Assembly: GCA_000169355.1 (NCBI GenBank)
Contig: AAXX01000005.1
Span: 62,001 to 126,000, forward strand
From: Flavobacteria bacterium BAL38
Lineage (GTDB): Bacteria > Bacteroidota > Bacteroidia > Flavobacteriales > Flavobacteriaceae
Reading direction: 5' to 3'
Length of the DNA: 64,000 nt
The translations under genes were made by a program, and so were the position numbers. Every line of letters begins with the position of its first letter. The first letter of the stretch is position 1. Positions 1 through 64,000 of the stretch are shown here, in pieces. The notes below the pieces were generated by a model that searched no databases, was not told where the DNA came from, and saw only the letters and a program-made list of their open reading frames with translations.

Positions 1-59
1 AGCGAACCTATAATGATAAATAAACCCAATCGTATTTTTTGTTGATCTGTTTTTTCCAT
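1..59 (-). CDS. mlaD: MCE-family (MlaD-like) protein, N-terminal fragment
   Basis: Only the first 19 codons are in the window. They read MEKTDQQKIRLGLFIIIGS: a short polar start and then the beginning of a hydrophobic segment. That is the usual opening of MlaD/MCE proteins, which are anchored by one N-terminal membrane helix and bind phospholipid in the periplasm. The ATG is 6 nt after the stop of the ATPase gene, on the same strand, so it is the third gene of the mlaE-mlaF-mlaD operon. The assignment rests on the start and the gene order, because the MCE domain itself is outside the window. Confidence 0.7.
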   Translation of the reverse strand, partial: MEKTDQQKIRLGLFIIIGS

Positions 60-65
60 ACTATT

Positions 66-809
66 TTATTTAAAAAAGGCTTGCACTTTCGGATCGTTTG
101 AAGCGTTTAATTCATCAAAAGTTCCTTCAATATAGTTAATTCCATCAATCAACAAAACCATTCGATTTGCGATTGCTTTGGCACAATCTACATCATGCGT
201 AATGATAATAGAGGAAGTATTGTATTTTTCTTGAATGGATTGCATCAAAAGTATAATTTCTTTTGAAGTTATAGGATCTAAACCTGTTGTAGGTTCATCG
301 TATAAAATTATTTTTGGTTTTAGTATTAAGGTTCTAGCTAAGGCAATTCTACGTTTCATTCCACCCGAAAGTTCATTTGGCATTAAGTCAATTGCGCTTG
401 CTAAACCTACACTTTCTAATGCTTCCATAACTAACGGAGTAGTGTCTTCAATTTTGCCAAATTTTTTGGTGTGTCTTCGTAATGGGAATTCTAAATTTTC
501 TCGCACCGACATTGAATCATATAAGGCACTTCCTTGAAAAAGAAAGCCAATTTCGGTGCGAAGTTCGTCAATTTCCTCGCGTTCAAGCGTATTAATTTCT
601 TTGTTCATTACAAAAATAGAGCCACTATCGGGTGTTTCTAATCCAATAACACATTTAATCATCACCGATTTTCCAGAACCTGATTTTCCCATTACTACCA
701 AGTTTTCTCCTTCGTTTAAAACCATATGAAAGCCATTTAAAACGGTGTTGGTTCCAAAAGTTTTATGCAAATCTTTTATTACTATTATGGGCTCTTTTTT
801 TGTTTCCAT
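66..809 (-). CDS. mlaF: Phospholipid-transport ABC ATPase (MlaF-like)
   Basis: ATPase of a Mla-type importer that moves phospholipid between outer and inner membrane. The Walker A GKSGSGKS lies at residues 41-48. The signature LSGGM, the Walker B stretch IILYDEP and the switch histidine in IITHD follow in the normal order for a ~245-aa ATPase. I place the start at the ATG at 809, one base after the stop of the permease gene. An in-frame ATG at 821 would add MTCN and overlap the permease by 11 nt. Tight packing with mlaE and mlaD supports translational coupling in one operon. Confidence 0.88.
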   Translation of the reverse strand: METKKEPIIVIKDLHKTFGTNTVLNGFHMVLNEGENLVVMGKSGSGKSVMIKCVIGLETPDSGSIFVMNKEINTLEREEIDELRTEIGFLFQGSALYDSMSVRENLEFPLRRHTKKFGKIEDTTPLVMEALESVGLASAIDLMPNELSGGMKRRIALARTLILKPKIILYDEPTTGLDPITSKEIILLMQSIQEKYNTSSIIITHDVDCAKAIANRMVLLIDGINYIEGTFDELNASNDPKVQAFFK

Positions 810-810
810 A

Positions 811-1596
811 TTACATGTCATAAAAAATGTTGGTTACAAAAACGGCAATAAAATCAATTACAAATAGTAGCATAGAGGTATAAACAACTGCTTCATTGGC
901 TGCTTTTCCAACGCCAGCCGTACCTTTTTTACAATAATACCCTTTGTAGCAACCTATTAATCCAATGGCAAAACCAAAGAAAAATGTTTTTAAAGTTGCC
1001 GGAATAAGATCGCTAAATTCTAATATATTAAAAACCTGATTAAAGTAAAGTTGAAACGATACATTGTCTTTAACATTTTCCACTAAATAGGAACCATAGA
1101 TGGCTAACACGTCGCCAAAAATAACTAACAGCGGCAACATTAGACTAGTAGCTAGAATTCGGGTTATGACTAAATATTTAAACGGATTGGTGCCTGAAAC
1201 TTCCATAGCATCTATTTGTTCGGTAACTTTCATAGAACCTAATTCGGCTCCAATACCCGACCCAATTCTTCCCGCGCAAATTAAAGCGGTGATGATTGGA
1301 CCAATTTCTCTAATTATAGAAACACTCACCATGGAAGCCATCCATGAAACCGCACCAAACTCTTGCAAGGTAGGTCGCGACTGTAACGTGAAAACCAATC
1401 CAATAATAAATCCCGTTACCCCAACTAAAAATAGCGAACGGTTACCAATAAAATAGCATTGGCGTAAGAACTCTTTAAATTCGTAAGGGGGTTTCCAAAA
1501 TTCTTTAAAAAACCGACCTGCAAAATAGGAGATTTCTCCAATCTCAATTAAGAAAGCTTTTATCACTTTAATTATGTTGTCGAAATATTTTTTCAT
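811..1596 (-). CDS. mlaE: Phospholipid-transport ABC permease (MlaE family)
   Basis: Integral inner-membrane permease of the Mla system. It has a short amphipathic N-terminus, several hydrophobic segments and the family hallmark region around GRIGSGIGAELGSMKVTEQ followed by IDAMEVSG. The ATG at 1596 gives a 261-aa protein, the usual family size. An upstream in-frame TTG at 1641 would add 15 lysine-rich residues and seems less likely. It is first in the operon with mlaF and mlaD. Function is assigned by family; the lipid substrate and direction are not visible in the sequence. Confidence 0.88.
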   Translation of the reverse strand: MKKYFDNIIKVIKAFLIEIGEISYFAGRFFKEFWKPPYEFKEFLRQCYFIGNRSLFLVGVTGFIIGLVFTLQSRPTLQEFGAVSWMASMVSVSIIREIGPIITALICAGRIGSGIGAELGSMKVTEQIDAMEVSGTNPFKYLVITRILATSLMLPLLVIFGDVLAIYGSYLVENVKDNVSFQLYFNQVFNILEFSDLIPATLKTFFFGFAIGLIGCYKGYYCKKGTAGVGKAANEAVVYTSMLLFVIDFIAVFVTNIFYDM

Positions 1597-1685
1597 AATT
1601 TTAGATGATAACTTAGTTTTAAGTCTTTCAAATTTAATCAATTTAGATTGTAATTGTTGTTTTTTAATAGATTACTTATTTAAAA

Positions 1686-1715
1686 AAAATCCGATTTGAA
1701 TACAAATCGGATTTT
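1686..1715. terminator. Hairpin terminator between divergent-end transcripts
   Basis: Arms AAAATCCGATTT and AAATCGGATTTT enclose a loop of about 6 nt, with A and T runs on both sides, so it could act in either direction. It lies upstream of mlaE and downstream of nothing on the plus strand. It is one of several AAATCCGA/TCGGATTT hairpins in the window. Confidence 0.6.
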
Positions 1716-1780
1716 AGTTTCATTTTAAAAACTCCTATAGATATGGTTAGTCACATTTAAATATTTTTATTTTACTTCGT

Positions 1781-2938
1781 TTAAAAGGCAGTTTTTTTAT
1801 TAGTTCTTGAATTATTTTTTACCGCTGGTCTAGTCGCTGGTTTTGTAGTCGGTCTAGTTGCAGGTCTAGTCGCCGGTTTCGTTGCCGGTTTCGCTGACGG
1901 TCTAGTTGATGGTTTTGTAGTCGGTCTTGTTGCAGGTCTTGTCGCCGGTTTTGTTGTTGGTCTAGTAGATGGTCTAGTAGATGGTCTAGTTGAGTTGTTA
2001 TTTGTTCGGTTTGGGGTATTAATATTACCTGAATTTCTTGTAGAAGGATAAGTTGGACGCGTGCTGTTTTTGTTTGTACGAGTAAACTCGGCAGACCCGT
2101 CTTTTCTTGTTTCTGGTCTTGAGTAAGTTTTATTATATCTACCAATGTCTCTATTGCTTCTAACTGTAGATGAGTATATTCTATTTCTGCTGTAATAATT
2201 ATTTCGATACAATGGAGTACGATAATAACGCCCACTGTGATAGCGTCCGTGATAATGTGAATGCCAATGCGAGTGATATCCATAATAATGGTGCCAATAA
2301 TACGGTCTCCAAGGATTCCAATACGAAGGATAATAACCCCAATACCATGGAGAATTCCATCGAACATAGGCTGGAGCATATATATAGTTTACAACTGGCC
2401 AAGCGGAAACCTGAACAATTACTGTTTTTTCAATCACCACGGTTTTACCTTCTGAATTTGTGGTATTTGTAGAATAACCAGGATTAGGTGTGCTACCTTG
2501 TGCTGTTGCGTCTTCAGATTTTGGTTCAATAATATAATCTTTTCCGTATAATTCTTCGTCACCAATTAACTGAATTTGAATTTGCTTGTTTTCGTCTTTA
2601 CTAACACTAAACACAGCAACATCCTGATTTTCTTTATCGTTTATTGCTACTTGTAATACAATGAAGTGCGTATCTCCCTCTACATTGTCAATGACTTTTA
2701 TATAATCTATTTTATCATCATTATTTAAATCAAGATTGTTGATTTTTGAATCTTCTGCATTTAGATTTTTTTCAAATAGTTCTAGTGTTTCTGATTCTTG
2801 AAATAAATTTAAAACTGCATATAAGTTTAAATTATCGCCAGGAAGATTTAGTTTTTCTTCCTCATTGTTTTGTGCCTGAATTGAAAATGAATTCATAATT
2901 AGCAGCACCAACATTAAAAAGAGCTTATTGATTTTCAT
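1781..2938 (-). CDS. Exported protein with His/Tyr/Trp-rich centre and Thr-Arg-Pro repeat tail
   Basis: 385 aa, function unknown. A signal peptide (MKINKLFLMLVLLIMNSFSIQAQ) is followed by an acidic region of about 150 residues with a DLNNDDKIDYIK stretch that resembles a dockerin or EF-hand-like calcium loop. The middle is very rich in Trp, Tyr and His (WGYYPSYWNPWRPYYWHHYY). The last ~70 residues are short repeats built from TRP, TKP and ATRP, ending in a basic tail. Such a tail may bind acidic polymer or peptidoglycan, but this is inference. The gene stands alone, with a terminator-like hairpin 5' of the next upstream gene. Confidence 0.8.
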   Translation of the reverse strand: MKINKLFLMLVLLIMNSFSIQAQNNEEEKLNLPGDNLNLYAVLNLFQESETLELFEKNLNAEDSKINNLDLNNDDKIDYIKVIDNVEGDTHFIVLQVAINDKENQDVAVFSVSKDENKQIQIQLIGDEELYGKDYIIEPKSEDATAQGSTPNPGYSTNTTNSEGKTVVIEKTVIVQVSAWPVVNYIYAPAYVRWNSPWYWGYYPSYWNPWRPYYWHHYYGYHSHWHSHYHGRYHSGRYYRTPLYRNNYYSRNRIYSSTVRSNRDIGRYNKTYSRPETRKDGSAEFTRTNKNSTRPTYPSTRNSGNINTPNRTNNNSTRPSTRPSTRPTTKPATRPATRPTTKPSTRPSAKPATKPATRPATRPTTKPATRPAVKNNSRTNKKTAF

Positions 2939-3072
2939 GTTTTATAGTTTTATAAGTTTCTTCAAATTTTATTAAAAAGTTCATCTTTCAAACTTTTACT
3001 CAACTCAGATTTAAATTTAAGCTTTTTTTTTTCAATTTATGAGTTCTTTTAAAATTAATCATATAAAACATA

Positions 3073-3103
3073 AAAAAATCCGACTTTGTTGGAGTGGGAT
3101 TTT
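3073..3103. terminator. Imperfect hairpin terminator (copy 1)
   Basis: AAAAATCC..ACT pairs with AGT.GGGATTTT around a TTGTTGG loop, with one mismatch. It lies just downstream of the 3137-3643 gene. A nearly identical sequence recurs at 4350-4380, so the two-gene block 3137-4264 is bracketed by copies of it. Confidence 0.5.
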
Positions 3104-3136
3104 GGTTTAGGATGTGAGTTTAAATTACTTTATTTG

Positions 3137-3643
3137 CTATAGTTTTAAGAATTTTATTTTTTCAATTTTTAAAATGTTTTCAATTCGAAATATTAAACTT
3201 TTTGTTAAACTTTTGGTAATAAGTTTAATAATTGAAAAGTATATAAAACTAATTGTGGGTAAAAGGAACGATTGAATATTATCAATTCCCGTTGTGATTA
3301 AGTAATATAAGCTAATTATAAAAGTTGTAATAGTAAAAAATAAAGAAAACCAATATTGAACATAAAATGTAAATCCGTTTAACCGTTCTAATTTTAAAAC
3401 ACTTTCGGTTTTGTTGTTGTTTACATTTTCAAGATTTACTTTTAGTTTGATTAATGGACCAAGATTGGGTTTAAATACAATAAATGAAACACAATTATAC
3501 ACTTCAAATATATTGTTGTTTGTAATATCTCCCGAAAGATTAAAACGCTTTTTAAAAACATTTTCTTTAATTTCTGAAACGATTATTTGATTCAATCGTA
3601 TTGAATTTTCGTAAATTTTATAAGTTGTAATATTTTCTTTCAA
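3137..3643 (-). CDS. Hypothetical membrane protein
   Basis: 168 aa, not recognised. The N-terminal ~90 residues are soluble and polar. Two closely spaced hydrophobic segments follow (around FYVQYWFSLFFTITTFIISLY and NIQSFLLPTISFIYFSIIKL), and the tail is lysine-rich. This suggests a small inner-membrane protein with both ends on the same side. It sits 51 nt downstream of another membrane protein gene on the same strand. Confidence 0.6.
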   Translation of the reverse strand: MKENITTYKIYENSIRLNQIIVSEIKENVFKKRFNLSGDITNNNIFEVYNCVSFIVFKPNLGPLIKLKVNLENVNNNKTESVLKLERLNGFTFYVQYWFSLFFTITTFIISLYYLITTGIDNIQSFLLPTISFIYFSIIKLITKSLTKSLIFRIENILKIEKIKFLKL

Positions 3644-3694
3644 ATTATTATTTTGTTTAGTGAGATAAATCCTTTTAGAAATATTAAGCTAAAA

Positions 3695-4264
3695 TCAAGG
3701 TAACAGTAAAAATCTCCAACCGCTCCAATATTCACTATAATTTTCTTTAAAACTTTTCAATTTATTTGATTTTGGTAAATTTTTACTTTCGGCAAATTTG
3801 TTGTAATCGTCTTCAGTTTCAAATTCTTCTAACTTTTCAGTATCAATATCATATACAAAGAAAGAGTTCTGATAATCATAAAAATCACTATCTAAATTGG
3901 CACACAAAATGTTGTTTGCTTTTTTAAATTGTGTCAAATAAATATCATTGTCTTCACTACTTTTTATTTCATCCAATTTTCCATAATTTGACGAATTTAT
4001 GTTGATGATTTCTTTTGAAAAACTAATAGGAATTCTTGCTAAGTCACCTAATCCATGATTACCGTATGGTGTAAACATATAAAATAAGAGAAATAATGAA
4101 ATAGATAACCAAAGTCTTTTTTTGGTTTTTAACCAACTTTTAATCCACTTAGGTTTTTTATTTTCTGGAATTAAATTATAGATATAATATAAAATTGTGG
4201 CGTAGATAAAACCTAAAATAGTTGTTTTTAAAAGTTCAAAGAAAAAGTGTATTAATGATTCCAT
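3695..4264 (-). CDS. Hypothetical membrane protein
   Basis: 189 aa, not recognised. There are two predicted membrane helices near the N-terminus (about residues 8-30 and 50-67, the first containing TTILGFIYATILYYIY), then a polar, acidic C-terminal domain of ~120 residues with several Tyr and Trp. It may form a unit with the 3137-3643 gene downstream. No catalytic motif is visible. Confidence 0.6.
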   Translation of the reverse strand: MESLIHFFFELLKTTILGFIYATILYYIYNLIPENKKPKWIKSWLKTKKRLWLSISLFLLFYMFTPYGNHGLGDLARIPISFSKEIININSSNYGKLDEIKSSEDNDIYLTQFKKANNILCANLDSDFYDYQNSFFVYDIDTEKLEEFETEDDYNKFAESKNLPKSNKLKSFKENYSEYWSGWRFLLLP

Positions 4265-4295
4265 TTAGTTATTGATTCTTGAAAGATGAATTTCT

Positions 4296-4348
4296 CAAAT
4301 ATAATTAATTTTTCCTACAAACAATTTCCAAGTTATCAATTACTAAAA
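4296..4348. repeat. 53-bp direct repeat, copy 1
   Basis: This AT-rich intergenic segment (beginning CAAATATAATTAATTTTT) recurs at 5110-5162 with one visible mismatch. The two copies flank the 4391-5026 gene, and each runs into a terminator hairpin of the AAATCCGA type. Confidence 0.75.
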
Positions 4349-4349
4349 A

Positions 4350-4380
4350 AAAAAATCCGACTTTGTTGGAGTGGGATTTT
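4350..4380. terminator. Imperfect hairpin terminator (copy 2)
   Basis: Same sequence and imperfect stem as 3073-3103, directly downstream of the 4391-5026 gene on the minus strand and preceded by a long A run. Confidence 0.5.
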
Positions 4381-4390
4381 ATTGATTTTA

Positions 4391-5026
4391 CTATAATTTT
4401 TTTAAAGTTTGAATACCTTTATAAACTTTTTCAGGACCATATTCCCCAAAATAACTGTAAAATTTTCCATTAGGGGAAATTATAGTACAATTTCCATAAC
4501 TAAATTGAAAAGGATAAAATAAATTTTTAATAAAATTATCTTTTTCTTTAAACCAATTGATATGTGGATATTTATAAGTATCTAAATCTATTTGTAATTC
4601 ATCGTGTATCCAAAATTGTTTGCACTTTACTTTGGTGTGTAATTTTTTAATATAATTAGGTTGAAGAATTGTCCAAAGAGATAAGTATTTATCTTTTTTT
4701 AATATAGGATTGGCTGTAACGTAGTTTATTACAATATATTCATCATTAGCAATTTTTTGCCCATAGTTTAATTCGAGATAATTCTTTAAATTTTCTAAAG
4801 ATACAGTGTCTAAAACATCAATATTAATTCTGTTGATTAATTTAAAAACTTGTAAAGTGTCATACTCTAAACCAATGGAAATGTTCACTTTATGATCTTC
4901 TAATTTCAAGAATTTTTCTTTGGAAATTTTATTACCCTTAGTGTCATAAAATTCCTGTTTGCTATTTTGTGCAAAGAAATTTACAGTATTAATTAGGATG
5001 AAAAACAATATTACTTTTTTAAGCAT
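4391..5026 (-). CDS. Hypothetical exported protein
   Basis: I start at the ATG at 5026, which gives a clean signal peptide (MLKKVILFFILINTVNFFAQ). The longer reading frame from 5077 adds 17 polar residues in front of it. The mature ~190 residues are mixed alpha/beta without a family I recognise. The tail motif GNCTIISPNGKFYSYFGEYG suggests a soluble periplasmic domain. The gene lies between two copies of a 53-bp repeat, so it may have been gained or duplicated as a unit. Confidence 0.6.
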   Translation of the reverse strand: MLKKVILFFILINTVNFFAQNSKQEFYDTKGNKISKEKFLKLEDHKVNISIGLEYDTLQVFKLINRINIDVLDTVSLENLKNYLELNYGQKIANDEYIVINYVTANPILKKDKYLSLWTILQPNYIKKLHTKVKCKQFWIHDELQIDLDTYKYPHINWFKEKDNFIKNLFYPFQFSYGNCTIISPNGKFYSYFGEYGPEKVYKGIQTLKKL

Positions 5027-5109
5027 ATTTATAAAGTTATTGTTATTTTGAATGTAATTTTTTAAGGATTTTTTCAAGGATTATTTAGATTAGGCATCAT
5101 AATTTCAAT

Positions 5110-5162
5110 CAAATATAATTAATTTTTACTACAAACAATTTCCAAGTTATCAATTACTAAAA
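5110..5162. repeat. 53-bp direct repeat, copy 2
   Basis: Second copy of the repeat at 4296-4348, on the 5' side of the 4391-5026 gene and again followed at once by a terminator hairpin. Confidence 0.75.
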
Positions 5163-5166
5163 CAAA

Positions 5167-5197
5167 AAAATCCGACCTGCTTTCACAAATCGGATTT
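5167..5197. terminator. Hairpin terminator
   Basis: Arms AAATCCGA and TCGGATTT with a ~14-nt loop (containing CTGCTTTCACA), located 3' of the 5203-5871 gene. The hairpin at 6210-6239 has nearly the same loop. Confidence 0.55.
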
Positions 5198-5202
5198 AGT
5201 TT

Positions 5203-5871
5203 TTATGATTTTATGTTGGTTTCTTTAAAGGCAATTAAAATTTCTTCATCGTTAGAATAGATATAGTTTTTTGGTTCAGAATTTTTACCTAAATCGAAGT
5301 TTATACTTGATAATTGTAAAATTTCATCATTTTCAAATTTTAAGACTATTTCAATAGGTTTCTTTATCTTTTGAGTTTTCATGGTGTAATCAATTATCTC
5401 ATTAAATTCCTTTATTTTGAAATTTACATCTATGATACGTTTGTTTATAAAATTATAAATCTCAGGGATATCATTTTGAGCCAGCTCATATTCATTTTCA
5501 TGAGTATAATTTTTCCTAAATGGTTCTGAATTTAAAACGTACTGGTCAAAATAAGATGAAAATCCAAAAGATAAATATCCTTTGGGTAAATTAAATTCCA
5601 CACCACCATCAATGATATATTGATTTTTATTTTTCAAATCATAAAACGTATCATTAATCTGAAACACTTTAATTGAAAGAATTTTTTCGGAAAGTAACAT
5701 CGCTTTGAAACTTTCTATTTCATCATTAGACATAGAATAACAGGGAGTTTCCTCTACGTCTTCCATAAGTCTTTTTCTCATTTCAAGTCTTTCCATTTTA
5801 TCTTCTTTGTATGATTTTATGAGGAATAAAAATAAAACAGCGAATAAGATAATGAAGAAAAGTTCAAACAT
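5203..5871 (-). CDS. Hypothetical protein with N-terminal membrane anchor
   Basis: 222 aa, not recognised. Residues 2-20 (FELFFIILFAVLFLFLI) form one membrane helix, followed by a basic stretch (KSYKEDKMERLEMRKR), so the rest is probably cytoplasmic. The soluble domain is acidic, mixed alpha/beta, and has no cysteine pair or catalytic motif I can name. It is 21 nt downstream of the 100-aa membrane protein gene and probably co-transcribed with it. Confidence 0.6.
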   Translation of the reverse strand: MFELFFIILFAVLFLFLIKSYKEDKMERLEMRKRLMEDVEETPCYSMSNDEIESFKAMLLSEKILSIKVFQINDTFYDLKNKNQYIIDGGVEFNLPKGYLSFGFSSYFDQYVLNSEPFRKNYTHENEYELAQNDIPEIYNFINKRIIDVNFKIKEFNEIIDYTMKTQKIKKPIEIVLKFENDEILQLSSINFDLGKNSEPKNYIYSNDEEILIAFKETNIKS

Positions 5872-5892
5872 GTTTTTTGGATTTAATAAGTA

Positions 5893-6195
5893 TTATTTTT
5901 TGTTTTTTTTGATGCTTCTCATGAGTTTTTCCATTTCTCGAGCTTTTTTAAAATTGCCGTTTGAATTGGTAGTATTCTTTTTAGGATTATCATAATAGGC
6001 AACAGCTCCCATAATAAAAACCAATAAGCCTATTAATTTTAGACTAAATCCGTCAATTTGTTTTTCAGTTACAGAATGAATTCTATGACTAAATTTGTAG
6101 CTTGTGGATGAAAAACTATAGTAATTCATGACAAATCCCAAAAGAAATAGGAGTATGCCACTAGCAAATAATAATTTAGCGATGTTGTTTTTCAT
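5893..6195 (-). CDS. Small hypothetical membrane protein
   Basis: 100 aa with two hydrophobic helices (around AKLLFASGILLFLLGFVMNY and LKLIGLLVFIMGAVAYY) and a lysine-rich C-terminal tail. Not recognised. It is first in a likely two-gene unit with the 5203-5871 gene, with a terminator hairpin upstream. Confidence 0.55.
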   Translation of the reverse strand: MKNNIAKLLFASGILLFLLGFVMNYYSFSSTSYKFSHRIHSVTEKQIDGFSLKLIGLLVFIMGAVAYYDNPKKNTTNSNGNFKKAREMEKLMRSIKKNKK

Positions 6196-6209
6196 TTTTT
6201 AAAAATAAT

Positions 6210-6239
6210 AAATCCGACTTGCTTTCACAAATCGGATTT
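6210..6239. terminator. Hairpin terminator downstream of lpd
   Basis: Arms AAATCCGA (6210-6217) and TCGGATTT (6232-6239) around a CTTGCTTTCACAAA loop. It is 3' of the lpd gene on the minus strand. Confidence 0.55.
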
Positions 6240-6277
6240 CTCTATATACTTTGTACTTTAATCTTTGTACTTTTTAC

Positions 6278-7666
6278 TTATAAGTGAATTACTTCACCGT
6301 AAGCTTCAGCAACCGCTTCCATAACCGCTTCACTCATAGTAGGGTGCGGGTGAACAGCTTTTAAGATTTCGTGTCCTGTGGTTTCTAATTTACGAGCTAC
6401 AACTGCTTCTGCAATCATATCAGTAACGCCAGCACCAATCATGTGGCAACCTAACCATTCGCCGTATTTGGCATCGAAAATTACTTTTACAAATCCGTCT
6501 GGAGTTCCAGCTGCTTTTGCTTTTCCTGAAGCTGAGAATGGGAATTTACCCACTTTGATTTCGTATCCTTTTTCTTTCGCTTGTTTTTCCGTCATACCCA
6601 CAGAAGCAATTTCTGGAGTAGCATACGTACAACCTGGAATGTTTCCGTAATCTAACGCTTCAACGTGTAAACCTGCAATTTTTTCCACACATAAAATACC
6701 TTCAGCAGAAGCAACGTGTGCTAAAGCTTGTCCTGGCGTTACATCACCAATTGCGTAGTAACCCGGAACGTTAGTTTGGTAATATGCGTTTACTAAGATT
6801 TTATCTCTATCGGTAGCAATACCTGTTTCTTCTAATCCAATGTTTTCGATGTTGGTTTTAATTCCAACAGCTGATAATAAGATATCCGCTTCTAAAACTT
6901 CTTCTCCTTTAGCGGTTTTAACGAATGCCTTAACTCCGTTTCCAGAAGTATCAATTCGTTCCACAGAAGCATTTGTCATGATAGAAACGCCTGCTTTTTT
7001 CATAGAGCGTTCCATTTGTTTTGAAATATCTTCGTCTTCTACAGGAACAATGTTTGGCATAAATTCTACAATCGTCACTTCTGTTCCCATTGCGTTATAA
7101 AAATGTGCAAACTCAACTCCAATCGCACCAGAACCTACAACAATCATTTTCTTTGGTTGTTCAGGTAATGTCATGGCTTGGCGGTATCCAATTACTTTTT
7201 TACCATCTTGTGGTAAGTTTGGCAATTCGCGAGAACGCGCTCCTGTTGCAATAATGATATGATCTGCAGTATATTCAGTTACTTTTCCATCCGCTGCAGT
7301 AACATCCACTTTTTTACCTGGTTTTACTTTTCCAAAACCATCAATTACATCAATTTTATTTTTCTTCATTAAGAATTGAACACCTTTGCTCATTCCTTCT
7401 GCAACGTCTCTAGAACGTTTTACAACAGCGTTGAAGTCTTTATCAAATGCGGTAACAGTTAATCCATAATCGGAAGCATGTTTTAGGTAATCAAAAACTT
7501 GAGCCGATTTTAATAATGCTTTCGTTGGAATACAACCCCAATTTAAACAAATTCCACCCAAATTTTCTTTTTCAATAACGGCTACTTTAAAGCCTAATTG
7601 TGATGCTCTAATAGCAGTTACATAACCACCAGGACCACTTCCTAAAACTATGATATCGTATTTCAT
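6278..7666 (-). CDS. lpdA: Dihydrolipoyl dehydrogenase (E3), paralog 1
   Basis: FAD-dependent E3 subunit that reoxidises dihydrolipoamide in 2-oxoacid dehydrogenase complexes and passes electrons to NAD+. Seen directly: an N-terminal dinucleotide site GSGPGGY, the redox pair C40-x4-C45 in CLNWGC, a second NAD-binding GSGAIGVEF, and the C-terminal HPHPTMSEAV that supplies the catalytic His. The length, 462 aa, is typical. It is not next to E1/E2 genes, and a second E3 gene lies at 56128-57531, so the two may serve different complexes. Confidence 0.95.
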   Translation of the reverse strand: MKYDIIVLGSGPGGYVTAIRASQLGFKVAVIEKENLGGICLNWGCIPTKALLKSAQVFDYLKHASDYGLTVTAFDKDFNAVVKRSRDVAEGMSKGVQFLMKKNKIDVIDGFGKVKPGKKVDVTAADGKVTEYTADHIIIATGARSRELPNLPQDGKKVIGYRQAMTLPEQPKKMIVVGSGAIGVEFAHFYNAMGTEVTIVEFMPNIVPVEDEDISKQMERSMKKAGVSIMTNASVERIDTSGNGVKAFVKTAKGEEVLEADILLSAVGIKTNIENIGLEETGIATDRDKILVNAYYQTNVPGYYAIGDVTPGQALAHVASAEGILCVEKIAGLHVEALDYGNIPGCTYATPEIASVGMTEKQAKEKGYEIKVGKFPFSASGKAKAAGTPDGFVKVIFDAKYGEWLGCHMIGAGVTDMIAEAVVARKLETTGHEILKAVHPHPTMSEAVMEAVAEAYGEVIHL

Positions 7667-7768
7667 TTTTATAAAGTATTTCAGTTTTATTTATAAGTTG
7701 CGAATTTAAGGAAATAAAATTAAATAAACTTCAAAATTCAAATTCCAAAATTCAAATAAATTATAATT

Positions 7769-7830
7769 TTAGGAACACAGATTTAATAAATTTTAAAAAT
7801 TACTAAAATTTATTAAATCTGTGTTCCTAA
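7769..7830. repeat. Perfect 27-bp inverted repeat
   Basis: Arms 7769-7795 and 7804-7830 are exact reverse complements around an 8-nt loop. The ends read TTAGGAACACAG and CTGTGTTCCTAA. Related GAACACAGATT or CCGTGTTCC sequences appear near 16240 and 13700, so this looks like one member of a dispersed palindromic repeat. It lies between lpd and the ABC exporter and could also end transcription. Confidence 0.8.
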
Positions 7831-7905
7831 GAAAAAATGTTAGTTCAAGTTATGTTTGACAGCATGATAAACTGTGACTGCGACTGAAGACTGCGACTAA
7901 GATAA

Positions 7906-9657
7906 CTACTCAACTTCAACAGCAAACTGTGAATCATACAACTTCTTGTAATATCCATTTGCTTTCGTTAATAATTCTTGATGCGTGCCTTGTTCCACGA
8001 TTTGACCTTTGTCCATTACGATTATTTTGCTAGCATTGACAATAGTTGCCAAGCGGTGAGCAATAACAATGGAAGTTCTATCCTTGGTAATGGTTTCTGT
8101 AGCTTTTTGAATTAATTCTTCTGAATGGGTATCAATAGATGACGTAGCTTCATCTAAAATCAAAATACTTGGATTACTTACATACGCTCTCAAAAAAGCA
8201 ATCAATTGGCGCTGTCCCGAAGATAGCATCACGCCACGTTCTTTTACGTTGTAATCGTAACCTTCCGGTAAGGTCATGATGAAATCGTGCACACCAATTT
8301 TTTTAGCTGCAGCAATTACTTCTTCTCTCGAAATGGCTTCGTTATGCAAGGTGATGTTGTGATAAATGGTATCGGCAAACAAGAAAACATCTTGTAAAAC
8401 AATGGCAATTTGCTTGCGAAGACTTTCTAATGTATAATCGTTTATATTGTGATTGTCAATTTTAATTTCACCTGAATTGATTTCGTAAAAACGATTCAGT
8501 AAATTAATGATAGTTGATTTTCCTGCACCTGTACTTCCAACAATGGCAATGGTTTCACCTGGTTGCACTTCTAAATTAATACCTTTTAAAACTTCTTCGT
8601 CTTTTATGTAGCCAAAACGAACATCTTTTACTTCCATTAATCCTTTAAAATGGCTAGCTATAATAGTTCCTTTATCTTGAACATTTTCGTCTTTTTCTAA
8701 AATTTCAAAAACTCTATCAGCAGCTATAATTCCCATTTGCATTACATTGAATTTGTCTGCAATTTGTCGTAATGGGTTAAATAACATATTAATTAACATG
8801 GTATAAGCAAATAAATCTCCTACTGTCGTTATAGAGTCGCCATTCATAATTGAGATTCCGGCATAATATACAATTGCACCTAATGTTAAAGAGGAAACGA
8901 TGTCGGCAATAGGGAAGAAGATCGAGTTGTATAAAATATTTTTCAACCATGCCACATTGTGTTTCTGATTGATTTCTTTGAACTTTTCTAATTCGATAGC
9001 TTCTCGGTTGAAAAGTTGTACGATTTTCATTCCGGTTAATCGTTCCTGAACAAAGGTATTTAGATTCGCAATTTCATTTCTAACTTCGTTAAAAGCCACT
9101 TTCATTTTCTTTTGGAAAACATCGGTAGCGTAAATCAAAACTGGCATTGCAGCTAAAACGATTAGCGATAATTTCCAGTTCATAAAAAGCATAATACCTA
9201 AAATTACGATCATTTTTAGCATATCACTCACGATCATAAATAAACCTTGGCTAAAAATACTTGCAATTGACTCGATATCTGAAACCGAACGTGTTACTAA
9301 TTTACCAACGGATTCATTATCAAAATATTTCATTTTAAATGAAGTAATATGATGAAATAATTTTTCGCGAATGTCTTTAATAATGTCTTGTCCAAGCCAA
9401 TTTGCCCAATACGTAAAGTAAAACTGAGCTAGCACTTCTAATAAAAGTACCGCTGCCATGATGACAACGTATAAAAGTAATCCGTTTTTATCTTCAGGTT
9501 TTATATACTCGTCAACCGTTTGTTTTAATAAATACGGTCGCGCTGCAGCGAAAATAGAAAGTAAAATAGCCCAAACGATTACCCAATTGAACCTTTTTTG
9601 GTAAGGCTTCGCATAGTGTAATACTTTTTTTAGTGATTTGGATTTGATGAGCTTCAT
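7906..9657 (-). CDS. MsbA-like ABC exporter, fused permease and ATPase
   Basis: 583-aa half-transporter. A six-helix type-1 exporter membrane domain (roughly residues 20-310) is followed by an ATPase with Walker A GSTGAGKST, Q-loop VLQDVFLFADT, signature LSSGQRQ, Walker B LILDEATSSID and switch His in VIAHR. Family members export lipid A precursors, lipids, peptides or drugs, so the substrate cannot be read from the sequence. The start MKLIKSKSLKK gives the short basic lead-in usual for this family. Confidence 0.9.
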   Translation of the reverse strand: MKLIKSKSLKKVLHYAKPYQKRFNWVIVWAILLSIFAAARPYLLKQTVDEYIKPEDKNGLLLYVVIMAAVLLLEVLAQFYFTYWANWLGQDIIKDIREKLFHHITSFKMKYFDNESVGKLVTRSVSDIESIASIFSQGLFMIVSDMLKMIVILGIMLFMNWKLSLIVLAAMPVLIYATDVFQKKMKVAFNEVRNEIANLNTFVQERLTGMKIVQLFNREAIELEKFKEINQKHNVAWLKNILYNSIFFPIADIVSSLTLGAIVYYAGISIMNGDSITTVGDLFAYTMLINMLFNPLRQIADKFNVMQMGIIAADRVFEILEKDENVQDKGTIIASHFKGLMEVKDVRFGYIKDEEVLKGINLEVQPGETIAIVGSTGAGKSTIINLLNRFYEINSGEIKIDNHNINDYTLESLRKQIAIVLQDVFLFADTIYHNITLHNEAISREEVIAAAKKIGVHDFIMTLPEGYDYNVKERGVMLSSGQRQLIAFLRAYVSNPSILILDEATSSIDTHSEELIQKATETITKDRTSIVIAHRLATIVNASKIIVMDKGQIVEQGTHQELLTKANGYYKKLYDSQFAVEVE

Positions 9658-9696
9658 TTATCTATTATCTATTTTCTGTGTTCTATTTTCTAAAAT

Positions 9697-10443
9697 CTAT
9701 TTTCTGTCTTCTATATACGGATACCTAACATTCACCAAATACAATCCATGTGCTGGAACTGAAAATCCGGCTTTTCCTCTGTTTTTACTTTCGATGATGG
9801 TTCTTAAATCAGCGACTTCTATTTTTCCTAATCCAATATTTACCATGGTTCCCACAATCGCTCTTACCATATTTCGTAAAAATCGATCGGCAGTGATGGT
9901 AAAGATAAGCTGATTTCCTACTTGTTTCCAATGTGCTTCTGAAATTTTACAATTAAACGTATTCACATCGGTATGTACTTTTGAAAAACACTCAAAATCA
10001 TTATACTCAAACAAAATAGCACAAGCTTCATTCATTTTGTCCAAATTTAATTGATGAGAATGATACCAACTTCCATCGGTTATAAACGCATCTTTAAAGG
10101 TGTGCATGTAATATTCGTAAGTTCTTGAAGAGGCATCAAAACGCGCATGAGCATTATCCGTCACTTTAAAAATACGATACACCACAATTGATGGCGGTAA
10201 AAAAGAATTCAATTTGTGTGACCAATATTCAGAATCCAATTCCAATTCGGTTTCAAAATGCGCATACATTTGTTTGGCATGCACACCAGAATCGGTTCTT
10301 CCGGCACCAACGATAGCAATTTTCTCTCTAAATAAAGTAGAAAGTGCTTTTTCCAAAGTTTCTTGCACCGATGAAGCATCAGGTTGACTCTGAAATCCGT
10401 GAAAATTTTTTCCGTTGTAGGCAAATTCAATGAAATATCTCAA
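9697..10443 (-). CDS. truA: tRNA pseudouridine(38-40) synthase TruA
   Basis: Converts uridines 38-40 of the tRNA anticodon arm to pseudouridine. The catalytic Asp is D51 in GAGRTDSGVHA. The Tyr/Arg-containing core (SRTYEYYMH) and RFLRNMVRAIVG match the family. The length, 248 aa, is normal. It is 39 nt upstream of the ABC exporter gene on the same strand and may be co-transcribed with it. Confidence 0.95.
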   Translation of the reverse strand: MRYFIEFAYNGKNFHGFQSQPDASSVQETLEKALSTLFREKIAIVGAGRTDSGVHAKQMYAHFETELELDSEYWSHKLNSFLPPSIVVYRIFKVTDNAHARFDASSRTYEYYMHTFKDAFITDGSWYHSHQLNLDKMNEACAILFEYNDFECFSKVHTDVNTFNCKISEAHWKQVGNQLIFTITADRFLRNMVRAIVGTMVNIGLGKIEVADLRTIIESKNRGKAGFSVPAHGLYLVNVRYPYIEDRK

Positions 10444-10494
10444 AATATAATGGTCAGTGTTCAGTATTTAGTGTTCAGATTTTTTAATAAGATG

Positions 10495-10556
10495 CAAATT
10501 TACAAAATTCAAAAGTAAAGTTCCTTTCTAATTGTGATAATAAAAACTTAATTTTG
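10495..10556. promoter_or_regulatory. Divergent Bacteroidota-type -7 elements for truA and the phosphoesterase
   Basis: TAAATTTG lies on the minus strand at 10495-10502, facing truA. TAATTTTG lies on the plus strand at 10549-10556, only 4 nt before the phosphoesterase ATG. Both fit TAnnTTTG. No clear TTTG -33 element stands at the right distance for either. The plus-strand transcript would have almost no leader. Confidence 0.45.
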
Positions 10557-10560
10557 TTTC

Positions 10561-11055
10561 ATGAAGAAAATACTACTGCTATCTGATACCCATAGCCACA
10601 TGGATGATACCATTTTAAAATATGTAAGCCAGGCGGATGAGGTTTGGCACGCTGGCGATATTGGCGATTTAGCAGTTACTGATGCCATAAAAAAGTTAAA
10701 ACCACTTCGAGGGGTTTACGGCAACATAGACGATGACAAAGCCCGAATGGAGTTTCCTTTAAACAATCGTTTTTTCTGCGAAGGCGTTGAGGTTTGGATT
10801 ACCCATATTGGAGGTTATCCAGATAAATACAACCCAGCAATTCGTTCCGAAATCACAAAAAATCCTCCAAAATTATTCATTTGCGGTCATTCACATATTT
10901 TAAAAGTACAATTTGATAAGAAATTAAATTTACTACATATGAATCCGGGTGCTTGCGGAAAATATGGATTTCATCAAGTTAGAACAATGCTTCGATTTCA
11001 AATTAATGGTGATAAAATTGAAAATTTGGAAATAATAGAAATAGGGAAGAAGTAG
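10561..11055 (+). CDS. YfcE/MJ0936-type metallophosphoesterase
   Basis: 164-aa calcineurin-like phosphodiesterase. The metal ligands are all visible in order: D9-x-H11 in LSDTHSH, AGDIGD, GNID, THIGG, and the GHSH signature. This family hydrolyses phosphodiesters with two metal ions; the natural substrate is usually unknown. It is divergent from truA and followed by a palindromic repeat and a terminator. Confidence 0.88.
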   Translation: MKKILLLSDTHSHMDDTILKYVSQADEVWHAGDIGDLAVTDAIKKLKPLRGVYGNIDDDKARMEFPLNNRFFCEGVEVWITHIGGYPDKYNPAIRSEITKNPPKLFICGHSHILKVQFDKKLNLLHMNPGACGKYGFHQVRTMLRFQINGDKIENLEIIEIGKK

Positions 11056-11095
11056 TTTTGAATTTGAAGTTTTGAGTAAAAAGTTTGTAGTTTGT

Positions 11096-11158
11096 CAGTT
11101 CGAGCGAAGTCGAGAACTTTTCTTGATTAACGAGTCTCGACTTCGCTCGACTTGACAA
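11096..11158. repeat. Long palindromic repeat with CGAGCGAAGTCGAG core
   Basis: GTCAGTTCGAGCGAAGTCGA on the left pairs with CTCGACTTCGCTCGACTTGAC on the right around a short loop. The same GAGCGAAGTCGAG word recurs near 41460-41515, 42405-42420 and, diverged, at 46765. This is a dispersed REP-like element typical of flavobacterial intergenic regions. Confidence 0.75.
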
Positions 11159-11173
11159 AAAATAGTATTAACA

Positions 11174-11205
11174 AAAAAATCCGAAACTTTCGCTTCGGAT
11201 TTTTT
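11174..11205. terminator. Hairpin terminator
   Basis: AAAAAATCCGAA (11174-11185) pairs with TTCGGATTTTTT (11194-11205). It lies between the convergent phosphoesterase and DUF4293 genes and can serve both. Confidence 0.75.
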
Positions 11206-11234
11206 CTTCGCACTAATAAACTAAGATGATAGGT

Positions 11235-11645
11235 TTATCGTAATCGATCAACAGATTTTACGAGATCTTCGTCCTTTTTAATTGCCTTGTTTGCCAAGAC
11301 TAATAAAACGATAGAAATTGCAGGAAGAAACATCCCAATACCCTTCTCTGAAACCAAAGTTTCTCCGGATAAGTTTAGCGAGCGATACACAAAAAATCCT
11401 AGTAAAATAAAGTTAAATATCATGTTCAATCTGTTTAAAACAAATTGATGTTGTCTCTTTTTAAAATTGATAATACTAAAAACTGCTAATACAGCCGATA
11501 ATACAAATAAAACGATATATAATAAAGAAGAAGTAAAAAACACCTCTTTTTTTTCACTAGTAGTCCATAATGAAAAAACAAAAGGTAAAGCTCCCATCGC
11601 AATAGCGCTGATTCCTAAATATACCGTTTGAATTCTTTGTAACAT
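11235..11645 (-). CDS. DUF4293-family membrane protein
   Basis: The start is taken at the ATG at 11645, giving MLQRIQTVYLGISAIAMG, the characteristic family opening. A longer frame from 11669 adds 8 residues. About 136 aa with four hydrophobic helices and a polar tail. The family is widespread in Bacteroidota and of unknown function. It is divergent from rho, an arrangement I recall from other flavobacteria. Confidence 0.8.
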   Translation of the reverse strand: MLQRIQTVYLGISAIAMGALPFVFSLWTTSEKKEVFFTSSLLYIVLFVLSAVLAVFSIINFKKRQHQFVLNRLNMIFNFILLGFFVYRSLNLSGETLVSEKGIGMFLPAISIVLLVLANKAIKKDEDLVKSVDRLR

Positions 11646-11833
11646 GCTACTTTTAATTTTGTTAAGCAAAAATAGTATTTCTTTTCAATAAAAACTATTG
11701 TAATATCCAAATTTATTCGTACTATTGCATAGTATTATTCGTAAGTACTTCATTCTACGATATCTTACGCCTCAAAAAAAAATCTATCTTTTTTTGATTT
11801 AAAACAATCAACAATTTTATTCAAATTATATCC

Positions 11834-13606
11834 ATGTTTGATATTGAAGTATTAAAGGAGATGAAACTCTCTGATTTGCAAGAGATTGCAAAAGTAGCTA
11901 AAATCAATAAATACCGTTCTCTTAAAAAAGATGATTTGGTTTATCAGATTTTAGATTTACAAGCAGCTAAACCCGAAGTAATTAAAACTGAATTACCAGC
12001 CGAAAAACTAGCTGATCAACCTAAAGAAAAAAGAGCGCGAATGCTTCCTAAAAAAGAAGTAAATCAAGCGCCAAAAATTAAAAAAGACTTGTTTTCGCAA
12101 CCCTTAAAAGATTTACCTGAGGAAATTATTCCAGTTAAAGAAGAAGTGGTTGTAGAAGAGGTTAAAGTAGCAGAAACGAAAGATTTTGTTGCAAAACCAA
12201 ACAATAAGTTACCTCGTAAAGATTTTAAAGATAAAAAACCTTTGCCACAAAAAGCAAATAAAGAAGCGCTTACCAAAGAAGAAACTACAACTGCAGAAAC
12301 TTCAGAAGCTACAGAAATTGCTCAAAACGAGAAAAATTTGTCTAAAAATCCAAATTATAAGGCAAATCAAAATAATCCAAACCATCCCGATTATAAAAAG
12401 AATAATCCAAGCGAAGGTTCAAACGGAAACAATACCAACAAAAATCCCCACCAAAATAAAAAACCTAATTTTAGAGAACCTGATTATGAGTTCGATGGAA
12501 TTATTGAAAGTGAAGGTGTTTTAGAGATGATGCCTGATGGTTACGGATTTTTACGTTCGTCTGACTATAATTACTTAGCATCTCCTGATGATATTTATTT
12601 ATCAACATCTCAAATTCGTTTATTTGGTTTAAAAACGGGTGATACTGTAAAAGGAGTTGTTCGTCCGCCAAAAGAAGGGGAGAAGTATTTTCCACTTGTA
12701 AAAGTGTTAAAAATTAACGGGCATGATCCTCAGGTAGTTCGTGATAGAATTTCTTTTGAACATTTAACGCCTGTTTTCCCAACAGAAAAATTCAATTTAG
12801 CGGATAGAAACAGTACCATTTCAACTCGTATTATCGATTTGTTTTCTCCAATAGGAAAAGGACAACGTGGTATGATTGTGGCCCAACCAAAGACAGGTAA
12901 AACCATGTTATTGAAAGATGTTGCAAATGCAATTGCTGCTAATCATCCTGAAGTGTATCTAATTGTTTTACTTATCGACGAACGACCAGAAGAGGTAACC
13001 GATATGCAACGTAGTGTGCGTGGAGAAGTAATTGCTTCTACTTTTGATAGAGAACCACAAGAACATGTAAAAATTGCTAATATTGTTTTAGAGAAAGCAA
13101 AACGTTTAGTAGAATGTGGTCACGATGTAGTTATCTTATTAGATTCTATTACACGTTTAGCAAGAGCATACAATACAGTACAACCAGCATCTGGGAAAAT
13201 ATTAAGTGGTGGAGTAGATGCCAACGCTTTACAAAAACCAAAACGTTTCTTTGGAGCAGCTCGTAATGTAGAAAATGGTGGTTCGTTAAGTATCATCGCT
13301 ACAGCATTAACAGAAACTGGATCTAAAATGGACGAAGTTATCTTTGAGGAATTCAAAGGAACGGGTAACATGGAGTTACAATTGGATAGAAGAATTTCTA
13401 ATAAGCGTATTTTCCCTGCAATCGACTTGGTTTCTTCAAGTACGCGTCGTGATGATTTATTATTAGACGAAAACACGATTCACAGAATGTGGATAATGCG
13501 TAAATACTTAGCTGATATGAACCCAGTGGAAGCAATGGATTTCATTCACGATAGATTTAAGAAAACACGAAACAACGAAGAATTTTTAATTTCGATGAAT
13601 CAATAA
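11834..13606 (+). CDS. rho: Transcription termination factor Rho
   Basis: Hexameric RNA helicase that ends transcription. Residues 1-45 are the Rho_N helical domain. About residues 50-215 are a long Lys/Asn/Pro/Glu-rich low-complexity insert typical of Bacteroidota. Residues ~225-300 form the cold-shock-type RNA-binding domain ([15 protein letters not shown]). The ATPase follows with Walker [10 protein letters not shown], Walker B VVILLDS and the arginine-finger region. At 590 aa it is longer than the E. coli protein because of the insert. It ends in a strong hairpin terminator. Confidence 0.97.
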
Positions 13607-13610
13607 AAAC

Positions 13611-13638
13611 AAAAACTCCGATGAAAATCGGAGTTTTT
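13611..13638. terminator. Rho-independent terminator after rho
   Basis: AAAAACTCCGA and TCGGAGTTTTT form an 11-bp stem around TGAAAA, followed by T residues. It lies 5 nt after the rho stop. Confidence 0.8.
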
Positions 13639-13715
13639 TAATTTGAATATCTATTTAATGAATTAAAGTCATTATAAAATCTGTGTAAATCCGTTAAATC
13701 CGTGTTCCAACAAAA

Positions 13716-14465
13716 TTAAAACCCATTCACAATAGCTAAAAAGTCTTCTGCTTTTAAGGCAGCGCCACCTATTAAACCTCCATCAACATCAGGTTTTGAG
13801 AATATTTCTTTTGCATTGTCAGGTTTTACACTTCCACCATATAAAATAGTTAGGTTGTCTGCAATATCAAATCCGTATACTTTTTCTACTAACGATCTAA
13901 TAAATTTATGCATTTCTTGCGCTTGCTCAGGAGAAGCCGTTTCACCTGTTCCAATTGCCCATACTGGTTCGTATGCTAAAACAATACTAGCCCAATCTTT
14001 TTTTTCTAAATGAAATAAAGCATCTCTTAATTGGTATTCAACCACATTAAAATGATTGTTTATTTGACGATCTTTTAATTCCTCGCCAAAACAGAAAATA
14101 ACACGCATTTCATGTTTAAAAGCAGTGTCTACTTTGCTAGCCAACAAGGCATCGGATTCATGAAAATAAGCACGTCTTTCACTGTGACCCAAAATTACGG
14201 TGTTTACACCAATATCGGTTAACATACCAGCTGCAATTTCTCCAGTATAAGCGCCACCTTCTGCTTGATGCATGTTTTGAGCGGCTACAGTAATGTTATG
14301 TTCTTTTGTAGTTTCAACCGCTTTTGCTAAATTAACAAAGGTTGGAGCAACTACTATTTCGGTAGCAGTTTTAGGATGATTTGCTATAATTTCTTCTAAT
14401 AATGCAATAGTTTCCTGTTGGTTTTTATGCATTTTCCAGTTTCCGGCAACAATGTTTTTTCTCAT
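13716..14465 (-). CDS. tpiA: Triose-phosphate isomerase
   Basis: Interconverts dihydroxyacetone phosphate and glyceraldehyde 3-phosphate in glycolysis. The 249-aa protein has the N-terminal GNWKMHK with the catalytic Lys, GHSERR with the electrophilic His, AYEPVWAIGTG with the catalytic Glu, and the phosphate-binding LYGGSV near the C-terminus. It is 4 nt downstream of the TlpA-like gene on the same strand, so they are probably one transcript. Confidence 0.97.
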   Translation of the reverse strand: MRKNIVAGNWKMHKNQQETIALLEEIIANHPKTATEIVVAPTFVNLAKAVETTKEHNITVAAQNMHQAEGGAYTGEIAAGMLTDIGVNTVILGHSERRAYFHESDALLASKVDTAFKHEMRVIFCFGEELKDRQINNHFNVVEYQLRDALFHLEKKDWASIVLAYEPVWAIGTGETASPEQAQEMHKFIRSLVEKVYGFDIADNLTILYGGSVKPDNAKEIFSKPDVDGGLIGGAALKAEDFLAIVNGF

Positions 14466-14469
14466 GATT

Positions 14470-14967
14470 TTATTTTAAAGAGTCTACTATTTTTATTAAT
14501 TTTTCATCATCGGCTTCAATTACTTTGTAAAGTGCAATTTTACCCGTTTTATCCACAACTATATAGCGTGGAATCCAATCTAAATTGATCGATTTTCCAA
14601 AAACACCTTTCATTCCATCGGAAGTTAGATAATGTTCACCTTTTAGTTCGTGTTTTTCAATTCCTTTTAACCAAGCTTCATAGGTTTTATCCATCGAGAT
14701 AAATAGATAAGTAGCATCTGGATATTTTTCTTGTAAAGCTTTAACTTTTGGCATTCCTTTTACACAGTCTGAGCACCAAGAAGCCCAAACATCAATTACA
14801 ATTGTTTTTCCTTCATTCTTTTTTAAGATTTCAGCAAATGTAATGGGTTGATTTTCCATGTTAACCATTACGTTTTCTAAACCTTCTTTTTTAAATGTGG
14901 TTTCTTCTTTTTGAGCACAGCCTAATGTGGTGATTAGCAGGGATGCTAAAACGAATATTTTTTTCAT
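14470..14967 (-). CDS. TlpA-like thioredoxin-fold lipoprotein
   Basis: Start at the ATG at 14967 gives a lipoprotein signal (MKKIFVLASLLITTLGCAQ, lipobox TLGC). The frame from 14994 adds nine basic residues. The active-site motif WASWCSDC is a TlpA/ResA-type CxxC, so it is a membrane-anchored periplasmic thiol-disulfide oxidoreductase. About 165 aa. It lies between the BT_3928-like gene and tpiA on the same strand. Partner proteins are not evident. Confidence 0.85.
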   Translation of the reverse strand: MKKIFVLASLLITTLGCAQKEETTFKKEGLENVMVNMENQPITFAEILKKNEGKTIVIDVWASWCSDCVKGMPKVKALQEKYPDATYLFISMDKTYEAWLKGIEKHELKGEHYLTSDGMKGVFGKSINLDWIPRYIVVDKTGKIALYKVIEADDEKLIKIVDSLK

Positions 14968-15112
14968 AATTCTCTTTTTTGATTTAAAACACATAGGCTC
15001 ATAGTTTTTATTTTAATAGCTTTCTTTTAAAAGTTGTTTTTAGAATAAAATCTTAGGATTTTATCACAATAGACAACGCTTTACAATTTCCTATGTTTTT
15101 ATGTGTTTAAAA

Positions 15113-16201
15113 TTATTTTTTTAATTCCGAATACGGTTTTTTTATTAGCTTTTTGAACTCAGTGCCATTGAATTTGTTTTCACTAATTCCGTCGTAATAT
15201 TTAAATTCGTTTCCGTTCCAAAGATATTTTACTCCTGGTGTGTCTCTTCCAGAACCTAATTCTGTCCAAAACGGAATAACATCAATCATTTTGTATTGGA
15301 ATTTAGTTCCTGCAAATTCAAAGAAGGTCGGGATTTTCTCTGGTTCTTCGTTCATGAAAATTACAAAAACAGGAGGAAAGTTCTTGTCTTTTTTACGCAT
15401 TTCATTCAATTCTTTTGCGGTATCCATACAATGGTCGCAACCCGGAACAAAGTAGCACAGAATTTTCTTGCCGTTATCAATTCCTGGGAAATATTTTTCG
15501 TAGCCCGATTTTACTTTCTTAGGAGTTTCTTCTTCTATCTTACTTGTATTTGCTACTACTTCAGGTTTTGGTATTTCTATTGGAGAAACTTCTACCTCTG
15601 GAACTTCAGTAGTTAGTGAAGAAGTAGAATCGGCAACAATGCCTAAATTTTCTTGCATTTCAGAAATAGGTGCTTCAATATTTTCTGCAACTGGACGAAT
15701 AGGAGCCAACATGAAAAGCGCTAAAACACAACCTAATCCAACCGATTTTAATAGCCAAAAGTTCGATTTTTTATCTGCTGGTAATAATTTAAATAACCAA
15801 ACTAATAATCCAATAGCGATGATATTTTTAATGATGGCTTCTACCGGTGTCATAGGAAGTAACTCGCCAAAACAACCACAATTACCAGCATTTCCACTTA
15901 TAAAAGTCGTATAGCTTAAATGAATTACAAAAACGGCTAATAATAAAATGGTTGCGGGAATCGTAATTTTTTTTAAGTAATCTTTTAATAAAATTGAAAT
16001 TCCTAAAGCAAATTCGATTCCGATTAAAATTCTTGAAAAATAAGGTGCTAAACCTTCAGAAAATCCTAACGGATACAATTGTTTTACTTCAAAAGTTGAA
16101 ATTGCAAAATATGGCGATGGATATAATTTAGCAACAGCTGAAAGTATAAATAAGGCTGAAATAATAAGGCGTAAAATCCAACTTAAGTTTTCTTTTTTCA
16201 T
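15113..16201 (-). CDS. BT_3928-like protein: DoxX/MauE-type membrane domain fused to thioredoxin-like domain
   Basis: 362 aa. The N-terminal half has four membrane helices of the DoxX/MauE kind (start ILRLIISALFILSAVAKLYPSPYF; a CGCFGE segment between helices). A ~50-residue Glu/Val/Pro linker leads to a C-terminal thioredoxin-like domain with CYFVPGCDHC. This layout matches the Bacteroidota BT_3928 family, thought to act in periplasmic redox; the exact role is unknown. It sits in a same-strand run with the DUF1599, TlpA and tpiA genes. Confidence 0.82.
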   Translation of the reverse strand: MKKENLSWILRLIISALFILSAVAKLYPSPYFAISTFEVKQLYPLGFSEGLAPYFSRILIGIEFALGISILLKDYLKKITIPATILLLAVFVIHLSYTTFISGNAGNCGCFGELLPMTPVEAIIKNIIAIGLLVWLFKLLPADKKSNFWLLKSVGLGCVLALFMLAPIRPVAENIEAPISEMQENLGIVADSTSSLTTEVPEVEVSPIEIPKPEVVANTSKIEEETPKKVKSGYEKYFPGIDNGKKILCYFVPGCDHCMDTAKELNEMRKKDKNFPPVFVIFMNEEPEKIPTFFEFAGTKFQYKMIDVIPFWTELGSGRDTPGVKYLWNGNEFKYYDGISENKFNGTEFKKLIKKPYSELKK

Positions 16202-16446
16202 AGTTTTTAAATTTCTCGTAATAAATTACAAATTATAAGTTTTCGGAACACAGATTGAAGAAATTTAAATAATTTTTAAAATCTTTATTATTGAGATTTT
16301 GATGATTTAGAAGTTTAGGTTAAACTTCTCGGTGTATCTCAAAAAAAACAAGCTAATTCAAAAAAAATCTCTATGTAACTCTGTGTAATAACAAAATTAT
16401 ATCGCTAAAATACAACTTCCTAAAAAGGTAAGGTGTTAACGACTTG

Positions 16447-16986
16447 TTATTTATTTTCCATTAAAATTAAGGCAAAAACCGAATAATTAATCATGTCTTG
16501 ATAATTAGCATCAATTCCTTCCGAAACTAAAGTTTTTCCTTTATTATCTTCTATTTGTTTTACGCGAAGTAATTTTTGAAGAATCAAATCGGTTAAACTG
16601 CTTACTCTCATTTCGCGCCAAGCTTCACCGTAATCATGATTTTTGTTTTCCATTAAGGCTTTAGTCAGTGCAATTTTTTCGTCATATAATAGCACCGATT
16701 CATCAGCAGTCATATCAGGTTGATCTGCAATTCCTTTTTCCATTTGAATTAAAGCCATTGCACAATAATTAATAATTCCTATGAATTCTGATGCTTCACC
16801 TTCGTCCACTTTACGAACTTCATTTTCTTGTAAACTTCTAATTCGTTGTGCTTTTATATAAATCTGATCTGTTAATGAAGGTAAACGTAAAATTCGCCAT
16901 GCAGTTCCGTAATCATGTGCTTTTTTTGAAAATAAATCGCGACAAACCGCTATAACTTTATCATATTGTTGAGAAGTATTCGACAT
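16447..16986 (-). CDS. DUF1599-domain protein
   Basis: Start at the ATG at 16986 (MSNTSQQYDKVIAVCRDLF); a longer frame from 17019 adds 11 residues. About 179 aa, made of two internal repeats: KKAHDYGTAWRILRLPSLTDQI and NKNHDYGEAWREMRVSSLTDLI share the pattern HDYG-AWR-R-SLTD. This is the DUF1599 signature and suggests an all-helical two-repeat fold. Biochemical function is unknown. It is divergent from folP, a common neighbourhood in Bacteroidota. Confidence 0.8.
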   Translation of the reverse strand: MSNTSQQYDKVIAVCRDLFSKKAHDYGTAWRILRLPSLTDQIYIKAQRIRSLQENEVRKVDEGEASEFIGIINYCAMALIQMEKGIADQPDMTADESVLLYDEKIALTKALMENKNHDYGEAWREMRVSSLTDLILQKLLRVKQIEDNKGKTLVSEGIDANYQDMINYSVFALILMENK

Positions 16987-17075
16987 TATTTGCTTTATAT
17001 TTGTGTGAAATTTTACCAAAAGTAATGAATTAAGTCAAAAGTGAAAAGTCAAAAGTAAAAAGAAATACAAATAAA

Positions 17076-17897
17076 ATGACAATCAATTGTAATAGTAGAC
17101 TTATCGATTTAACATTACCAAAAGTAATGGGAATTTTGAATGTTACACCTAATTCGTTTTACGATGGCGGCAAGCATAAAGAAATTAATTCGATTATACA
17201 GCAAGTAGAAAAAATGCTAACTGAAGGTGCTGATTTTATTGATATTGGCGCGTATTCGAGTAAGCCAAGTGCCGAATTTGTTTCGGAAGAGGAAGAAATA
17301 AAAAGGTTAATTCCTATAGTTAAACAATTGGTAGCTACTTTTCCCATGATTAATTTGTCGGTTGATACTTTTAGAGCCAATGTTGCTAAAGAAGCGGTAG
17401 AACATGGTGTTGCAATAGTAAATGATATTTCGGCAGGTTTATTAGATGGAAAAATGTTGGAAATTGTTGCTGATTTGAAAGTACCGTATATTATGATGCA
17501 CATGAAAGGCAATCCACAAACGATGCAAAGTTTATCTCAATATGATGATATTGTGAAGGAAATGATATTCTATTTTTCGGAGCGAATTAATAAAGCGAGA
17601 AGTTTTGGTATTTCAGATATTATTATAGATCCCGGATTTGGATTTGCCAAAACATTGGATCAGAATTACGAAGTTTTACAAAAAATGGAGTTGTTTTCTA
17701 TGTTAGAATTACCTTTGTTGGCTGGTGTTTCAAGAAAATCCATGATTTATAAAGTATTAGATACTCATCCGGAAGAAGCCTTAAACGGAACTTCGGTTTT
17801 AAATACAATTGCCTTGCAAAAAGGAGCAAAAATATTACGCGTTCACGATGTAAAAGAAGCAGTGGAATGTATTAAATTAGTTACTAAATTGAATTAA
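17076..17897 (+). CDS. folP: Dihydropteroate synthase
   Basis: Joins p-aminobenzoate to dihydropterin pyrophosphate in folate synthesis and is the sulfonamide target. Seen: the N-terminal MGILNVTPNSFYDGG, the pterin-binding SVDTFRANVA, NDISAG, IDPGFGFAKT, and GVSRKSM near the C-terminus. The length, 273 aa, is normal. PabB at 59221 makes its PABA precursor. It is followed 2 nt later by a lipoprotein gene on the same strand. Confidence 0.96.
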   Translation: MTINCNSRLIDLTLPKVMGILNVTPNSFYDGGKHKEINSIIQQVEKMLTEGADFIDIGAYSSKPSAEFVSEEEEIKRLIPIVKQLVATFPMINLSVDTFRANVAKEAVEHGVAIVNDISAGLLDGKMLEIVADLKVPYIMMHMKGNPQTMQSLSQYDDIVKEMIFYFSERINKARSFGISDIIIDPGFGFAKTLDQNYEVLQKMELFSMLELPLLAGVSRKSMIYKVLDTHPEEALNGTSVLNTIALQKGAKILRVHDVKEAVECIKLVTKLN

Positions 17898-17899
17898 TA

Positions 17900-18637
17900 A
17901 TGAAAAAATTAGGTAGTGTTATTGTGTTGCTAAGTTTGTTTTCTTGTAACAATACAGAGGTTTTATTACCACAAGAAAATGTTTCTGTTATGAAAGAAAT
18001 AACAGATCATTCTCCTATTTATATGTTTTTTAAAACTCAAGAAAATCCCGATTTTAAAGAGAAATTAGATACAATTGTAGAGGTAAATCGTAAAAACTCT
18101 ATTTCATCAACCAACTGGGTTTTTAATATAGATAAGCGTTTGCCATTAAAATTGGTAATTCCGGAACTAATGCAATTACAAGAAAAAAAGAAAAGCAGTT
18201 CGCATTCAAAAGTTGGAACGATGAATGTTTTCACTTATTCGGATAGTGTAGCTAAAAATTTAGCATTTTTTCCATTTACCGATGTGCAATATAAATACAG
18301 CAAACATTTTTCTAAGTTCTTTATTAAAAGTCATGCCGAACATTATAGAACGTACCATAATTTCACTGTAAATTTTAATAAAGACAACAAAATTACAGTG
18401 GATGGAAACGATATTGAAAGAGATGAATTTATCGAATTTATTAAAGAATTTGCCAACTTTACAAATGATGGAAAAATAACGATGCTGCACTTGAATTTTG
18501 ATAATCGCTTAACATATGAGCAATACATTCAAAATAAAATTTTGGCTTGGAAAGCAACAAATGCTGAAATTCAACTGTCTTCTTTTGAGTTTGTGTATGA
18601 TGAGAAGAAATTGCCAGAATGTGGGTGTAAGTTGTAG
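17900..18637 (+). CDS. Hypothetical lipoprotein
   Basis: 245 aa with a lipoprotein signal (MKKLGSVIVLLSLFSCNN, Cys at the lipobox). The mature part is mostly polar, with predicted mixed structure, and ends KLPECGCKL. I recognise no family. It starts 2 nt after the folP stop and is probably translated from the same message, although a folate role does not follow from that. Confidence 0.7.
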   Translation: MKKLGSVIVLLSLFSCNNTEVLLPQENVSVMKEITDHSPIYMFFKTQENPDFKEKLDTIVEVNRKNSISSTNWVFNIDKRLPLKLVIPELMQLQEKKKSSSHSKVGTMNVFTYSDSVAKNLAFFPFTDVQYKYSKHFSKFFIKSHAEHYRTYHNFTVNFNKDNKITVDGNDIERDEFIEFIKEFANFTNDGKITMLHLNFDNRLTYEQYIQNKILAWKATNAEIQLSSFEFVYDEKKLPECGCKL

Positions 18638-18716
18638 TTTCGAGTTGCAAGTTTCAAGTTACGAGTTGGGAATTGTTCGAGGTAGTAGGAAGAATCTTGC
18701 TTTAAATTAGATAATA

Positions 18717-19505
18717 ATGAAGATTAATAGTGTAATAACAATAGTTTTACTTTTTTTTAGTTTTTTCGTCAATGGACAAAATCGAAGTGTTTATGGTAAA
18801 GTGATTTCTGAGGATTTAGAGCCACTAGCTGGAGCACAAATTAGAAATTCTGACAATGAACTACTTGGAGAAACGGATTTTGATGGTCGATTTAAAATTA
18901 ACATTTCACAAAAAAATGATAGTTTATTCTTTCGCTATACAGGCATGGAGTCTACAGATGTAAAATTGAAGGAAGATTGTGATAATATTGAAGTTATAAT
19001 GATGCATTTTGTAATTTATGACTTTATGACGCCAAAAAAAAGCGATAGGCTTCGTAAGAAAAGATATGATAATTTGAATAACATACATTTAAAGGCTATT
19101 AATAATAGACTTTTTCAAAATAATAATATCTGTTACGATAGAAATTTTAAAGCACACAAACCAGATTTAGACAAAATAGGTAAGGAATTAAAGGAATTAG
19201 ATAGAATAAATAAAAATGATTTTAAAAATTTAAAAATTGGAGACACTGTAAGAATCCCATTTGGGTTGGATATAACAAAAAAAACAATAAGTAGTAATTA
19301 CTCAATTTGTAAAAATTGTACGTATCAAGATTATGATTTCTTAATTAAAGGAGTAATTGTAAATAAACAAAGAAAACACTTTACTCTCGAAATTAAAATT
19401 GTAGAAATGTTGCCTTATAATAATTTAGAATATCGAGGGAAGATTTTGAATGTTGGTAGTGAATTTAAATATGAGATGAAATATTGTAAAGTGTTAATTG
19501 ATTAA
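18717..19505 (+). CDS. Exported protein with carboxypeptidase-D regulatory-like domain
   Basis: 262 aa. A signal peptide (VITIVLLFFSFFVNGQ) precedes a CarboxypepD_reg-like beta-sandwich at about residues 22-90 (VYGKVISEDLEPLAGAQIRN ... GETDFDGRFKI). The C-terminal ~150 residues are lysine/asparagine-rich and of unknown fold, with a CKNC pair. The N-terminal domain is the same kind found on TonB-dependent receptors in this phylum, but here it is on a small periplasmic or surface protein. Confidence 0.7.
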   Translation: MKINSVITIVLLFFSFFVNGQNRSVYGKVISEDLEPLAGAQIRNSDNELLGETDFDGRFKINISQKNDSLFFRYTGMESTDVKLKEDCDNIEVIMMHFVIYDFMTPKKSDRLRKKRYDNLNNIHLKAINNRLFQNNNICYDRNFKAHKPDLDKIGKELKELDRINKNDFKNLKIGDTVRIPFGLDITKKTISSNYSICKNCTYQDYDFLIKGVIVNKQRKHFTLEIKIVEMLPYNNLEYRGKILNVGSEFKYEMKYCKVLID

Positions 19506-19558
19506 AGCTAAAACTAATTCCTTTTACTTTCTACTTTTAACTTTTTCATTTTTACTTA

Positions 19559-20032
19559 TCACTGATGATGATACGGTTCGTTTCTCAAAATCGTAAATCC
19601 TCTATAAATTTGTTCGATTACAAAAAGACGTACCATTTGATGTGAAAACGTCATTTCTGATAACGAAACTTTACCTTGCGCTTTTTGGTAAACTGTTTCG
19701 CTAAATCCATATGGTCCACCGATTACGAATGCTAAGGTTTTAATTCCGGCATTCATTTTCTTTTGTAAAAAGTCGGAGAAACCAACACTGCTGAAGGTTT
19801 TTCCGTTTTCGTCTAGTAAAATTAAATGGTCAGTTGGGGTGATTTTAGAAAGAATCAATTCGCCTTCCTTTTCTTTTTGTTGTGCTTCCGATAAATTTTT
19901 TACATTTTTGATGTCGGGAATAATTTCCAAATCAAATTTCACATAAAAAGACAATCGCTTCGTGTAATCATCAATTAAGGTTTGTAACGATTTATTGTCG
20001 GTTTTCCCAATAGTTAAAAGACGAATGTTCAT
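19559..20032 (-). CDS. rlmH: 23S rRNA (pseudouridine1915-N3)-methyltransferase RlmH
   Basis: SPOUT methyltransferase acting on helix 69 of 23S rRNA. The ATG at 20032 gives MNIRLLTIGKT, the family start, and 157 aa; the frame from 20086 adds 18 spurious residues. The SAM-binding knot shows as LAFVIGGPYGFSE, with the C-terminal LSEMTFSHQMVRLFVIEQIYRG and the invariant YHH end. A palindromic repeat lies upstream. Confidence 0.95.
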   Translation of the reverse strand: MNIRLLTIGKTDNKSLQTLIDDYTKRLSFYVKFDLEIIPDIKNVKNLSEAQQKEKEGELILSKITPTDHLILLDENGKTFSSVGFSDFLQKKMNAGIKTLAFVIGGPYGFSETVYQKAQGKVSLSEMTFSHQMVRLFVIEQIYRGFTILRNEPYHHQ

Positions 20033-20081
20033 GTGGTTTGTTTTTTTAAATGAATAATTACTCTTTTTGGAGTGATTATTT

Positions 20082-20207
20082 ACCACATAGGAACATAGAT
20101 TTGAACTAAAAAGTAAAAAGACGTTTTACTTTAGATAGTTAACATAGACTTTGTGTAACCCAATTATTGGGCTATATTACCCTTTTTTACCTATGTTTCT
20201 ATGTGGT
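20082..20207. repeat. Long palindromic intergenic repeat
   Basis: ACCACATAGGAACATAG (20082-20098) pairs with CTATGTTTCTATGTGGT (20191-20207), one mismatch. An inner CCCAATTATTGGG hairpin lies between the arms. A relative with CACATAGG/CTATGTTTTTATGTG ends lies around 14987-15110. I see no gene in it; it looks like a non-autonomous dispersed element. Confidence 0.6.
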
Positions 20208-20254
20208 TTTTTTAAAATTATGGAATCTAAAATAGATTAATTAATTTCTTCCGT

Positions 20255-21712
20255 TTACTTTTCTTTAAAATCAACCTCACAAGCATAAGAAAACAATTTT
20301 TCTTTTTTAATGATGTCTGATGTGCCTTTAGGAAGCATATCTTCCCAGCCTTTTTCATCTTTGCAAATCATTTTTAGAATTTTTCTTGAGAAAATATCTA
20401 AATTCTTTTCTTCAAAGTTTTTAATATCAATTACTTTTCCATTGAATTTAAAGAATTTATATAACTCTTTCATTCTTGGATGTACTTTTAAATTTTCAGA
20501 AGTAATAATGTTTCCTATTTCATCTTTCATAGGATACAAATACACTTTTAAGTCGCGGTAAAATAATTTTCCAAACGCTTCTAAAATTCCACCTGATAAA
20601 TGGCGGTAGTATTTTTCGTCGAAAATCTCAACTAAATTGTTAACTCCCATAGCTAATCCCATACGCGCTTTAGAGTAGTTAGAGAAATATTCCACCACTT
20701 TAAAATATTCTTGGAAGTTAGAAATCATAACGGTTTGTCCTAACTTACATAAAAGTTCAGCACGGTCTAAGAAATCGCGTTCGTCAATTTCTCCCTCTGC
20801 TTTTAAGTTAGAAAGTGTAATTTCAAACACAACAAAAGTATTCTCTTTGTCTACCTTGTTTTCTTGAATAAACATGTTATATGATTTTTCATACATATTC
20901 ATGTTTACTTTAGTAACCGGTCTAAAACTTCCTCTTAATGCCAAGATATTTTTCTTGTACAAAACAGCTGCTGGAAGTATGTTTTTTCCATCAGGACCAA
21001 ACATTACGGCATCTGTCATGCCATTTTTCACTAATTGAAGACTCATTAATCGGTTGTCAACATTAGCAAAACGTGGACCTGAGAAATTAATTGTATCAAT
21101 CTCTAATTGGTCTTTATCTAAATGATCGTATAAATAGCGAAGTAATTTTTTTGGATCGTTATATTTGTAAAAGGCACCATAAATTAAGTTTACACCTAAA
21201 ATACCTAAGGTTTCTTGTTGTAGTTTAGCATCGTTTTCTTTAAAGCGAATGTGAAGTATAATTTCGTTATAATCTTCATCTGGTTCAACTTGGTAAACAA
21301 TTCCTACCCAACCATGGCCTTTAAATTGTTTTGCAAAATCAATAGTTGCCACTGTATTTGCATAACTAAAGAATAATTTATCGGGATGTTTCTCTCTATC
21401 TAAACGTTGCTCAACAAGATTAATCTCATGAGTTAACATTTTACGAAGACGACTTTCTGTAACATATCTACCATCTTCTTCAATTCCATAAATGGCATCA
21501 CTAAAATCTTTATCATAGGCTGACATTGCTTTAGCTATAGTTCCGGAAGAAGCTCCAGCTCTAAAAAAGTTACGAACAGTTTCTTGTCCGGCTCCAATCT
21601 CAGCAAAGGTTCCGTAAATACTTTCATTCAGATTTATACGAAGCGCTTTGTCTTTAATCGAAGGGATTTGTTCGATAACTTTATCTCCACGAACTTTAAT
21701 ATTTGTAACCAT
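20255..21712 (-). CDS. Conserved 485-aa protein of unknown function
   Basis: The start MVTNIKVRGDKVIEQIPSIK and the stretch GTFAEIGAGQETVRNFFRAG are strongly conserved in flavobacterial proteins that I recall being labelled a nicotinate-nucleotide adenylyltransferase. I see no adenylyltransferase H-x-G-H motif at the N-terminus, so that label looks unsupported. There is no signal peptide or membrane helix. The size, even composition and a good promoter candidate suggest a well-expressed cytoplasmic protein. Treat the function as unknown. Confidence 0.75.
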   Translation of the reverse strand: MVTNIKVRGDKVIEQIPSIKDKALRINLNESIYGTFAEIGAGQETVRNFFRAGASSGTIAKAMSAYDKDFSDAIYGIEEDGRYVTESRLRKMLTHEINLVEQRLDREKHPDKLFFSYANTVATIDFAKQFKGHGWVGIVYQVEPDEDYNEIILHIRFKENDAKLQQETLGILGVNLIYGAFYKYNDPKKLLRYLYDHLDKDQLEIDTINFSGPRFANVDNRLMSLQLVKNGMTDAVMFGPDGKNILPAAVLYKKNILALRGSFRPVTKVNMNMYEKSYNMFIQENKVDKENTFVVFEITLSNLKAEGEIDERDFLDRAELLCKLGQTVMISNFQEYFKVVEYFSNYSKARMGLAMGVNNLVEIFDEKYYRHLSGGILEAFGKLFYRDLKVYLYPMKDEIGNIITSENLKVHPRMKELYKFFKFNGKVIDIKNFEEKNLDIFSRKILKMICKDEKGWEDMLPKGTSDIIKKEKLFSYACEVDFKEK

Positions 21713-21764
21713 ACTTTTCTTTGAAATAATTGTTGGGGCAGTAGTTAATTTTAGTCCTCAATTG

Positions 21765-21812
21765 CAAAGTTAATCATTTTGTAAAATAACACCATAATTA
21801 TTGTTATTTTTG
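21765..21812. promoter_or_regulatory. Divergent promoter region for the 485-aa protein and MBL genes
   Basis: Minus strand: TAACTTTG at 21765-21772 faces the 485-aa gene. Plus strand: TTTG at 21778-21781, then 23 nt, then TATTTTTG at 21805-21812 faces the MBL gene. The plus-strand pair fits the Bacteroidota -33/-7 consensus. Confidence 0.5.
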
Positions 21813-21828
21813 TGCAAAACTTTACAAA

Positions 21829-22596
21829 TTGAAGGTATATTTCTTAGGAACAGGAACATCTCAAGGAATTCCAGTAATTGGAAGCCAGCACTCGGTATGT
21901 TTAAGTTCAGATGATAAAGACAAAAGATTGCGTGTTTCGGTATGGATTGAAACCGATAATAATTCTATTGTAATTGATTGCGGCCCCGATTTTAGACAAC
22001 AAATGCTAACTTCAAAATGTCCAAAAATTGATGCTTTATTATTTACACACGAGCATGCCGATCATACAGCAGGTTTAGATGATATTCGCCCCTTCTTTTT
22101 CAAACAAGGAGCAATTGCTATTTATGCGCATACTAGAGTTTTAAAAAACTTAGAAAAAAGATTTGATTATATATTTCAAACAGAAAATAAATATCCGGGC
22201 GCTCCATCTGTAATAGAAAATGAAGTAATAAATAATGTACCGTTTTTAGTTAATAACGAAGTTGTTATTCCAATTAATGCCTACCATGGTTCGTTACAAG
22301 TTTTTGGATATCGCATTCAAAATTTTGTTTATTTAACCGATGTAAAAACCATTGAAACTTCAGAAATTGATAAAATTAAAAATTGTGAAGTATTAGTTGT
22401 TAATTGTTTACGAGAAGAACAACATGCTACACATTTTAATTTAGAAGAAGTTTTACATTTCATATCTTTGGTGCAACCAAAAACAACCTATTTAACACAC
22501 ATTAGTCATTTGTTTGGATTTCATGAAGAAATTCAGAATAAATTACCTAAAAATGTGTTTGTAGCTTATGATAACCTTGAAATAAATTTAGAATAA
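21829..22596 (+). CDS. PhnP-like MBL-fold metallohydrolase
   Basis: 255 aa. The zinc-binding motif THEHADHTAGLDD carries the HxHxDH signature, and further His ligands appear at NAYHGS and THISH. Family members cleave cyclic nucleotide or phosphodiester bonds. The frame has no ATG upstream before a stop at 21787, so the TTG at 21829 (MKVYFLGTGTSQGIP) must be the start. A TAnnTTTG promoter lies 17 nt upstream. Confidence 0.85.
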   Translation: MKVYFLGTGTSQGIPVIGSQHSVCLSSDDKDKRLRVSVWIETDNNSIVIDCGPDFRQQMLTSKCPKIDALLFTHEHADHTAGLDDIRPFFFKQGAIAIYAHTRVLKNLEKRFDYIFQTENKYPGAPSVIENEVINNVPFLVNNEVVIPINAYHGSLQVFGYRIQNFVYLTDVKTIETSEIDKIKNCEVLVVNCLREEQHATHFNLEEVLHFISLVQPKTTYLTHISHLFGFHEEIQNKLPKNVFVAYDNLEINLE

Positions 22597-22598
22597 TT

Positions 22599-23075
22599 AT
22601 GAAAAATGTAATAATGTATGCTTTAATTTTTTCGTTACTGTTTAATGTTTTTCAATACGTTAATGCTACTAAAATATTAGAAGCAAAAGACAATGAAGTA
22701 GTTAAAATAAAAGAGCATCTTAAAATTTCAAGAGATTCTGTTTCAAGCTTGGCTAGTGCAAATTATTTTGCATTAGAAAGTGATGAAGATGCACAAGAAT
22801 ACTTTTATTCTAGTAATTTAGATTATCAAAAAGTAGCAATAAAAGTAAAAGAAGATCTTGTTGCTTTAAATGAAAACAAAAACGGAAATCCTTTAGTGCC
22901 TTATGAACCAATTGATGGAAAAGCTTTTTTAATTAATACGTCTAAAACATTAAATCATAGATGGATTATTGCCGAATTTTCTAACGGAGATTTATGGGGA
23001 CAAATTCTGCTAAAATATTTTGTTACAGAAGGAAAACCAACCCAGTTTGAAACAGTTGAAACGGTTTTATATTAA
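22599..23075 (+). CDS. Hypothetical membrane-anchored protein
   Basis: 158 aa, not recognised. An N-terminal hydrophobic segment (MYALIFSLLFNVFQYV) acts as signal or anchor, followed by a short coiled-coil-like stretch and a C-terminal beta-rich part (HRWIIAEFSNGDLWGQILL). It starts 2 nt after the MBL stop and precedes the aminotransferase by 29 nt, so it is probably the middle gene of a three-gene unit. Confidence 0.65.
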   Translation: MKNVIMYALIFSLLFNVFQYVNATKILEAKDNEVVKIKEHLKISRDSVSSLASANYFALESDEDAQEYFYSSNLDYQKVAIKVKEDLVALNENKNGNPLVPYEPIDGKAFLINTSKTLNHRWIIAEFSNGDLWGQILLKYFVTEGKPTQFETVETVLY

Positions 23076-23104
23076 AATAAACTAAAGAGTAAAAATTCAG
23101 TACA

Positions 23105-24592
23105 ATGTCGACTACAACTACAAAAACCCAATTAGAAGGTTATTTTGATGAATTTAGAAAAGATATAATTGGAATCAATCAAAATTTTCAATCACCTTTT
23201 GGAGAAAAGAAAATAATCTATACCGATTGGACAGCAAGCGGAAGATTATACCGACCAATTGAAGAGAAATTAATGAATGAATTTGGTCCTTTTGTAGCCA
23301 ATACACATACTGAAACTTCGGTTACAGGTACCGCAATGACAATGGCTTATCATGAAGCACGTCATATTATTAAACGTCATGTAAATGCTTTAGATTCAGA
23401 TATTTTAATTACTGATGGAACTGGAATGACTGGAGTTGTAAATAAATTACAACGTATTTTAGGACTTCGTATTCCTGAAAATTTAAAAGAGTTTACAGCA
23501 ATTCCAGAGGCTATAAAACCAATTGTTTTTATATCTCACATGGAACATCATTCTAATCAAACCTCTTGGTTAGAAACCATTGCAGATGTAGTCGTAATTC
23601 CGGCAGATAAAAACGGATTGTTCTGCATGAAGGAATTCAAAGCATTATTAGATCAATATAAAGATAGAAGTTTTAAAATTGCTTCTATTACCTCTTGCTC
23701 AAATGTAACAGGAATTAAAACACCTTACCATGAAGTTGCAAAATTAATGCATCAAAATAACGGAGTTTGTTTTGTAGATTTTGCTTGTTCGGGTCCGTAT
23801 GTGGCCATTAATATGCATCCTGAAGATGCTGAAAGTTATTTAGATGCAATTTTCTTTTCTCCTCATAAGTTTTTAGGAGGTCCTGGAACTTCTGGAGTTA
23901 TGATTTTTAATAAAAACTTATATAAAAATAATGTTCCTGATTGTCCTGGTGGGGGAACGGTTAGTTGGACAAATCCTTGGGGTGAACATAAATATATTGA
24001 TAATATTGAAGATAGGGAAGATGGAGGAACTCCGGGTTTTCTTCAAGTAATGAAAACAGCTTTGGCTATTCAATTGAAAGAAAAAATGGGCGTTCAAAAT
24101 ATTTTAGATCGCGAACATGAGTTAGTCGACTATATTTTTGAAACTCTAGGAAATATTGATAATTTACACATTTTAGCAAATGAGCACAAAGATCGTTTAG
24201 GTGTAATTTCGTTTTATATTGATGATTTACATTTTAATTTAGGCGTAAAATTATTAAATGATAAATTTGGAATTCAAACTCGCGGTGGTTGTAGTTGCGC
24301 CGGAACTTACGGACATTATTTATTGCATGTAGATCAGGAAACATCTCATGATTTAGTTTGTAAAATTTCATCTGGAGATTTAATTCAAAAGCCAGGCTGG
24401 ATTAGAATGTCAATTCATCCAACAACAACAACAGAAGAGATAGCATTTGTTTGCGAAAATATTAAAGCTTTAGCAGCTAATCATAAAGAATGGGAATTAG
24501 ATTACGAATACAATCCTAAAAACAATGAATTCGTTCACAAAAGTGCTAAAGGCGAAATCAAAGAAATGGTTCACAATTGGTTTAAGGTTTAA
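23105..24592 (+). CDS. Class V aminotransferase (cysteine desulfurase-like)
   Basis: 495-aa PLP enzyme of fold type I. The PLP lysine is K255 in FFSPHKFLGG. SCSNVTG and FVDFACSGPY carry cofactor contacts, and the C-terminal RGGCSCAGTYG has a Cys where cysteine desulfurases keep their catalytic loop. At 495 aa it is longer than SufS (~405), with an N-terminal extension and inserts, so it belongs to a distinct SufS-related group. The substrate is unknown. Confidence 0.85.
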   Translation: MSTTTTKTQLEGYFDEFRKDIIGINQNFQSPFGEKKIIYTDWTASGRLYRPIEEKLMNEFGPFVANTHTETSVTGTAMTMAYHEARHIIKRHVNALDSDILITDGTGMTGVVNKLQRILGLRIPENLKEFTAIPEAIKPIVFISHMEHHSNQTSWLETIADVVVIPADKNGLFCMKEFKALLDQYKDRSFKIASITSCSNVTGIKTPYHEVAKLMHQNNGVCFVDFACSGPYVAINMHPEDAESYLDAIFFSPHKFLGGPGTSGVMIFNKNLYKNNVPDCPGGGTVSWTNPWGEHKYIDNIEDREDGGTPGFLQVMKTALAIQLKEKMGVQNILDREHELVDYIFETLGNIDNLHILANEHKDRLGVISFYIDDLHFNLGVKLLNDKFGIQTRGGCSCAGTYGHYLLHVDQETSHDLVCKISSGDLIQKPGWIRMSIHPTTTTEEIAFVCENIKALAANHKEWELDYEYNPKNNEFVHKSAKGEIKEMVHNWFKV

Positions 24593-24630
24593 AAAAAGGA
24601 AAGCTCAGTAATTACTTGAGCTTTCCTTCT
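24591..24630. terminator. Bidirectional terminator
   Basis: AAGGAAAGCTCAG (24596-24608) pairs with TTGAGCTTTCCTT (24616-24628). It overlaps the last codons of the acyltransferase gene and sits between the convergent genes. Confidence 0.75.
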
Positions 24631-25493
24631 ATATTTTTCCAACGTTTATGTGTCCAAAAGTAGAACTCAGGTGCTTCGTGTATTTGTTCTTCAACTAATT
24701 TTAAGAATTTATCAGTAATTTCATAATTAGGAACAGAAGTGACATCATCAGAAAGTACTTCAAAGCTTGCTTCATAGTAGCCTCTTTTAATTTTTTTAAC
24801 TTTCAAAAAAATTACATTCATATCAAAACGTTTGGCAAGCATTTCAGCTCCGGTATGAACAGGAACAACATGTCCCATGAAAGAAGTCCAATGATGAGCT
24901 GAGTTAGGTCTTGGCGATTGATCACTAGCAAAACCATATATACTTAAAATGTTATTTTTGTAATTTTCTGTAATTATTGGAATTGTATTTTTTGTCGGAA
25001 TCAATTCTGCTTTAAATTTAGAACGAATTCTTTTTACTAGTTTATCAAAATGCGGATTGGCTAATTTTTTATAAATTCCGTATCCTTTGTGATTTATGTA
25101 ATAATTCATCGAAATAACCCATTCGTAACTAGCATAATGAGCACACATTAAAGCAATACTTTTGTTCTTTTTTTCCAATTCATAATACACTTCCATATTA
25201 CTAAAAGTAAAACGTTTTTCCATCTCTTTTTGAGATATAGAAATAGTTTTAATCATTTCTAGAAACATATCACATAAATGAACATAGAATTTCTTTTCAA
25301 TGGCAAGTCTTTCTTTATCAGATAAATGAGGTAAAGCCAATTTTATATTGTTTCTAACCACTTTTTTTCGATATCCAATTACATCGTAAGTTAAAAAACA
25401 AACAATATCAGACAATAAATAAAAAATACGGAAAGGTAGTATAGATATTATCAGCAATAAAGGATAGATAAGTAGGTAAACTAATAATTGCAT
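24612..25493 (-). CDS. LpxL/HtrB-like lysophospholipid acyltransferase
   Basis: 293 aa. An N-terminal membrane segment is followed by the acyltransferase block. The H-x4-E catalytic pair is in CAHYASYEW, and a downstream block (FASDQSPRPNSAHHWTSFMG) matches the conserved Asp/Pro region of late lipid A acyltransferases. It should transfer an acyl chain to a lipid A precursor or a related lipid at the inner membrane. The gene ends inside the shared terminator. Confidence 0.88.
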   Translation of the reverse strand: MQLLVYLLIYPLLLIISILPFRIFYLLSDIVCFLTYDVIGYRKKVVRNNIKLALPHLSDKERLAIEKKFYVHLCDMFLEMIKTISISQKEMEKRFTFSNMEVYYELEKKNKSIALMCAHYASYEWVISMNYYINHKGYGIYKKLANPHFDKLVKRIRSKFKAELIPTKNTIPIITENYKNNILSIYGFASDQSPRPNSAHHWTSFMGHVVPVHTGAEMLAKRFDMNVIFLKVKKIKRGYYEASFEVLSDDVTSVPNYEITDKFLKLVEEQIHEAPEFYFWTHKRWKNIEGKLK

Positions 25494-25509
25494 TCTTTAA
25501 AATTTTTTA

Positions 25510-25541
25510 CAAATATACTTTTTTAGTTGTAAGTAAATTTG
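25510..25541. promoter_or_regulatory. Divergent -7 elements for the acyltransferase and rhomboid genes
   Basis: TATATTTG on the minus strand (25510-25517) and TAAATTTG on the plus strand (25534-25541) both match TAnnTTTG. No convincing -33 partner was found for either. Confidence 0.4.
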
Positions 25542-25576
25542 ATAAAGTATTCCTAAATTTACAAAAAATACATTTC

Positions 25577-26203
25577 ATGAACATTATTTTATTACTACTT
25601 ATAGGTATTAATGCACTAATAAGTTATAAAGCTATAAACGATAGTTCTTTTTTTAGAAAATACGAATTTCATATTGGAAGCATTAAATCTGGAGAGCAAT
25701 TACGTATGTTTAGCTCAGGATTTTTACATGTAGATTTTCAACATTTGTTTTTTAATATGTTTACATTGTATTTTTTTGCACCATATGTAATTTACAATAC
25801 TACTGTTCTTTATTTTCTTTATATCTATATTGGAAGTTTATTAGCAGGAAATTTACTTACTTTTTATTTTCATAAAAATGATTATTCGTACAGAGCTGTG
25901 GGTGCCTCAGGTGCTGTTACGGGTGTTATTTTTAGTGCTATTTTATTAGAACCTAATTTGTATATGTATGGATTTATTCCGGGCTATATTTTTGGATTTG
26001 CTTATTTACTGTTTTCTATTTATGGAATGAAAGCTAAAAATGACAATATTGGTCATGTAGCGCATTTTGGAGGTGCAATTGGAGGTTACGGAATTACATT
26101 AGCCAAATACCCTGAGTTAATTTCTTCACAAACTACCACTGTAGTAGCTTTATTAGTGCCAATTGTAGTTTTGTTTATCCTTCAAAAGATGAATAAATTA
26201 TAA
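25577..26203 (+). CDS. Rhomboid-family intramembrane serine protease
   Basis: 208 aa with six hydrophobic helices. The catalytic Ser is in GASGAVTG and the catalytic His in GHVAHFGGAIGG; the HLFFNMFTLYFF motif of loop 1/helix 2 is also present. It cleaves membrane proteins within or near the membrane; substrates are unknown. The core six-helix form has no extra cytoplasmic domain. Confidence 0.88.
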   Translation: MNIILLLLIGINALISYKAINDSSFFRKYEFHIGSIKSGEQLRMFSSGFLHVDFQHLFFNMFTLYFFAPYVIYNTTVLYFLYIYIGSLLAGNLLTFYFHKNDYSYRAVGASGAVTGVIFSAILLEPNLYMYGFIPGYIFGFAYLLFSIYGMKAKNDNIGHVAHFGGAIGGYGITLAKYPELISSQTTTVVALLVPIVVLFILQKMNKL

Positions 26204-26228
26204 ACTGATTGGTAAAAAAAAAACTTTT

Positions 26229-27302
26229 TTACCAAGGACCAGTTCTGGTTACATTAATAAATGTATCATTTTCATATCGGTACGCACCTTTAAAACCTAC
26301 AAACCACATTCTGTCCTTTTGATCTTGATAAATTTGGAAAGGAAATGGGGTAAAGTCATTTTCTTTATTTTTAATTTTTGTAAATACTTTGCCATTGTAA
26401 CTATAAATATCACGTTTGTTAACACTAAACCAAAGTGTTCCATTCTTATCTTCATAAATACAACCAATGTTTCCGTCTTTATTTATAAGTTTTTCGGTAA
26501 TATTAGTTAATGTTTTTTCATTATATCGAAATATTCCTGTAGTGGTTGAAATCCAAAAATTTCCGTCTGTACTTTCAATTATTTGACTTGCAAAATCAGA
26601 TTGGAGTCCGTCTTGCTCAGAAATGTTTTTTAAAGAATTTCCATCATAAATGTAAACACCACCATTAGTTGCAAACCATATTTTACCATTTTGGTCTTCT
26701 ATAATAGAATGAATTATTTTAGTAGTACTAATTCCTCTTGTATCATCTATTTTTCCCTCAGGAATTTCAAAATGTTCAAATACTTCTCCATTAAAGGTAA
26801 AAACGCCTTGAGTAGTACCAATCCAAAGTTTTCCTTTTTTATCCATCATCATGCTCCAAAGCCCATTATTAATAAGTATTTCTTTCTGATGATATGCAGT
26901 AAAATACTTTCCGTCGTATTTTGCGATACCTCCACCATAACCTATCCAAATATTTCCAATTTTATCTTCAATAATAGCATGAACCGTTATATTTTGACCA
27001 TTAGCGTCTTTAAGTTCAAAATAGACTAAACCATCTTTATTATATAAACAAAGGCCATTTTGTGTACCAAACCAAAAATCACCTTTTTTATCTTGAAAAA
27101 CAGTTCTAATAACACCACTTATTTGGTTTCCTTGGTATTCTTTATCATGAACACTATTTCTATATTCGGGCAACAATTCGGCTCTTAAAGTTATGCTGTC
27201 TTTGTGTATTTTTATTATTTCGGGTCTTTTAATTTGCCCTTTACATGAAATAATAAATAACAATAATAGCAATGAAAATAATATTGTTTTAATTTTTAAC
27301 AT
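26229..27302 (-). CDS. Reg_prop beta-propeller lipoprotein
   Basis: Start at the ATG at 27302 gives a lipoprotein signal (KTILFSLLLLLFIISCKGQ); the frame from 27329 adds nine residues. The ~357-aa protein is a chain of two-component-regulator propeller repeats (DFWFGTQNGLCLYN, IWIGYGGGIAKYDG, LWIGTTQGVF, IWFATNGGVYIYDG). Similar repeats form the sensor domains of hybrid two-component systems, but this protein has no kinase part, so it is a free lipid-anchored propeller. A broken relative lies at 27963-28282. Confidence 0.85.
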   Translation of the reverse strand: MLKIKTILFSLLLLLFIISCKGQIKRPEIIKIHKDSITLRAELLPEYRNSVHDKEYQGNQISGVIRTVFQDKKGDFWFGTQNGLCLYNKDGLVYFELKDANGQNITVHAIIEDKIGNIWIGYGGGIAKYDGKYFTAYHQKEILINNGLWSMMMDKKGKLWIGTTQGVFTFNGEVFEHFEIPEGKIDDTRGISTTKIIHSIIEDQNGKIWFATNGGVYIYDGNSLKNISEQDGLQSDFASQIIESTDGNFWISTTTGIFRYNEKTLTNITEKLINKDGNIGCIYEDKNGTLWFSVNKRDIYSYNGKVFTKIKNKENDFTPFPFQIYQDQKDRMWFVGFKGAYRYENDTFINVTRTGPW

Positions 27303-27367
27303 TTGAATTAAGTTTATAATTTTAGACAATAGAAATCAAAACAAGAAACTGTAGAAATACCTTAGTT

Positions 27368-27823
27368 TTAAACATCAAATTGATTTAAATGATGATCTAA
27401 GTGTTTATACAGCATATTGTTCCATTCAGAAGCAGTTAATTTGCCAAACGAAAAATTTTCTCTTTGTTCAAAGTAGGCTGCTCCAAGTTGTTGTGTTTTT
27501 TTTATATTTTCAATTAAAATTGATTTTTCATTCTCAAAATTTCGAGTATCAGTAATAATAAAATCAGGAGCCGTTCTACCATTTTTATTAAATGGTTTTG
27601 TATTTACTACATGACTTTTTACTAGATTTTTTAAAATTAGTTTTAGAAAAAAATTAGGTTTTTTAAAATTTTCAGGATAATAAGTCTGTGCATAACTAAC
27701 ATTACAATGGGCTAGCATTTGTGCAACATTCATTTTTCCCCAAGTAGGTTTGGCAGTAGGTGTTAAGTTGTTTATTCGGTCAATAATTTCGTTTGATACT
27801 TCAATTGTAAATATGTTTTTCAT
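27368..27823 (-). CDS. DUF1569 (DinB-like) protein
   Basis: 151 aa, all helical. Regularly spaced histidines (AQMLAHCNVSYAQTYY, YKHLDHHLNQFDV) match the metal-binding positions of DinB/YfiT-like proteins. PTWGKMNVAQMLAHC is the typical DUF1569 block. Function is unknown; related folds act as thiol-dependent metalloenzymes. Confidence 0.82.
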   Translation of the reverse strand: MKNIFTIEVSNEIIDRINNLTPTAKPTWGKMNVAQMLAHCNVSYAQTYYPENFKKPNFFLKLILKNLVKSHVVNTKPFNKNGRTAPDFIITDTRNFENEKSILIENIKKTQQLGAAYFEQRENFSFGKLTASEWNNMLYKHLDHHLNQFDV

Positions 27824-27962
27824 AGTATTTTTTTAAAATTAATATGTATCTTTTAAATTATCTAGGGAAATAATTATTTTTTTTAATAAAGATTTTAGTA
27901 AATATAAGTAAATGTTTGTTGCAAGCAAATCATTTTTTTAGCTTTTGAAATGAAATACCTTA

Positions 27963-28282
27963 TTAGGGTTTAAATTTTTCAAATGATGTTCCATTAAACT
28001 TATATGCACCGTTTTCGTGTGTTCCAAGCCATATGTAGCCATTGTTGTCTTTGTAAATGGAGAATAGTTTAATATCTTTATTATTATCTTTAACTTCATA
28101 TTGAGTAATGGTTTTTCCATTATATCGCCATACTCCCTGTTCGTAGGTTAACATCCAAAGGTCTCCTTTATCATCTTCTGTTACTGACATAAAGTAAATC
28201 TTATCTTTTCCATCTGGCGACTTTACATTTTCAATTCCTTTTTCTCGTTTGTAGTCTATTAAAACTTTGTCTAGACTGACAA
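27963..28282 (-). pseudogene. 3' remnant of a second Reg_prop propeller gene
   Basis: About 107 codons encode propeller repeats (DLWMLTYEQGVWRYNGKTI, IWLGTHENGAYKFNG) ending in FEKFKP. The coding match stops where array site A begins. The open frame runs on to a TTG at 28355, but that part translates the site's own hairpin sequence and has no signal peptide or propeller motif. A full protein of this type needs about 350 residues, so the 5' two thirds are missing. The gene was probably cut when the cassette array formed or rearranged. Confidence 0.7.
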
Positions 28283-28283
28283 C

Positions 28284-28374
28284 AACAAATAAAGACAAAT
28301 TTTCGATTCGTAGAGGTTTTTCCGAAGGAAAAACCAAGCCCAAGCCATTGTGCAAAACAGCTGTTGTAAACAGT
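28284..28374 (-). repeat. Array site A (degenerate or half attC-like site)
   Basis: The right side matches the other sites: AAAACAGCTGTT, then the payload-specific GTAAACAGT, with the core GTT at 28363-28365. An internal hairpin GGTTTTTCC/GGAAAAACC lies at 28315-28336. I could not find a left half that pairs with TTGTGCAAAACAGC; only GACAACAAC at 28288 recalls an AAC core. It is the end of the array farthest from the recombinase. Confidence 0.5.
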
Positions 28375-28376
28375 TT

Positions 28377-28765
28377 TTAAAAAGGTTCTCTAATTGTTTT
28401 GGTTATTCCATCTGCACTTTCAATAACTAAATTTTCTCCTTCTTTATATACTGTTATTATAGTACCTTGTTCTTCCATATATCTTATTCTGTATTGATTA
28501 TTTCCAAGATTTGTCCAGTTCCAACCTAATTCTGTAGACACAATACCACATTCTTGTGGAAATTCATCAGATAAAATTCTATCACTTATAATTGATTTGT
28601 CGGATTTATACTCAGTGTAGAAATGTGGTTCACAAGTCTCTAATCCGACTTGTATATTTGATTCATATTTTTCAATCGTTCTCCATTTTCCAATAATGAT
28701 GTCACTATTAGATTCCGAATCATCGCTTGATGAGCAACAAAGATAAAAATTATCATTTGTTGCAT
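28377..28765 (-). pseudogene. Lipocalin-like lipoprotein, frameshifted at the signal peptide
   Basis: One frame, read on the minus strand, ends at 28377 and gives CCSSSDDSESNSD, then IIIGKWRTIEKYE and a C-terminal TVYKEGENLVIESADG ending REPF. This is the layout of the small lipocalin-like lipoproteins common in flavobacteria. It has no start codon. An ATG at 28765 in another frame gives MQQMIIF. One extra A in the run at 28745-28749 would join them into MQQMIIFYLCCSSSDD, a short lipoprotein signal. Either the gene is broken or one base is missing from the sequence. It is the only gene of payload I. Confidence 0.6.
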
Positions 28766-28796
28766 TAAGTTATTGAATTCTCCTGGATTTTCTAAA

Positions 28797-28938
28797 CTGT
28801 TTTACAACGTTTTCGGGCTTGGCGAAGGTGGCGATTTTCACTACAAATGTTGATGCGGAAAACCAATGTTTGATTATCCACAAATATGTCTTCGGAGCAC
28901 TGAACCGCCACTTTTGCTAAACCCGTGTTGTGCGTTCG
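28797..28938 (-). repeat. Array site B (attC-like palindrome)
   Basis: Left core AAC at 28806-28808, right core GTT at 28927-28929. Stem arms 28814-28833 (CGGGCTTGGCGAAGGTGGCG) and 28906-28925 pair over 20 positions, with four differences that are all transitions, so they form G-T pairs in a folded strand. The left spacer is 5 nt and the right spacer 1 nt. The loop is about 72 nt. Outer bases are ACTGTTTT on the left (payload I) and GTGCGTTCG on the right (payload II). Confidence 0.75.
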
Positions 28939-28964
28939 TGCTTTGTTATAGTATTTTATTTCTT

Positions 28965-30506
28965 TTATTTTGTTATTTGCTCAAACCAAAACACATTACT
29001 GTTTCCCCTCACTGCTTCTTTATCATCTTCACTCAATCCCATTAAAAAACTTTTGTATGTAGCCATATATGAAGCTGCAGATTTACCTGGACAATATGAA
29101 TTAAAAACATTATAACTATATGGTTTTGCCATTGTTGTTAAAGAGTTTACACAAGGGAAAACTTTATTCCAGTTTCCCATGACAAGGAATCTTGCTTCAT
29201 TCCAAACTGGACAGTTAATTTTTTGTCCAGCAGATACCATCCTATTACTTTCTGAAACTACTTGGTCTACATAAAGTAGATTTTGTTTTTTATAAAACTC
29301 TGCTTTTTCTGAATATGACTTTTTTGCACTTGCAAGTTCAGCTGTTGATTTGGTTACTGATTCATTTGCTTCAAATTTCTTTTTATCATAATTTGGTTTA
29401 ATCTTTGCAATTTCAAGTGCTTGTTGTTTCGCGAGATTGGTGCTCAATTGAAAAACTTCATCCTTCAACTTTTTACTCTCATTTTCTAACGATGTAATCT
29501 TGCTTTTAACGTTAGTGTTGTAATCAAATATATTATTTTCTATAGACGTAATTTGTAATATTAATTGATTCAAGCTAGTGGTAAGTTCTGCTTTTGTACT
29601 ATCAGGTATAGTATGGCCAATTAGCTCTTTTTCAGTTTCATTCTTTTGTGTTTTTAAATCATTTAAGTTAGATTCTAATGGAGATAAATAATTAGTTTGC
29701 TCAATTTGAATTTCTTTAATTCGTTGTTGGTTAGTAACTATTTTAGCATTTTTTTCATTTTGTGCATCTAAATTTTCTTTTTTTACTCTTAATTTTATTA
29801 TCTCACTTTCTTTTTGAAATTCCTGTTCGTAACGTAATGTTCTAGCTTTGTAGATTGTTATTTTATCATCCGCAATGAGAATATTAGTAGCATAACTCAT
29901 TAAATCGTTTACCCAATTATCATGTTGCCCTTTAGCCTCTGAAAATACTTTTGTCTCATAGTTTTTACTATGGGTTGATATTTCTTTACATAAAGTTTCA
30001 TTAGCTTTTTCTAAATTACTAATGTCATTTAGTTTTTTATTAACTGGATTGTCACTTTTTTCCAAATTTTGAATTTGTACTTTTTTCATGGCAATCTTTT
30101 CAGTAAACAATTTTCTTGTTGCTTCCAGTTCTTCTGTTGTAGCAGGTATTGCATAACCTTTTACTTCACCTAGATGTTTTTCAAAGTTTTCACCTTTCTT
30201 TTCAAAATCTGACTTCCAACCACCACACTGACTACATCTTGCTCCTACCTTCATATCGGCAATTAAATTGTCTCTTTCCTTGTAAAGGGCAGAAAGCTCA
30301 TCTTTTAGCTTCTGAATTTTATCCCTCCATAAGGATTCAAGATTTATTAGCTCTTCTTTATATAGAGCAATTTTTGCTCTATTGTTTTCAAATGTCAACG
30401 CTTTTGATTCAATACTTATTACTTCACCAATGCCAATGGTTTGAGCGGTTGCCTTTAAAGAAAGCAACGTGAAGATTAACAGGAAAATTCTATAAAATTT
30501 TGTCAT
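28965..30506 (-). CDS. Exported coiled-coil protein of unknown function (payload II)
   Basis: 513 aa. A signal peptide (FYRIFLLIFTLLSLKATAQ) is followed by ~370 residues of Lys/Glu/Asn-rich heptad-like sequence that should form long coiled coils, with one CSQC motif near residue 90. The C-terminal ~90 residues are compact and have three cysteines (around INCPVWNEARFLVMGNWN, FPCVNS, YCPGKSA). I know no family. It starts 20 nt after the 198-aa exported protein gene, so the two probably work together. Confidence 0.65.
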   Translation of the reverse strand: MTKFYRIFLLIFTLLSLKATAQTIGIGEVISIESKALTFENNRAKIALYKEELINLESLWRDKIQKLKDELSALYKERDNLIADMKVGARCSQCGGWKSDFEKKGENFEKHLGEVKGYAIPATTEELEATRKLFTEKIAMKKVQIQNLEKSDNPVNKKLNDISNLEKANETLCKEISTHSKNYETKVFSEAKGQHDNWVNDLMSYATNILIADDKITIYKARTLRYEQEFQKESEIIKLRVKKENLDAQNEKNAKIVTNQQRIKEIQIEQTNYLSPLESNLNDLKTQKNETEKELIGHTIPDSTKAELTTSLNQLILQITSIENNIFDYNTNVKSKITSLENESKKLKDEVFQLSTNLAKQQALEIAKIKPNYDKKKFEANESVTKSTAELASAKKSYSEKAEFYKKQNLLYVDQVVSESNRMVSAGQKINCPVWNEARFLVMGNWNKVFPCVNSLTTMAKPYSYNVFNSYCPGKSAASYMATYKSFLMGLSEDDKEAVRGNSNVFWFEQITK

Positions 30507-30526
30507 TTTCTTTGGAATGATTTTGT

Positions 30527-31123
30527 TTAATTACCAAATGGATCATCTTCCGCCTTATACAAATCGCGAAGATATTCCAATGCCTTTTTCATCTTATTAA
30601 AGTTAGACGGATCTGTAGCTAAAAAGGGAATGGAGATTTCTGAGACACTATATTCTTTAAGGTCAGACCTCTCCCAATTATAACAATTGCCTGTGTTGCT
30701 ATTTTGTTTTTGGTATGCATAAGCTTCTTGTATATCTCTCCCTACTTTTCCAATCAAAGTAATTTTTACAAGTCCCACAGGTTCTCCCAGGTTAGGCTCA
30801 ACCAGTATAATATCTTTAATATGCGCTGGGTTGAACCAAGTAATATTAACGTTTTCAAAATATCCGCAATTACCTCCAAATTCCTCAAGCATATTTTTTC
30901 TAGTTGTTTTTAGTTGTAATAAGTTGTTATCCAAATCAAAACTTGTGTTTTTAAAATATAATCGGTTCGTTAGGCCACCAGGAGTCCGATAGTGTCCATC
31001 GATTTCGTTAATTTTTTTCTTTAAGTAATTAACGGTTTCCTCTTTTGTTAGTGAGGCTTTGTCTTGTGCAAATGAGGTTAATGAGCACAATGCAAAAAGA
31101 TAGATTAATACTTTTTTTTTCAT
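30527..31123 (-). CDS. Exported protein of unknown function (payload II)
   Basis: 198 aa with a signal peptide (KKVLIYLFALCSLTSFAQ). The mature part is mixed alpha/beta, with a CGYF and a later NCYNW. Nothing matches a family I know. It is first in the payload II transcript. The 105 bases upstream to site C hold no other gene. Confidence 0.65.
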   Translation of the reverse strand: MKKKVLIYLFALCSLTSFAQDKASLTKEETVNYLKKKINEIDGHYRTPGGLTNRLYFKNTSFDLDNNLLQLKTTRKNMLEEFGGNCGYFENVNITWFNPAHIKDIILVEPNLGEPVGLVKITLIGKVGRDIQEAYAYQKQNSNTGNCYNWERSDLKEYSVSEISIPFLATDPSNFNKMKKALEYLRDLYKAEDDPFGN

Positions 31124-31228
31124 TTTATGTAAATTTTTCTTTTACCTACTCTATTCAGTTTTCGGCTTCCCTGTTTTTATCTAAGTTATTTTTCACAGCC
31201 AGTTTCAGGTCTGTATTGTTGCTATAGC

Positions 31229-31376
31229 ATGACGCACAACGTTTCGCGGCTTCAAGAAGTGGCGATGAACCAAGACCAAGCCTTTACAAATATAAACAAA
31301 ACTTTAAATAAAAACCTTTCCAATTTCTGATAAATCCGTGCCTCGCCATTTCTTGAAACCGCTGTTGTAGGCAGTA
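31229..31376 (-). repeat. Array site C (attC-like palindrome)
   Basis: Left core AAC 31238-31240, right core GTT 31364-31366. Arms 31246-31265 (GCGGCTTCAAGAAGTGGCGA) and 31343-31362 pair at 18 of 20 positions. The left spacer GTTTC and right spacer T match site B. Outer bases GACGCAC on the left match the start of payload II, and GTAGGCAGTA on the right match the end of payload III. The ~77-nt loop is AT-rich. Confidence 0.78.
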
Positions 31377-31430
31377 CTTCTTATAAAGTACTAAATGTCA
31401 ATTCCAACGATTTAAGCAGTATCCTTTCGC

Positions 31431-31661
31431 AGTTCGGAAGATTTCTATTTATGTATGCTCTAAATCTAAAAATGTATGCCATAATTCTTTTTAGGTATGC
31501 CATAAATCTAAAATTGTATGTCATATATCTATTTATGTTTAGCAGTTTTCTAATTGTGTTTATTATAATTCTTTTGATGTATTGAATATATTTAAAATTG
31601 GTTGTTTTAAATCTAAATACGGTTGCTAAATTTCTAAATAGGGTAGACGATAACCTAAAAA
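31431..31661. repeat. Degenerate 21-bp tandem repeat, 10-11 units
   Basis: Ten units lie in strict 21-bp register from 31452 to 31661, with a weaker eleventh from 31431. A typical unit is TGTATGCCATAAATCTAAAA plus one base; later units drift but keep the TGTATG start and the TCTAAAA end. On the minus strand the frame stays open across all units and would give heptads such as FRFMAYL and KRIMAYI from a TTG, but I see no ribosome-binding or promoter sign and do not call a gene. It lies between the payload III terminator and site C. Confidence 0.7.
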
Positions 31662-31669
31662 AGTATGAC

Positions 31670-31701
31670 AAAAGACTTATTGCGTGAGCAATAAGTCTTT
31701 T
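31670..31701 (-). terminator. Strong terminator of the payload III transcript
   Basis: A perfect 14-bp stem, AAAAGACTTATTGC (31670-31683) with GCAATAAGTCTTTT (31688-31701), loop GTGA, A and T runs on both sides. It lies 32 nt after the last gene of payload III and just before the 21-bp repeats. Confidence 0.85.
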
Positions 31702-31732
31702 TGTTTTTTCTTTCTTTTCGTTTTGGGTTGTG

Positions 31733-32464
31733 CTATAATTTTGGTTTGCTGAATTTAATTCCGCTTACTTGGTTATATTGTGGACTGCTTGCTCCAAAAA
31801 CTGATTTAATGTATTTTTTTACTTCGCTTGCTGTTTCAAAAATTCCGTTGTCGCTTGTGTAAAGAGTTTCGTTTCTTGAAATTCTTGAATTGCTTATGTT
31901 TGTGTATGCTGTTGATACTGCTGTATTTTTAGCTGTTAAGTCTGCAATTTTTGCATCAATTGTAGCAACTTGTAATTCTGCTTCGTTTGGTGTATAGCTT
32001 GGTTCTTCTTCTAAAACTGACTTTAAACCTGATAAATGTTGTATTAGTTGGTCGTAAGATTGTTGGCTTGTAGAAATTGTTGTTGGTGCTGGTGCATTTG
32101 GGTCGGTTGGCGTTTGCGAAGCAGACGCTTTTTTACCTTGCATTTTGCGGTTGAATGTTTTAGCATCGTTAATCGTTTGGGTTGTTGCATCTGTTGTTTG
32201 CAATGCGTTGACTAAACGAGTTGATAATGATTTTAAGTTGCTAAAAGCAACCATACGTTCATTTACTTTGTTGTTGTAATTTGTGTTTTTTGAAATTACG
32301 TCTGTTAGTTTTGTTTCTGCTGTTGCTTTTAATGCAACAAGTTGAGCCAATTTAAGACTGCTTTTTGATGGATTATAAGTTGCTCCATAACCAGTAACAA
32401 ACTCAATTAAATCTTGAAAGTTTGCTACATTTTTTGCGTGACCTACTTCTGATGTTGATGCCAT
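31733..32464 (-). CDS. Hypothetical helical protein (payload III)
   Basis: 243 aa with no signal peptide. It is Ala/Thr/Ser/Asn-rich and predicted mostly helical, with a Pro-rich linker near residue 120 (TPTDPNAPAPTTIST). The start MASTSEVGHAKNVANFQDLI is distinctive, and I recall similar unnamed proteins in other flavobacteria without known function. It is last in the payload III transcript, directly before the terminator. Confidence 0.65.
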   Translation of the reverse strand: MASTSEVGHAKNVANFQDLIEFVTGYGATYNPSKSSLKLAQLVALKATAETKLTDVISKNTNYNNKVNERMVAFSNLKSLSTRLVNALQTTDATTQTINDAKTFNRKMQGKKASASQTPTDPNAPAPTTISTSQQSYDQLIQHLSGLKSVLEEEPSYTPNEAELQVATIDAKIADLTAKNTAVSTAYTNISNSRISRNETLYTSDNGIFETASEVKKYIKSVFGASSPQYNQVSGIKFSKPKL

Positions 32465-32527
32465 ATTTTAGTTTTTAGAGATTAATATATTTCAAAAAAA
32501 AAAATTTATGATAAAACGCAAAATGTA

Positions 32528-33301
32528 CTATTTTAAATTTATTACCATTCCTAAACCGATTTGATTGCCATTATAAAAAGGTGCTACCATTGCTGAATTT
32601 ATATTTTTTTTGGATTTAAAAATATGATTGTCAATATATGGGAAAATCCAATAGGCAATTTTAGTGCTTAAAATACCTATTCCTGCACCCATAGCAACAT
32701 CGGTAAGCCAATGTTTATCGTTGTATATGCGAAATATACCAGTACCTGTGGCAACTAAATAACCTGAAATACCATACCATATAGAAACATCTTTGTATTC
32801 TTGCCATAAAAATTCTGCTCCTGCAAATGCAGTTGCAGTATGCCCTGACGGAAATGAATTAAAACCACTATGGTCGGGTCTTTCTATTTTTGTGATGTTT
32901 TTTAAAGCATATACTGAAGTACCCATCAATAAATAAGAAGTTCCTAATATAATACTTCTATCTCTCAAATTGTTTTTTCCTTTTATTCCTCCAAGATTTA
33001 GTGCGTAAACCGAAAGTGCTGGTGCATATTGTGAAAAATCATCTATCGTAATTTTATTATCTATGTTTTCGTTTACTTCTTCTTTTATGCCTGAATTAAT
33101 GAATTTTAAACCATCGCTCTCAATTCCTATAATTCCATAAGCCATTAATACAGTTGGAATAATGAGTTGTTTGTATTTGAATTTTAGATTTTCTGTTTTA
33201 GTATTTTTTAAACTATCTTTTTGTTGTAATTGTTGTGCGTTAGAATAGTATGAACAGAAAGCAAAAATTAAAGTTATAATTTTATATTTATTTGATTTCA
33301 T
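32528..33301 (-). CDS. PAP2-family phosphatase, exported or membrane-bound (payload III)
   Basis: 257 aa. A signal peptide (KIITLIFAFCSYYSNAQ) is followed by the three PAP2 motifs: K-x6-RP in KNITKIERP, PSGH in NSFPSGHTATAF, and the R-x5-H-x3-D motif in RIYNDKHWLTD. It should remove phosphate from a lipid such as undecaprenyl pyrophosphate or phosphatidate on the periplasmic side. Its start overlaps the end of the DUF347 gene by 14 nt. Confidence 0.88.
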   Translation of the reverse strand: MKSNKYKIITLIFAFCSYYSNAQQLQQKDSLKNTKTENLKFKYKQLIIPTVLMAYGIIGIESDGLKFINSGIKEEVNENIDNKITIDDFSQYAPALSVYALNLGGIKGKNNLRDRSIILGTSYLLMGTSVYALKNITKIERPDHSGFNSFPSGHTATAFAGAEFLWQEYKDVSIWYGISGYLVATGTGIFRIYNDKHWLTDVAMGAGIGILSTKIAYWIFPYIDNHIFKSKKNINSAMVAPFYNGNQIGLGMVINLK

Positions 33302-34016
33302 TTTTAGTTTTTTGATTAATGTTATAAACTATTGAAAAAAAAATAATTAGAAATATACTTGTGTAAACATTTCCAAAATTTAGCCCTGCTGGTTTAGAAA
33401 TATAATTTCCAAAAGTGGCACCAATTGGATGAATTATGATTATTGCTAACCAATAAAATAAATCTTTTGAAATTTGTTTGAAACGTAATAATAGAATTGA
33501 AACTATCAATAATGCAATTAATAAAATTGTACCGCCATCTGCTCCGAGAGGTGTATCGTTAGACAAAAAATCGCCCGATGTTGTGCCAAATGTACTTGAT
33601 GTTAGTATAGCAAACCAATAGAGAAATTCAATTTTCATATCAGTAATTACACTTTGCTTTTTTGATATTATTTTTATAGCTAATAAAATCATAAAAAACG
33701 CAAAAATGACTAATAATGAACCATAAATAGTTCCTAAATTTAGGTCAATGCAAATTAAATCGGCAATATTTGTTCCACCAATATTGCCAAGAATAATAAG
33801 AAACCAATAAAATAATTGATTAAATTTTTTGGTTAGAATAGAATATAGAATAGAATATAGAATAGCAGATACAAAAGTTGTTACTAGTAGTATTGAACCA
33901 ATTTTGTAGCCTAAACCCAAATCTCTTGAAATATAATTGCCTACAATTTCGCCTGTTGTTGTAGCGATTATCATTAGCACCCAATAGATGAAATTTATTT
34001 TTGGTATGTGTTTCAT
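33288..34016 (-). CDS. DUF347 (COG4705) membrane protein, paralog 2
   Basis: 242 aa with about eight helices arranged as four repeats, each holding a polar G-x-x-x-G-D/N-x-x-S motif (TTGEIVGNYISRDLGLGY, GTTSGDFLSNDTPLGADGG, GATFGNYISKPAGLNFG). This matches DUF347. The family is uncharacterised; some relatives have been linked to metal tolerance, which is only a hint here. It lies 1 nt after its paralog and overlaps the PAP2 gene. Confidence 0.8.
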   Translation of the reverse strand: MKHIPKINFIYWVLMIIATTTGEIVGNYISRDLGLGYKIGSILLVTTFVSAILYSILYSILTKKFNQLFYWFLIILGNIGGTNIADLICIDLNLGTIYGSLLVIFAFFMILLAIKIISKKQSVITDMKIEFLYWFAILTSSTFGTTSGDFLSNDTPLGADGGTILLIALLIVSILLLRFKQISKDLFYWLAIIIIHPIGATFGNYISKPAGLNFGNVYTSIFLIIFFSIVYNINQKTKNEIK

Positions 34017-34017
34017 T

Positions 34018-34767
34018 TTAATTTGAATTAGTTTCTAGTTTTTTATGAGAATAATAAATAAGGAAAAGCATTATAATTATCGAAACTATTGATGCTTGTA
34101 GTGTACCTAAATCTAAACCACCTTTTGTGATTGGTTTGGTTAAAAAATCGCCAAATGTAGCACCAAATGGGCGAGTAAATACAAATGCTAACCAAAACAA
34201 TAAGGCTTCGTTTAGTTTTGTAAAATAGTGTAGCAAGACTACAAAAACAATAATTGTAGCTGTAATTAATGCACCTTGAAGATATGTAAAACCAATAACA
34301 TCGCTCAAATAATCGCCAAATGCTGTGCCAAGACTATTGGAAAAAAGAACCGCAATCCAAAAGTAAATTTCTTTTTTGTTTTCGATTATTGGACTAACAG
34401 TTAGATTATTATATTTTTTGTACCATAAAAACAAAGTTAGGAGTAAGCCGATAAGTAATATCAAACTTCCTATTGTATAACCTAAATTTAGACTTCGGTC
34501 TATAAAATCGGAGATTTCAGTACCGAGCGTTGTGGTTGCAATAATTACAAGCCAAAATGCTATGGGTTTATAATTTGCTGTTTTTAATTGGATATATAAA
34601 AGTACAATAAAGAAAACTAATGTTATTGCTATTCCTGTTGAATATCCCAAGTTTAAAGTCATAGAAATAAAATCGCCCAAGGTTTCACCAAGTGTTGTTG
34701 CGACTATTTTCATAAGCCAAAATAATAATGTTATTTCAGCTATCTTGTTTATGTTTTTTGTTTCCAT
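34018..34767 (-). CDS. DUF347 (COG4705) membrane protein, paralog 1
   Basis: Start at the ATG at 34767 (METKNINKIAEITLLFWLMK); a frame from 34794 adds nine residues. About 249 aa, with the same four-repeat DUF347 pattern (ATTLGETLGDFISMTLNLGY, LGTAFGDYLSDVIGF, FGATFGDFLTKP). The pair probably arose by duplication and may form a heterodimer, since the stop and start are 1 nt apart. Confidence 0.8.
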   Translation of the reverse strand: METKNINKIAEITLLFWLMKIVATTLGETLGDFISMTLNLGYSTGIAITLVFFIVLLYIQLKTANYKPIAFWLVIIATTTLGTEISDFIDRSLNLGYTIGSLILLIGLLLTLFLWYKKYNNLTVSPIIENKKEIYFWIAVLFSNSLGTAFGDYLSDVIGFTYLQGALITATIIVFVVLLHYFTKLNEALLFWLAFVFTRPFGATFGDFLTKPITKGGLDLGTLQASIVSIIIMLFLIYYSHKKLETNSN

Positions 34768-34780
34768 ATTTTTATAATTA

Positions 34781-34811
34781 AGCGAGCAAATCAACTTTTG
34801 ATTTGCTCGCT
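34781..34811 (-). terminator. 13-bp hairpin between PepSY-like and DUF347 genes
   Basis: AGCGAGCAAATCA (34781-34793) and TGATTTGCTCGCT (34799-34811) pair perfectly around ACTTT. There is no long T run, so it may be an attenuator or mRNA stabiliser that sets expression of the PepSY-like gene apart from the genes below it. Confidence 0.6.
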
Positions 34812-34819
34812 GTGATTAA

Positions 34820-35242
34820 TTATTGAACTAATTTACCATCTTGATTATAAAAATACTCAACCGTTTTTAAGCCTTTTTTAACTTCAATTTCGTATTGCGT
34901 TTCGCCTTTATTGTTTTCTATTTTGGCAACCGCTTTTATTTTTGCTCCTTTGTGAGAAGTATTGAAGGTGTTTTGAACTTTTGCAGGAAGTTGTACAAAA
35001 GTTGTGGGACTTTCGGTTTCTAACCATTCGCCTTTACTACTATAATTAGCTGAATGTTTTACATTGTTTTCTGTAAAACTTGCTTCGTACTCGGTAGCAT
35101 TTTCTTTATCCCACTTTACTTTAGTTGCTTTTGGAAATTTTGAGTAAAAAGCTGTTTCTACTTCTTTTGGTGCTTTACTTTGTGCAGTAATTGTTGCTGA
35201 ACTACATACAATAGCCAATGCAACGAAAAATATATTTTTCAT
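34820..35242 (-). CDS. PepSY-like periplasmic protein (payload III)
   Basis: 140 aa with a signal peptide (NIFFVALAIVCSSATITAQS) and two repeats of the PepSY-like pattern (FPKATKVKWDKENATEYEASF; HKGAKIKAVAKIENNKGETQ). Proteins of this kind are small periplasmic beta-rich factors found near envelope stress and metal response systems. Role here unknown. Confidence 0.82.
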   Translation of the reverse strand: MKNIFFVALAIVCSSATITAQSKAPKEVETAFYSKFPKATKVKWDKENATEYEASFTENNVKHSANYSSKGEWLETESPTTFVQLPAKVQNTFNTSHKGAKIKAVAKIENNKGETQYEIEVKKGLKTVEYFYNQDGKLVQ

Positions 35243-35311
35243 TTTTTTGAATAATTTAAAATTTAATAATAGTCTTGTTCTCCTTTTTTAAAAAGGATTA
35301 ACTGTGTTAAA

Positions 35312-35716
35312 TTATGCAAAAATAGGAGGTCGAAAAATTGAAGAAATTGGATTGTGAGAATAGATAGAATTTTCATAATCTGGAATTAAAACCGCATTTG
35401 AAATAATGATTTTACTTGATTTGAATTCTATATTATTTATTTCTTGAAAAACTATATTAGTGATATGATGAATTGTTAAGTCAATACTTTTGTGTGGTTT
35501 TTGTTCATCACCATTATCGTGTTTATCAAATAAACTATCAATGTTTATCAAATGGTCAGTGAGAAAATCTAAAGCAGTCATATCTTTATCTTCTGTTGCT
35601 TTACAATGGTCATACATTTTAGGTAAATCTCCAATTACAGAAAAATTACCCATTGGTAAAAAAATCGTTCCCAACGAGTAAAAAGTAATTAGAAATATTT
35701 GTAAAATGTTTTTCAT
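35312..35716 (-). CDS. Hypothetical small exported protein (payload III)
   Basis: 134 aa with an N-terminal hydrophobic segment (ILQIFLITFYSLGTIFLPMG). The middle is rich in Asp and His (FDKHDNGDEQKPHKSIDLTIHHI) and could bind metal. It resembles the short His-rich proteins that often precede efflux or TonB genes in Bacteroidota, but I cannot name a family. It is first gene of payload III. Confidence 0.6.
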   Translation of the reverse strand: MKNILQIFLITFYSLGTIFLPMGNFSVIGDLPKMYDHCKATEDKDMTALDFLTDHLINIDSLFDKHDNGDEQKPHKSIDLTIHHITNIVFQEINNIEFKSSKIIISNAVLIPDYENSIYSHNPISSIFRPPIFA

Positions 35717-35789
35717 TGTTATAGTAACGAATAACTTTCTTTTTTAGTATTTTTTTGATTGGATTTATTTCTGCGGTCTGTTGCTCGAG

Positions 35790-35933
35790 TATTGCCTACA
35801 ACGTTCCGCTGCTTCTCGTCAGTTGCGAAGTTCGGAACTTTATATTTTCTATCAAAGATAATATTTCTTGCGAAACGTAAACGTGAACTTACCACAAAAT
35901 TCGCAATTGCGAGAAACGGCTGTTACCTGCTGG
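35790..35933 (-). repeat. Array site D (attC-like palindrome with extrahelical base)
   Basis: Left core AAC 35800-35802, right core GTT 35922-35924. Arms 35808-35829 and 35900-35920 share TTCTCG and TTGCGAA blocks; the left arm has one extra T between them, as in the extrahelical bases of integron attC sites. Outer bases TATTGCCTAC (payload III) and ACCTGC (payload IV). Confidence 0.78.
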
Positions 35934-35958
35934 CGTATTTTCCGTATTGCACTTTCCG

Positions 35959-38382
35959 TTAAAATTTATAACTATATCCAAGCCTTATTACTTGTGTTTC
36001 GTAATAGTCATTACTGTTATAATTAAAGCCTTGTCCGTTGATTTCTTTTTTGATTATCATTGTGTTTAGCAAATCTGACGCGTTAAAAAAGAGCTCGCCT
36101 TTCCCTTTTTGAATTGCTTTTTTTAGTCCAAGGTCTAATGAAAATCTCGATTTAATTTTTCCTTGTGGAATAATGTCGGGCGCTAAATAAATACCTGTTA
36201 ATTGCACATCTATGTTTTTAGGAAAATGAAACGTATTGTTCAATTTAATATTTCCAGAATATATTTCTTGTTTGTCTGCTGAAAATGTATGTGTAGTAGG
36301 ATATTTGTTTTCAACAGTAAATGCATCTATTTGATTTCTGTATGCGTTTAGATTAATATTGAATGCGTACAATTTAGAAATTTCTTGTGCTAAAACCATT
36401 TCAATTCCTGTGTTGTAACTTTTATTTACGTTTTGAAATGTTGCATAAATTAAATTACTTGGTGGAACAGTACTAGAAATTCTTGTAATCGTTCCGTCAG
36501 CAAATCTGTGATAAATAGCATTATATAAACTTCCTTTTTCCCAATTTTTTTTATAGCCCAATTCTATCGAATTTGTAAATTGTGGTCGCAATGCAGGATT
36601 CCCAACTTTAATTATTTCTGCATCGTCATATTTTGGAAAAATACGAATATCAACTTCGTTAGGTCGGTCAACTCTTCGGTTGTAGAAAATAGAAACTTTG
36701 TTATTGTCGTTAATTTTGTATGCCAAACGTAAATTTGGAAACGGTTGGGTATAATTATATCCATCACTTTGATAAACAATATGATTAGGATTAACGTCAT
36801 ATTGAATTTTTACATACTCAATTCTTAAACCTAGTTCGGCTTCCCATTTTTTATTTTCAAAAATATAGTTTCCATAAACGGCAGGAATTAGTTCTTTATA
36901 AGTTGCCCAACCGCCTGCATTGGTGTCTAAAACTGAATTTACACCTGGTATAAATTGCATATTTGTCGGTATATTTCTGTTACGAAGTTTAATTCCTGTT
37001 TCAATTCGTCCGTATTTAAGTGGTTTTATGTAGTCAAAATTAAAATCATAAACTTGCTCGTCAGATAATAATTTAAACGCATCTGTTCCTGTGGAAGTTG
37101 GCAAATAATTGTCGTAAAAATATTTTTCGTCTTCTCTGTGAAAAGTGTAATTGAAACCAATATTTAGCAAATGTCCTGCTTCTTTAAATTTGTGTTGATA
37201 AATGGCAGTTGCCATAATAGTTGTTTTTAATTCATCTTCTAAAAACTGCCAAAGTCTATTTCGTTGTGAAAAGTCTCCATTAAAAAATGGTTGGTCGCCT
37301 TTGTCAATTATTTTTTCACTTCCAAAAAGTCCTGAAACAGTCAAAGAATTTTGGTCGTTAATTGCATAATCAAAACCACTTTTCAATGTCGTAAAATGTG
37401 TGTTTCTGTTGCGTTTTAATTGTGAATTAATTACATCGCCATTGTCGTAATTTCTTGTTACAAATTCATTTTTGTTAAGCGTTTCAGTATATAAGTAATC
37501 GCCTTGAAAAAAGACATTGACTTTGTTTTTTCTATAATTGAGTGAAACGCTTGGGTTGATTTTTGGTGTAAAAGTATATTGTTGTCTTATGGATGGTAAA
37601 TTTTCTTTTCGCACCCAAAGAGAACCTACACCTGTTGTAAAACCAATCTTTCCATTAAAACCATCTTTTTTGTTTTTCTTGTAAATAATATTGATAATCC
37701 CTGCGTTTCCATTTACATCATATTTGGCAGAAGGATTGTTGATGATTTCAATTTTTTCAATCGCAGAAGCAGGAATATTATCTAATCCTGTTTGGTTGCC
37801 AAAACCTGTTAATGCTGTTTGTTTTCCGTCAATGAGTACAGTCACTTTATCGTTTCCACGAAGTTGTACTTTTCCGTCTTGTACTGTAACACTTGGTAAA
37901 TTTTGCATAGCTTGTAAAACCGAACCACCACTTTGACTAATATTGTCTTTTAGAGAAAAAGTTTTTTTGTCCATTGCAGCACTTAATTCGGAAGTTTTTC
38001 CTGTTACAACAACTTCTTGTAATGTGGTAGTTTCTTCTTCCAATTCAATAGTGTTGATGTCTAAAAATTCCGTTAGATTTCCAACATAAAGCGATTGTTT
38101 TGATGTTTTGTAGCCGATAAAAGAAACCTCTAAATAGTAGTTTCCAGATTTTATTTTTGATAAAGAAAAACGTCCTTCTTCGTTGGTTACTGTTCCACTA
38201 ATAAATGAATTGTCTTTTTCTGTTTTTATCAACACGTTTACAAAAGGCAAAACAGCTTTGCTATTTTTGTCCTTTATAATTCCCGAAACGGTTACACTTG
38301 TTTGTGCGTTTGTGATTGAGAAGAATGAAAGTTGTAAAATCAAAAAGTATAGTACTTTTTTTGATGCATTTTGTGGAAACAT
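35959..38382 (-). CDS. TonB-dependent outer-membrane receptor (payload IV)
   Basis: 807 aa. A signal peptide is followed by a carboxypeptidase-D-like domain at about residues 29-110 (VSGIIKDKNSKAVLPFVNVL), a plug domain (LQAMQNLPSVTVQDGKVQLRG; YDVNGNAGIINIIYKK) and a ~550-residue beta barrel ending VIRLGYSYKF, with a terminal aromatic as expected of an outer-membrane barrel. There is no SusD partner, so it is not a classical SusCD uptake pair. The AraC gene 90 nt upstream may control it. Ligand unknown. Confidence 0.9.
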   Translation of the reverse strand: MFPQNASKKVLYFLILQLSFFSITNAQTSVTVSGIIKDKNSKAVLPFVNVLIKTEKDNSFISGTVTNEEGRFSLSKIKSGNYYLEVSFIGYKTSKQSLYVGNLTEFLDINTIELEEETTTLQEVVVTGKTSELSAAMDKKTFSLKDNISQSGGSVLQAMQNLPSVTVQDGKVQLRGNDKVTVLIDGKQTALTGFGNQTGLDNIPASAIEKIEIINNPSAKYDVNGNAGIINIIYKKNKKDGFNGKIGFTTGVGSLWVRKENLPSIRQQYTFTPKINPSVSLNYRKNKVNVFFQGDYLYTETLNKNEFVTRNYDNGDVINSQLKRNRNTHFTTLKSGFDYAINDQNSLTVSGLFGSEKIIDKGDQPFFNGDFSQRNRLWQFLEDELKTTIMATAIYQHKFKEAGHLLNIGFNYTFHREDEKYFYDNYLPTSTGTDAFKLLSDEQVYDFNFDYIKPLKYGRIETGIKLRNRNIPTNMQFIPGVNSVLDTNAGGWATYKELIPAVYGNYIFENKKWEAELGLRIEYVKIQYDVNPNHIVYQSDGYNYTQPFPNLRLAYKINDNNKVSIFYNRRVDRPNEVDIRIFPKYDDAEIIKVGNPALRPQFTNSIELGYKKNWEKGSLYNAIYHRFADGTITRISSTVPPSNLIYATFQNVNKSYNTGIEMVLAQEISKLYAFNINLNAYRNQIDAFTVENKYPTTHTFSADKQEIYSGNIKLNNTFHFPKNIDVQLTGIYLAPDIIPQGKIKSRFSLDLGLKKAIQKGKGELFFNASDLLNTMIIKKEINGQGFNYNSNDYYETQVIRLGYSYKF

Positions 38383-38472
38383 TTTTGATCAATTTTAAAT
38401 TATACTGCAAATAACGTTAGTAACTACGAGTAAATAAAAAAAGACAAGTGCAGAATAATTTTTTTGTACAAA

Positions 38473-39507
38473 TTAGTTGTTTTGCACAAGATTTTTTTTG
38501 AATTCAGTTGGTGTTAAACCTTTGAATTTCTTGAATATAGCATTAAAAGAAGATTTAGAATTAAAACCCACATCTATGGCAATTCCTAAAAGTGTAAATT
38601 GATTATTTTGGTCATTTTTTAGGCATTTTATAAATTCTTCTACTCTGTATTCATTGATGAAATCTTGGAAATTTGTTTTCATGTGTTCGTTTAAAACTTC
38701 CGAAATATAATGTTTTGGAATATTGAGTTTTTCTGAAACATCTTGAATGGTTAATTTTCCATTCAAGTACAATTTATCTATTTTCATTGCATTAATTAAA
38801 TCCGACTTATATTGTTCAATCAGTTTTGTGTTCAGATTAGAATTTTTGTATTTGCTTATTTCGTTTTTTGGCAAAATATATTTGTTATTAGTCAATAATT
38901 TAAAAGAAATAAAGTAGAATAGAAAGGCGACAATTAATAAAAGATAGGAGTTAAAGTTTTGATTGCTGAAAAAAGTTAATTCTTTTAATCCAATTATTTT
39001 AAGAGTATCATTTATACAAGAAAACACAAGTAAAATAACAATTGGAATAACAAAATAAATAGTCCAAATTCTTCTTTTATTCGTAAAAACAGAATGTAAA
39101 ATTAAGACTAGATAAATCACAAAAGTTAATTCCAAAATCACTTCTAGAATTTCAATATTAAAGTTTTCTTTGGGTAATTTTATTTCGAATACTTCAAGAA
39201 TTAAATAAAAAATGTTGGGAAGAAAAAATAGATAATTGGATTTTATAAATTTTTCTCTTTCATTTTTGTAATACTTGAAAAACAAAAACAGAAAGGTTAC
39301 AAATAAGGTATTATCAAAAAGAAACCAATCTCTATTTTCAACAAACAGATTGTTTTTGTCATCACCCAAGATGTAAAGTAAAACAGAGATTAAACTTCCA
39401 AAGAGCAACCAAAAAGTAGTTTTTTTGTAATCTTTCCGATTTGTAAACAAGACTAAAAGGACAAAAATCCCTTGTATTAAAGCAATGATTTGAATTGTTT
39501 GGAGCAT
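38473..39507 (-). CDS. AraC-family regulator with membrane-embedded sensor (payload IV)
   Basis: 344 aa. The N-terminal ~210 residues contain six to seven hydrophobic helices. The C-terminal ~100 residues are an AraC-type double helix-turn-helix (LTIQDVSEKLNIPKHYISEVL; LGIAIDVGFNSKSSFNAIFKKFKGLTPTEF). This architecture senses a signal in the membrane and binds DNA on the cytoplasmic side. It probably regulates the TonB receptor gene behind it. It is the recombinase-proximal gene of the array. Confidence 0.88.
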   Translation of the reverse strand: MLQTIQIIALIQGIFVLLVLFTNRKDYKKTTFWLLFGSLISVLLYILGDDKNNLFVENRDWFLFDNTLFVTFLFLFFKYYKNEREKFIKSNYLFFLPNIFYLILEVFEIKLPKENFNIEILEVILELTFVIYLVLILHSVFTNKRRIWTIYFVIPIVILLVFSCINDTLKIIGLKELTFFSNQNFNSYLLLIVAFLFYFISFKLLTNNKYILPKNEISKYKNSNLNTKLIEQYKSDLINAMKIDKLYLNGKLTIQDVSEKLNIPKHYISEVLNEHMKTNFQDFINEYRVEEFIKCLKNDQNNQFTLLGIAIDVGFNSKSSFNAIFKKFKGLTPTEFKKNLVQNN

Positions 39508-39529
39508 TGTTTTACTTACGTTTTTTGGG

Positions 39530-39537
39530 CAAAAGTA
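39530..39537 (-). promoter_or_regulatory. -7 element upstream of the AraC gene
   Basis: TACTTTTG on the minus strand fits TAnnTTTG and stands 22 nt before the AraC ATG. No clear TTTG -33 was found. It lies inside payload IV, so this cassette seems to carry its own promoter. Confidence 0.5.
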
Positions 39538-39583
39538 GTGAAAATTTCGTTATTTTTTCAGATGTTCGTGTCGCTCGGAACGC

Positions 39584-39621
39584 TTGCAGGTAACTTGTAT
39601 ATATCATCAAATATATACAAC
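39584..39621 (-). repeat. Array head site E, attI-like, with AT-rich hairpin
   Basis: TTGCAGGTAAC (39584-39594) mirrors the GTTACCTGC at the far end of payload IV. It has no attC-like stem beyond it. Instead it abuts TTGTATATAT (39595-39604) and ATATATACAA (39611-39620), a perfect 10-bp inverted repeat with loop CATCAA. Read on the minus strand this contains TATATTTG, a possible -7 box facing the cassettes. It is 19 nt from the recombinase stop. Confidence 0.65.
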
Positions 39622-39639
39622 TTTTTTATATTGTAAAAA

Positions 39640-41382
39640 TTATTCATCAAGTTTTTTCTTACTTTTTAAATCAATCATTCGGTCTAACGGACTCTGTATT
39701 TTATCTACAGCCGTTTTGGTTAAATGCGTATAAACAGTAGTCGTTTTAATACTCGAATGTCCTAAAAATTGCTGAATGTATCGTATATCGGTGCCATTCT
39801 CAAGTAAATGAGTCGCAAAACTATGACGCAATGTGTGTACAGTTGCTTTTTTCTCTAAGCCACTTAACTTTAATGCCGTACGCATAACCTGTTGCACACT
39901 CCCTGTACTATAAGGCTCACCAGCAAACTGACCCTCAAAAACATACAACTTGCCCTTGTACAACTCTCTATACAATTGCAACGAACTAACAATAGAGTAG
40001 GGCAACATTACCATACGATCTTTCTTTCCCTTGGCATTTTTAACATGTATTTTGTGCTCCTCAAATAAAATATCACTCCATTTTAAACTCACAATCTCAC
40101 TCACTCGCAATCCAGCACCATAACCAATCAATAATAGCAACTTATGTTTCGGATTATCCACCACCTTAAAAATTAGCAAACATTCCTCCATCGTCAATAC
40201 AACCGGAAGTTTCTTCTCCTTTTTCGGACGCGGAAGCACAAATGTAAAATCGCGCTTTCCTAAAACTTGCTGATAGTAAAACTGAACCCCATTCACCATA
40301 CTATGACCACTAGTGGCCGACAAGCCTCGCTCCATTAACGAACCTAAAAAGCGAATAATCTCCTCTCTACTTATTTCCTCCGGATTCCTAAAAGCAAAAT
40401 AGCGCAAAAACTGAATAAAAGCACCACAATACGTGCGCAAAGTAGAACTACTATAATTCAAGGCTAATAATGTATCAACCATACCACTCAAATACAAGTG
40501 AGCCTTTTCAGGAACCATATCCAGCAAACTCTTCTTCGTTTTAGACAAATCCAGCTGCTTTTTATTAGGCAAATTACGCTTATCTAAATAATTTTTCGGA
40601 AGCAATATTTCAATCTCAATCCCCGTATTCTCAAACTGCAAATGCAAAGAATCCACTACAACCGGAGCAGCCGGAAGCAAATAACAATTCTTACTCTTGC
40701 TAAAACGCATCATTGAAAACCGCTTCAATTTCTCATGAACCAGCAACACTTTAGGAACATAAACCTCCATCCATGAAACAGCTTCAGCATGAGGCAAAAC
40801 CTTTATTTTTCCTTTAACAACAAAAGAATCTTTAACAAAATAATCCAATCCAAAAAACCCCGAAACACCTAAAATACCCTCAACCTCTTTTTTAACCACC
40901 TCATTCCTAAAAACCATGTAACTTTTATAATTACCGTTCCAGTAAACCCCTTTAACCTTTAAAAGTTGTTTACTAATTTCATGATGAAAATGCATTTTAA
41001 AAACCCAATATTTACCTATACTTGGCAACAATTGTAACCTCAATTTATCAGAAGAAACAACAGATTGTTTATGTTCAGGATTACTCACAACAGAGCCTAA
41101 CTGAAGAGCGCTTGAAGAAGCTATGGGTGAAAGGTCACGGTTATCAACACCGGTCACCAGAGTAGGAATAGAAGATTCAGTAACAACCACCAAATCCGGA
41201 AAATGAGAACGTAATAAATGATAAGAAACCTTAGAATAATCTAAATACCAACAACGACGAGAACCACTATAAGTAGCACCTAATCGTTTTAAAACAGCAA
41301 TAACTTCAAAATCCTTATCAAAAAACACCCCAATGCGATAAGCACCATGGTGAAAAATCTTCTCAATACGTATAGTTTTCAT
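39640..41382 (-). CDS. Tyrosine recombinase of the cassette array
   Basis: 580 aa. The C-terminal catalytic domain shows R426 (GAGLRVSE), the K454 region (KGKKDR), H516-x-x-R519 (HTLRHS), H542 (GHSS) and the nucleophile Y551 (VYTHL), then QSPLD, which recalls the SPLD at the end of IntI. It lacks the ~20-residue insert that marks integron integrases. A SAM-like core-binding domain lies at ~300-385. Residues 1-240 hold three weak repeats with a cluster of the form YSGSRRCWYL (38-47), YWNGNYKSYMV (147-157) and FSKSKNCYLLP (227-237), resembling the HARP DNA-annealing fold. Its 3' end faces the array. Confidence 0.88.
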   Translation of the reverse strand: MKTIRIEKIFHHGAYRIGVFFDKDFEVIAVLKRLGATYSGSRRCWYLDYSKVSYHLLRSHFPDLVVVTESSIPTLVTGVDNRDLSPIASSSALQLGSVVSNPEHKQSVVSSDKLRLQLLPSIGKYWVFKMHFHHEISKQLLKVKGVYWNGNYKSYMVFRNEVVKKEVEGILGVSGFFGLDYFVKDSFVVKGKIKVLPHAEAVSWMEVYVPKVLLVHEKLKRFSMMRFSKSKNCYLLPAAPVVVDSLHLQFENTGIEIEILLPKNYLDKRNLPNKKQLDLSKTKKSLLDMVPEKAHLYLSGMVDTLLALNYSSSTLRTYCGAFIQFLRYFAFRNPEEISREEIIRFLGSLMERGLSATSGHSMVNGVQFYYQQVLGKRDFTFVLPRPKKEKKLPVVLTMEECLLIFKVVDNPKHKLLLLIGYGAGLRVSEIVSLKWSDILFEEHKIHVKNAKGKKDRMVMLPYSIVSSLQLYRELYKGKLYVFEGQFAGEPYSTGSVQQVMRTALKLSGLEKKATVHTLRHSFATHLLENGTDIRYIQQFLGHSSIKTTTVYTHLTKTAVDKIQSPLDRMIDLKSKKKLDE

Positions 41383-41403
41383 GGCAAATAATTATTTAAT
41401 GGC

Positions 41404-41445
41404 TTATATATCACAAATATATAAAATAAAAATAAAATACCCAAA
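41404..41445 (-). promoter_or_regulatory. Recombinase promoter overlapped by an inverted repeat
   Basis: On the minus strand, TTTG (41442-41445), 20 nt, then TATATTTG (41414-41421) form a full Bacteroidota promoter. The -7 box lies within a perfect inverted repeat TTATATAT/ATATATAA (41404-41411, 41417-41424; loop CACAA). The same design, TATATAT-CA(T)CAA-ATATATA, is found at the array head (39595-39620). Binding of the recombinase to both, with self-repression, is an inference. Confidence 0.6.
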
Positions 41446-41482
41446 CCATTGTAAAGTCAAGCGAAGTCGAGAAACACAAAAC

Positions 41483-41558
41483 CACCACCATTGTCAAGTC
41501 GAGCGAAGTCGAGACAAAACAAAAAGCACCATTCCCACCACCGTCAGTTCGAGTGATT
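41483..41558. repeat. 76-bp direct repeat, copy 1 (flanks TA pair)
   Basis: Begins CACCACCATTGTCAAGTCGA and ends GTTCGAGTGATT. It contains the palindromic GTCGAGCGAAGTCGAG word. The copy at 42392-42467 differs at about two positions. A partial third GTCAAGCGAAGTCGAG lies at 41456. Confidence 0.8.
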
Positions 41559-41659
41559 ATGCAAAGTAAAAATGTATCGAGAACAATTAAAATTAAATAA
41601 AGAACAAAAAAATGAACACAAAAATTATGTTAATTAAAACAGTAAAATAATTAATTGTT

Positions 41660-41998
41660 TTAACTATTTAAAAGAATTTCTACTTCATTTCGTAAAATAG
41701 GTAAGTTTTTAACAACAATACCCCAAATCACATCATCAGACACGGAATCATATCCATGAATTATTCTATTTCGTACATCAACAATTTTTCTTGAATTCGA
41801 AATTTCAATAGTACTATTCTCTTTAAGAATTCGATTCATTGCTTCTCCAATAATCTCAATATTTCTCTCAATAGCCCTTTTAGTCCTTAAATCATTTTGA
41901 TAAATTTCAAACATTTTTGGAGTTTCAACAAAGTAACTTTCAATTTCATTTATTGAACTTAAAATATCATAAAGCCAAGTTTTAATAGAATCATCCAT
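41660..41998 (-). CDS. hepT: HEPN-domain toxin (HepT-like, DUF86)
   Basis: 112 aa, all helical. The HEPN ribonuclease motif R-x4-H-x-Y is complete: R76, H81 and Y83 in VRNRIIHGYD. In characterised type VII systems this RNase is inactivated when the MNT partner adds AMP to the tyrosine. Its start overlaps the end of the nucleotidyltransferase gene by 8 nt. The pair lies between the recombinase and tRNA-Tyr. Confidence 0.9.
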   Translation of the reverse strand: MDDSIKTWLYDILSSINEIESYFVETPKMFEIYQNDLRTKRAIERNIEIIGEAMNRILKENSTIEISNSRKIVDVRNRIIHGYDSVSDDVIWGIVVKNLPILRNEVEILLNS

Positions 41999-42311
41999 AA
42001 ATCAATACTTTATTTTGATTCAATTTTTTTCTAAAATACGGATTTTTTATAGCTTTTTCTTCTAATAAGTCAATACTTCGTTTTAAAATACGTTCAAGTG
42101 AAAACTTTAAATTATAATAATTATCGCCATAATCTAAAACATCCAAATTTTCAAAATCAACAATCAAATCAACATCACTTTCGTTATTAAATTTATCAGT
42201 CAAGACAGAACCAAAAGCATATAAAGATTTTACTTTATGCGCTTTACATAAAATCGAAATATCTTTATTATGATTATCTAATAAATTCATTGAAGGATTA
42301 ATTTTACTCAA
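41991..42311 (-). CDS. mntA: MNT nucleotidyltransferase antitoxin (MntA-like)
   Basis: 106 aa minimal nucleotidyltransferase. The GS-x10-D-x-D active site is G34-S35 and D46/D48 (FGSVLTDKFNNESDVDLIVDF is the region). It should AMPylate and silence the HEPN partner. The start could also be M8. It is first in the two-gene unit, as usual for MntA/HepT. Confidence 0.9.
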   Translation of the reverse strand: MSKINPSMNLLDNHNKDISILCKAHKVKSLYAFGSVLTDKFNNESDVDLIVDFENLDVLDYGDNYYNLKFSLERILKRSIDLLEEKAIKNPYFRKKLNQNKVLIYG

Positions 42312-42391
42312 AAATACATAAAAAAATATAGTTTTTAATTTTTCACTCTATTTTTTTATAATTTACTAATAACAAGTATAATTTATAAAAT

Positions 42392-42467
42392 CACCACCAT
42401 TGTCAAGTCGAGCGAAGTCGAGACAAAACAAAAAACACCATTTCCACCACCGTCAGTTCGAGTGATT
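42392..42467. repeat. 76-bp direct repeat, copy 2 (flanks TA pair)
   Basis: Matches 41483-41558 in the same orientation with about two differences. The two copies enclose the HEPN/MNT pair plus about 180 bases. Confidence 0.8.
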
Positions 42468-42880
42468 TTAAAAGGAAAAAATGCTAATTTTTGCCTTGTA
42501 AAATTGTATCGAGAACCAGTAAAATGGCATCACCACCGTCAGTTCGAGTGATTTTAAAAGGAAAAAATGCCAATTTTTGCTTTTTAAAATTGTATCGAGA
42601 ACACGTAAACCGTATATTTTTTTTATAAAATAAAACAGACAAAAACTTCTCGATACGCTTCGCACTCGAAGAGACGTGTGTCGAGAACCAGTAAAATCGC
42701 ATCAACACCGTCAGTTCGAGTGATTTTAAAAGGAAAAAATGCCAATTTTTGCTTTTTAAAATTGTATCGAGAACAAAAAAAGAAAAAAAGTCATACTAGG
42801 GAGATACTCCATAGATAGTGTATAGATAAAGTATAGATAGTGTATGTAAGATGTATGCAATACTAGAAACAGTCAGATAC

Positions 42881-42909
42881 AAAAAAAGCACCTCGTTAGA
42901 AGTGCTTTT
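42881..42909 (-). terminator. Terminator of tRNA-Tyr
   Basis: On the minus strand, AAAAGCACTTC pairs with GAGGTGCTTTT (one-base bulge possible), followed by seven T residues. It starts immediately 3' of the tRNA. Confidence 0.75.
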
Positions 42910-42910
42910 G

Positions 42911-42992
42911 TGGGGAGAGCAGGATTCGAACCTGCGAAGATGTAATCAGCGGATTTACAGTCCGCCCTCGTTGGCCGCTTGAGTATCTCCCC
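42911..42992 (-). tRNA. tRNA-Tyr (anticodon GUA)
   Basis: 82-nt class II tRNA. The acceptor arms GGGGAGA/TCTCCCC, anticodon loop CTGTAAA with GTA, a long variable arm and TTCGAATCC in the T-loop all fit tRNA-Tyr. The CCA end is not encoded: the acceptor is followed by CAA. Its 3' end faces the repeat region and the array. Confidence 0.95.
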
Positions 42993-43111
42993 AAGCCATC
43001 TTACTTATTTGACTAAGCGGTTGCAAATATAGAATTGTTTTTCATATCAGCAAAGATATTTTTTACAATTTTTTATACTATTTTATAACTTTCTGTAAAT
43101 GAAAAACATAA

Positions 43112-43137
43112 AAAAAATCTTCTTCGGAAGATTTTTT
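43112..43137 (-). terminator. Terminator of the TlpA/DUF4369 gene
   Basis: AAAAAATCTTC (43112-43122), TTCG tetraloop, GAAGATTTTTT (43127-43137). Confidence 0.8.
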
Positions 43138-43157
43138 AATTTTATAAAAATATCAGA

Positions 43158-44282
43158 TTATTTAGCCTCTAAAAGAGCAATTACTTTAGCACGTAATTCT
43201 TCACCTCTAAGGTCTTTTGCTACAATAATTCCATTAGCATCTAAAATAAAAGTAGCAGGAATAGCTTGTACATTATATTGTTTAGCAATAGGATCTTCCC
43301 AAAACTTAAGGTTAGAAACATGAGCCCAAGTTAAATTATCTTTAGCAATAGCCTCTTTCCATTTATCAGCATCTTTATCTAAAGAAACACCAATAATGTT
43401 TAAACCTTTCTCGTGTAATTCTTTATACATAGCCACTACGTTAGGGTTTTCTGCTCTACAAGGACCACACCAAGAAGCCCAGAAATCTATAATAGTAACC
43501 TTTCCTAAAGACTCTTTTAAAGAAACTGTTTTTCCATCAGGAGTAGGTCCTGTAAAAAGAGGAGCAGGTTTGCCAATAACAATCGCAGACATAGCGTCTA
43601 AAGCTGTTTTAATTTTCTTACCGCTTTTAGTAGCAGCCAATTCCTTGCTCAAACCATTATAATACGATTTAACTTCTTCAGTAGTTAAATATTGTCTCAT
43701 TAAAAAATTCTCTAATAATAAAACAGATAAATAGGCATCCGGATTCTCTTTAATGAACTTTTTAGAGTAGTCGTTCATTTCATCCTGAAATTTCTTATAC
43801 TCTTTTAATAATTTATTTACAGTAACTGTATCATTATTAGTACGAGCCTCTTGCATAGCAGGGCCGTTAGTTTTTTCAAACTTCATTACTTTTTCAGAAA
43901 TAACTCTAGTTTCAGTATTAAATTTTTGAAACTTATCGTTATTAGGAGTACCTCCTAAAGTAGATTTATGAATCGAATCTTTAACAATATCAATTTCAAT
44001 TTTACCTTGTTCTAAAATAATAGGTAAATTAATTTCCATATTTTCAATTCTAATAAAACCAATATCAATACCATCGGCAATACCTTTCAATTCAAACTTT
44101 CCGTCGGTTACAATAGCAGTGTCCTTAGCAACAGAGCCTGTTTCTGTTTGTACTTCAACAAAAACTTTTTTTCCGTTTTCAACACCAGCAATCGTACCAG
44201 CAATTAAAAACTCATTATCCTTAAGATTGTTACATGAAACAATTAAAAGAACAGAAGCAACAATAAAAACTATTTTTTTCAT
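43158..44282 (-). CDS. DUF4369/TlpA-type thioredoxin-fold lipoprotein
   Basis: 374 aa. Lipoprotein signal (KKIVFIVASVLLIVSCNN). Residues ~25-130 form a DUF4369 beta domain (FLIAGTIAGVENGKKVFVEV), followed by a helical linker, then a TlpA/ResA thioredoxin domain with WASWCGPC. It should reduce or isomerise disulfides in the periplasm. A full promoter (TTTG-N18-TACATTTG) and a terminator frame it as a single-gene unit. Confidence 0.9.
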   Translation of the reverse strand: MKKIVFIVASVLLIVSCNNLKDNEFLIAGTIAGVENGKKVFVEVQTETGSVAKDTAIVTDGKFELKGIADGIDIGFIRIENMEINLPIILEQGKIEIDIVKDSIHKSTLGGTPNNDKFQKFNTETRVISEKVMKFEKTNGPAMQEARTNNDTVTVNKLLKEYKKFQDEMNDYSKKFIKENPDAYLSVLLLENFLMRQYLTTEEVKSYYNGLSKELAATKSGKKIKTALDAMSAIVIGKPAPLFTGPTPDGKTVSLKESLGKVTIIDFWASWCGPCRAENPNVVAMYKELHEKGLNIIGVSLDKDADKWKEAIAKDNLTWAHVSNLKFWEDPIAKQYNVQAIPATFILDANGIIVAKDLRGEELRAKVIALLEAK

Positions 44283-44301
44283 TTTATCTATTAAATTTCT
44301 G

Positions 44302-44331
44302 CAAATGTACCTAAAATAACTTATTTACAAA
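44302..44331 (-). promoter_or_regulatory. Promoter of the TlpA/DUF4369 gene
   Basis: Minus strand: TTTG at 44328-44331, 18-nt spacer, TACATTTG at 44302-44309, 20 nt before the ATG. It matches the Bacteroidota consensus. Confidence 0.7.
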
Positions 44332-44375
44332 ACATAAATAAATGTTAGAATTTGTTAAAAACAAGCTGTAAAGTT

Positions 44376-44406
44376 TTTGTAAATCAAAAATATAGTTGTA
44401 ATTTTG
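44376..44406 (+). promoter_or_regulatory. Promoter of rpsA
   Basis: TTTG at 44376-44379, 19-nt spacer, TAATTTTG at 44399-44406. This leaves a leader of about 110 nt before the rpsA ATG, long enough for autoregulation by S1, although I see no defined structure. Confidence 0.75.
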
Positions 44407-44524
44407 CGCACCTTTTGGCGGATAGCGTTTCCATTAGGTATCAATCATTTAAGTAAAACACTGCTGTTGTTTTCTATTCGCATTAAGAAACGCTAGTAAC
44501 ACGGCATACAAATTTTTAATCAGC

Positions 44525-46291
44525 ATGTCTGAAATTAACAAAACACAAGAAGAGTTTTTAGCGAATTTTAACTGGCATAACTTCCAAGAAGGAATTGACC
44601 CAGTAGATGAAAAAAACTTACAAGAATTTGAAGATCTAGTAACTAAAACATTCATTGCTACAGATCAAGAAGAAGTAGTAGAAGGAGTAGTGGTTAGAAT
44701 TACTGATAGAGATGCAATTGTAGACATCAACGCTAAATCTGAAGGTGTAATTTCTTTAAACGAATTCCGTTACAATCCAAACTTAAAAGTTGGTGATAAA
44801 GTAGAAGTACTTATCGACGTTCGTGAAGATAAAACAGGTCAATTAGTGTTATCTCACAGAAAAGCTAGAACTATCAAAGCATGGGATAGAGTTATTTCTG
44901 CTAACGAAACAGGAGAAATCGTTAATGGTTTCGTTAAATGTAGAACTAAAGGTGGTATGATTGTAGATGTTTTCGGAATCGAAGCTTTCTTACCAGGTTC
45001 ACAAATTGATGTGAAACCTATCCGTGATTACGATCAATATGTGAACAAAACTATGGAATTCAAAGTAGTTAAAATTAACCACGAATTCAAAAACGTAGTA
45101 GTATCTCACAAAGCGCTTATTGAAGCAGATATTGAAGTACAGAAAAAAGAAATCATTGGTCAATTAGAAAAAGGACAAGTATTAGAAGGTGTTGTTAAAA
45201 ACATTACTTCTTACGGTGTATTTATTGATTTAGGTGGAGTAGATGGATTAATCCACATTACTGACTTATCTTGGTCAAGAATTAATCACCCAAGCGAAGT
45301 TCTTGAATTAGACCAAAAATTAAACGTGGTAATCCTTGATTTCGATGATGAGAAAACAAGAATCCAATTAGGTTTAAAACAATTAAACGCTCATCCATGG
45401 GATGCTTTAGGAGCTGAATTAAAAGTTGGTGATAAAGTAAAAGGTAAAGTAGTTGTTTTAGCTGATTACGGTGCTTTCATCGAAGTTGCTGAAGGTGTAG
45501 AAGGTTTAATCCACGTTTCTGAAATGTCTTGGTCTACTCACTTAAGAAGTGCTCAAGATTTCATGAAAATTGGAGACGAAGTGGAAGCAGTTGTTTTAAC
45601 TTTAGACAGAGACGAAAGAAAAATGTCTTTAGGTATCAAACAAATGACGCAAGATCCATGGACTGATATCACTGCTAAATATCCAGTAGGTTCTAAACAC
45701 ACTGGAATCGTTAGAAACTTTACTAACTTCGGAATTTTCGTAGAGTTAGAAGAAGGTATCGATGGTTTAGTATATATTTCTGATTTATCTTGGACTAAGA
45801 AAATCAAACACCCATCTGAATTTGTAAACGTAGGAGACAATATGGATGTAGTAGTATTAGAATTAGACGTTGAAGGTCGTAAATTATCTTTAGGTCACAA
45901 ACAAACTACTGCTAACCCATGGGATAAATACGAAGATGCTTTCGCTGTAGGAACTGTTCATAACGGTACTATTGCTGAAATCGTTGATAAAGGGGCTACT
46001 GTAGAATTTGGTGACGATATCGTTGCTTTCATTCCTACACGTCACTTAGAAAAAGAAGACGGTAAAAAATTGAAAAAAGGAGATACTGCTGACTTTAAAG
46101 TTATTGAGTTCAATAAAGAATTCAAAAGAGTAGTAGCTTCTCATACAGCTATCTTCAGAGAAGAAGAAGAGAAAAACGTTAAAGCTGCAGTTGAAACTAC
46201 ATCAAATACTTCGGCTCAAACATCTACTTTAGGTGATAATAACGATATTCTTGCTGAATTAAAAGCTAAAATGGAAAAAGGAGGTAAATAA
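44525..46291 (+). CDS. rpsA: 30S ribosomal protein S1
   Basis: 588 aa with six S1 OB-fold repeats. Repeats 3-6 have the clear GVVKNITSYGVFIDLGGVDG, DYGAFIEVAEGVEGLIHVSE and FGIFVELEEGIDGLVYISDL patterns. S1 binds mRNA and brings it to the ribosome. In Bacteroidota, which largely lack Shine-Dalgarno sequences, this role is thought to matter more. Codon use is strongly biased, as expected for a highly expressed gene. A good promoter and a hairpin terminator flank it. Confidence 0.96.
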   Translation: MSEINKTQEEFLANFNWHNFQEGIDPVDEKNLQEFEDLVTKTFIATDQEEVVEGVVVRITDRDAIVDINAKSEGVISLNEFRYNPNLKVGDKVEVLIDVREDKTGQLVLSHRKARTIKAWDRVISANETGEIVNGFVKCRTKGGMIVDVFGIEAFLPGSQIDVKPIRDYDQYVNKTMEFKVVKINHEFKNVVVSHKALIEADIEVQKKEIIGQLEKGQVLEGVVKNITSYGVFIDLGGVDGLIHITDLSWSRINHPSEVLELDQKLNVVILDFDDEKTRIQLGLKQLNAHPWDALGAELKVGDKVKGKVVVLADYGAFIEVAEGVEGLIHVSEMSWSTHLRSAQDFMKIGDEVEAVVLTLDRDERKMSLGIKQMTQDPWTDITAKYPVGSKHTGIVRNFTNFGIFVELEEGIDGLVYISDLSWTKKIKHPSEFVNVGDNMDVVVLELDVEGRKLSLGHKQTTANPWDKYEDAFAVGTVHNGTIAEIVDKGATVEFGDDIVAFIPTRHLEKEDGKKLKKGDTADFKVIEFNKEFKRVVASHTAIFREEEEKNVKAAVETTSNTSAQTSTLGDNNDILAELKAKMEKGGK

Positions 46292-46343
46292 TCTCACTTT
46301 TTTGTCATGCTGTTCGCCTAGGCGAATCAGCATCTATAAAATC

Positions 46344-46370
46344 AATCCCGAAAGAAATTTCGGGATTTTT
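46344..46370 (+). terminator. Terminator of rpsA
   Basis: AATCCCGAAA and TTTCGGGATT around GAAA, followed by a T run. A short inverted GCTGTTCGCC/GGCGAATCAGC lies just before it. Confidence 0.8.
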
Positions 46371-46380
46371 TATTGTGTAT

Positions 46381-46409
46381 TATATTTGTTTATCGTAATA
46401 TTGCAATAT
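46381..46409 (+). promoter_or_regulatory. ars promoter and ArsR operator
   Basis: -7 box TATATTTG at 46381-46388. Right after it, the palindrome ATATTGCAATAT (46398-46409) sits within the longer interrupted dyad TATCGTAATATTGCAATA (46391-46408). An ArsR dimer here would block transcription until metalloid binds. Confidence 0.65.
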
Positions 46410-46426
46410 AATAATTTATAAAAATT

Positions 46427-46750
46427 ATGGGAGCATCAAAATCAGAATCCTTTTCAGTAGAACAAAACGAAATGGCAACGTTATTTAAAGCTTTATCACA
46501 TCCTGCTCGTATTGCTATTGTAGACTATTTATTAACTGTTGATTCATGCATTTGTGGCGATATTGTAAACGAACTGCCTTTAGCGCAACCTACGATTTCA
46601 CAACACTTAAAAGAATTAAAAAACGCTAATATCATCAAAGGAACCATCGAAGGAACCGCTATTTGTTACTGCATCAATCCAGATACAATTGATAAAATTG
46701 AAAATCACTTTGGTATGATCCGTCACAAGTTAAAAAATAAATGTTGCTAA
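46427..46750 (+). CDS. arsR: ArsR-family metalloid-responsive repressor
   Basis: 107 aa winged-helix repressor. The DNA-binding helix is LAQPTISQHLKELKNA. Cysteines in DSCICGD (a Cys-x-Cys just before the recognition helix), in ICYCIN and at the extreme C-terminus (NKCC) could bind As(III). It heads the ars operon and has its own operator. Confidence 0.92.
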   Translation: MGASKSESFSVEQNEMATLFKALSHPARIAIVDYLLTVDSCICGDIVNELPLAQPTISQHLKELKNANIIKGTIEGTAICYCINPDTIDKIENHFGMIRHKLKNKCC

Positions 46751-46827
46751 TTTCGATTGTGTCACCCTGAGCGAAGTCGAAGGGATTTAATCTTAATACT
46801 TAATTCTACAATCTTAATACATAAAAA

Positions 46828-47304
46828 ATGAAATTATCCGAAATCAAATCCGAATTAAAAAAGCTAACCACTATTGCTTTTCAATTGCCAAATGGCGAAT
46901 TAGTTCTAAACCATTTCCACGTTACAGAAGTAGGGAAAATCACGAAACATTTCATCGATTGCGGTGGAGTTGTTCGAACAGAAGAAGTCGCAAACTTCCA
47001 ACTTTGGGAAGCAAACGATTACGATCATCGTTTGCATCCAGAAAAATTAGTACATATTATCGAATTGTCTGAATCTAAACTGCAAATACCAGATTTAGAA
47101 ATCGAAGTAGAATATCAAATGAAGGAAACCATCGGAAAATTTGATTTAGAGTTCAATGGCACTAATTTTTTATTAGTATCAAAACTAACCGATTGTTTAG
47201 CAAAAGACAAATGCGGCATCCCACCCGAAAAGTTGAAAGTTAAAATAGGTGAGTGGAAACCAAAAGAAACTTCTTGTTGTGCACCAGATTCAGGTTGTTG
47301 TTAA
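46828..47304 (+). CDS. DUF6428 protein with Cys-rich tail
   Basis: 158 aa. The body is an uncharacterised domain found in Bacteroidota ars operons (start MKLSEIKSELKKLTTIAFQL). The tail ETSCCAPDSGCC carries two Cys pairs, a plausible trivalent-arsenic binding site; another Cys pair lies in DCLAKDKCG. It might hand arsenic to the exporter or reductase, which is inference. A degenerate CTGAGCGAAGTCGAAGGG repeat lies between it and arsR. Confidence 0.85.
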   Translation: MKLSEIKSELKKLTTIAFQLPNGELVLNHFHVTEVGKITKHFIDCGGVVRTEEVANFQLWEANDYDHRLHPEKLVHIIELSESKLQIPDLEIEVEYQMKETIGKFDLEFNGTNFLLVSKLTDCLAKDKCGIPPEKLKVKIGEWKPKETSCCAPDSGCC

Positions 47305-47362
47305 TTTTTTAATCCAAAATCAGCTAATCACTAATTACTTTTTACTAATCACTCAAATAATT

Positions 47363-47971
47363 ATGTTAGAAAATTTATCAAAAACCATCGAATCAATTGC
47401 TAAAATTGTAGTTTCAGAGGAACGTAAAGAAGTGTTGAATCCTTTAGTCGAATACATTCAAAATAAAGTGAATACTAACGAAGAAATCCGATTGAACTTC
47501 ATTTGCACACACAATTCCAGAAGAAGTCATTTATCCCAAATTTGGGCACAAACCATGGCGTTTCAATTTGGAATCAAGAATATTTTTTGCTATTCTGGCG
47601 GAACCGAAGCCACAGCCATGTTTCCAAAAGTAGCTGAAACATTAGTCAATCAAGGTTTTCAAATTAAAAGATTGAGCGAAGAACAAAATCCGGTGTATGC
47701 AGTGAAATTTGATGACAACCAACATCCAATAATCTGTTTTTCAAAAGCCTATTTCGATGATTTTAATCCGAAAAGTAACTACGGAGCCATCATGACGTGT
47801 AATAATGCTGACGAAGGTTGTCCCATGGTTTTTGGAGCAGAAGCCAGATTCCCAATCAAATACGATGATCCAAAAGCATTTGATGGGACCGAATTAATGA
47901 ACGAAAAATACACAGAACGTAGTTTGCAAATTGCAAGTGAAATGCATTTTGTATTCTCACAAATAAAATAA
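47363..47971 (+). CDS. arsC: Arsenate reductase-like, low-molecular-weight PTP fold
   Basis: Start at the ATG at 47363 (MLENLSKTIESIAKI); the frame from 47249 runs back into DUF6428 and is not credible. About 202 aa. The phosphatase-like C-x5-R loop is CTHNSRRS, and an N-terminal ~40-residue helical extension precedes it. By fold and place in the operon it should reduce arsenate using cysteine redox. Later cysteines appear in YFDDFNP..MTCNNADEGCPM. Confidence 0.88.
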   Translation: MLENLSKTIESIAKIVVSEERKEVLNPLVEYIQNKVNTNEEIRLNFICTHNSRRSHLSQIWAQTMAFQFGIKNIFCYSGGTEATAMFPKVAETLVNQGFQIKRLSEEQNPVYAVKFDDNQHPIICFSKAYFDDFNPKSNYGAIMTCNNADEGCPMVFGAEARFPIKYDDPKAFDGTELMNEKYTERSLQIASEMHFVFSQIK

Positions 47972-48027
47972 TTTATCAATTGTGAACATTGTACCTTCTT
48001 AGTGTACTTTGTGGTTAATACTATAAT

Positions 48028-49059
48028 ATGAAAAAACGATTAGGATTTTTAGACCGATTTTTAACGCTTTGGATTTTCTTAGCGATGTTAATTGGAGTAG
48101 GAATAGGTTATTTTATTCCCAATTCAGCTGATTTTATCAATTCATTTTCATCTGGAACTACAAATATTCCATTGGCAATTGGATTAATTTTAATGATGTA
48201 TCCACCATTAACCAAAATCGATTTTTCTAAAGTGCCTCAAATGTTTGAAAAACCAAAGTTATTATCGGCTTCGTTTTTCATTACTTGGATTGTAGGTCCG
48301 TTTTTAATGTTTTTATTAGCTACTTTCTTTTTGAAGAACTATCCAGAATACATGACAGGGTTAATTATTATAGGAATTGCGCCTTGTATTGCCATGGTTA
48401 TCGTTTGGAATGAGCTAGCCGAAGGGAACCGTGAATTAACTGCTGGTTTAATCGGAATTAATAGTTTGTTACAAGTTTTCTTTTTTAGTTTGTATGCTTA
48501 TTTCTATTTGGAAATCATGTTGCCTTTATTCGGAATCAAAGGCTTAGCATTAAATATCACTATTTCAGAAATTGCTCAAACCGTTGGAATCTATTTAGGA
48601 ATTCCATTTGCATTAGCAGTAATTAGTCGTTTTGCGATTAAAAAATATATCGGAGATAAGTTTTTCAATCAAACGTTTATTCCGTTTGTTTCGCCAATAA
48701 CATTGATTGCATTACTTTTTACGATTGTCGTGATGTTCAGCTTAAAAGGCGAAATGATTGTCGATTTACCAATGGATGTTGTTCGAATCGCTATTCCATT
48801 AGTGATTTTCTTTGCTATTATGTTTTTCTTAATGTTTTTTGTGGCTAAGAAAATAGGAGCCAATTATCGAGATGCTGTGGCTTTATCGTTCACAGCTTCT
48901 GGAAATAATTTTGAATTAGCTATTGCTGTTTCCATAGGTGTATTCGGAATCAATAGCGGACAAGCATTTGCTGGAGTTATTGGACCTTTAGTAGAAGTTC
49001 CGGCTTTGATAATTTTAGTAAATGTGGCTTTTTGGTTAAGAAAGAAATATTTCAAATAA
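48028..49059 (+). CDS. acr3: ACR3-family arsenite efflux transporter
   Basis: 343 aa with ten hydrophobic helices. The family cysteine stands in GIAPCIAMVIVWNELAEG, and the TASGNNFELAIAVSIGVFG block near the C-terminus is typical of the ACR3/BASS fold. It extrudes As(III) across the inner membrane, the last step after ArsC. It starts 56 nt after arsC. Confidence 0.93.
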   Translation: MKKRLGFLDRFLTLWIFLAMLIGVGIGYFIPNSADFINSFSSGTTNIPLAIGLILMMYPPLTKIDFSKVPQMFEKPKLLSASFFITWIVGPFLMFLLATFFLKNYPEYMTGLIIIGIAPCIAMVIVWNELAEGNRELTAGLIGINSLLQVFFFSLYAYFYLEIMLPLFGIKGLALNITISEIAQTVGIYLGIPFALAVISRFAIKKYIGDKFFNQTFIPFVSPITLIALLFTIVVMFSLKGEMIVDLPMDVVRIAIPLVIFFAIMFFLMFFVAKKIGANYRDAVALSFTASGNNFELAIAVSIGVFGINSGQAFAGVIGPLVEVPALIILVNVAFWLRKKYFK

Positions 49060-49060
49060 A

Positions 49061-49196
49061 AAAAGTTGTCTAAAATATCATTTCTGTCAAGCTGAACTCG
49101 TTTCAGCTTCTAATGTATTTTAGATTCTGAAATCGAAGATTCAACGAAGTTAAATAAATTCAGAATGACAATAGAGAATAATTTTAGACAACTTTT
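49061..49196. repeat. Terminator-like inverted repeat split by a palindromic element
   Basis: AAAAGTTGTCTAAAAT (49061-49076) and ATTTTAGACAACTTTT (49181-49196) are perfect complements 104 bp apart. The interior holds other repeat words (CAAGCTGAACTCGTTTCAGCTT; ATTCAGAATGACAA). It lies between the convergent acr3 and lipase genes. Confidence 0.7.
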
Positions 49197-49200
49197 CGGT

Positions 49201-50946
49201 TTATTCTTTAATTACTTTTATTGTTTTTTGTTGGGAATCGTTTTCTAGAACTACTAAGTAAATTCCGCTTTCTAAACCAGCTAAATCTAATGTGTTTGTA
49301 GTTGTATTTTCAAAAGTTTTAGTATCAATTAATTGTCCCAAAACACTATAAATACTTGCTTTGGTTAAACTTATATTATCTAAATGTAAAATATCTTTAA
49401 CAGGATTAGGATAGTAAGTAAAACTAGCAAAGCTATTATCTTCTGAACTTAAAGTAGTTGTAATATTAAATTGATATGGTGTTTGGTAATTCGTGTTTGT
49501 AGGACTTGTACTCGTAAGCTTTAAAAAGTAATCTCCCGGTGTAAGCGTTCTTGTAAAACTTAACGTATTTCCGCTATTGTTTTGTGAAACTCCAACAGCT
49601 GTGCCTGCTGCATTTAAAATAGTTCCATTCATAGAAGAAGTTACAATACTACTTACAGTAACTACAGCATTTACATTATCTGCAACTGTGAATTTAAAGT
49701 AATCATTGTCTGCACCTGTTGGGTTTTGAACTGTTGTATAACCAATGTAATCTTTGTTTGTGTTTATTCCATATGCTAACTCTTTAACATTAGGTTCATC
49801 TAATCCTTGCATTTGTTGGTAATAGTATCCTGGCAACTCGGTATGATTTTCAAGTATGTCATATCCCGAATTAAAATAAAATAGCTTAGCTGGATAAGTA
49901 AGAGAAGGATAGTAGTGATTAAAATTTGATGATGGTTCTTCTACAACACCATCAGTTGTAATATTACTGCCAAAAGCATTCGTAATTCGTCCAATTACAC
50001 ATGAAAAATCAATTAATTGATCAATTGATTTTTGATTCAAGCCTTGAACGTTTTCTCCAATAATCCCATTGCAGTTAACGTCATAATTGTAAAAGTCATC
50101 TCCAGTTAAATGTTCGTTCATATTTGAAGAATTATTTACTTCCATTCCTCCAAATAAAAAACGTCCTTGGTCACCACTGTAGTAATAGGTGGTTTTCAAG
50201 TCGCGAATTGCTTCGGAACGTGTTTGGATTCCTGCAAACCATCCTAGTCCAACGTCACTAGCATTACTTCCTCCGTGTGGTGTTCCTACAGTTAATAATT
50301 TTGCTACATGGTGTTGATTGTCCGCTTGCCAATTATAAGAATTTTGAATGTATTCTCTAGAAGCCAAACCGCCCATACTATGTCCAACTAAAATTACTTT
50401 ATCTTTTCCAGTAACTTCCATTACTCTTTGAACAGCAACTTTAACTGCAGCTCCTTGTTTTGCAACGGCTGATTGATTACTTAAAACGGTTGTTCCTACA
50501 GCACCATTAGGATTCACATTAAAATTCACATAATAATAATCACCATTTTGAACTAATGATTCAAATGCAGCTATATCTGCTCCGGCAGTGGGGAAAAAGT
50601 TTTTATTTGTGGTGGCATTGTTGTTGTCTGCGTTCAAGCAAAAGTCAAAACGACCACCATAAGTAAAGCTGTATTGTGTATCATAATAATCTGTAGCGGC
50701 ATTCCATGTTTCAGAACTAGAATTTAATCCGTGAATGAAAATTATAGGATAAGGTAATTTACTTTCGAAAACCCTACTTGTAGAATTGTCTATTGGTGTT
50801 TTTAATGGAAAAATACTATCATTTCTGTATTCAAAGTATTCAAATTCTGCAGATCTAGGTTTGAATTCTATTCTTTGATTTTGTGCAAATCCAATTGAAG
50901 AAATAAATAAAAAGCAAGATATTAGAAAAGAAGTAATTTTGTTCAT
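49201..50946 (-). CDS. T9SS-secreted alpha/beta hydrolase (lipase/esterase-like)
   Basis: Start at the ATG at 50946 gives a signal peptide (KITSFLISCFLFISSIGFAQ). The hydrolase domain has the oxyanion-side PIIFIHGLNSSSETW and the nucleophile elbow GHSMGGLASRE. A beta domain (pre-peptidase-like, DYFLKLTSTS) follows. The last ~75 residues (FTYYPNPVKDILHL ... SGIYLVVL ... KTIKVIKE) are a type A T9SS sorting domain, so the protein is exported to the surface or medium. About 581 aa. Substrate unknown. Confidence 0.9.
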   Translation of the reverse strand: MNKITSFLISCFLFISSIGFAQNQRIEFKPRSAEFEYFEYRNDSIFPLKTPIDNSTSRVFESKLPYPIIFIHGLNSSSETWNAATDYYDTQYSFTYGGRFDFCLNADNNNATTNKNFFPTAGADIAAFESLVQNGDYYYVNFNVNPNGAVGTTVLSNQSAVAKQGAAVKVAVQRVMEVTGKDKVILVGHSMGGLASREYIQNSYNWQADNQHHVAKLLTVGTPHGGSNASDVGLGWFAGIQTRSEAIRDLKTTYYYSGDQGRFLFGGMEVNNSSNMNEHLTGDDFYNYDVNCNGIIGENVQGLNQKSIDQLIDFSCVIGRITNAFGSNITTDGVVEEPSSNFNHYYPSLTYPAKLFYFNSGYDILENHTELPGYYYQQMQGLDEPNVKELAYGINTNKDYIGYTTVQNPTGADNDYFKFTVADNVNAVVTVSSIVTSSMNGTILNAAGTAVGVSQNNSGNTLSFTRTLTPGDYFLKLTSTSPTNTNYQTPYQFNITTTLSSEDNSFASFTYYPNPVKDILHLDNISLTKASIYSVLGQLIDTKTFENTTTNTLDLAGLESGIYLVVLENDSQQKTIKVIKE

Positions 50947-51040
50947 ACACATTATTTTAGGGGATAATAATGTGCAATATATAAAATATACGTTAAATTT
51001 TCTAAAATAATTTAATTTTGATGAAAATTCAATAAAAATA

Positions 51041-51060
51041 AAAGCCCCAGATGGAGCTTT
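51041..51060 (-). terminator. Weak terminator hairpin
   Basis: AAAGC-CCC and GGA-GCTTT form a short stem just after the DUF6952 stop. Confidence 0.35.
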
Positions 51061-51064
51061 GTAA

Positions 51065-51322
51065 TTATTTATCTATTGAACCTAAAACACGTTTCATAAA
51101 ATCGTTCAAGGCTGTTTTTTTATCTTTGCCTTCTTTTATCATTTGGTTTACTTCAAGTGCACCATACATGTTTGAAATTAATTCGGCAATTACATCTAAT
51201 TCTTCATCTTTTAAAGAAGAAACTTCACAAAGATTTTCTAGAACTTCTATTGTTTCTACCAAATAATCTTGATCGTTATCTTCAATAAATTGAGTTAACT
51301 GTTTTATAACTGGTAATTTCAT
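51065..51322 (-). CDS. DUF6952-family small protein
   Basis: 85 aa, acidic, predicted helical, no cysteine pair or membrane segment. The start MKLPVIKQLTQFIEDNDQDY and the LCEVSSLKDEELDVIAELI stretch are typical of the family, which regularly accompanies a thioredoxin and peroxiredoxin in flavobacteria. Function unknown. Confidence 0.75.
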   Translation of the reverse strand: MKLPVIKQLTQFIEDNDQDYLVETIEVLENLCEVSSLKDEELDVIAELISNMYGALEVNQMIKEGKDKKTALNDFMKRVLGSIDK

Positions 51323-51474
51323 TTGTTTTTTGTTTAAAAGTTAATAAAGTTAAGAGTTTAAAAGGTTAAGAGTTTAAAAGTTCAGAAAGGTTTTCGAGTA
51401 ATTGATTTGAAGCTAATAAATACTTACTATATTACTTTTAACCCAATAAACACTTAAACTTTTAAACAATACTT

Positions 51475-51783
51475 TTAAACTACTTCTGCAACTAATTCCG
51501 CTAAAACTTCTGCTTTATTAGTTTGTGTTTGATTTACTAAAGCACCATTCTTAAAAGTAGCAAACGTAGGTAAATTATCTACTTTGGCTAATTTTCTTGA
51601 TTCTGGAAATTTTTCAGCATCTACAATTACAAATGCAATTGATTCATTCTGAGAAGCCATCATTTTAAATTTTGGTTTCATGATACGACAATTTCCACAC
51701 CAAGTAGCAGAAAATTGTACTACAACAGTTTCGTTATTTGCAACTACTTCTGCTAAATTATCTTGTTCTATTTCTGTAAACAT
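51475..51783 (-). CDS. Thioredoxin-family protein
   Basis: The start at 51783 gives MFTEIEQDNLAEVV and ~102 aa, a normal thioredoxin size; the longer frame from 51852 translates a repeat-like intergenic segment. The active site is WCGNC, with the cis-proline loop as DNLPTFATF. It probably recharges the adjacent peroxiredoxin. Confidence 0.9.
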   Translation of the reverse strand: MFTEIEQDNLAEVVANNETVVVQFSATWCGNCRIMKPKFKMMASQNESIAFVIVDAEKFPESRKLAKVDNLPTFATFKNGALVNQTQTNKAEVLAELVAEVV

Positions 51784-51857
51784 TTTTTTTAGTTTAAAGT
51801 TTAAAGTTTCAAGTTCCAAGTTGAATAGCCTGAAACCTGAAACTTGAAACAAAATTA

Positions 51858-52493
51858 TTAATGTGAAGCTAAGTAAGCAGCAGTACTATTTCTATCAGCA
51901 CTCATTGCATCTTTTCCTTCTTCCCAGTTTGCAGGACAAACTTCTCCTTTAGTTTGAACGTGTGTATAAGCGTCTACTAATCTTAAATATTCATTTACAT
52001 TTCTTCCTAATGGCATGTCGTTTACACTTTCGTGGAAAATTTTACCATCTTCGTCAATTAAATAAGTAGCTCTAAATGTTACGTTAGATCCTTCTAAGAT
52101 TTCGTCATTTAAATCATCATTGTATACCCATTCTGCATCTAAAATATCTAAAGCAGCAGATAAATTACGAGTCGTATCCGCTAATAAAGGATAAGTTACA
52201 CCTTCAATTCCACCATTATCTTTTGCTGTATTTAACCATGCAAAGTGTACTTCGTTAGTATCACAAGAAGCGCCAATTACCATTGTGTTTCTTTTTTCAA
52301 ATTCACCTAAAGCCGCTTGAAAAGCATGTAATTCTGTTGGGCAAACGAAAGTAAAATCTTTAGGATACCAGAACAATAGTACTTTTTTCTTGTTTTTTGT
52401 AGCTTCTTCTAAAACGTTAATTCTTAAATTATCTCCCATAAAAGAGATTGCATCAACTGTAATGTTTGGGAATTTTTTTCCTACTAATGACAT
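51858..52493 (-). CDS. AhpC-type 2-Cys peroxiredoxin
   Basis: 211 aa. The peroxidatic Cys is C51 in FVCPTEL and the resolving Cys lies in GEVCPANWEEG near the C-terminus. It reduces hydrogen peroxide and organic hydroperoxides. No AhpF-type reductase follows; the thioredoxin gene 75 nt downstream is the likely electron donor. A TAAATTTG element (52532-52539, minus strand) is a -7 candidate. Confidence 0.94.
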   Translation of the reverse strand: MSLVGKKFPNITVDAISFMGDNLRINVLEEATKNKKKVLLFWYPKDFTFVCPTELHAFQAALGEFEKRNTMVIGASCDTNEVHFAWLNTAKDNGGIEGVTYPLLADTTRNLSAALDILDAEWVYNDDLNDEILEGSNVTFRATYLIDEDGKIFHESVNDMPLGRNVNEYLRLVDAYTHVQTKGEVCPANWEEGKDAMSADRNSTAAYLASH

Positions 52494-52616
52494 AATTTTA
52501 TTTTTTAAGATTATTATTAATTTTCTTGATACAAATTTACGAATAAAAAAACCACTACTTAATTTAAGTAATGGTTAATTTTTATATAAAAATAGATTTT
52601 CTTTATAATATTCTTA

Positions 52617-54071
52617 TTATTTAATATCTGAAACCAATTGTTTGATTTTGATATTAAACGCTGCAAAAATTAAAGTCATAAACGGACTTAGATAGTTAAA
52701 AATCGCATACGGAATATAATCAAACGTAGAAACTCCTAAAGCTCCTGACTGGTAAGCTCCACAAGTATTCCATGGTATTAAAACCGAAGTTACTGTGCCA
52801 GAATCTTCTAATGTTCTGCTCAAGTTTTCTGGTGCTAAACCTTTGTCTTTATATGCCTTTGCAAACATTTTTCCGGGTACAACAATAGCTAAATACTGAT
52901 CTGAAGCTGTTATGTTTAAAGCCAAACAACTTCCAACAGTTGAAGCAAACAAACCAAAAGTGGTATGTGCTAATTTTAATAAAAACTGACTAATTCTTGC
53001 TAAAGCACCAATAGCGTCCATTATACCTCCAAAAACCATTGCACATAATATCAACCAAATAGTGCCTAACATTTTTTCCATTCCTCCAGCTGTAAACAAA
53101 TCAGCTAATGTTTCATTTGTAGTAGGTATTACTGTTTTAGTTGTAATGGCATTCATAACTCCTTTGTAACCGGTTGCAAAAGTTAATTCAGTTCCACCAG
53201 AAAGCATTAAAACAATATTAGGTTGAAAAATTAATGCAAAAACACCACCTAATAAAGTTCCAACTAATAAAGCAATTAAAGGTTCTGTTTTTTTAATAAT
53301 TAAACCTATCACAATAATTGGGACTAAAAATAACCAAGGTGTAATGTTGAATGATTTTTGAATATCTGTTAATAAAGCTTCAGTATTTGCAATTCCAGTT
53401 GTTTTAACGGTTAATCCTAAAATCACAAAAATGATTAATGTAATAATATAAGTAGGAATAGTTGTTAAAGTCATATATCTAATATGAGTAAACAAATCGG
53501 TTCCAGCCATGGCAGGAGCAAGGTTGGTTGTATCTGACATTGGAGATAATTTATCACCAAAATAGGCGCCAGAAATTACGGCACCAGCTACCATTCCTAA
53601 ATCAAATCCTAATGCACCACCAATTCCAATTAAAGCAATACCAACAGTTGCAGATGTAGTCCATGAACTACCAGTAGCAATAGAAATTACAGAGCAAATT
53701 ATTAAAGTGGCAGGTAAAAAAATGGTAGGATTTAAAATTTGTAATCCATAGTATATCATAGAAGGAATAATTCCGCTAATTAGCCAAGTTCCGGCTAAAG
53801 AACCAACCATTAATAAAATTAAAATGGCTCCAGCTGTCGATTTTATGTTTTCTGCTACTTCATCAAGCATTTTTTTATAAGACACTTTATTAAAAAAACC
53901 AACAATTGCTGCAACTGCTGCTCCTAATAATAAAACAAACTGATTGCTTCCACCAAGTGCTTCATCTCCATATATGTATACATTATAAGCTAACATGCCT
54001 ATTAACGCAATTACTGGAATTATGGCTTCAAAAATATTTAGTTCTTTGTTTTGTATGATTTTTGTATTCAT
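52617..54071 (-). CDS. nhaC: Na+/H+ antiporter, NhaC family
   Basis: 484 aa with about 11-12 membrane helices. The family motif region TGSSWTTSATVGIALIG and GAYFGDKLSPMSDTTNLAPA is present; the Asp/Thr residues there line the ion path. It exchanges Na+ for H+ to hold pH and sodium balance. It stands alone between terminators. A malate/lactate antiporter role, known in some NhaC relatives, cannot be excluded. Confidence 0.9.
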   Translation of the reverse strand: MNTKIIQNKELNIFEAIIPVIALIGMLAYNVYIYGDEALGGSNQFVLLLGAAVAAIVGFFNKVSYKKMLDEVAENIKSTAGAILILLMVGSLAGTWLISGIIPSMIYYGLQILNPTIFLPATLIICSVISIATGSSWTTSATVGIALIGIGGALGFDLGMVAGAVISGAYFGDKLSPMSDTTNLAPAMAGTDLFTHIRYMTLTTIPTYIITLIIFVILGLTVKTTGIANTEALLTDIQKSFNITPWLFLVPIIVIGLIIKKTEPLIALLVGTLLGGVFALIFQPNIVLMLSGGTELTFATGYKGVMNAITTKTVIPTTNETLADLFTAGGMEKMLGTIWLILCAMVFGGIMDAIGALARISQFLLKLAHTTFGLFASTVGSCLALNITASDQYLAIVVPGKMFAKAYKDKGLAPENLSRTLEDSGTVTSVLIPWNTCGAYQSGALGVSTFDYIPYAIFNYLSPFMTLIFAAFNIKIKQLVSDIK

Positions 54072-54137
54072 TTAGTTTTATTTGAGTCTGCAATATAGAA
54101 AAATCAAATTTCACAACAAAGTATCATTAAAATAAAA

Positions 54138-54164
54138 AATCCGATTCATTACTAAATCGGATTT
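54138..54164. terminator. Hairpin terminator
   Basis: AAATCCGATT and AAATCGGATTT around CATTACT, 3' of the gamma-lyase gene. Confidence 0.7.
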
Positions 54165-54186
54165 AAGTGAATTTATTTGGAAAGAA

Positions 54187-55389
54187 TTATAAAACACCTA
54201 ATTCCACCATGCATTGTTTCATCATTTGATAGGTTCTTTCTATATCGTTGTCTAAACCTATAGAAAAACGAATTAAACCATCGGTTAAGCCCATTTCAGC
54301 TTGTTCTTCTAATGGAATTTCAGATGAAGTTGAAGTCCCAGGAGCGCTGAATAACGTTTTATAAAATCCTAAACTTACCGCTAAGTAACCTAAGTTTCTT
54401 TCTTGCATTAATTCCATCAAAGCATTGGCTTTGTCTAAACTTCCTACATCAATAGTCATCATTCCTCCGAAACCATATTCTGGATTAATCATCTTAGCAT
54501 ATATTTCATGACTTGGGTGACTTTTTAATCCAGGATAAACTGTTTTAATTCCGTCCGCTTCTAATTTGTTAGCCAAATACATTGCGTTGTGGCTGTGTTG
54601 TTTCATTCTGATGTGTAAGGTTCTTAAGTTTTTCATTACAGAAGCAGAACGTAAACTGTCCATTGTTGGACCTAAAAGCATACTAGCTCCTGAATTTACG
54701 TTTTTTAAATCGTTAATAAATTCTTGTGAAGCACAAACTACACCACCAACAGTATCGCTACTTCCGTTAATGTATTTTGTTAACGAGTGTATTACGATAT
54801 CGGCTCCAAGTTTTATAGGAGAAACAGATAATGGTGAAAACGTATTATCAACAACTAATTTTAAATTGTGTTTTTTTGCAATTTTAGAAAGTTCTACTAA
54901 GTTAGCCACTTCTAATAAGGGATTACTAACCGTTTCGCAATATAAAACCTTTGTATTTGGAGTAATAGCCGCTTCAACGACGTCTAGTTTTGTGATGTCA
55001 ACAAATGTAGTTTTGATACCCATTCTTGGAACGAAATTCTTTAAAAAAGCATATGTTCCTCCATAAATAGTTCTACTTGAAACAATATGATCTCCGTTTC
55101 CACATAATTGTAAAAGCGTAGGTGTAATAGCGCCCATTCCAGAAGCAGAAACGTTTGCCGATTCTGTTCCTTCCATTGCTGCTAATGCCTTGTCTAAGTA
55201 TAAGTTACTTGGAGATGAATGACGAGAATATAAGTAACATCCTTCTGTATTTCCTTCAAAGGTGTCAAACATGGTTTTTGCTGAAAGAAATGTATAGGTA
55301 GAACTATCTGAAATTGAAGGATTTACACCTCCAAACTCACCAAAATATTGTAAATCTTGAATTTTGTCTGCTGGTTTAAAATTTTCCAT
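54187..55389 (-). CDS. Trans-sulfuration PLP enzyme, methionine gamma-lyase-like
   Basis: 400-aa Cys/Met metabolism PLP enzyme. The PLP lysine is in SLTKYINGSSD. YSRHSSPSN at the N-terminal side and VDNTFSPL contain cofactor contacts. It could be methionine gamma-lyase, cystathionine gamma-lyase or a related enzyme. The divergent Lrp regulator favours an amino-acid catabolic role such as methionine gamma-lyase. Precise specificity cannot be read from the sequence. Confidence 0.85.
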   Translation of the reverse strand: MENFKPADKIQDLQYFGEFGGVNPSISDSSTYTFLSAKTMFDTFEGNTEGCYLYSRHSSPSNLYLDKALAAMEGTESANVSASGMGAITPTLLQLCGNGDHIVSSRTIYGGTYAFLKNFVPRMGIKTTFVDITKLDVVEAAITPNTKVLYCETVSNPLLEVANLVELSKIAKKHNLKLVVDNTFSPLSVSPIKLGADIVIHSLTKYINGSSDTVGGVVCASQEFINDLKNVNSGASMLLGPTMDSLRSASVMKNLRTLHIRMKQHSHNAMYLANKLEADGIKTVYPGLKSHPSHEIYAKMINPEYGFGGMMTIDVGSLDKANALMELMQERNLGYLAVSLGFYKTLFSAPGTSTSSEIPLEEQAEMGLTDGLIRFSIGLDNDIERTYQMMKQCMVELGVL

Positions 55390-55530
55390 AACTTATAAGT
55401 TTAGTTGTTTATTTTAAATCAAAACTACTAATTGATAAATTATAAATCAATGTTTATATAATAAATTAGAAAATATATCTATTTTTGTTTTAAAAAGTAG
55501 TTTAAATTTCTAAATAATTTTCATTTTACT

Positions 55531-55538
55531 TACATTTG
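55531..55538 (+). promoter_or_regulatory. -7 element of the Lrp gene
   Basis: TACATTTG, 36 nt before the ATG at 55575. No -33 element found at the correct distance. The ~185-bp gap between the divergent genes is the likely Lrp target. Confidence 0.45.
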
Positions 55539-55574
55539 CCGACAACAAACAACAACCAAACAACACAACTAACA

Positions 55575-56027
55575 ATGGATGCTATTGATAAAAAATTATT
55601 AGGATTACTCCAAAACGACACCAAGAAGACAACGAAGGAACTTTCTATGGTTTTAAATCTTTCTGTAACTGCAGTTTATGAACGAATTAAAAAACTAGAA
55701 AGAGAAGGTGTTATTAGTAAATATGTAGCAATTTTAGACAGAATTAAGGTAGAAAAAGCCTTTGTCGTATTTTGTCATATTAAATTAATACAGCACACTA
55801 AAGATTTCGTAACTACGTTTGAAAATGAAGTAGTAAAATTAAATGAAGTTTTAGAATGTTTTCACGTGAGTGGAGATTACGACTATATTTTAAAAGTATG
55901 TGTAAAAGATATGGAGGAGTATAGAGAATTTATGGTTACTAAATTAACAGCTTTACAGCATATTGGAAGTACGCATAGTTCCTTTATGATTGGTGAAGTT
56001 AAAAACACCACAGCTTTTACTTTATAA
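55575..56027 (+). CDS. Lrp/AsnC-family regulator
   Basis: The start is the ATG at 55575 (MDAIDKKLLGLLQNDTKKTT); an upstream in-frame TTG at 55536 lies in the promoter region and is not used. 150 aa: a helix-turn-helix (TTKELSMVLNLSVTAVYERIKKL) followed by the RAM/AsnC ligand domain (FHVSGDYDYILKVCVKDMEEY). It probably senses an amino acid and controls the divergent gamma-lyase gene. Confidence 0.92.
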   Translation: MDAIDKKLLGLLQNDTKKTTKELSMVLNLSVTAVYERIKKLEREGVISKYVAILDRIKVEKAFVVFCHIKLIQHTKDFVTTFENEVVKLNEVLECFHVSGDYDYILKVCVKDMEEYREFMVTKLTALQHIGSTHSSFMIGEVKNTTAFTL

Positions 56028-56079
56028 AAAGCTATAATAATTTACCAAAAATCTAACAAAGAATTAATTCAAAAAGCGT

Positions 56080-56087
56080 TACTTTTG
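56080..56087 (+). promoter_or_regulatory. -7 element of the second lpd gene
   Basis: TACTTTTG, 40 nt before the ATG; no clear -33 partner. Confidence 0.45.
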
Positions 56088-56127
56088 TATCCGAATTTAA
56101 GTCAAACAACAAACTTTATATAAAATC

Positions 56128-57531
56128 ATGAGTCAATTTGATGTAACCATTATCGGTTCTGGACCTGGAGGATATGTTTCAGCAATCCGTTGTGCCCAAT
56201 TAGGTTTTAAAACTGCTATTATTGAAAAATATTCTACTCTAGGAGGAACGTGTTTAAATGTAGGATGTATTCCTTCTAAAGCATTATTAGCTTCCTCGCA
56301 TCATTATGAAGAGTTGCAACACTTTGCAGACCACGGAATTGAAGTTTCGGGTGAAGTAAAAGTGAATTTAGAAAAAATGATTGCTCGTAAACAAGCAGTT
56401 GTAGATCAAACTTCGGGTGGTGTTAAATATTTAATGGATAAAAATAACATTACTGTTTTTAATGGAGTAGGTTCATTTGAAAGCGCTACTTCTGTAAAAG
56501 TGACTAAAGAAGATGGTTCTTCGGAAATCATCGAATCTAAAAATATTATTATTGCAACAGGTTCTAAACCATCTAGCTTACCATTTATCAAATTAGACAA
56601 AGAAAGAATCATTACTTCTACTGAAGCTTTGAAACTGAAAGAAGTTCCAAAACACTTAGTAATTATTGGTGGTGGTGTTATCGGAATCGAATTAGGTCAG
56701 GTGTATTTACGTTTAGGAGCACAAGTTTCTGTAGTTGAATTCATGGACAGAATTATTCCAGGAATGGATGCCGCTTTATCAAAAGAATTGACTAAAGTGT
56801 TGAAAAAACAAGGAATGAAATTCTACACATCTCACAAAGTGCAATCGGTTGAAAGAGCTGGAGATGTAGTAACGGTAAAAGCAGAAAATGCTAAAGGTGA
56901 AATCATCACATTAGAAGGTGATTATTCATTAGTTTCTGTAGGTCGTCGTCCTTATACTGATGGTTTAAATGCTGAAAAAGCAGGAGTAAAAGTTACGGAT
57001 AGAGGTCAAATCGAAGTAAATGATCATTTACAAACTTCGGCTTCAAATGTTTATGCAATTGGTGATGTAGTTCGTGGAGCGATGTTAGCACACAAAGCAG
57101 AAGAAGAAGGTGTAATGGTTGCCGAAATTTTAGCGGGACAAAAACCTCATATCGATTATAATTTAATTCCAGGTGTAGTGTACACTTGGCCAGAAGTTGC
57201 CGCTGTTGGTAAAACAGAAGAGCAATTAAAAGCGGAAGGAGTAGCTTATAAAGCAGGAAGTTTTCCATTCAAAGCCTTAGGAAGAGCTAGAGCTGGTGGC
57301 AACACTGACGGATTTGTAAAAATCTTAGCGGATACCAAAACAGATGAAGTTTTAGGAGTTCATATGATTGGAGCAAGATGTGCTGATTTAATTGCAGAAG
57401 CTGTTACAGCAATGGAATTTAGAGCAAGTGCAGAAGATATTTCAAGAATGTCTCACGCACACCCAACGTTTGCAGAAGCTATCAAAGAAGCAGCATTAGC
57501 AGCTACAGATAACAGAGCATTACACGTGTAA
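56128..57531 (+). CDS. lpdA: Dihydrolipoyl dehydrogenase (E3), paralog 2
   Basis: 467 aa. GSGPGGY for FAD, redox C42-x4-C47 in CLNVGC, NAD site GGGVIGIELG, and C-terminal SHAHPTFAEA with the catalytic His. It resembles mitochondrial and proteobacterial E3 more than the 6278-7666 protein, which has CLNWGC and HPHPT. Codon use is biased, so it is probably the main E3 of pyruvate or 2-oxoglutarate dehydrogenase. Confidence 0.95.
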   Translation: MSQFDVTIIGSGPGGYVSAIRCAQLGFKTAIIEKYSTLGGTCLNVGCIPSKALLASSHHYEELQHFADHGIEVSGEVKVNLEKMIARKQAVVDQTSGGVKYLMDKNNITVFNGVGSFESATSVKVTKEDGSSEIIESKNIIIATGSKPSSLPFIKLDKERIITSTEALKLKEVPKHLVIIGGGVIGIELGQVYLRLGAQVSVVEFMDRIIPGMDAALSKELTKVLKKQGMKFYTSHKVQSVERAGDVVTVKAENAKGEIITLEGDYSLVSVGRRPYTDGLNAEKAGVKVTDRGQIEVNDHLQTSASNVYAIGDVVRGAMLAHKAEEEGVMVAEILAGQKPHIDYNLIPGVVYTWPEVAAVGKTEEQLKAEGVAYKAGSFPFKALGRARAGGNTDGFVKILADTKTDEVLGVHMIGARCADLIAEAVTAMEFRASAEDISRMSHAHPTFAEAIKEAALAATDNRALHV

Positions 57532-57566
57532 AACAATAAATGTCATCCTGAGCTTGTCGAAGGATA

Positions 57567-57598
57567 AAAATCCCAAATTCAATTGAGTTTGGGATTTT
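57567..57598. terminator. Terminator after lpd 2
   Basis: AAAATCCCAAA and TTTGGGATTTT around an AT-rich loop, followed by a T run. A TGTCATCCTGAGCTTGTCGA repeat word precedes it. Confidence 0.75.
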
Positions 57599-57644
57599 TT
57601 TATTGGCACGGATTGTAAATCCGCGTTATCGGGTTTAGTAAATA

Positions 57645-58595
57645 TTATTCATACAATTTGTTAATCAATTTATCTATTTCAAACAGTTTCTCATATTTTT
57701 CAATAAATTGTTCTCGTTTTTTTAAATTCTTAATTGATTCGTTTAAATTATCTATTTTTTTTGCTTTTTCAATCAAGTCTGCAATTATATCATTAAATCG
57801 TGTTTTAGAGTCAGCTGATAATTCCTTTAATATAATTGTCATGTGTTCACTGAACAAATCGTTTATTTTTTCAAGTTTCGTTTTTGTTATTACTTCAAGA
57901 GTCAAAGGAACATGGTCACTTAAATCAATCCAATTTTCCACTTTACCTACTTTAATTTCAAAACCATCTTTAATAATCAAGTCTGATGCAAAAAAATAAT
58001 CAATGTGGTAAGGTTTTTCAGTCTTCCGATACATATGAAAAGTTGGATGAATTTCTTTTCCTTGTTCAATATTTTCTTGCATATGGTACAAACAAAAAAT
58101 ATTTTTCTTTTCTAGAAAGCCAACCATATCAGAATGATTTCCAACTCGTTCTTTTTCGTCCCATATTTTGTTTGAATTGAAATCACCCGTCAAAATACAT
58201 GGTAAGGATAAAAGATTTGAGTAATAATTTATCGCAAGCCAAATCTGCCCGATGTATCTTTCTTCTGGTTTTTCTTTATTATCCATTGCCCAAATTGCAA
58301 AAAGCAAAAATGAACTGTCTTTACCTATTACTTTTAGCGGAATAATAAATCTAAATCTTGGGTTAAAAATTTTTAATAATTCAAATTTGTAGTCCGAGTA
58401 TGAGAAAATTCCAATTCCTTTGTTTTCAGAATCACCGTACCAGAAAAAGTCATTAGGTTTTGGAGTTAAATCACCGAATTTTAGTTTATTTTCCGATTCA
58501 CACTCTGGAACTATCAAAATATCAGGTTGCAATGACAAAATCCTATCATTTTTTTTTCTAAATGCTCCCTGACAATTCCATTCAATGATTCTCAT
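57645..58595 (-). CDS. Endonuclease/exonuclease/phosphatase-family protein
   Basis: 316 aa. EEP-fold motifs in order: RIIEWNCQGAF (metal-binding Asn), PDILIVPECES (Glu), LTGDFNSN (Asp/Asn), YHIDYFFAS and LSDHVPLTL (catalytic His). The last ~80 residues form a Lys/Glu-rich coiled coil (INDLFSEHMTIILKELSADS ...). No signal peptide. It may be a nuclease or phosphodiesterase. The isolated position after a terminator suggests an accessory gene. Confidence 0.85.
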   Translation of the reverse strand: MRIIEWNCQGAFRKKNDRILSLQPDILIVPECESENKLKFGDLTPKPNDFFWYGDSENKGIGIFSYSDYKFELLKIFNPRFRFIIPLKVIGKDSSFLLFAIWAMDNKEKPEERYIGQIWLAINYYSNLLSLPCILTGDFNSNKIWDEKERVGNHSDMVGFLEKKNIFCLYHMQENIEQGKEIHPTFHMYRKTEKPYHIDYFFASDLIIKDGFEIKVGKVENWIDLSDHVPLTLEVITKTKLEKINDLFSEHMTIILKELSADSKTRFNDIIADLIEKAKKIDNLNESIKNLKKREQFIEKYEKLFEIDKLINKLYE

Positions 58596-58720
58596 ATTTT
58601 TTTTCGGTTATCCAGTGTTTGTTAACTAGTTTAGATGTATGACGAAATCATACTTATATTCTCAATTTTGGGTTTATATGTTAGCTAAAAGTCAGTTTTA
58701 TTATTTGTTATTTTATGAAT

Positions 58721-59098
58721 TTATGCTTTCACAATTTCTTTAAAACCATCCCAATTAGCATAAATTAAAAACACATTGGCGAATAAGATGGCAGCTGCCA
58801 TTGGAATATCGGTGCCAGTTACAACTACGTGAATTAGAAAAATATTGATGCTTATTGGTAATAAAATGATAGTTCCTAGTCGAACAAATTTACCGCTTAC
58901 CAGCATTAATCCTGCTAATAATTCAATAGTTTTTGCTACCGGGAAAATGTATTTTGAAGCTATGAAACCCGCCATTAGTGTAGCTAAATCTCCTGTAGGC
59001 TCAGGTTGTTCTCCCATTAAATTGAAAAAATAAGAAATAGAAGCAAAAAGCATCATAGCTCCTAAAAGTACACGAACAATAATAGTTGCAATTTTCAT
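58721..59098 (-). CDS. DoxX-family membrane protein
   Basis: 125 aa with four hydrophobic helices (TIIVRVLLGAMMLFASISYFF; AKTIELLAGLMLVSG; LIHVVVTGTDIPMAAAILF). Typical size for DoxX/SURF4-like proteins of unknown biochemical role, sometimes linked to oxidative stress. Monocistronic. Confidence 0.82.
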   Translation of the reverse strand: MKIATIIVRVLLGAMMLFASISYFFNLMGEQPEPTGDLATLMAGFIASKYIFPVAKTIELLAGLMLVSGKFVRLGTIILLPISINIFLIHVVVTGTDIPMAAAILFANVFLIYANWDGFKEIVKA

Positions 59099-59220
59099 AA
59101 TTAAAGTAGTTTTTTGGTTAGTTATAGAGACAAGAATAAAAATCGTGCCAAATTTTAAGCAATTGTACTATTTTCAACAACTATTTTTTTGTTGTACTTT
59201 TACGAAGTAAATTTTCCAAT

Positions 59221-60507
59221 TTGAGAACAGTAATTACAAAAGATATTTCGCAGTTTTCCGACTTTAAAAACCAACTTTTGCATTGGGCTAACCAACACAG
59301 AGAAGTCGTTTTTTTAGATTCTAACAATTATCATCAGCAATATTCAAGTTATGATGCAGTTTTAGCTGTTGATGCTTTTACATCTATTAAAACCGATTAC
59401 GAAAATGCGTTTCAAGATTTGTATCAATACCAAAGTCAAACGAAAGATTGGTTGTTTGGCTATTTATCTTACGATTTAAAAAACGATACCGAAGATTTAT
59501 ATTCCAACAATTTTGATGGATTAGATTTTCCCGATTTGTTTTTCTTTCAACCTAAAAAGTTGTTTTTAATCAAAGAAAATCAAGTTGAAATCCAATATTT
59601 ACGAATGTGCGATGACGAAATAGAAGCTGATTTCAACGATATTGTTTTGTCAGAACTTTGCGACTCTGCGACTTTGCGAGAAATTACAATAAATCAGAGA
59701 ATCTCAAAAGAAAACTACCTTTCCAAAGTTTCAAAAATGCTCGAACACATTCATCGTGGCGACATATACGAAGCCAATTTTTGTATGGAATTTTATTCCG
59801 AAAAGGCTCAAATAGAACCCTTGGAGATCTATCAAAAACTAAATGCTATTTCCGAACCACCATTTGCGGTGTATTTCAAAAATAATTTTCAGTATTTACT
59901 TTCCGCTTCACCTGAACGTTATTTGCGAAAAGAAGGAACCAATGTCATTTCCCAACCCATAAAAGGCACGGCAAGAAGAAGTTTCGACTTAGAGCAAGAC
60001 GAACAATTAAAATCCGATTTAGCTCAAAACGAAAAAGAGCGTTCTGAAAACATTATGATTGTAGATTTAGTTCGAAACGATTTATCGCACACTGCTACAA
60101 AAGGAAGCGTTCAAGTGGAAGAATTGTGCCAAATTTATACCTTTAAGCAAGTTCACCAAATGATTTCAACGATAGTTTCCGAAGTAGAAAATACAACTTC
60201 ACCAATTGAAATTCTGAGAACCACTTTTCCTATGGGAAGCATGACTGGCGCACCAAAGATTTCGGCTATGCAAATCATTGAAGCATTAGAAGAAACCAAA
60301 CGCGGATTATACAGTGGAGCAGTAGGCTATTTTACTCCAAATGGAGATTTCGATTTTAATGTGGTCATCAGAAGTATTTTGTATAATTCACAAAATCAAT
60401 ATTTATCTTTTTCTGTCGGAAGTGCTATTACTTCTCAAGCCATTCCAGAAATGGAGTATGAAGAATGTTTGTTAAAGGCAAAAGCAATGTTTGAGGTTTT
60501 AAAATAA
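59221..60507 (+). CDS. pabB: Aminodeoxychorismate synthase component I
   Basis: 428 aa. The chorismate-binding domain is clear: KAMLEHIHRGDIYEANFC-like start (KMLEHIHRGDIYEANF), QPIKGTARR, NEKERSENIMIVDLVRNDL and GSMTGAPKISAMQIIE. With glutamine amidotransferase PabA it makes aminodeoxychorismate for PABA and folate. No ATG lies in frame upstream, so the TTG at 59221 is the start. PabA and the lyase PabC are not in the window; folP is at 17076. Confidence 0.9.
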   Translation: MRTVITKDISQFSDFKNQLLHWANQHREVVFLDSNNYHQQYSSYDAVLAVDAFTSIKTDYENAFQDLYQYQSQTKDWLFGYLSYDLKNDTEDLYSNNFDGLDFPDLFFFQPKKLFLIKENQVEIQYLRMCDDEIEADFNDIVLSELCDSATLREITINQRISKENYLSKVSKMLEHIHRGDIYEANFCMEFYSEKAQIEPLEIYQKLNAISEPPFAVYFKNNFQYLLSASPERYLRKEGTNVISQPIKGTARRSFDLEQDEQLKSDLAQNEKERSENIMIVDLVRNDLSHTATKGSVQVEELCQIYTFKQVHQMISTIVSEVENTTSPIEILRTTFPMGSMTGAPKISAMQIIEALEETKRGLYSGAVGYFTPNGDFDFNVVIRSILYNSQNQYLSFSVGSAITSQAIPEMEYEECLLKAKAMFEVLK

Positions 60508-60514
60508 AATAGTT

Positions 60515-61411
60515 ATGAAAAAAATATTCTTTGTTTTAATTGTTGTTACCATTTTATTTTCATGTAAATCTTCTGTTTCAGAAGTAAATCATATAATTGA
60601 TAAAGAATTCGAGATTTATAAAGTTGCCAATTCAAAAGCTACTTTGGTATTGTTTCCTTGTTTTCCTTGTGATATTGAAAACACAAAAAATGAATTTCCA
60701 ATCATCGAAGAAGCCAATAAGAAAGGCGTTTCTGTTATTTTAATGAATTATAATTTTAAACTTTATTTGAAAGATAGCGAATTACAAAATTTGACCAAAC
60801 ACTTTAATTCAATTTTTGAAAATAATAAATTAAGTACTGATAATGTTTATATTGGTGGATTTTCAGGTGGCGGAAATGTTACTTTGTTACTAAGTAATTA
60901 TTTGATTAAAGAAGAAAATTCAATTCAACCAAAAGGAGTTTTTATTGTTGATTCTCCTATTGATTTGTTGGGATTGTATAAAGTTTCAGAAAAAAGTATT
61001 ATTACAAATTTCTCAAGTGAATCAGTTGAGGAAGCAAATTGGATAATTGATACATTTAATTCTGAGTTTGGTAATCCAAAAGATTCCATTTCATTATATG
61101 AGAAACTATCGCCTTACACTCGAGAAACCAATACTATTACTAATTTAGAAAATCTTAAAAAATTAAAAATTAGGTTATATACCGAACCCGATTTTGATTG
61201 GTGGTTAACAAATCGTAAAAACCAAAAAGATGAGATAAATTCATACTTTATTGAACAACTTTATAATAATTTAAAAAATAATGGTTTTAAAAAAATAGAA
61301 TTAATTAATACTAAAAATAAAGGTTATAGAGCTGATGGCACAAGACATCCACATTCTTGGGCTATTGTAGATAAAGAGAATTTACTCAATTGGGTATTAG
61401 AGAAAAATTAA
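60515..61411 (+). CDS. Alpha/beta-hydrolase-like lipoprotein
   Basis: 298 aa. Lipoprotein signal (KKIFFVLIVVTILFSCKSS). YIGGFSGGGNVTLLLSNYL looks like a nucleophile elbow (G-x-S-x-G), and a late HPHSWAIVD may supply the catalytic His. It could be an esterase or peptidase, but no family is certain. It starts 7 nt after pabB and ends 16 nt before tilS, so all are probably one transcript. Confidence 0.7.
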   Translation: MKKIFFVLIVVTILFSCKSSVSEVNHIIDKEFEIYKVANSKATLVLFPCFPCDIENTKNEFPIIEEANKKGVSVILMNYNFKLYLKDSELQNLTKHFNSIFENNKLSTDNVYIGGFSGGGNVTLLLSNYLIKEENSIQPKGVFIVDSPIDLLGLYKVSEKSIITNFSSESVEEANWIIDTFNSEFGNPKDSISLYEKLSPYTRETNTITNLENLKKLKIRLYTEPDFDWWLTNRKNQKDEINSYFIEQLYNNLKNNGFKKIELINTKNKGYRADGTRHPHSWAIVDKENLLNWVLEKN

Positions 61412-61427
61412 TTCCTTATTTTTGGTC

Positions 61428-62734
61428 ATGCTAATAAAATTCACAAAACATATTCAATCCCATTTTTCTTTTTTGCAAAGAGACAAATTTTATATTGCAG
61501 TAAGTGGCGGAATAGATAGCATGGTTTTATTGCATTTGTTTCAACATTTTCAGTTTTCGTTTGGTGTTTTACATTGTAATTTTAAATTACGTGGCGAAGA
61601 AAGCGATGCTGATATGCGTTTTATTCATGATTATTGTGAAGAAAATAACATTCAGTTGCGTATTGGTTTTTTTGAAACGGAAATGATTGCAAAAGAGCTT
61701 AAAGAATCCATACAAGTTACCGCTAGAAAATTAAGATACAACTGGTTTTATGAGCAAATGGAAGAAAATGATGTACAGTTTGTAGCAACAGCGCATCATT
61801 TAGATGATAGCTTGGAAACGTTTTTAATTAATTTGTCAAGAGGAACAGGAATTGATGGCTTAACAGGAATTCCAGAAATTAACGACCAAATAATAAGACC
61901 ATTATTACCATTTTCAAGAGAAGAAATTGAACAGTATGCAAAAGTAAATAATATTCAATGGCGAGAAGATGCTAGCAATGCAACTACTAAATATTTGCGA
62001 AACAAATTACGACACGATGTTGTTCCTATTTTAAAGGAAATAAATCCCGAATTTTTGTCTTCATTTCAAAAACTATTAGTCATTTGAATGATACAAAAGG
62101 AATGGCTGATGATGCTTCGTATATTGTGTACAAAGAAGTGGCAACTGAAATTGAAGATACCATTAATTTTGATTTGAATAAATTACTCCAAATTCCAAAT
62201 TATAAAACCTATTTGCATTCCTTTTTAAAACAATATGATTTTACAGCGTGGAATGATATTTATGATTTAGTTACAGCACAATCCGGAAAGCAAGTGTTTT
62301 CTAATACGCATGTTTTATTAAAAGATCGTAATAAATTGATTCTTTCTGAAAGAAAAGCTGCAAGTAATAATGAAGTTTATTTTATTGATTCGATTGAAAG
62401 TAAAGTTAATATTCCCTTAAAACTTTCCATTACAAGGTTTTCAGGGGGTAAAGATGTAAATTCAAATTGTATATTTGTAGACGAAGATAAAATCAAGTTT
62501 CCGCTTACTATTAGAAAATGGCAAGAAGGAGATGAGTTTTATCCTCTTGGAATGACAGGAAAAAAGAAATTGAGCAAATATTTTAAAGATGAGAAATATT
62601 CGCTTTTAGATAAAGAAAATCAATGGCTTTTATGTTCTGCAGACCAAATTGTTTGGGTTATTGGAAAACGAGCTGATAATCGCTTTAAAACACTAAAAAC
62701 AACACAAAATAGTATAAAAATAGAAGTTAAATAA
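61428..62734 (+). pseudogene. tilS: tRNA(Ile)-lysidine synthase TilS, split by a one-base frameshift
   Basis: Start at the ATG at 61428 (MLIKFTKHIQSHFSF). The PP-loop SGGIDS is at residues 26-31. The first frame stops at 62087 after FQKLLVI; the rest (NDTKGMADDASYIVYKE ... FYPLGMTGKKKLSKYF) continues in another frame to 62734. One extra A in the run 62068-62072 restores FQKTISHLNDTKG and a normal ~435-aa protein. TilS makes lysidine at the AUA-reading tRNA-Ile and is essential in most bacteria, so a sequencing error or tolerated slippage is likelier than loss. Confidence 0.85.
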
Positions 62735-64000
62735 TGAGAAAACTTACCTACATTTTATTGTTATTCGCCTTTGTTGCTCAAGGTCAAATTATAAATCCAG
62801 TAAAATGGAAAACCAAAGTGGTTCAAAAATCGGAAACTGAATTTGAATTAGTAATGGACGCTACTATTGAAAAAGAGTGGCACATGTATTCACAATTTAC
62901 TCCAGAAGATGGTCCATTGCCAACAGTATTTGATTATAAAAATGCAAAAGGAAATTTTACCTTAGTTGGAAAAACTAAGGAAAGTGCATACAAAAAAGTA
63001 TTTAATGATATTTTTGAGGTAGATGAATATTATTTTGCAAATACAGCCCAATTTAAGCAAGTAATTAAAGTTACAAACGCCCAACTTAAAGAAGTTAAAG
63101 TATACGTTGAATATCAGGTATGTAAAGAACAATGTATCCAACAAGACGAAACATTTACTTTTAAATTACCAGAAATTAAAATTCCTGTTGTTGAAACAAT
63201 TACTAATACTATAGTAGATTCAACAACTACTAAATTAGATTCATCATCTGTTGTAATTTCAGATACTGAGAAAACCGCAGAAAAAATTGTTCCTACCTCG
63301 GCTCCAAAAGAAGAGAAAAAGAATGGTTGGTTATTATTTTTAGCTACTTTATTGGCTGGAATTTTGGTAACCTTTACACCTTGTGTATTCCCAATGATTC
63401 CAATGACAGTAAGTTTTTTCTTGAAGCAAAGTGCTCATGGTGATAAAAAGAAAGGTAGATTTAATGCGTTAATGTATGGTTTCTTTATTGTATTGATTTA
63501 TGTGTTGATTTCATTACCATTTCATATTTTTGAAGGAATTAGTGAAGATGTCTTTTACGAGGTATCAACAAATCCTTATTTGAATTTATTCTTTTTTGCA
63601 GTTTTTACCATTTTTGCGATATCTTTTTTAGGCGCATTTGAGATTACTATTCCATCTAGTTTAGCTAATAAAGTTGATAATGCCTCAAATAAAGGAGGTT
63701 TGATAGGAATTTTCTTCATGGCATTAACTTTAATAATTGTTTCATTTTCATGTACAGGACCTGCTCTTGGTTTGGTAATTGGTGGTGCTTTATCAACAGA
63801 TGGTGGCGCAACTTTATTAACTATTGCTATGTTAGGATTTGGAGTTGGTTTAGCTTTTCCATTTATGATTTTTGCGTTATTCCCAAGTATGATGGGTAAT
63901 TTGCCAAAATCAGGTGGTTGGTTAAATACCGTTAAAGTTGTATTTGGTTTTATAGAATTGGCTTTAGCTTTCAAATTTTTCTCAATGGCTGATTTAGTTA
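62734..64000 (+). CDS. dsbD: Thiol:disulfide interchange protein DsbD (partial, runs off window)
   Basis: The ATG at 62734 shares its A with the tilS stop codon. 422 codons are visible. A signal peptide (KLTYILLLFAFVAQGQ) is followed by the periplasmic N-terminal domain (to ~residue 180) with the pair C-x3-C in YQVCKEQCIQ, a variable linker, then the membrane electron carrier with TFTPCVFPMIPMTVSFF and SFSCTGPALG. The C-terminal thioredoxin domain is outside the window. It moves reducing power across the inner membrane. Confidence 0.93.
   Translation, partial: MRKLTYILLLFAFVAQGQIINPVKWKTKVVQKSETEFELVMDATIEKEWHMYSQFTPEDGPLPTVFDYKNAKGNFTLVGKTKESAYKKVFNDIFEVDEYYFANTAQFKQVIKVTNAQLKEVKVYVEYQVCKEQCIQQDETFTFKLPEIKIPVVETITNTIVDSTTTKLDSSSVVISDTEKTAEKIVPTSAPKEEKKNGWLLFLATLLAGILVTFTPCVFPMIPMTVSFFLKQSAHGDKKKGRFNALMYGFFIVLIYVLISLPFHIFEGISEDVFYEVSTNPYLNLFFFAVFTIFAISFLGAFEITIPSSLANKVDNASNKGGLIGIFFMALTLIIVSFSCTGPALGLVIGGALSTDGGATLLTIAMLGFGVGLAFPFMIFALFPSMMGNLPKSGGWLNTVKVVFGFIELALAFKFFSMADLV

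Follow-up and report, generated by a model that had tools for sequence, protein, structure and literature searches.

A tyrosine recombinase with HARP-like N-terminal units and a putative integron array in Flavobacteriaceae

The DNA considered here, called the window (the whole stretch of 64,000 nt that was analysed), carries on its minus strand a gene for a tyrosine recombinase with a long N-terminal extension. A first-pass annotation, made from the sequence alone, had suggested that this extension consists of repeats akin to the HARP module of annealing helicases, and that such a module might suit a recombinase acting on folded, attC-like DNA. What kind of recombinase is this, and what might the extension do for it? 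The comparison of genomes described below makes it very likely that the enzyme joins attC to attI at a GTT, in other words that it belongs to an integron, although the integrase-dependent movement of cassettes is inferred. I will refer to integrons of this kind as HARP-type, and to the classical integron integrases as IntI. The features of the window are listed in Table 1.

Table 1. Features of the HARP-type locus, in positions of the window. E-values and i-E values are those of the method named.
Feature	Position	Strand	Evidence
Partial attC 4, 5' part only	28288..28368	minus	nhmmer, model positions 5-82, E 8.8e-4
attC 3	28799..28936	minus	covariance model, E 1.9e-19
Cassette 3: two ORFs (513 and 198 aa), neither with a Pfam match at E 0.001	28808..31239	minus	
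attC 2	31231..31373	minus	covariance model, E 2e-23
Cassette 2: two DUF347 repeat proteins, PAP2, PepSY-like, two unknowns	31240..35801	minus	
attC 1	35793..35931	minus	covariance model, E 3.7e-23
Cassette 1: AraC-type regulator and TonB-dependent/OMP beta-barrel protein	35802..39591	minus	
attI, conserved 32 nt ending in GTT where cassettes begin	39592..39623	minus	ortholog comparison
HARP-type integron integrase gene (integron reading very likely), 580 aa	39640..41382	minus	ORF and Pfam
Catalytic domain, residues 396-556	39715..40197	minus	PF00589, E 2.4e-37
Core-binding (SAM-like) domain, residues 301-376	40255..40482	minus	PF13495, E 3.3e-11
HARP-like unit 3 (predicted), residues 190-262	40597..40815	minus	AlphaFold; matches unit 1; top structural match T4 UvsW
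HARP-like unit 2 (predicted), residues 114-173	40864..41043	minus	AlphaFold; weak sequence support
HARP-like unit 1 (predicted), residues 3-67	41182..41376	minus	AlphaFold; first-unit model, i-E 1.5e-22

The recombinase and its N-terminal units

The core-binding and catalytic domains are the only confident Pfam matches of the protein, and a Pfam scan of residues 1-268 gave no match. Long relatives from 24 of 31 loci, 54-88% identical to the window protein, were aligned with it, and R426, H516, R519, H542 and Y551, which I take to be the catalytic residues, are invariant in all 25 rows. There is no second copy of the gene in its own genome.

AlphaFold models were made of the full-length protein and of residues 1-268 alone (pLDDT 73.6 and 76.4; pTM 0.33 and 0.36). 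The two models give near-identical borders for three units, each with the order E-E-H-E-E-H (beta-beta-alpha-beta-beta-alpha), at about residues 5-60, 116-171 and 192-253, and a linker at residues 69-110 is predicted with low confidence. Units 1 and 3 are clearly related by sequence, and unit 2 is supported by its predicted structure and by a few relatives. Profile-profile comparison joins units 1 and 3 (E 1.1e-6) and finds no confident match of unit 2 to unit 1 (E 0.034) or to unit 3 (E 0.3). A model made from 36 first-unit sequences, mostly of single-unit homologs, finds unit 3 in all 25 three-unit N-termini (i-E 2.5e-7 to 0.08; 4.5e-5 in the window protein) and unit 2, at 0.0017 or better, in six of them (best 5.8e-5); the window's own unit 2, with a score of 8.4, is not matched.

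How close are these units to HARP? A structural aligner placed the N-terminal domain of T4 UvsW first (unit 3; Z 8.0, rmsd 2.1, 64 aligned residues), with N-terminal domains of XPB at Z up to 6.4 (units 1 and 3) and the HARP domain of SMARCAL1 (4o66) at rank 33 (Z 4.2, rmsd 1.7, 49 aligned). HARP, XPB and UvsW domains reportedly make up one family of structure-specific DNA-binding domains (Mason et al. 2014). The recombinase units are predicted to have the fold of these domains in common with them but are fused, in one to three copies, to a tyrosine recombinase, whereas the domains of the HARP family are fused to a helicase. Rows of aIF1/eIF1 are interspersed with those of XPB at Z of about 6, by the aligner's own warning models without a clear match typically reach a best Z of 7 to 8, and Foldseek with the N-terminal model returned no E-value below 0.1.

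The sequence evidence is weaker. The Pfam HARP family (PF07443) does not match the window protein, and the first-unit profile found nothing of note among PDB sequences. HARP was matched by two of the 36 first units and DUF5710 by six, and the HARP matches to homologous units are weak (best E 9.1e-4 among first units and 8.1e-5 in another scan). When 247 Bacteroidia genomes were scanned with Pfam HARP, 14 had a match at E 0.01, and at six of those 14 loci the unit and a recombinase core lie in one frame. The best match of the scan was a recombinase unit at 25.4 bits, against a cut-off of 25, which was met this once and only in the genome scan; by hmmscan the same protein scores 22.5 bits, the highest hmmscan value among the homologs. 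A Bacteroidia SNF2 helicase matches Pfam HARP about as weakly (19.2 bits, E 9e-4). At locus L259 (1423-3111), a Bacteroidia genome encodes a 563-aa SNF2 helicase with a HARP-like N-terminus, a natural comparison for the recombinase units.

These results bear on most of what the first-pass annotation had claimed. A tyrosine recombinase with normal core-binding and catalytic domains is confirmed by the 580-aa reading frame and Pfam. Three repeats within residues 1-240 are confirmed too, except that the repeat region extends to about residue 260 and that unit 2 is weak by sequence; the three aromatic/cysteine motifs on which the repeats had been recognized fall in register within the three predicted units. 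The proposed check by structure prediction and fold search was positive only within limits, yielding three predicted alpha/beta units whose match to HARP, XPB and UvsW is moderate. The claimed resemblance to HARP is thus supported by a moderate match in structure and a weak one in sequence, and I consider it likely to be real but no more than moderate, resting as it does on predicted models. That the N-terminal module binds single-stranded or hairpin DNA remains an inference, without binding data.

attI, attC sites and cassettes

The putative attI site lies directly 3' of the integrase stop codon. Among nine close orthologs (36 pairs), mean identity is 97% over the 32 nt up to the GTT and falls to 38% over the next 32 nt. 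In the array that follows, the beginning of each cassette pairs with its own end: GTTACCTGC with GCAGGTAAC in cassette 1, GTTGTAGGCA with TGCCTACAAC in cassette 2, and GTTGTGCGT with ACGCACAAC in cassette 3. The borders are accurate to within a base or two. The array is short, its cassettes large and multi-gene. The partial fourth attC site, not listed by the covariance model, has likely decayed. Within cassette 1, a stretch that separates the AraC gene from the TonB gene (38420-38445, minus strand; AACGTTATTTGCAG) resembles the 3' end of a lost attC site, without support from any model.

A search of the genome with one attC-like sequence had given a single clear half-match, and an attC model was therefore built from 46 seed sites, found with ungapped arms and mainly from Flavobacteriaceae. 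Since RNAalifold yields only eight base pairs for it, the model works mostly as a sequence profile. With it, five attC matches were found in the 2.8 Mb of the window's own genome, three of them within the window array. Another lies on a 16-kb contig (C6 7685-7826, minus strand; E 6.2e-11) and could represent a lone cassette, a plasmid, or a broken-off piece of an array.

Do related integrase genes adjoin similar sites? In 72 loci (the window and 71 relatives), nhmmer with the attC model gave 219 matches, 216 of them downstream on the strand of the gene, two upstream on the same strand and one on the opposite strand; the reversed sequences of the same loci gave none. Two of the loci, L032 and L118, are one contig, and without the double count the figure is 213 of 215. 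At least one match is present in 49 of the 72 loci. Where 3 kb or more of sequence is available downstream, a same-strand attC site was found in all 13 three-unit loci (window included) and in 21 of 22 other unit-bearing loci, the one miss having an in-frame stop. A second set, 40 regions that I chose from a genome scan with the unit profile and that are not a random sample, gave 60 of 61 matches downstream on the gene's strand. With 3 kb or more downstream, 19 of 26 of its loci have an attC match (14 of 21 outside the family of the window), and seven do not, by a model trained mainly on Flavobacteriaceae. The expectation that homologs with this N-terminus would always adjoin such arrays has therefore mostly held, but not without exception.

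Of the three-unit genes, 29 of 31 are followed by the attI core, and the other two depart from the pattern by one base; for other unit-bearing genes the count is 28 of 34. The doubly counted contig is also within the attI core count. A narrower first pattern, superseded by the wider one, had given 19 of 29 and 19 of 33. Over 158 cassettes, the start of a cassette matches its own end at 6.37 of 9 bases, as compared to 3.24 for other pairs (P 3.6e-47), though the pairs cannot be treated as independent.

Three complete genomes were picked on account of arrays already seen in them; here 84 of 87, 33 of 40 and 10 of 14 attC matches are clustered behind the gene, and these counts are lower bounds, a limited number of candidates having been scored. 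The largest array (G068 contig 1, 534010-610262) has at least 84 attC matches on one strand within 76 kb, behind a unit-bearing integrase in a complete genome. Large arrays of Vibrio are of the same order. The cassette array of locus L020 also contains tandem repeats with a length of about 20 nt (GAGAGAAGCGTTTCCCCACC; 14240-14410). Many contigs, seen among loci L009-L039, stop soon after the 3' end of the integrase gene; this would fit arrays that break short-read assemblies, and it is possible that arrays are under-counted in draft genomes.

Repeats of other kinds occur in the window. Short dispersed repeats (GTCAGTTCGAGTGATTTT...TATCGAGAAC) at 41430-42780, between tRNA-Tyr and the integrase gene, surround an MntA/HepT-like pair (41660-42311). 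They were examined first and set aside, being of another family and on the upstream side of the gene; their core has 12 matches over the genome at no more than one mismatch. In three related loci (L012, L013 and L033), no more than about 450 nt separate tRNA-Tyr from the integrase gene, so the segment 41430-42780 looks inserted. Short tandem repeats (GTCTAGTTGCAGGTCTAGTCGCCGGT and the like) are also found inside an open reading frame at 1850-1990.

Comparison with IntI and Xer, and distribution

The additional domain around patch III (I2) has been called a defining characteristic of IntI (PMC9668308), and in IntI it is I2 that reads the extrahelical bases of the attC hairpin (PMC4792948). In 30 IntIs from other Bacteroidota, picked by the model TIGR02249, all have an insertion of 40-43 residues (41 in 28 of them), which from its place and the literature I take to be patch III/I2. 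The insertion of about 41 residues is absent from all 76 unit-bearing cores examined, and none of the 30 IntIs has a HARP-like unit at E < 1. The best PDB match of the family profile is IntI4, of which residues 178-245 align to profile positions 470-495 (67 residues in IntI4 versus 25 in the profile). In a single-sequence search of the PDB, XerA (5hxy) comes slightly ahead, and the best NCBIfam model, TIGR02249, scores 205 bits, below its curated cut-off of 265.

With XerA, XerC and XerD, the HARP-type integrases share PDB and NCBIfam matches and a core of the same length without the insertion, but they differ in forming a separate clade, in their attI and attC arrays and in their N-terminal units. 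A tree of 101 rows joins IntI and the unit-bearing rows in a clade separate from Xer (100/99), with IntI beside the three-unit group (97/81) and the other unit-bearing rows outside. A second tree, of 52 chosen rows with plasmid and wider Bacteroidia rows added, again has the joint clade apart from Xer (100/96), but here all the unit-bearing rows group with one Phocaeicola row (96/86), and IntI together with a Sinorhizobium integrase stands next to them (94/79). Long-branch warnings apply to both trees, and their inner branching order disagrees. Three recombinases in the joint clade have no attC site detected in about 9 kb: the Sinorhizobium integrase beside IntI, which has no unit, and, within the unit-bearing clade, plasmid recombinases of Phocaeicola (unit E 0.22) and of Pontibacter, the latter with units.

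Besides the joint clade, HARP-type and IntI integrons have in common attI, cassette arrays, AAC...GTT ends of attC, the pairing of a cassette's start with its own end, and a bottom strand computed to be the more stable. They differ in that the HARP-type lacks an insertion at the place of patch III/I2, which IntI has, and has N-terminal HARP-like units, which IntI does not. The HARP-type array follows the 3' end of the integrase gene; in all five IntI loci with a detected array (12 were examined), the array is on the 5' side. In Treponema integrons, the integrase gene and the array are reported to have the same reading direction (PMC3607928); two Treponema recombinases group with other rows in the 101-row tree.

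The attC stems also differ. Among 236 HARP-type stems, 158 have no bulge, 76 have one extrahelical base and two have two, as against one, two, three and four bulges in one, three, 20 and one, respectively, of 25 attC sites of IntI arrays from the same phylum. Two or more extrahelical bases are thus present in 2/236 versus 24/25 sites (P 1.5e-30); the IntI-array sites come from five of 12 fetched loci and include close copies. The ungapped arms used in finding the seeds could hide bulges, and a gapped scan (threshold 24) was run on both sets. It gave 168 sites with none, 81 with one, eight with two and one with three among 258 HARP-type sites, and two or more bulges in 11 of 12 sites of the IntI loci. 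It is possible that the joint lack of the I2 insertion and of extrahelical bases reflects co-evolution, with which it fits, but this is a correlation between lineages.

HARP-type stems have an asymmetry of another kind. Their top-strand A.C mismatches are G.T pairs on the bottom strand, and top A.C exceeds top G.T in 182 of the 236 sites, the two being equal in 54 and the reverse occurring in none. In 45 of 49 rebuilt attC sites, the bottom strand is computed to fold the more stably; the top strand folds too (mean -24.6 vs -27.2 kcal/mol). The suggestion of folded, attC-like substrates has accordingly been borne out as far as the attC sites are concerned; a folded bottom strand as the substrate is inferred, its stability having only been computed.

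The type is widespread. The three-unit N-terminal profile matched 89 of 397 genomes of the family (E 0.001), and the unit profile 147 of 345 Bacteroidia genomes (E 1e-4; 135 of 294 of good quality), with a recombinase core in 39 of 40 matches fetched. Among 80 proteins, one unit was detectable in 73, two in five and three in two (i-E 0.01), a threshold at which unit 2 of three-unit proteins often escapes detection. A single viral scan gave three weak matches, to the core only. A Chryseobacterium plasmid (L272, NZ_CP041688.1) carries a unit-bearing recombinase with a downstream attC site, and therefore the type is not only chromosomal. The NCBI annotation of this homolog is "site-specific tyrosine recombinase/integron integrase".

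Competing explanations and significance

The explanation I favor, by a modest margin, is a HARP-type integron whose units grip the folded bottom strand of attC. At the GTT of the attI site that follows the stop codon of its own gene, the integrase would recombine attI with the attC site of a circular gene cassette. Repeated capture would build a one-directional array downstream of the integrase gene. The substrate would be the folded bottom strand of attC, chosen by its G.T pairs (the A.C mismatches of the top strand) and not by extrahelical bases. The HARP-like units may grip this folded DNA, probably at the junction between the hairpin stem and the central unpaired spacer, and so do the job of the I2 helix in IntI. 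Since the integrase gene is read in the direction of the array, the first cassettes may be expressed along with it.

There are no activity or binding data. Folding and grip are inferred from the strand asymmetry, the missing insertion and the fold, and since nothing has been measured, the explanation as a whole is held with only modest confidence. That confidence is lowered further by its being a conjunction that excludes two rivals and by the recombinases without detected attC sites in the clade. Several findings count against it. The number of units ranges from one to three while the form of attC remains constant, so units need not match the geometry of the hairpin. The fold matches are no more than moderate, Pfam HARP does not match the window protein, the top strand of attC folds as well, and 54 of 236 sites are without mismatch asymmetry. 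Seven of 26 loci in the second set have no attC match, and the array of the window is short, with large multi-gene cassettes.

It remains possible that the system is an integron but that the units are an arm-type domain, reading duplex DNA (the flanks of attI or double-stranded attC) or contacting partner proteins. In its favor, attC has the same form whether there are one, two or three units, two of the 25 three-unit N-termini show weak similarity to an arm DNA-binding family (best E 0.027), and the fold match is moderate, with eIF1-like folds matching about equally. Against this, the structural aligner ranks N-terminal domains of UvsW and XPB highest, one of them from a complex with forked DNA (6p4f), and lists HARP too, and the units are present where the insertion is missing, none of the 30 IntIs carrying one at E < 1. 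Less probable is that attC is recombined as a duplex in the manner of Xer, its inverted arms being symmetrical recombinase sites that are not extruded. With hardly any bulges, the stems resemble duplex DNA, as has been said of the stem of CTXphi, a substrate of XerCD (Escudero et al. 2016, PMC4792948), and there is no I2-like insertion. Recombination as a duplex, however, would not select for the one-sided asymmetry (182 sites versus 0) or the more stable bottom strand (45 of 49). The pairing of a cassette's start with its own end is expected if the circular form folds, but inverted half-sites would give the same.

The idea of an ordinary phage or island integrase, near repeats by chance, can be all but dismissed. 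In its favor are the nearby tRNA-Tyr gene and short dispersed repeats; against it stand the evidence from attI, attC and cassette borders, the attC arrays linked to the gene in other genomes, and the outcome of the one viral scan, and the dispersed repeats, which lie upstream of the gene, belong to a different family. If, on the other hand, the favored explanation of a HARP-type integron is taken further, one may read these systems as a sister lineage of IntI integrons across Bacteroidia, in which the units replace I2 and the G.T/A.C asymmetry replaces extrahelical bases. I would give this bolder reading slightly less than even odds. If it is true, attC-like folded sites could exist without I2, whether as an intermediate or by independent origin, and the puzzle of whether I2 or attC arose first would be resolved.

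Integrons in Bacteroidota have already been reported. In the literature searched, which did not cover subscription papers and preprints, I found neither a cassette array in Flavobacteriaceae nor an integron integrase that lacks the additional domain or carries a HARP-like unit. The HARP-type has apparently been overlooked. Integron surveys look for IntI or for its additional domain, and an earlier one kept only proteins with the IntI domain (PMC2426708). If the explanation holds, a gene-capture system would have been missed whose unit matches 135 of the 294 genomes of good quality that were sampled from Bacteroidia. A puzzle posed by Escudero et al. (2016, PMC4792948) is how selection could have favored I2 when there were no attC sites yet, and attC sites when there was no I2; integrons without I2, if that is what these are, would make this paradox directly testable.
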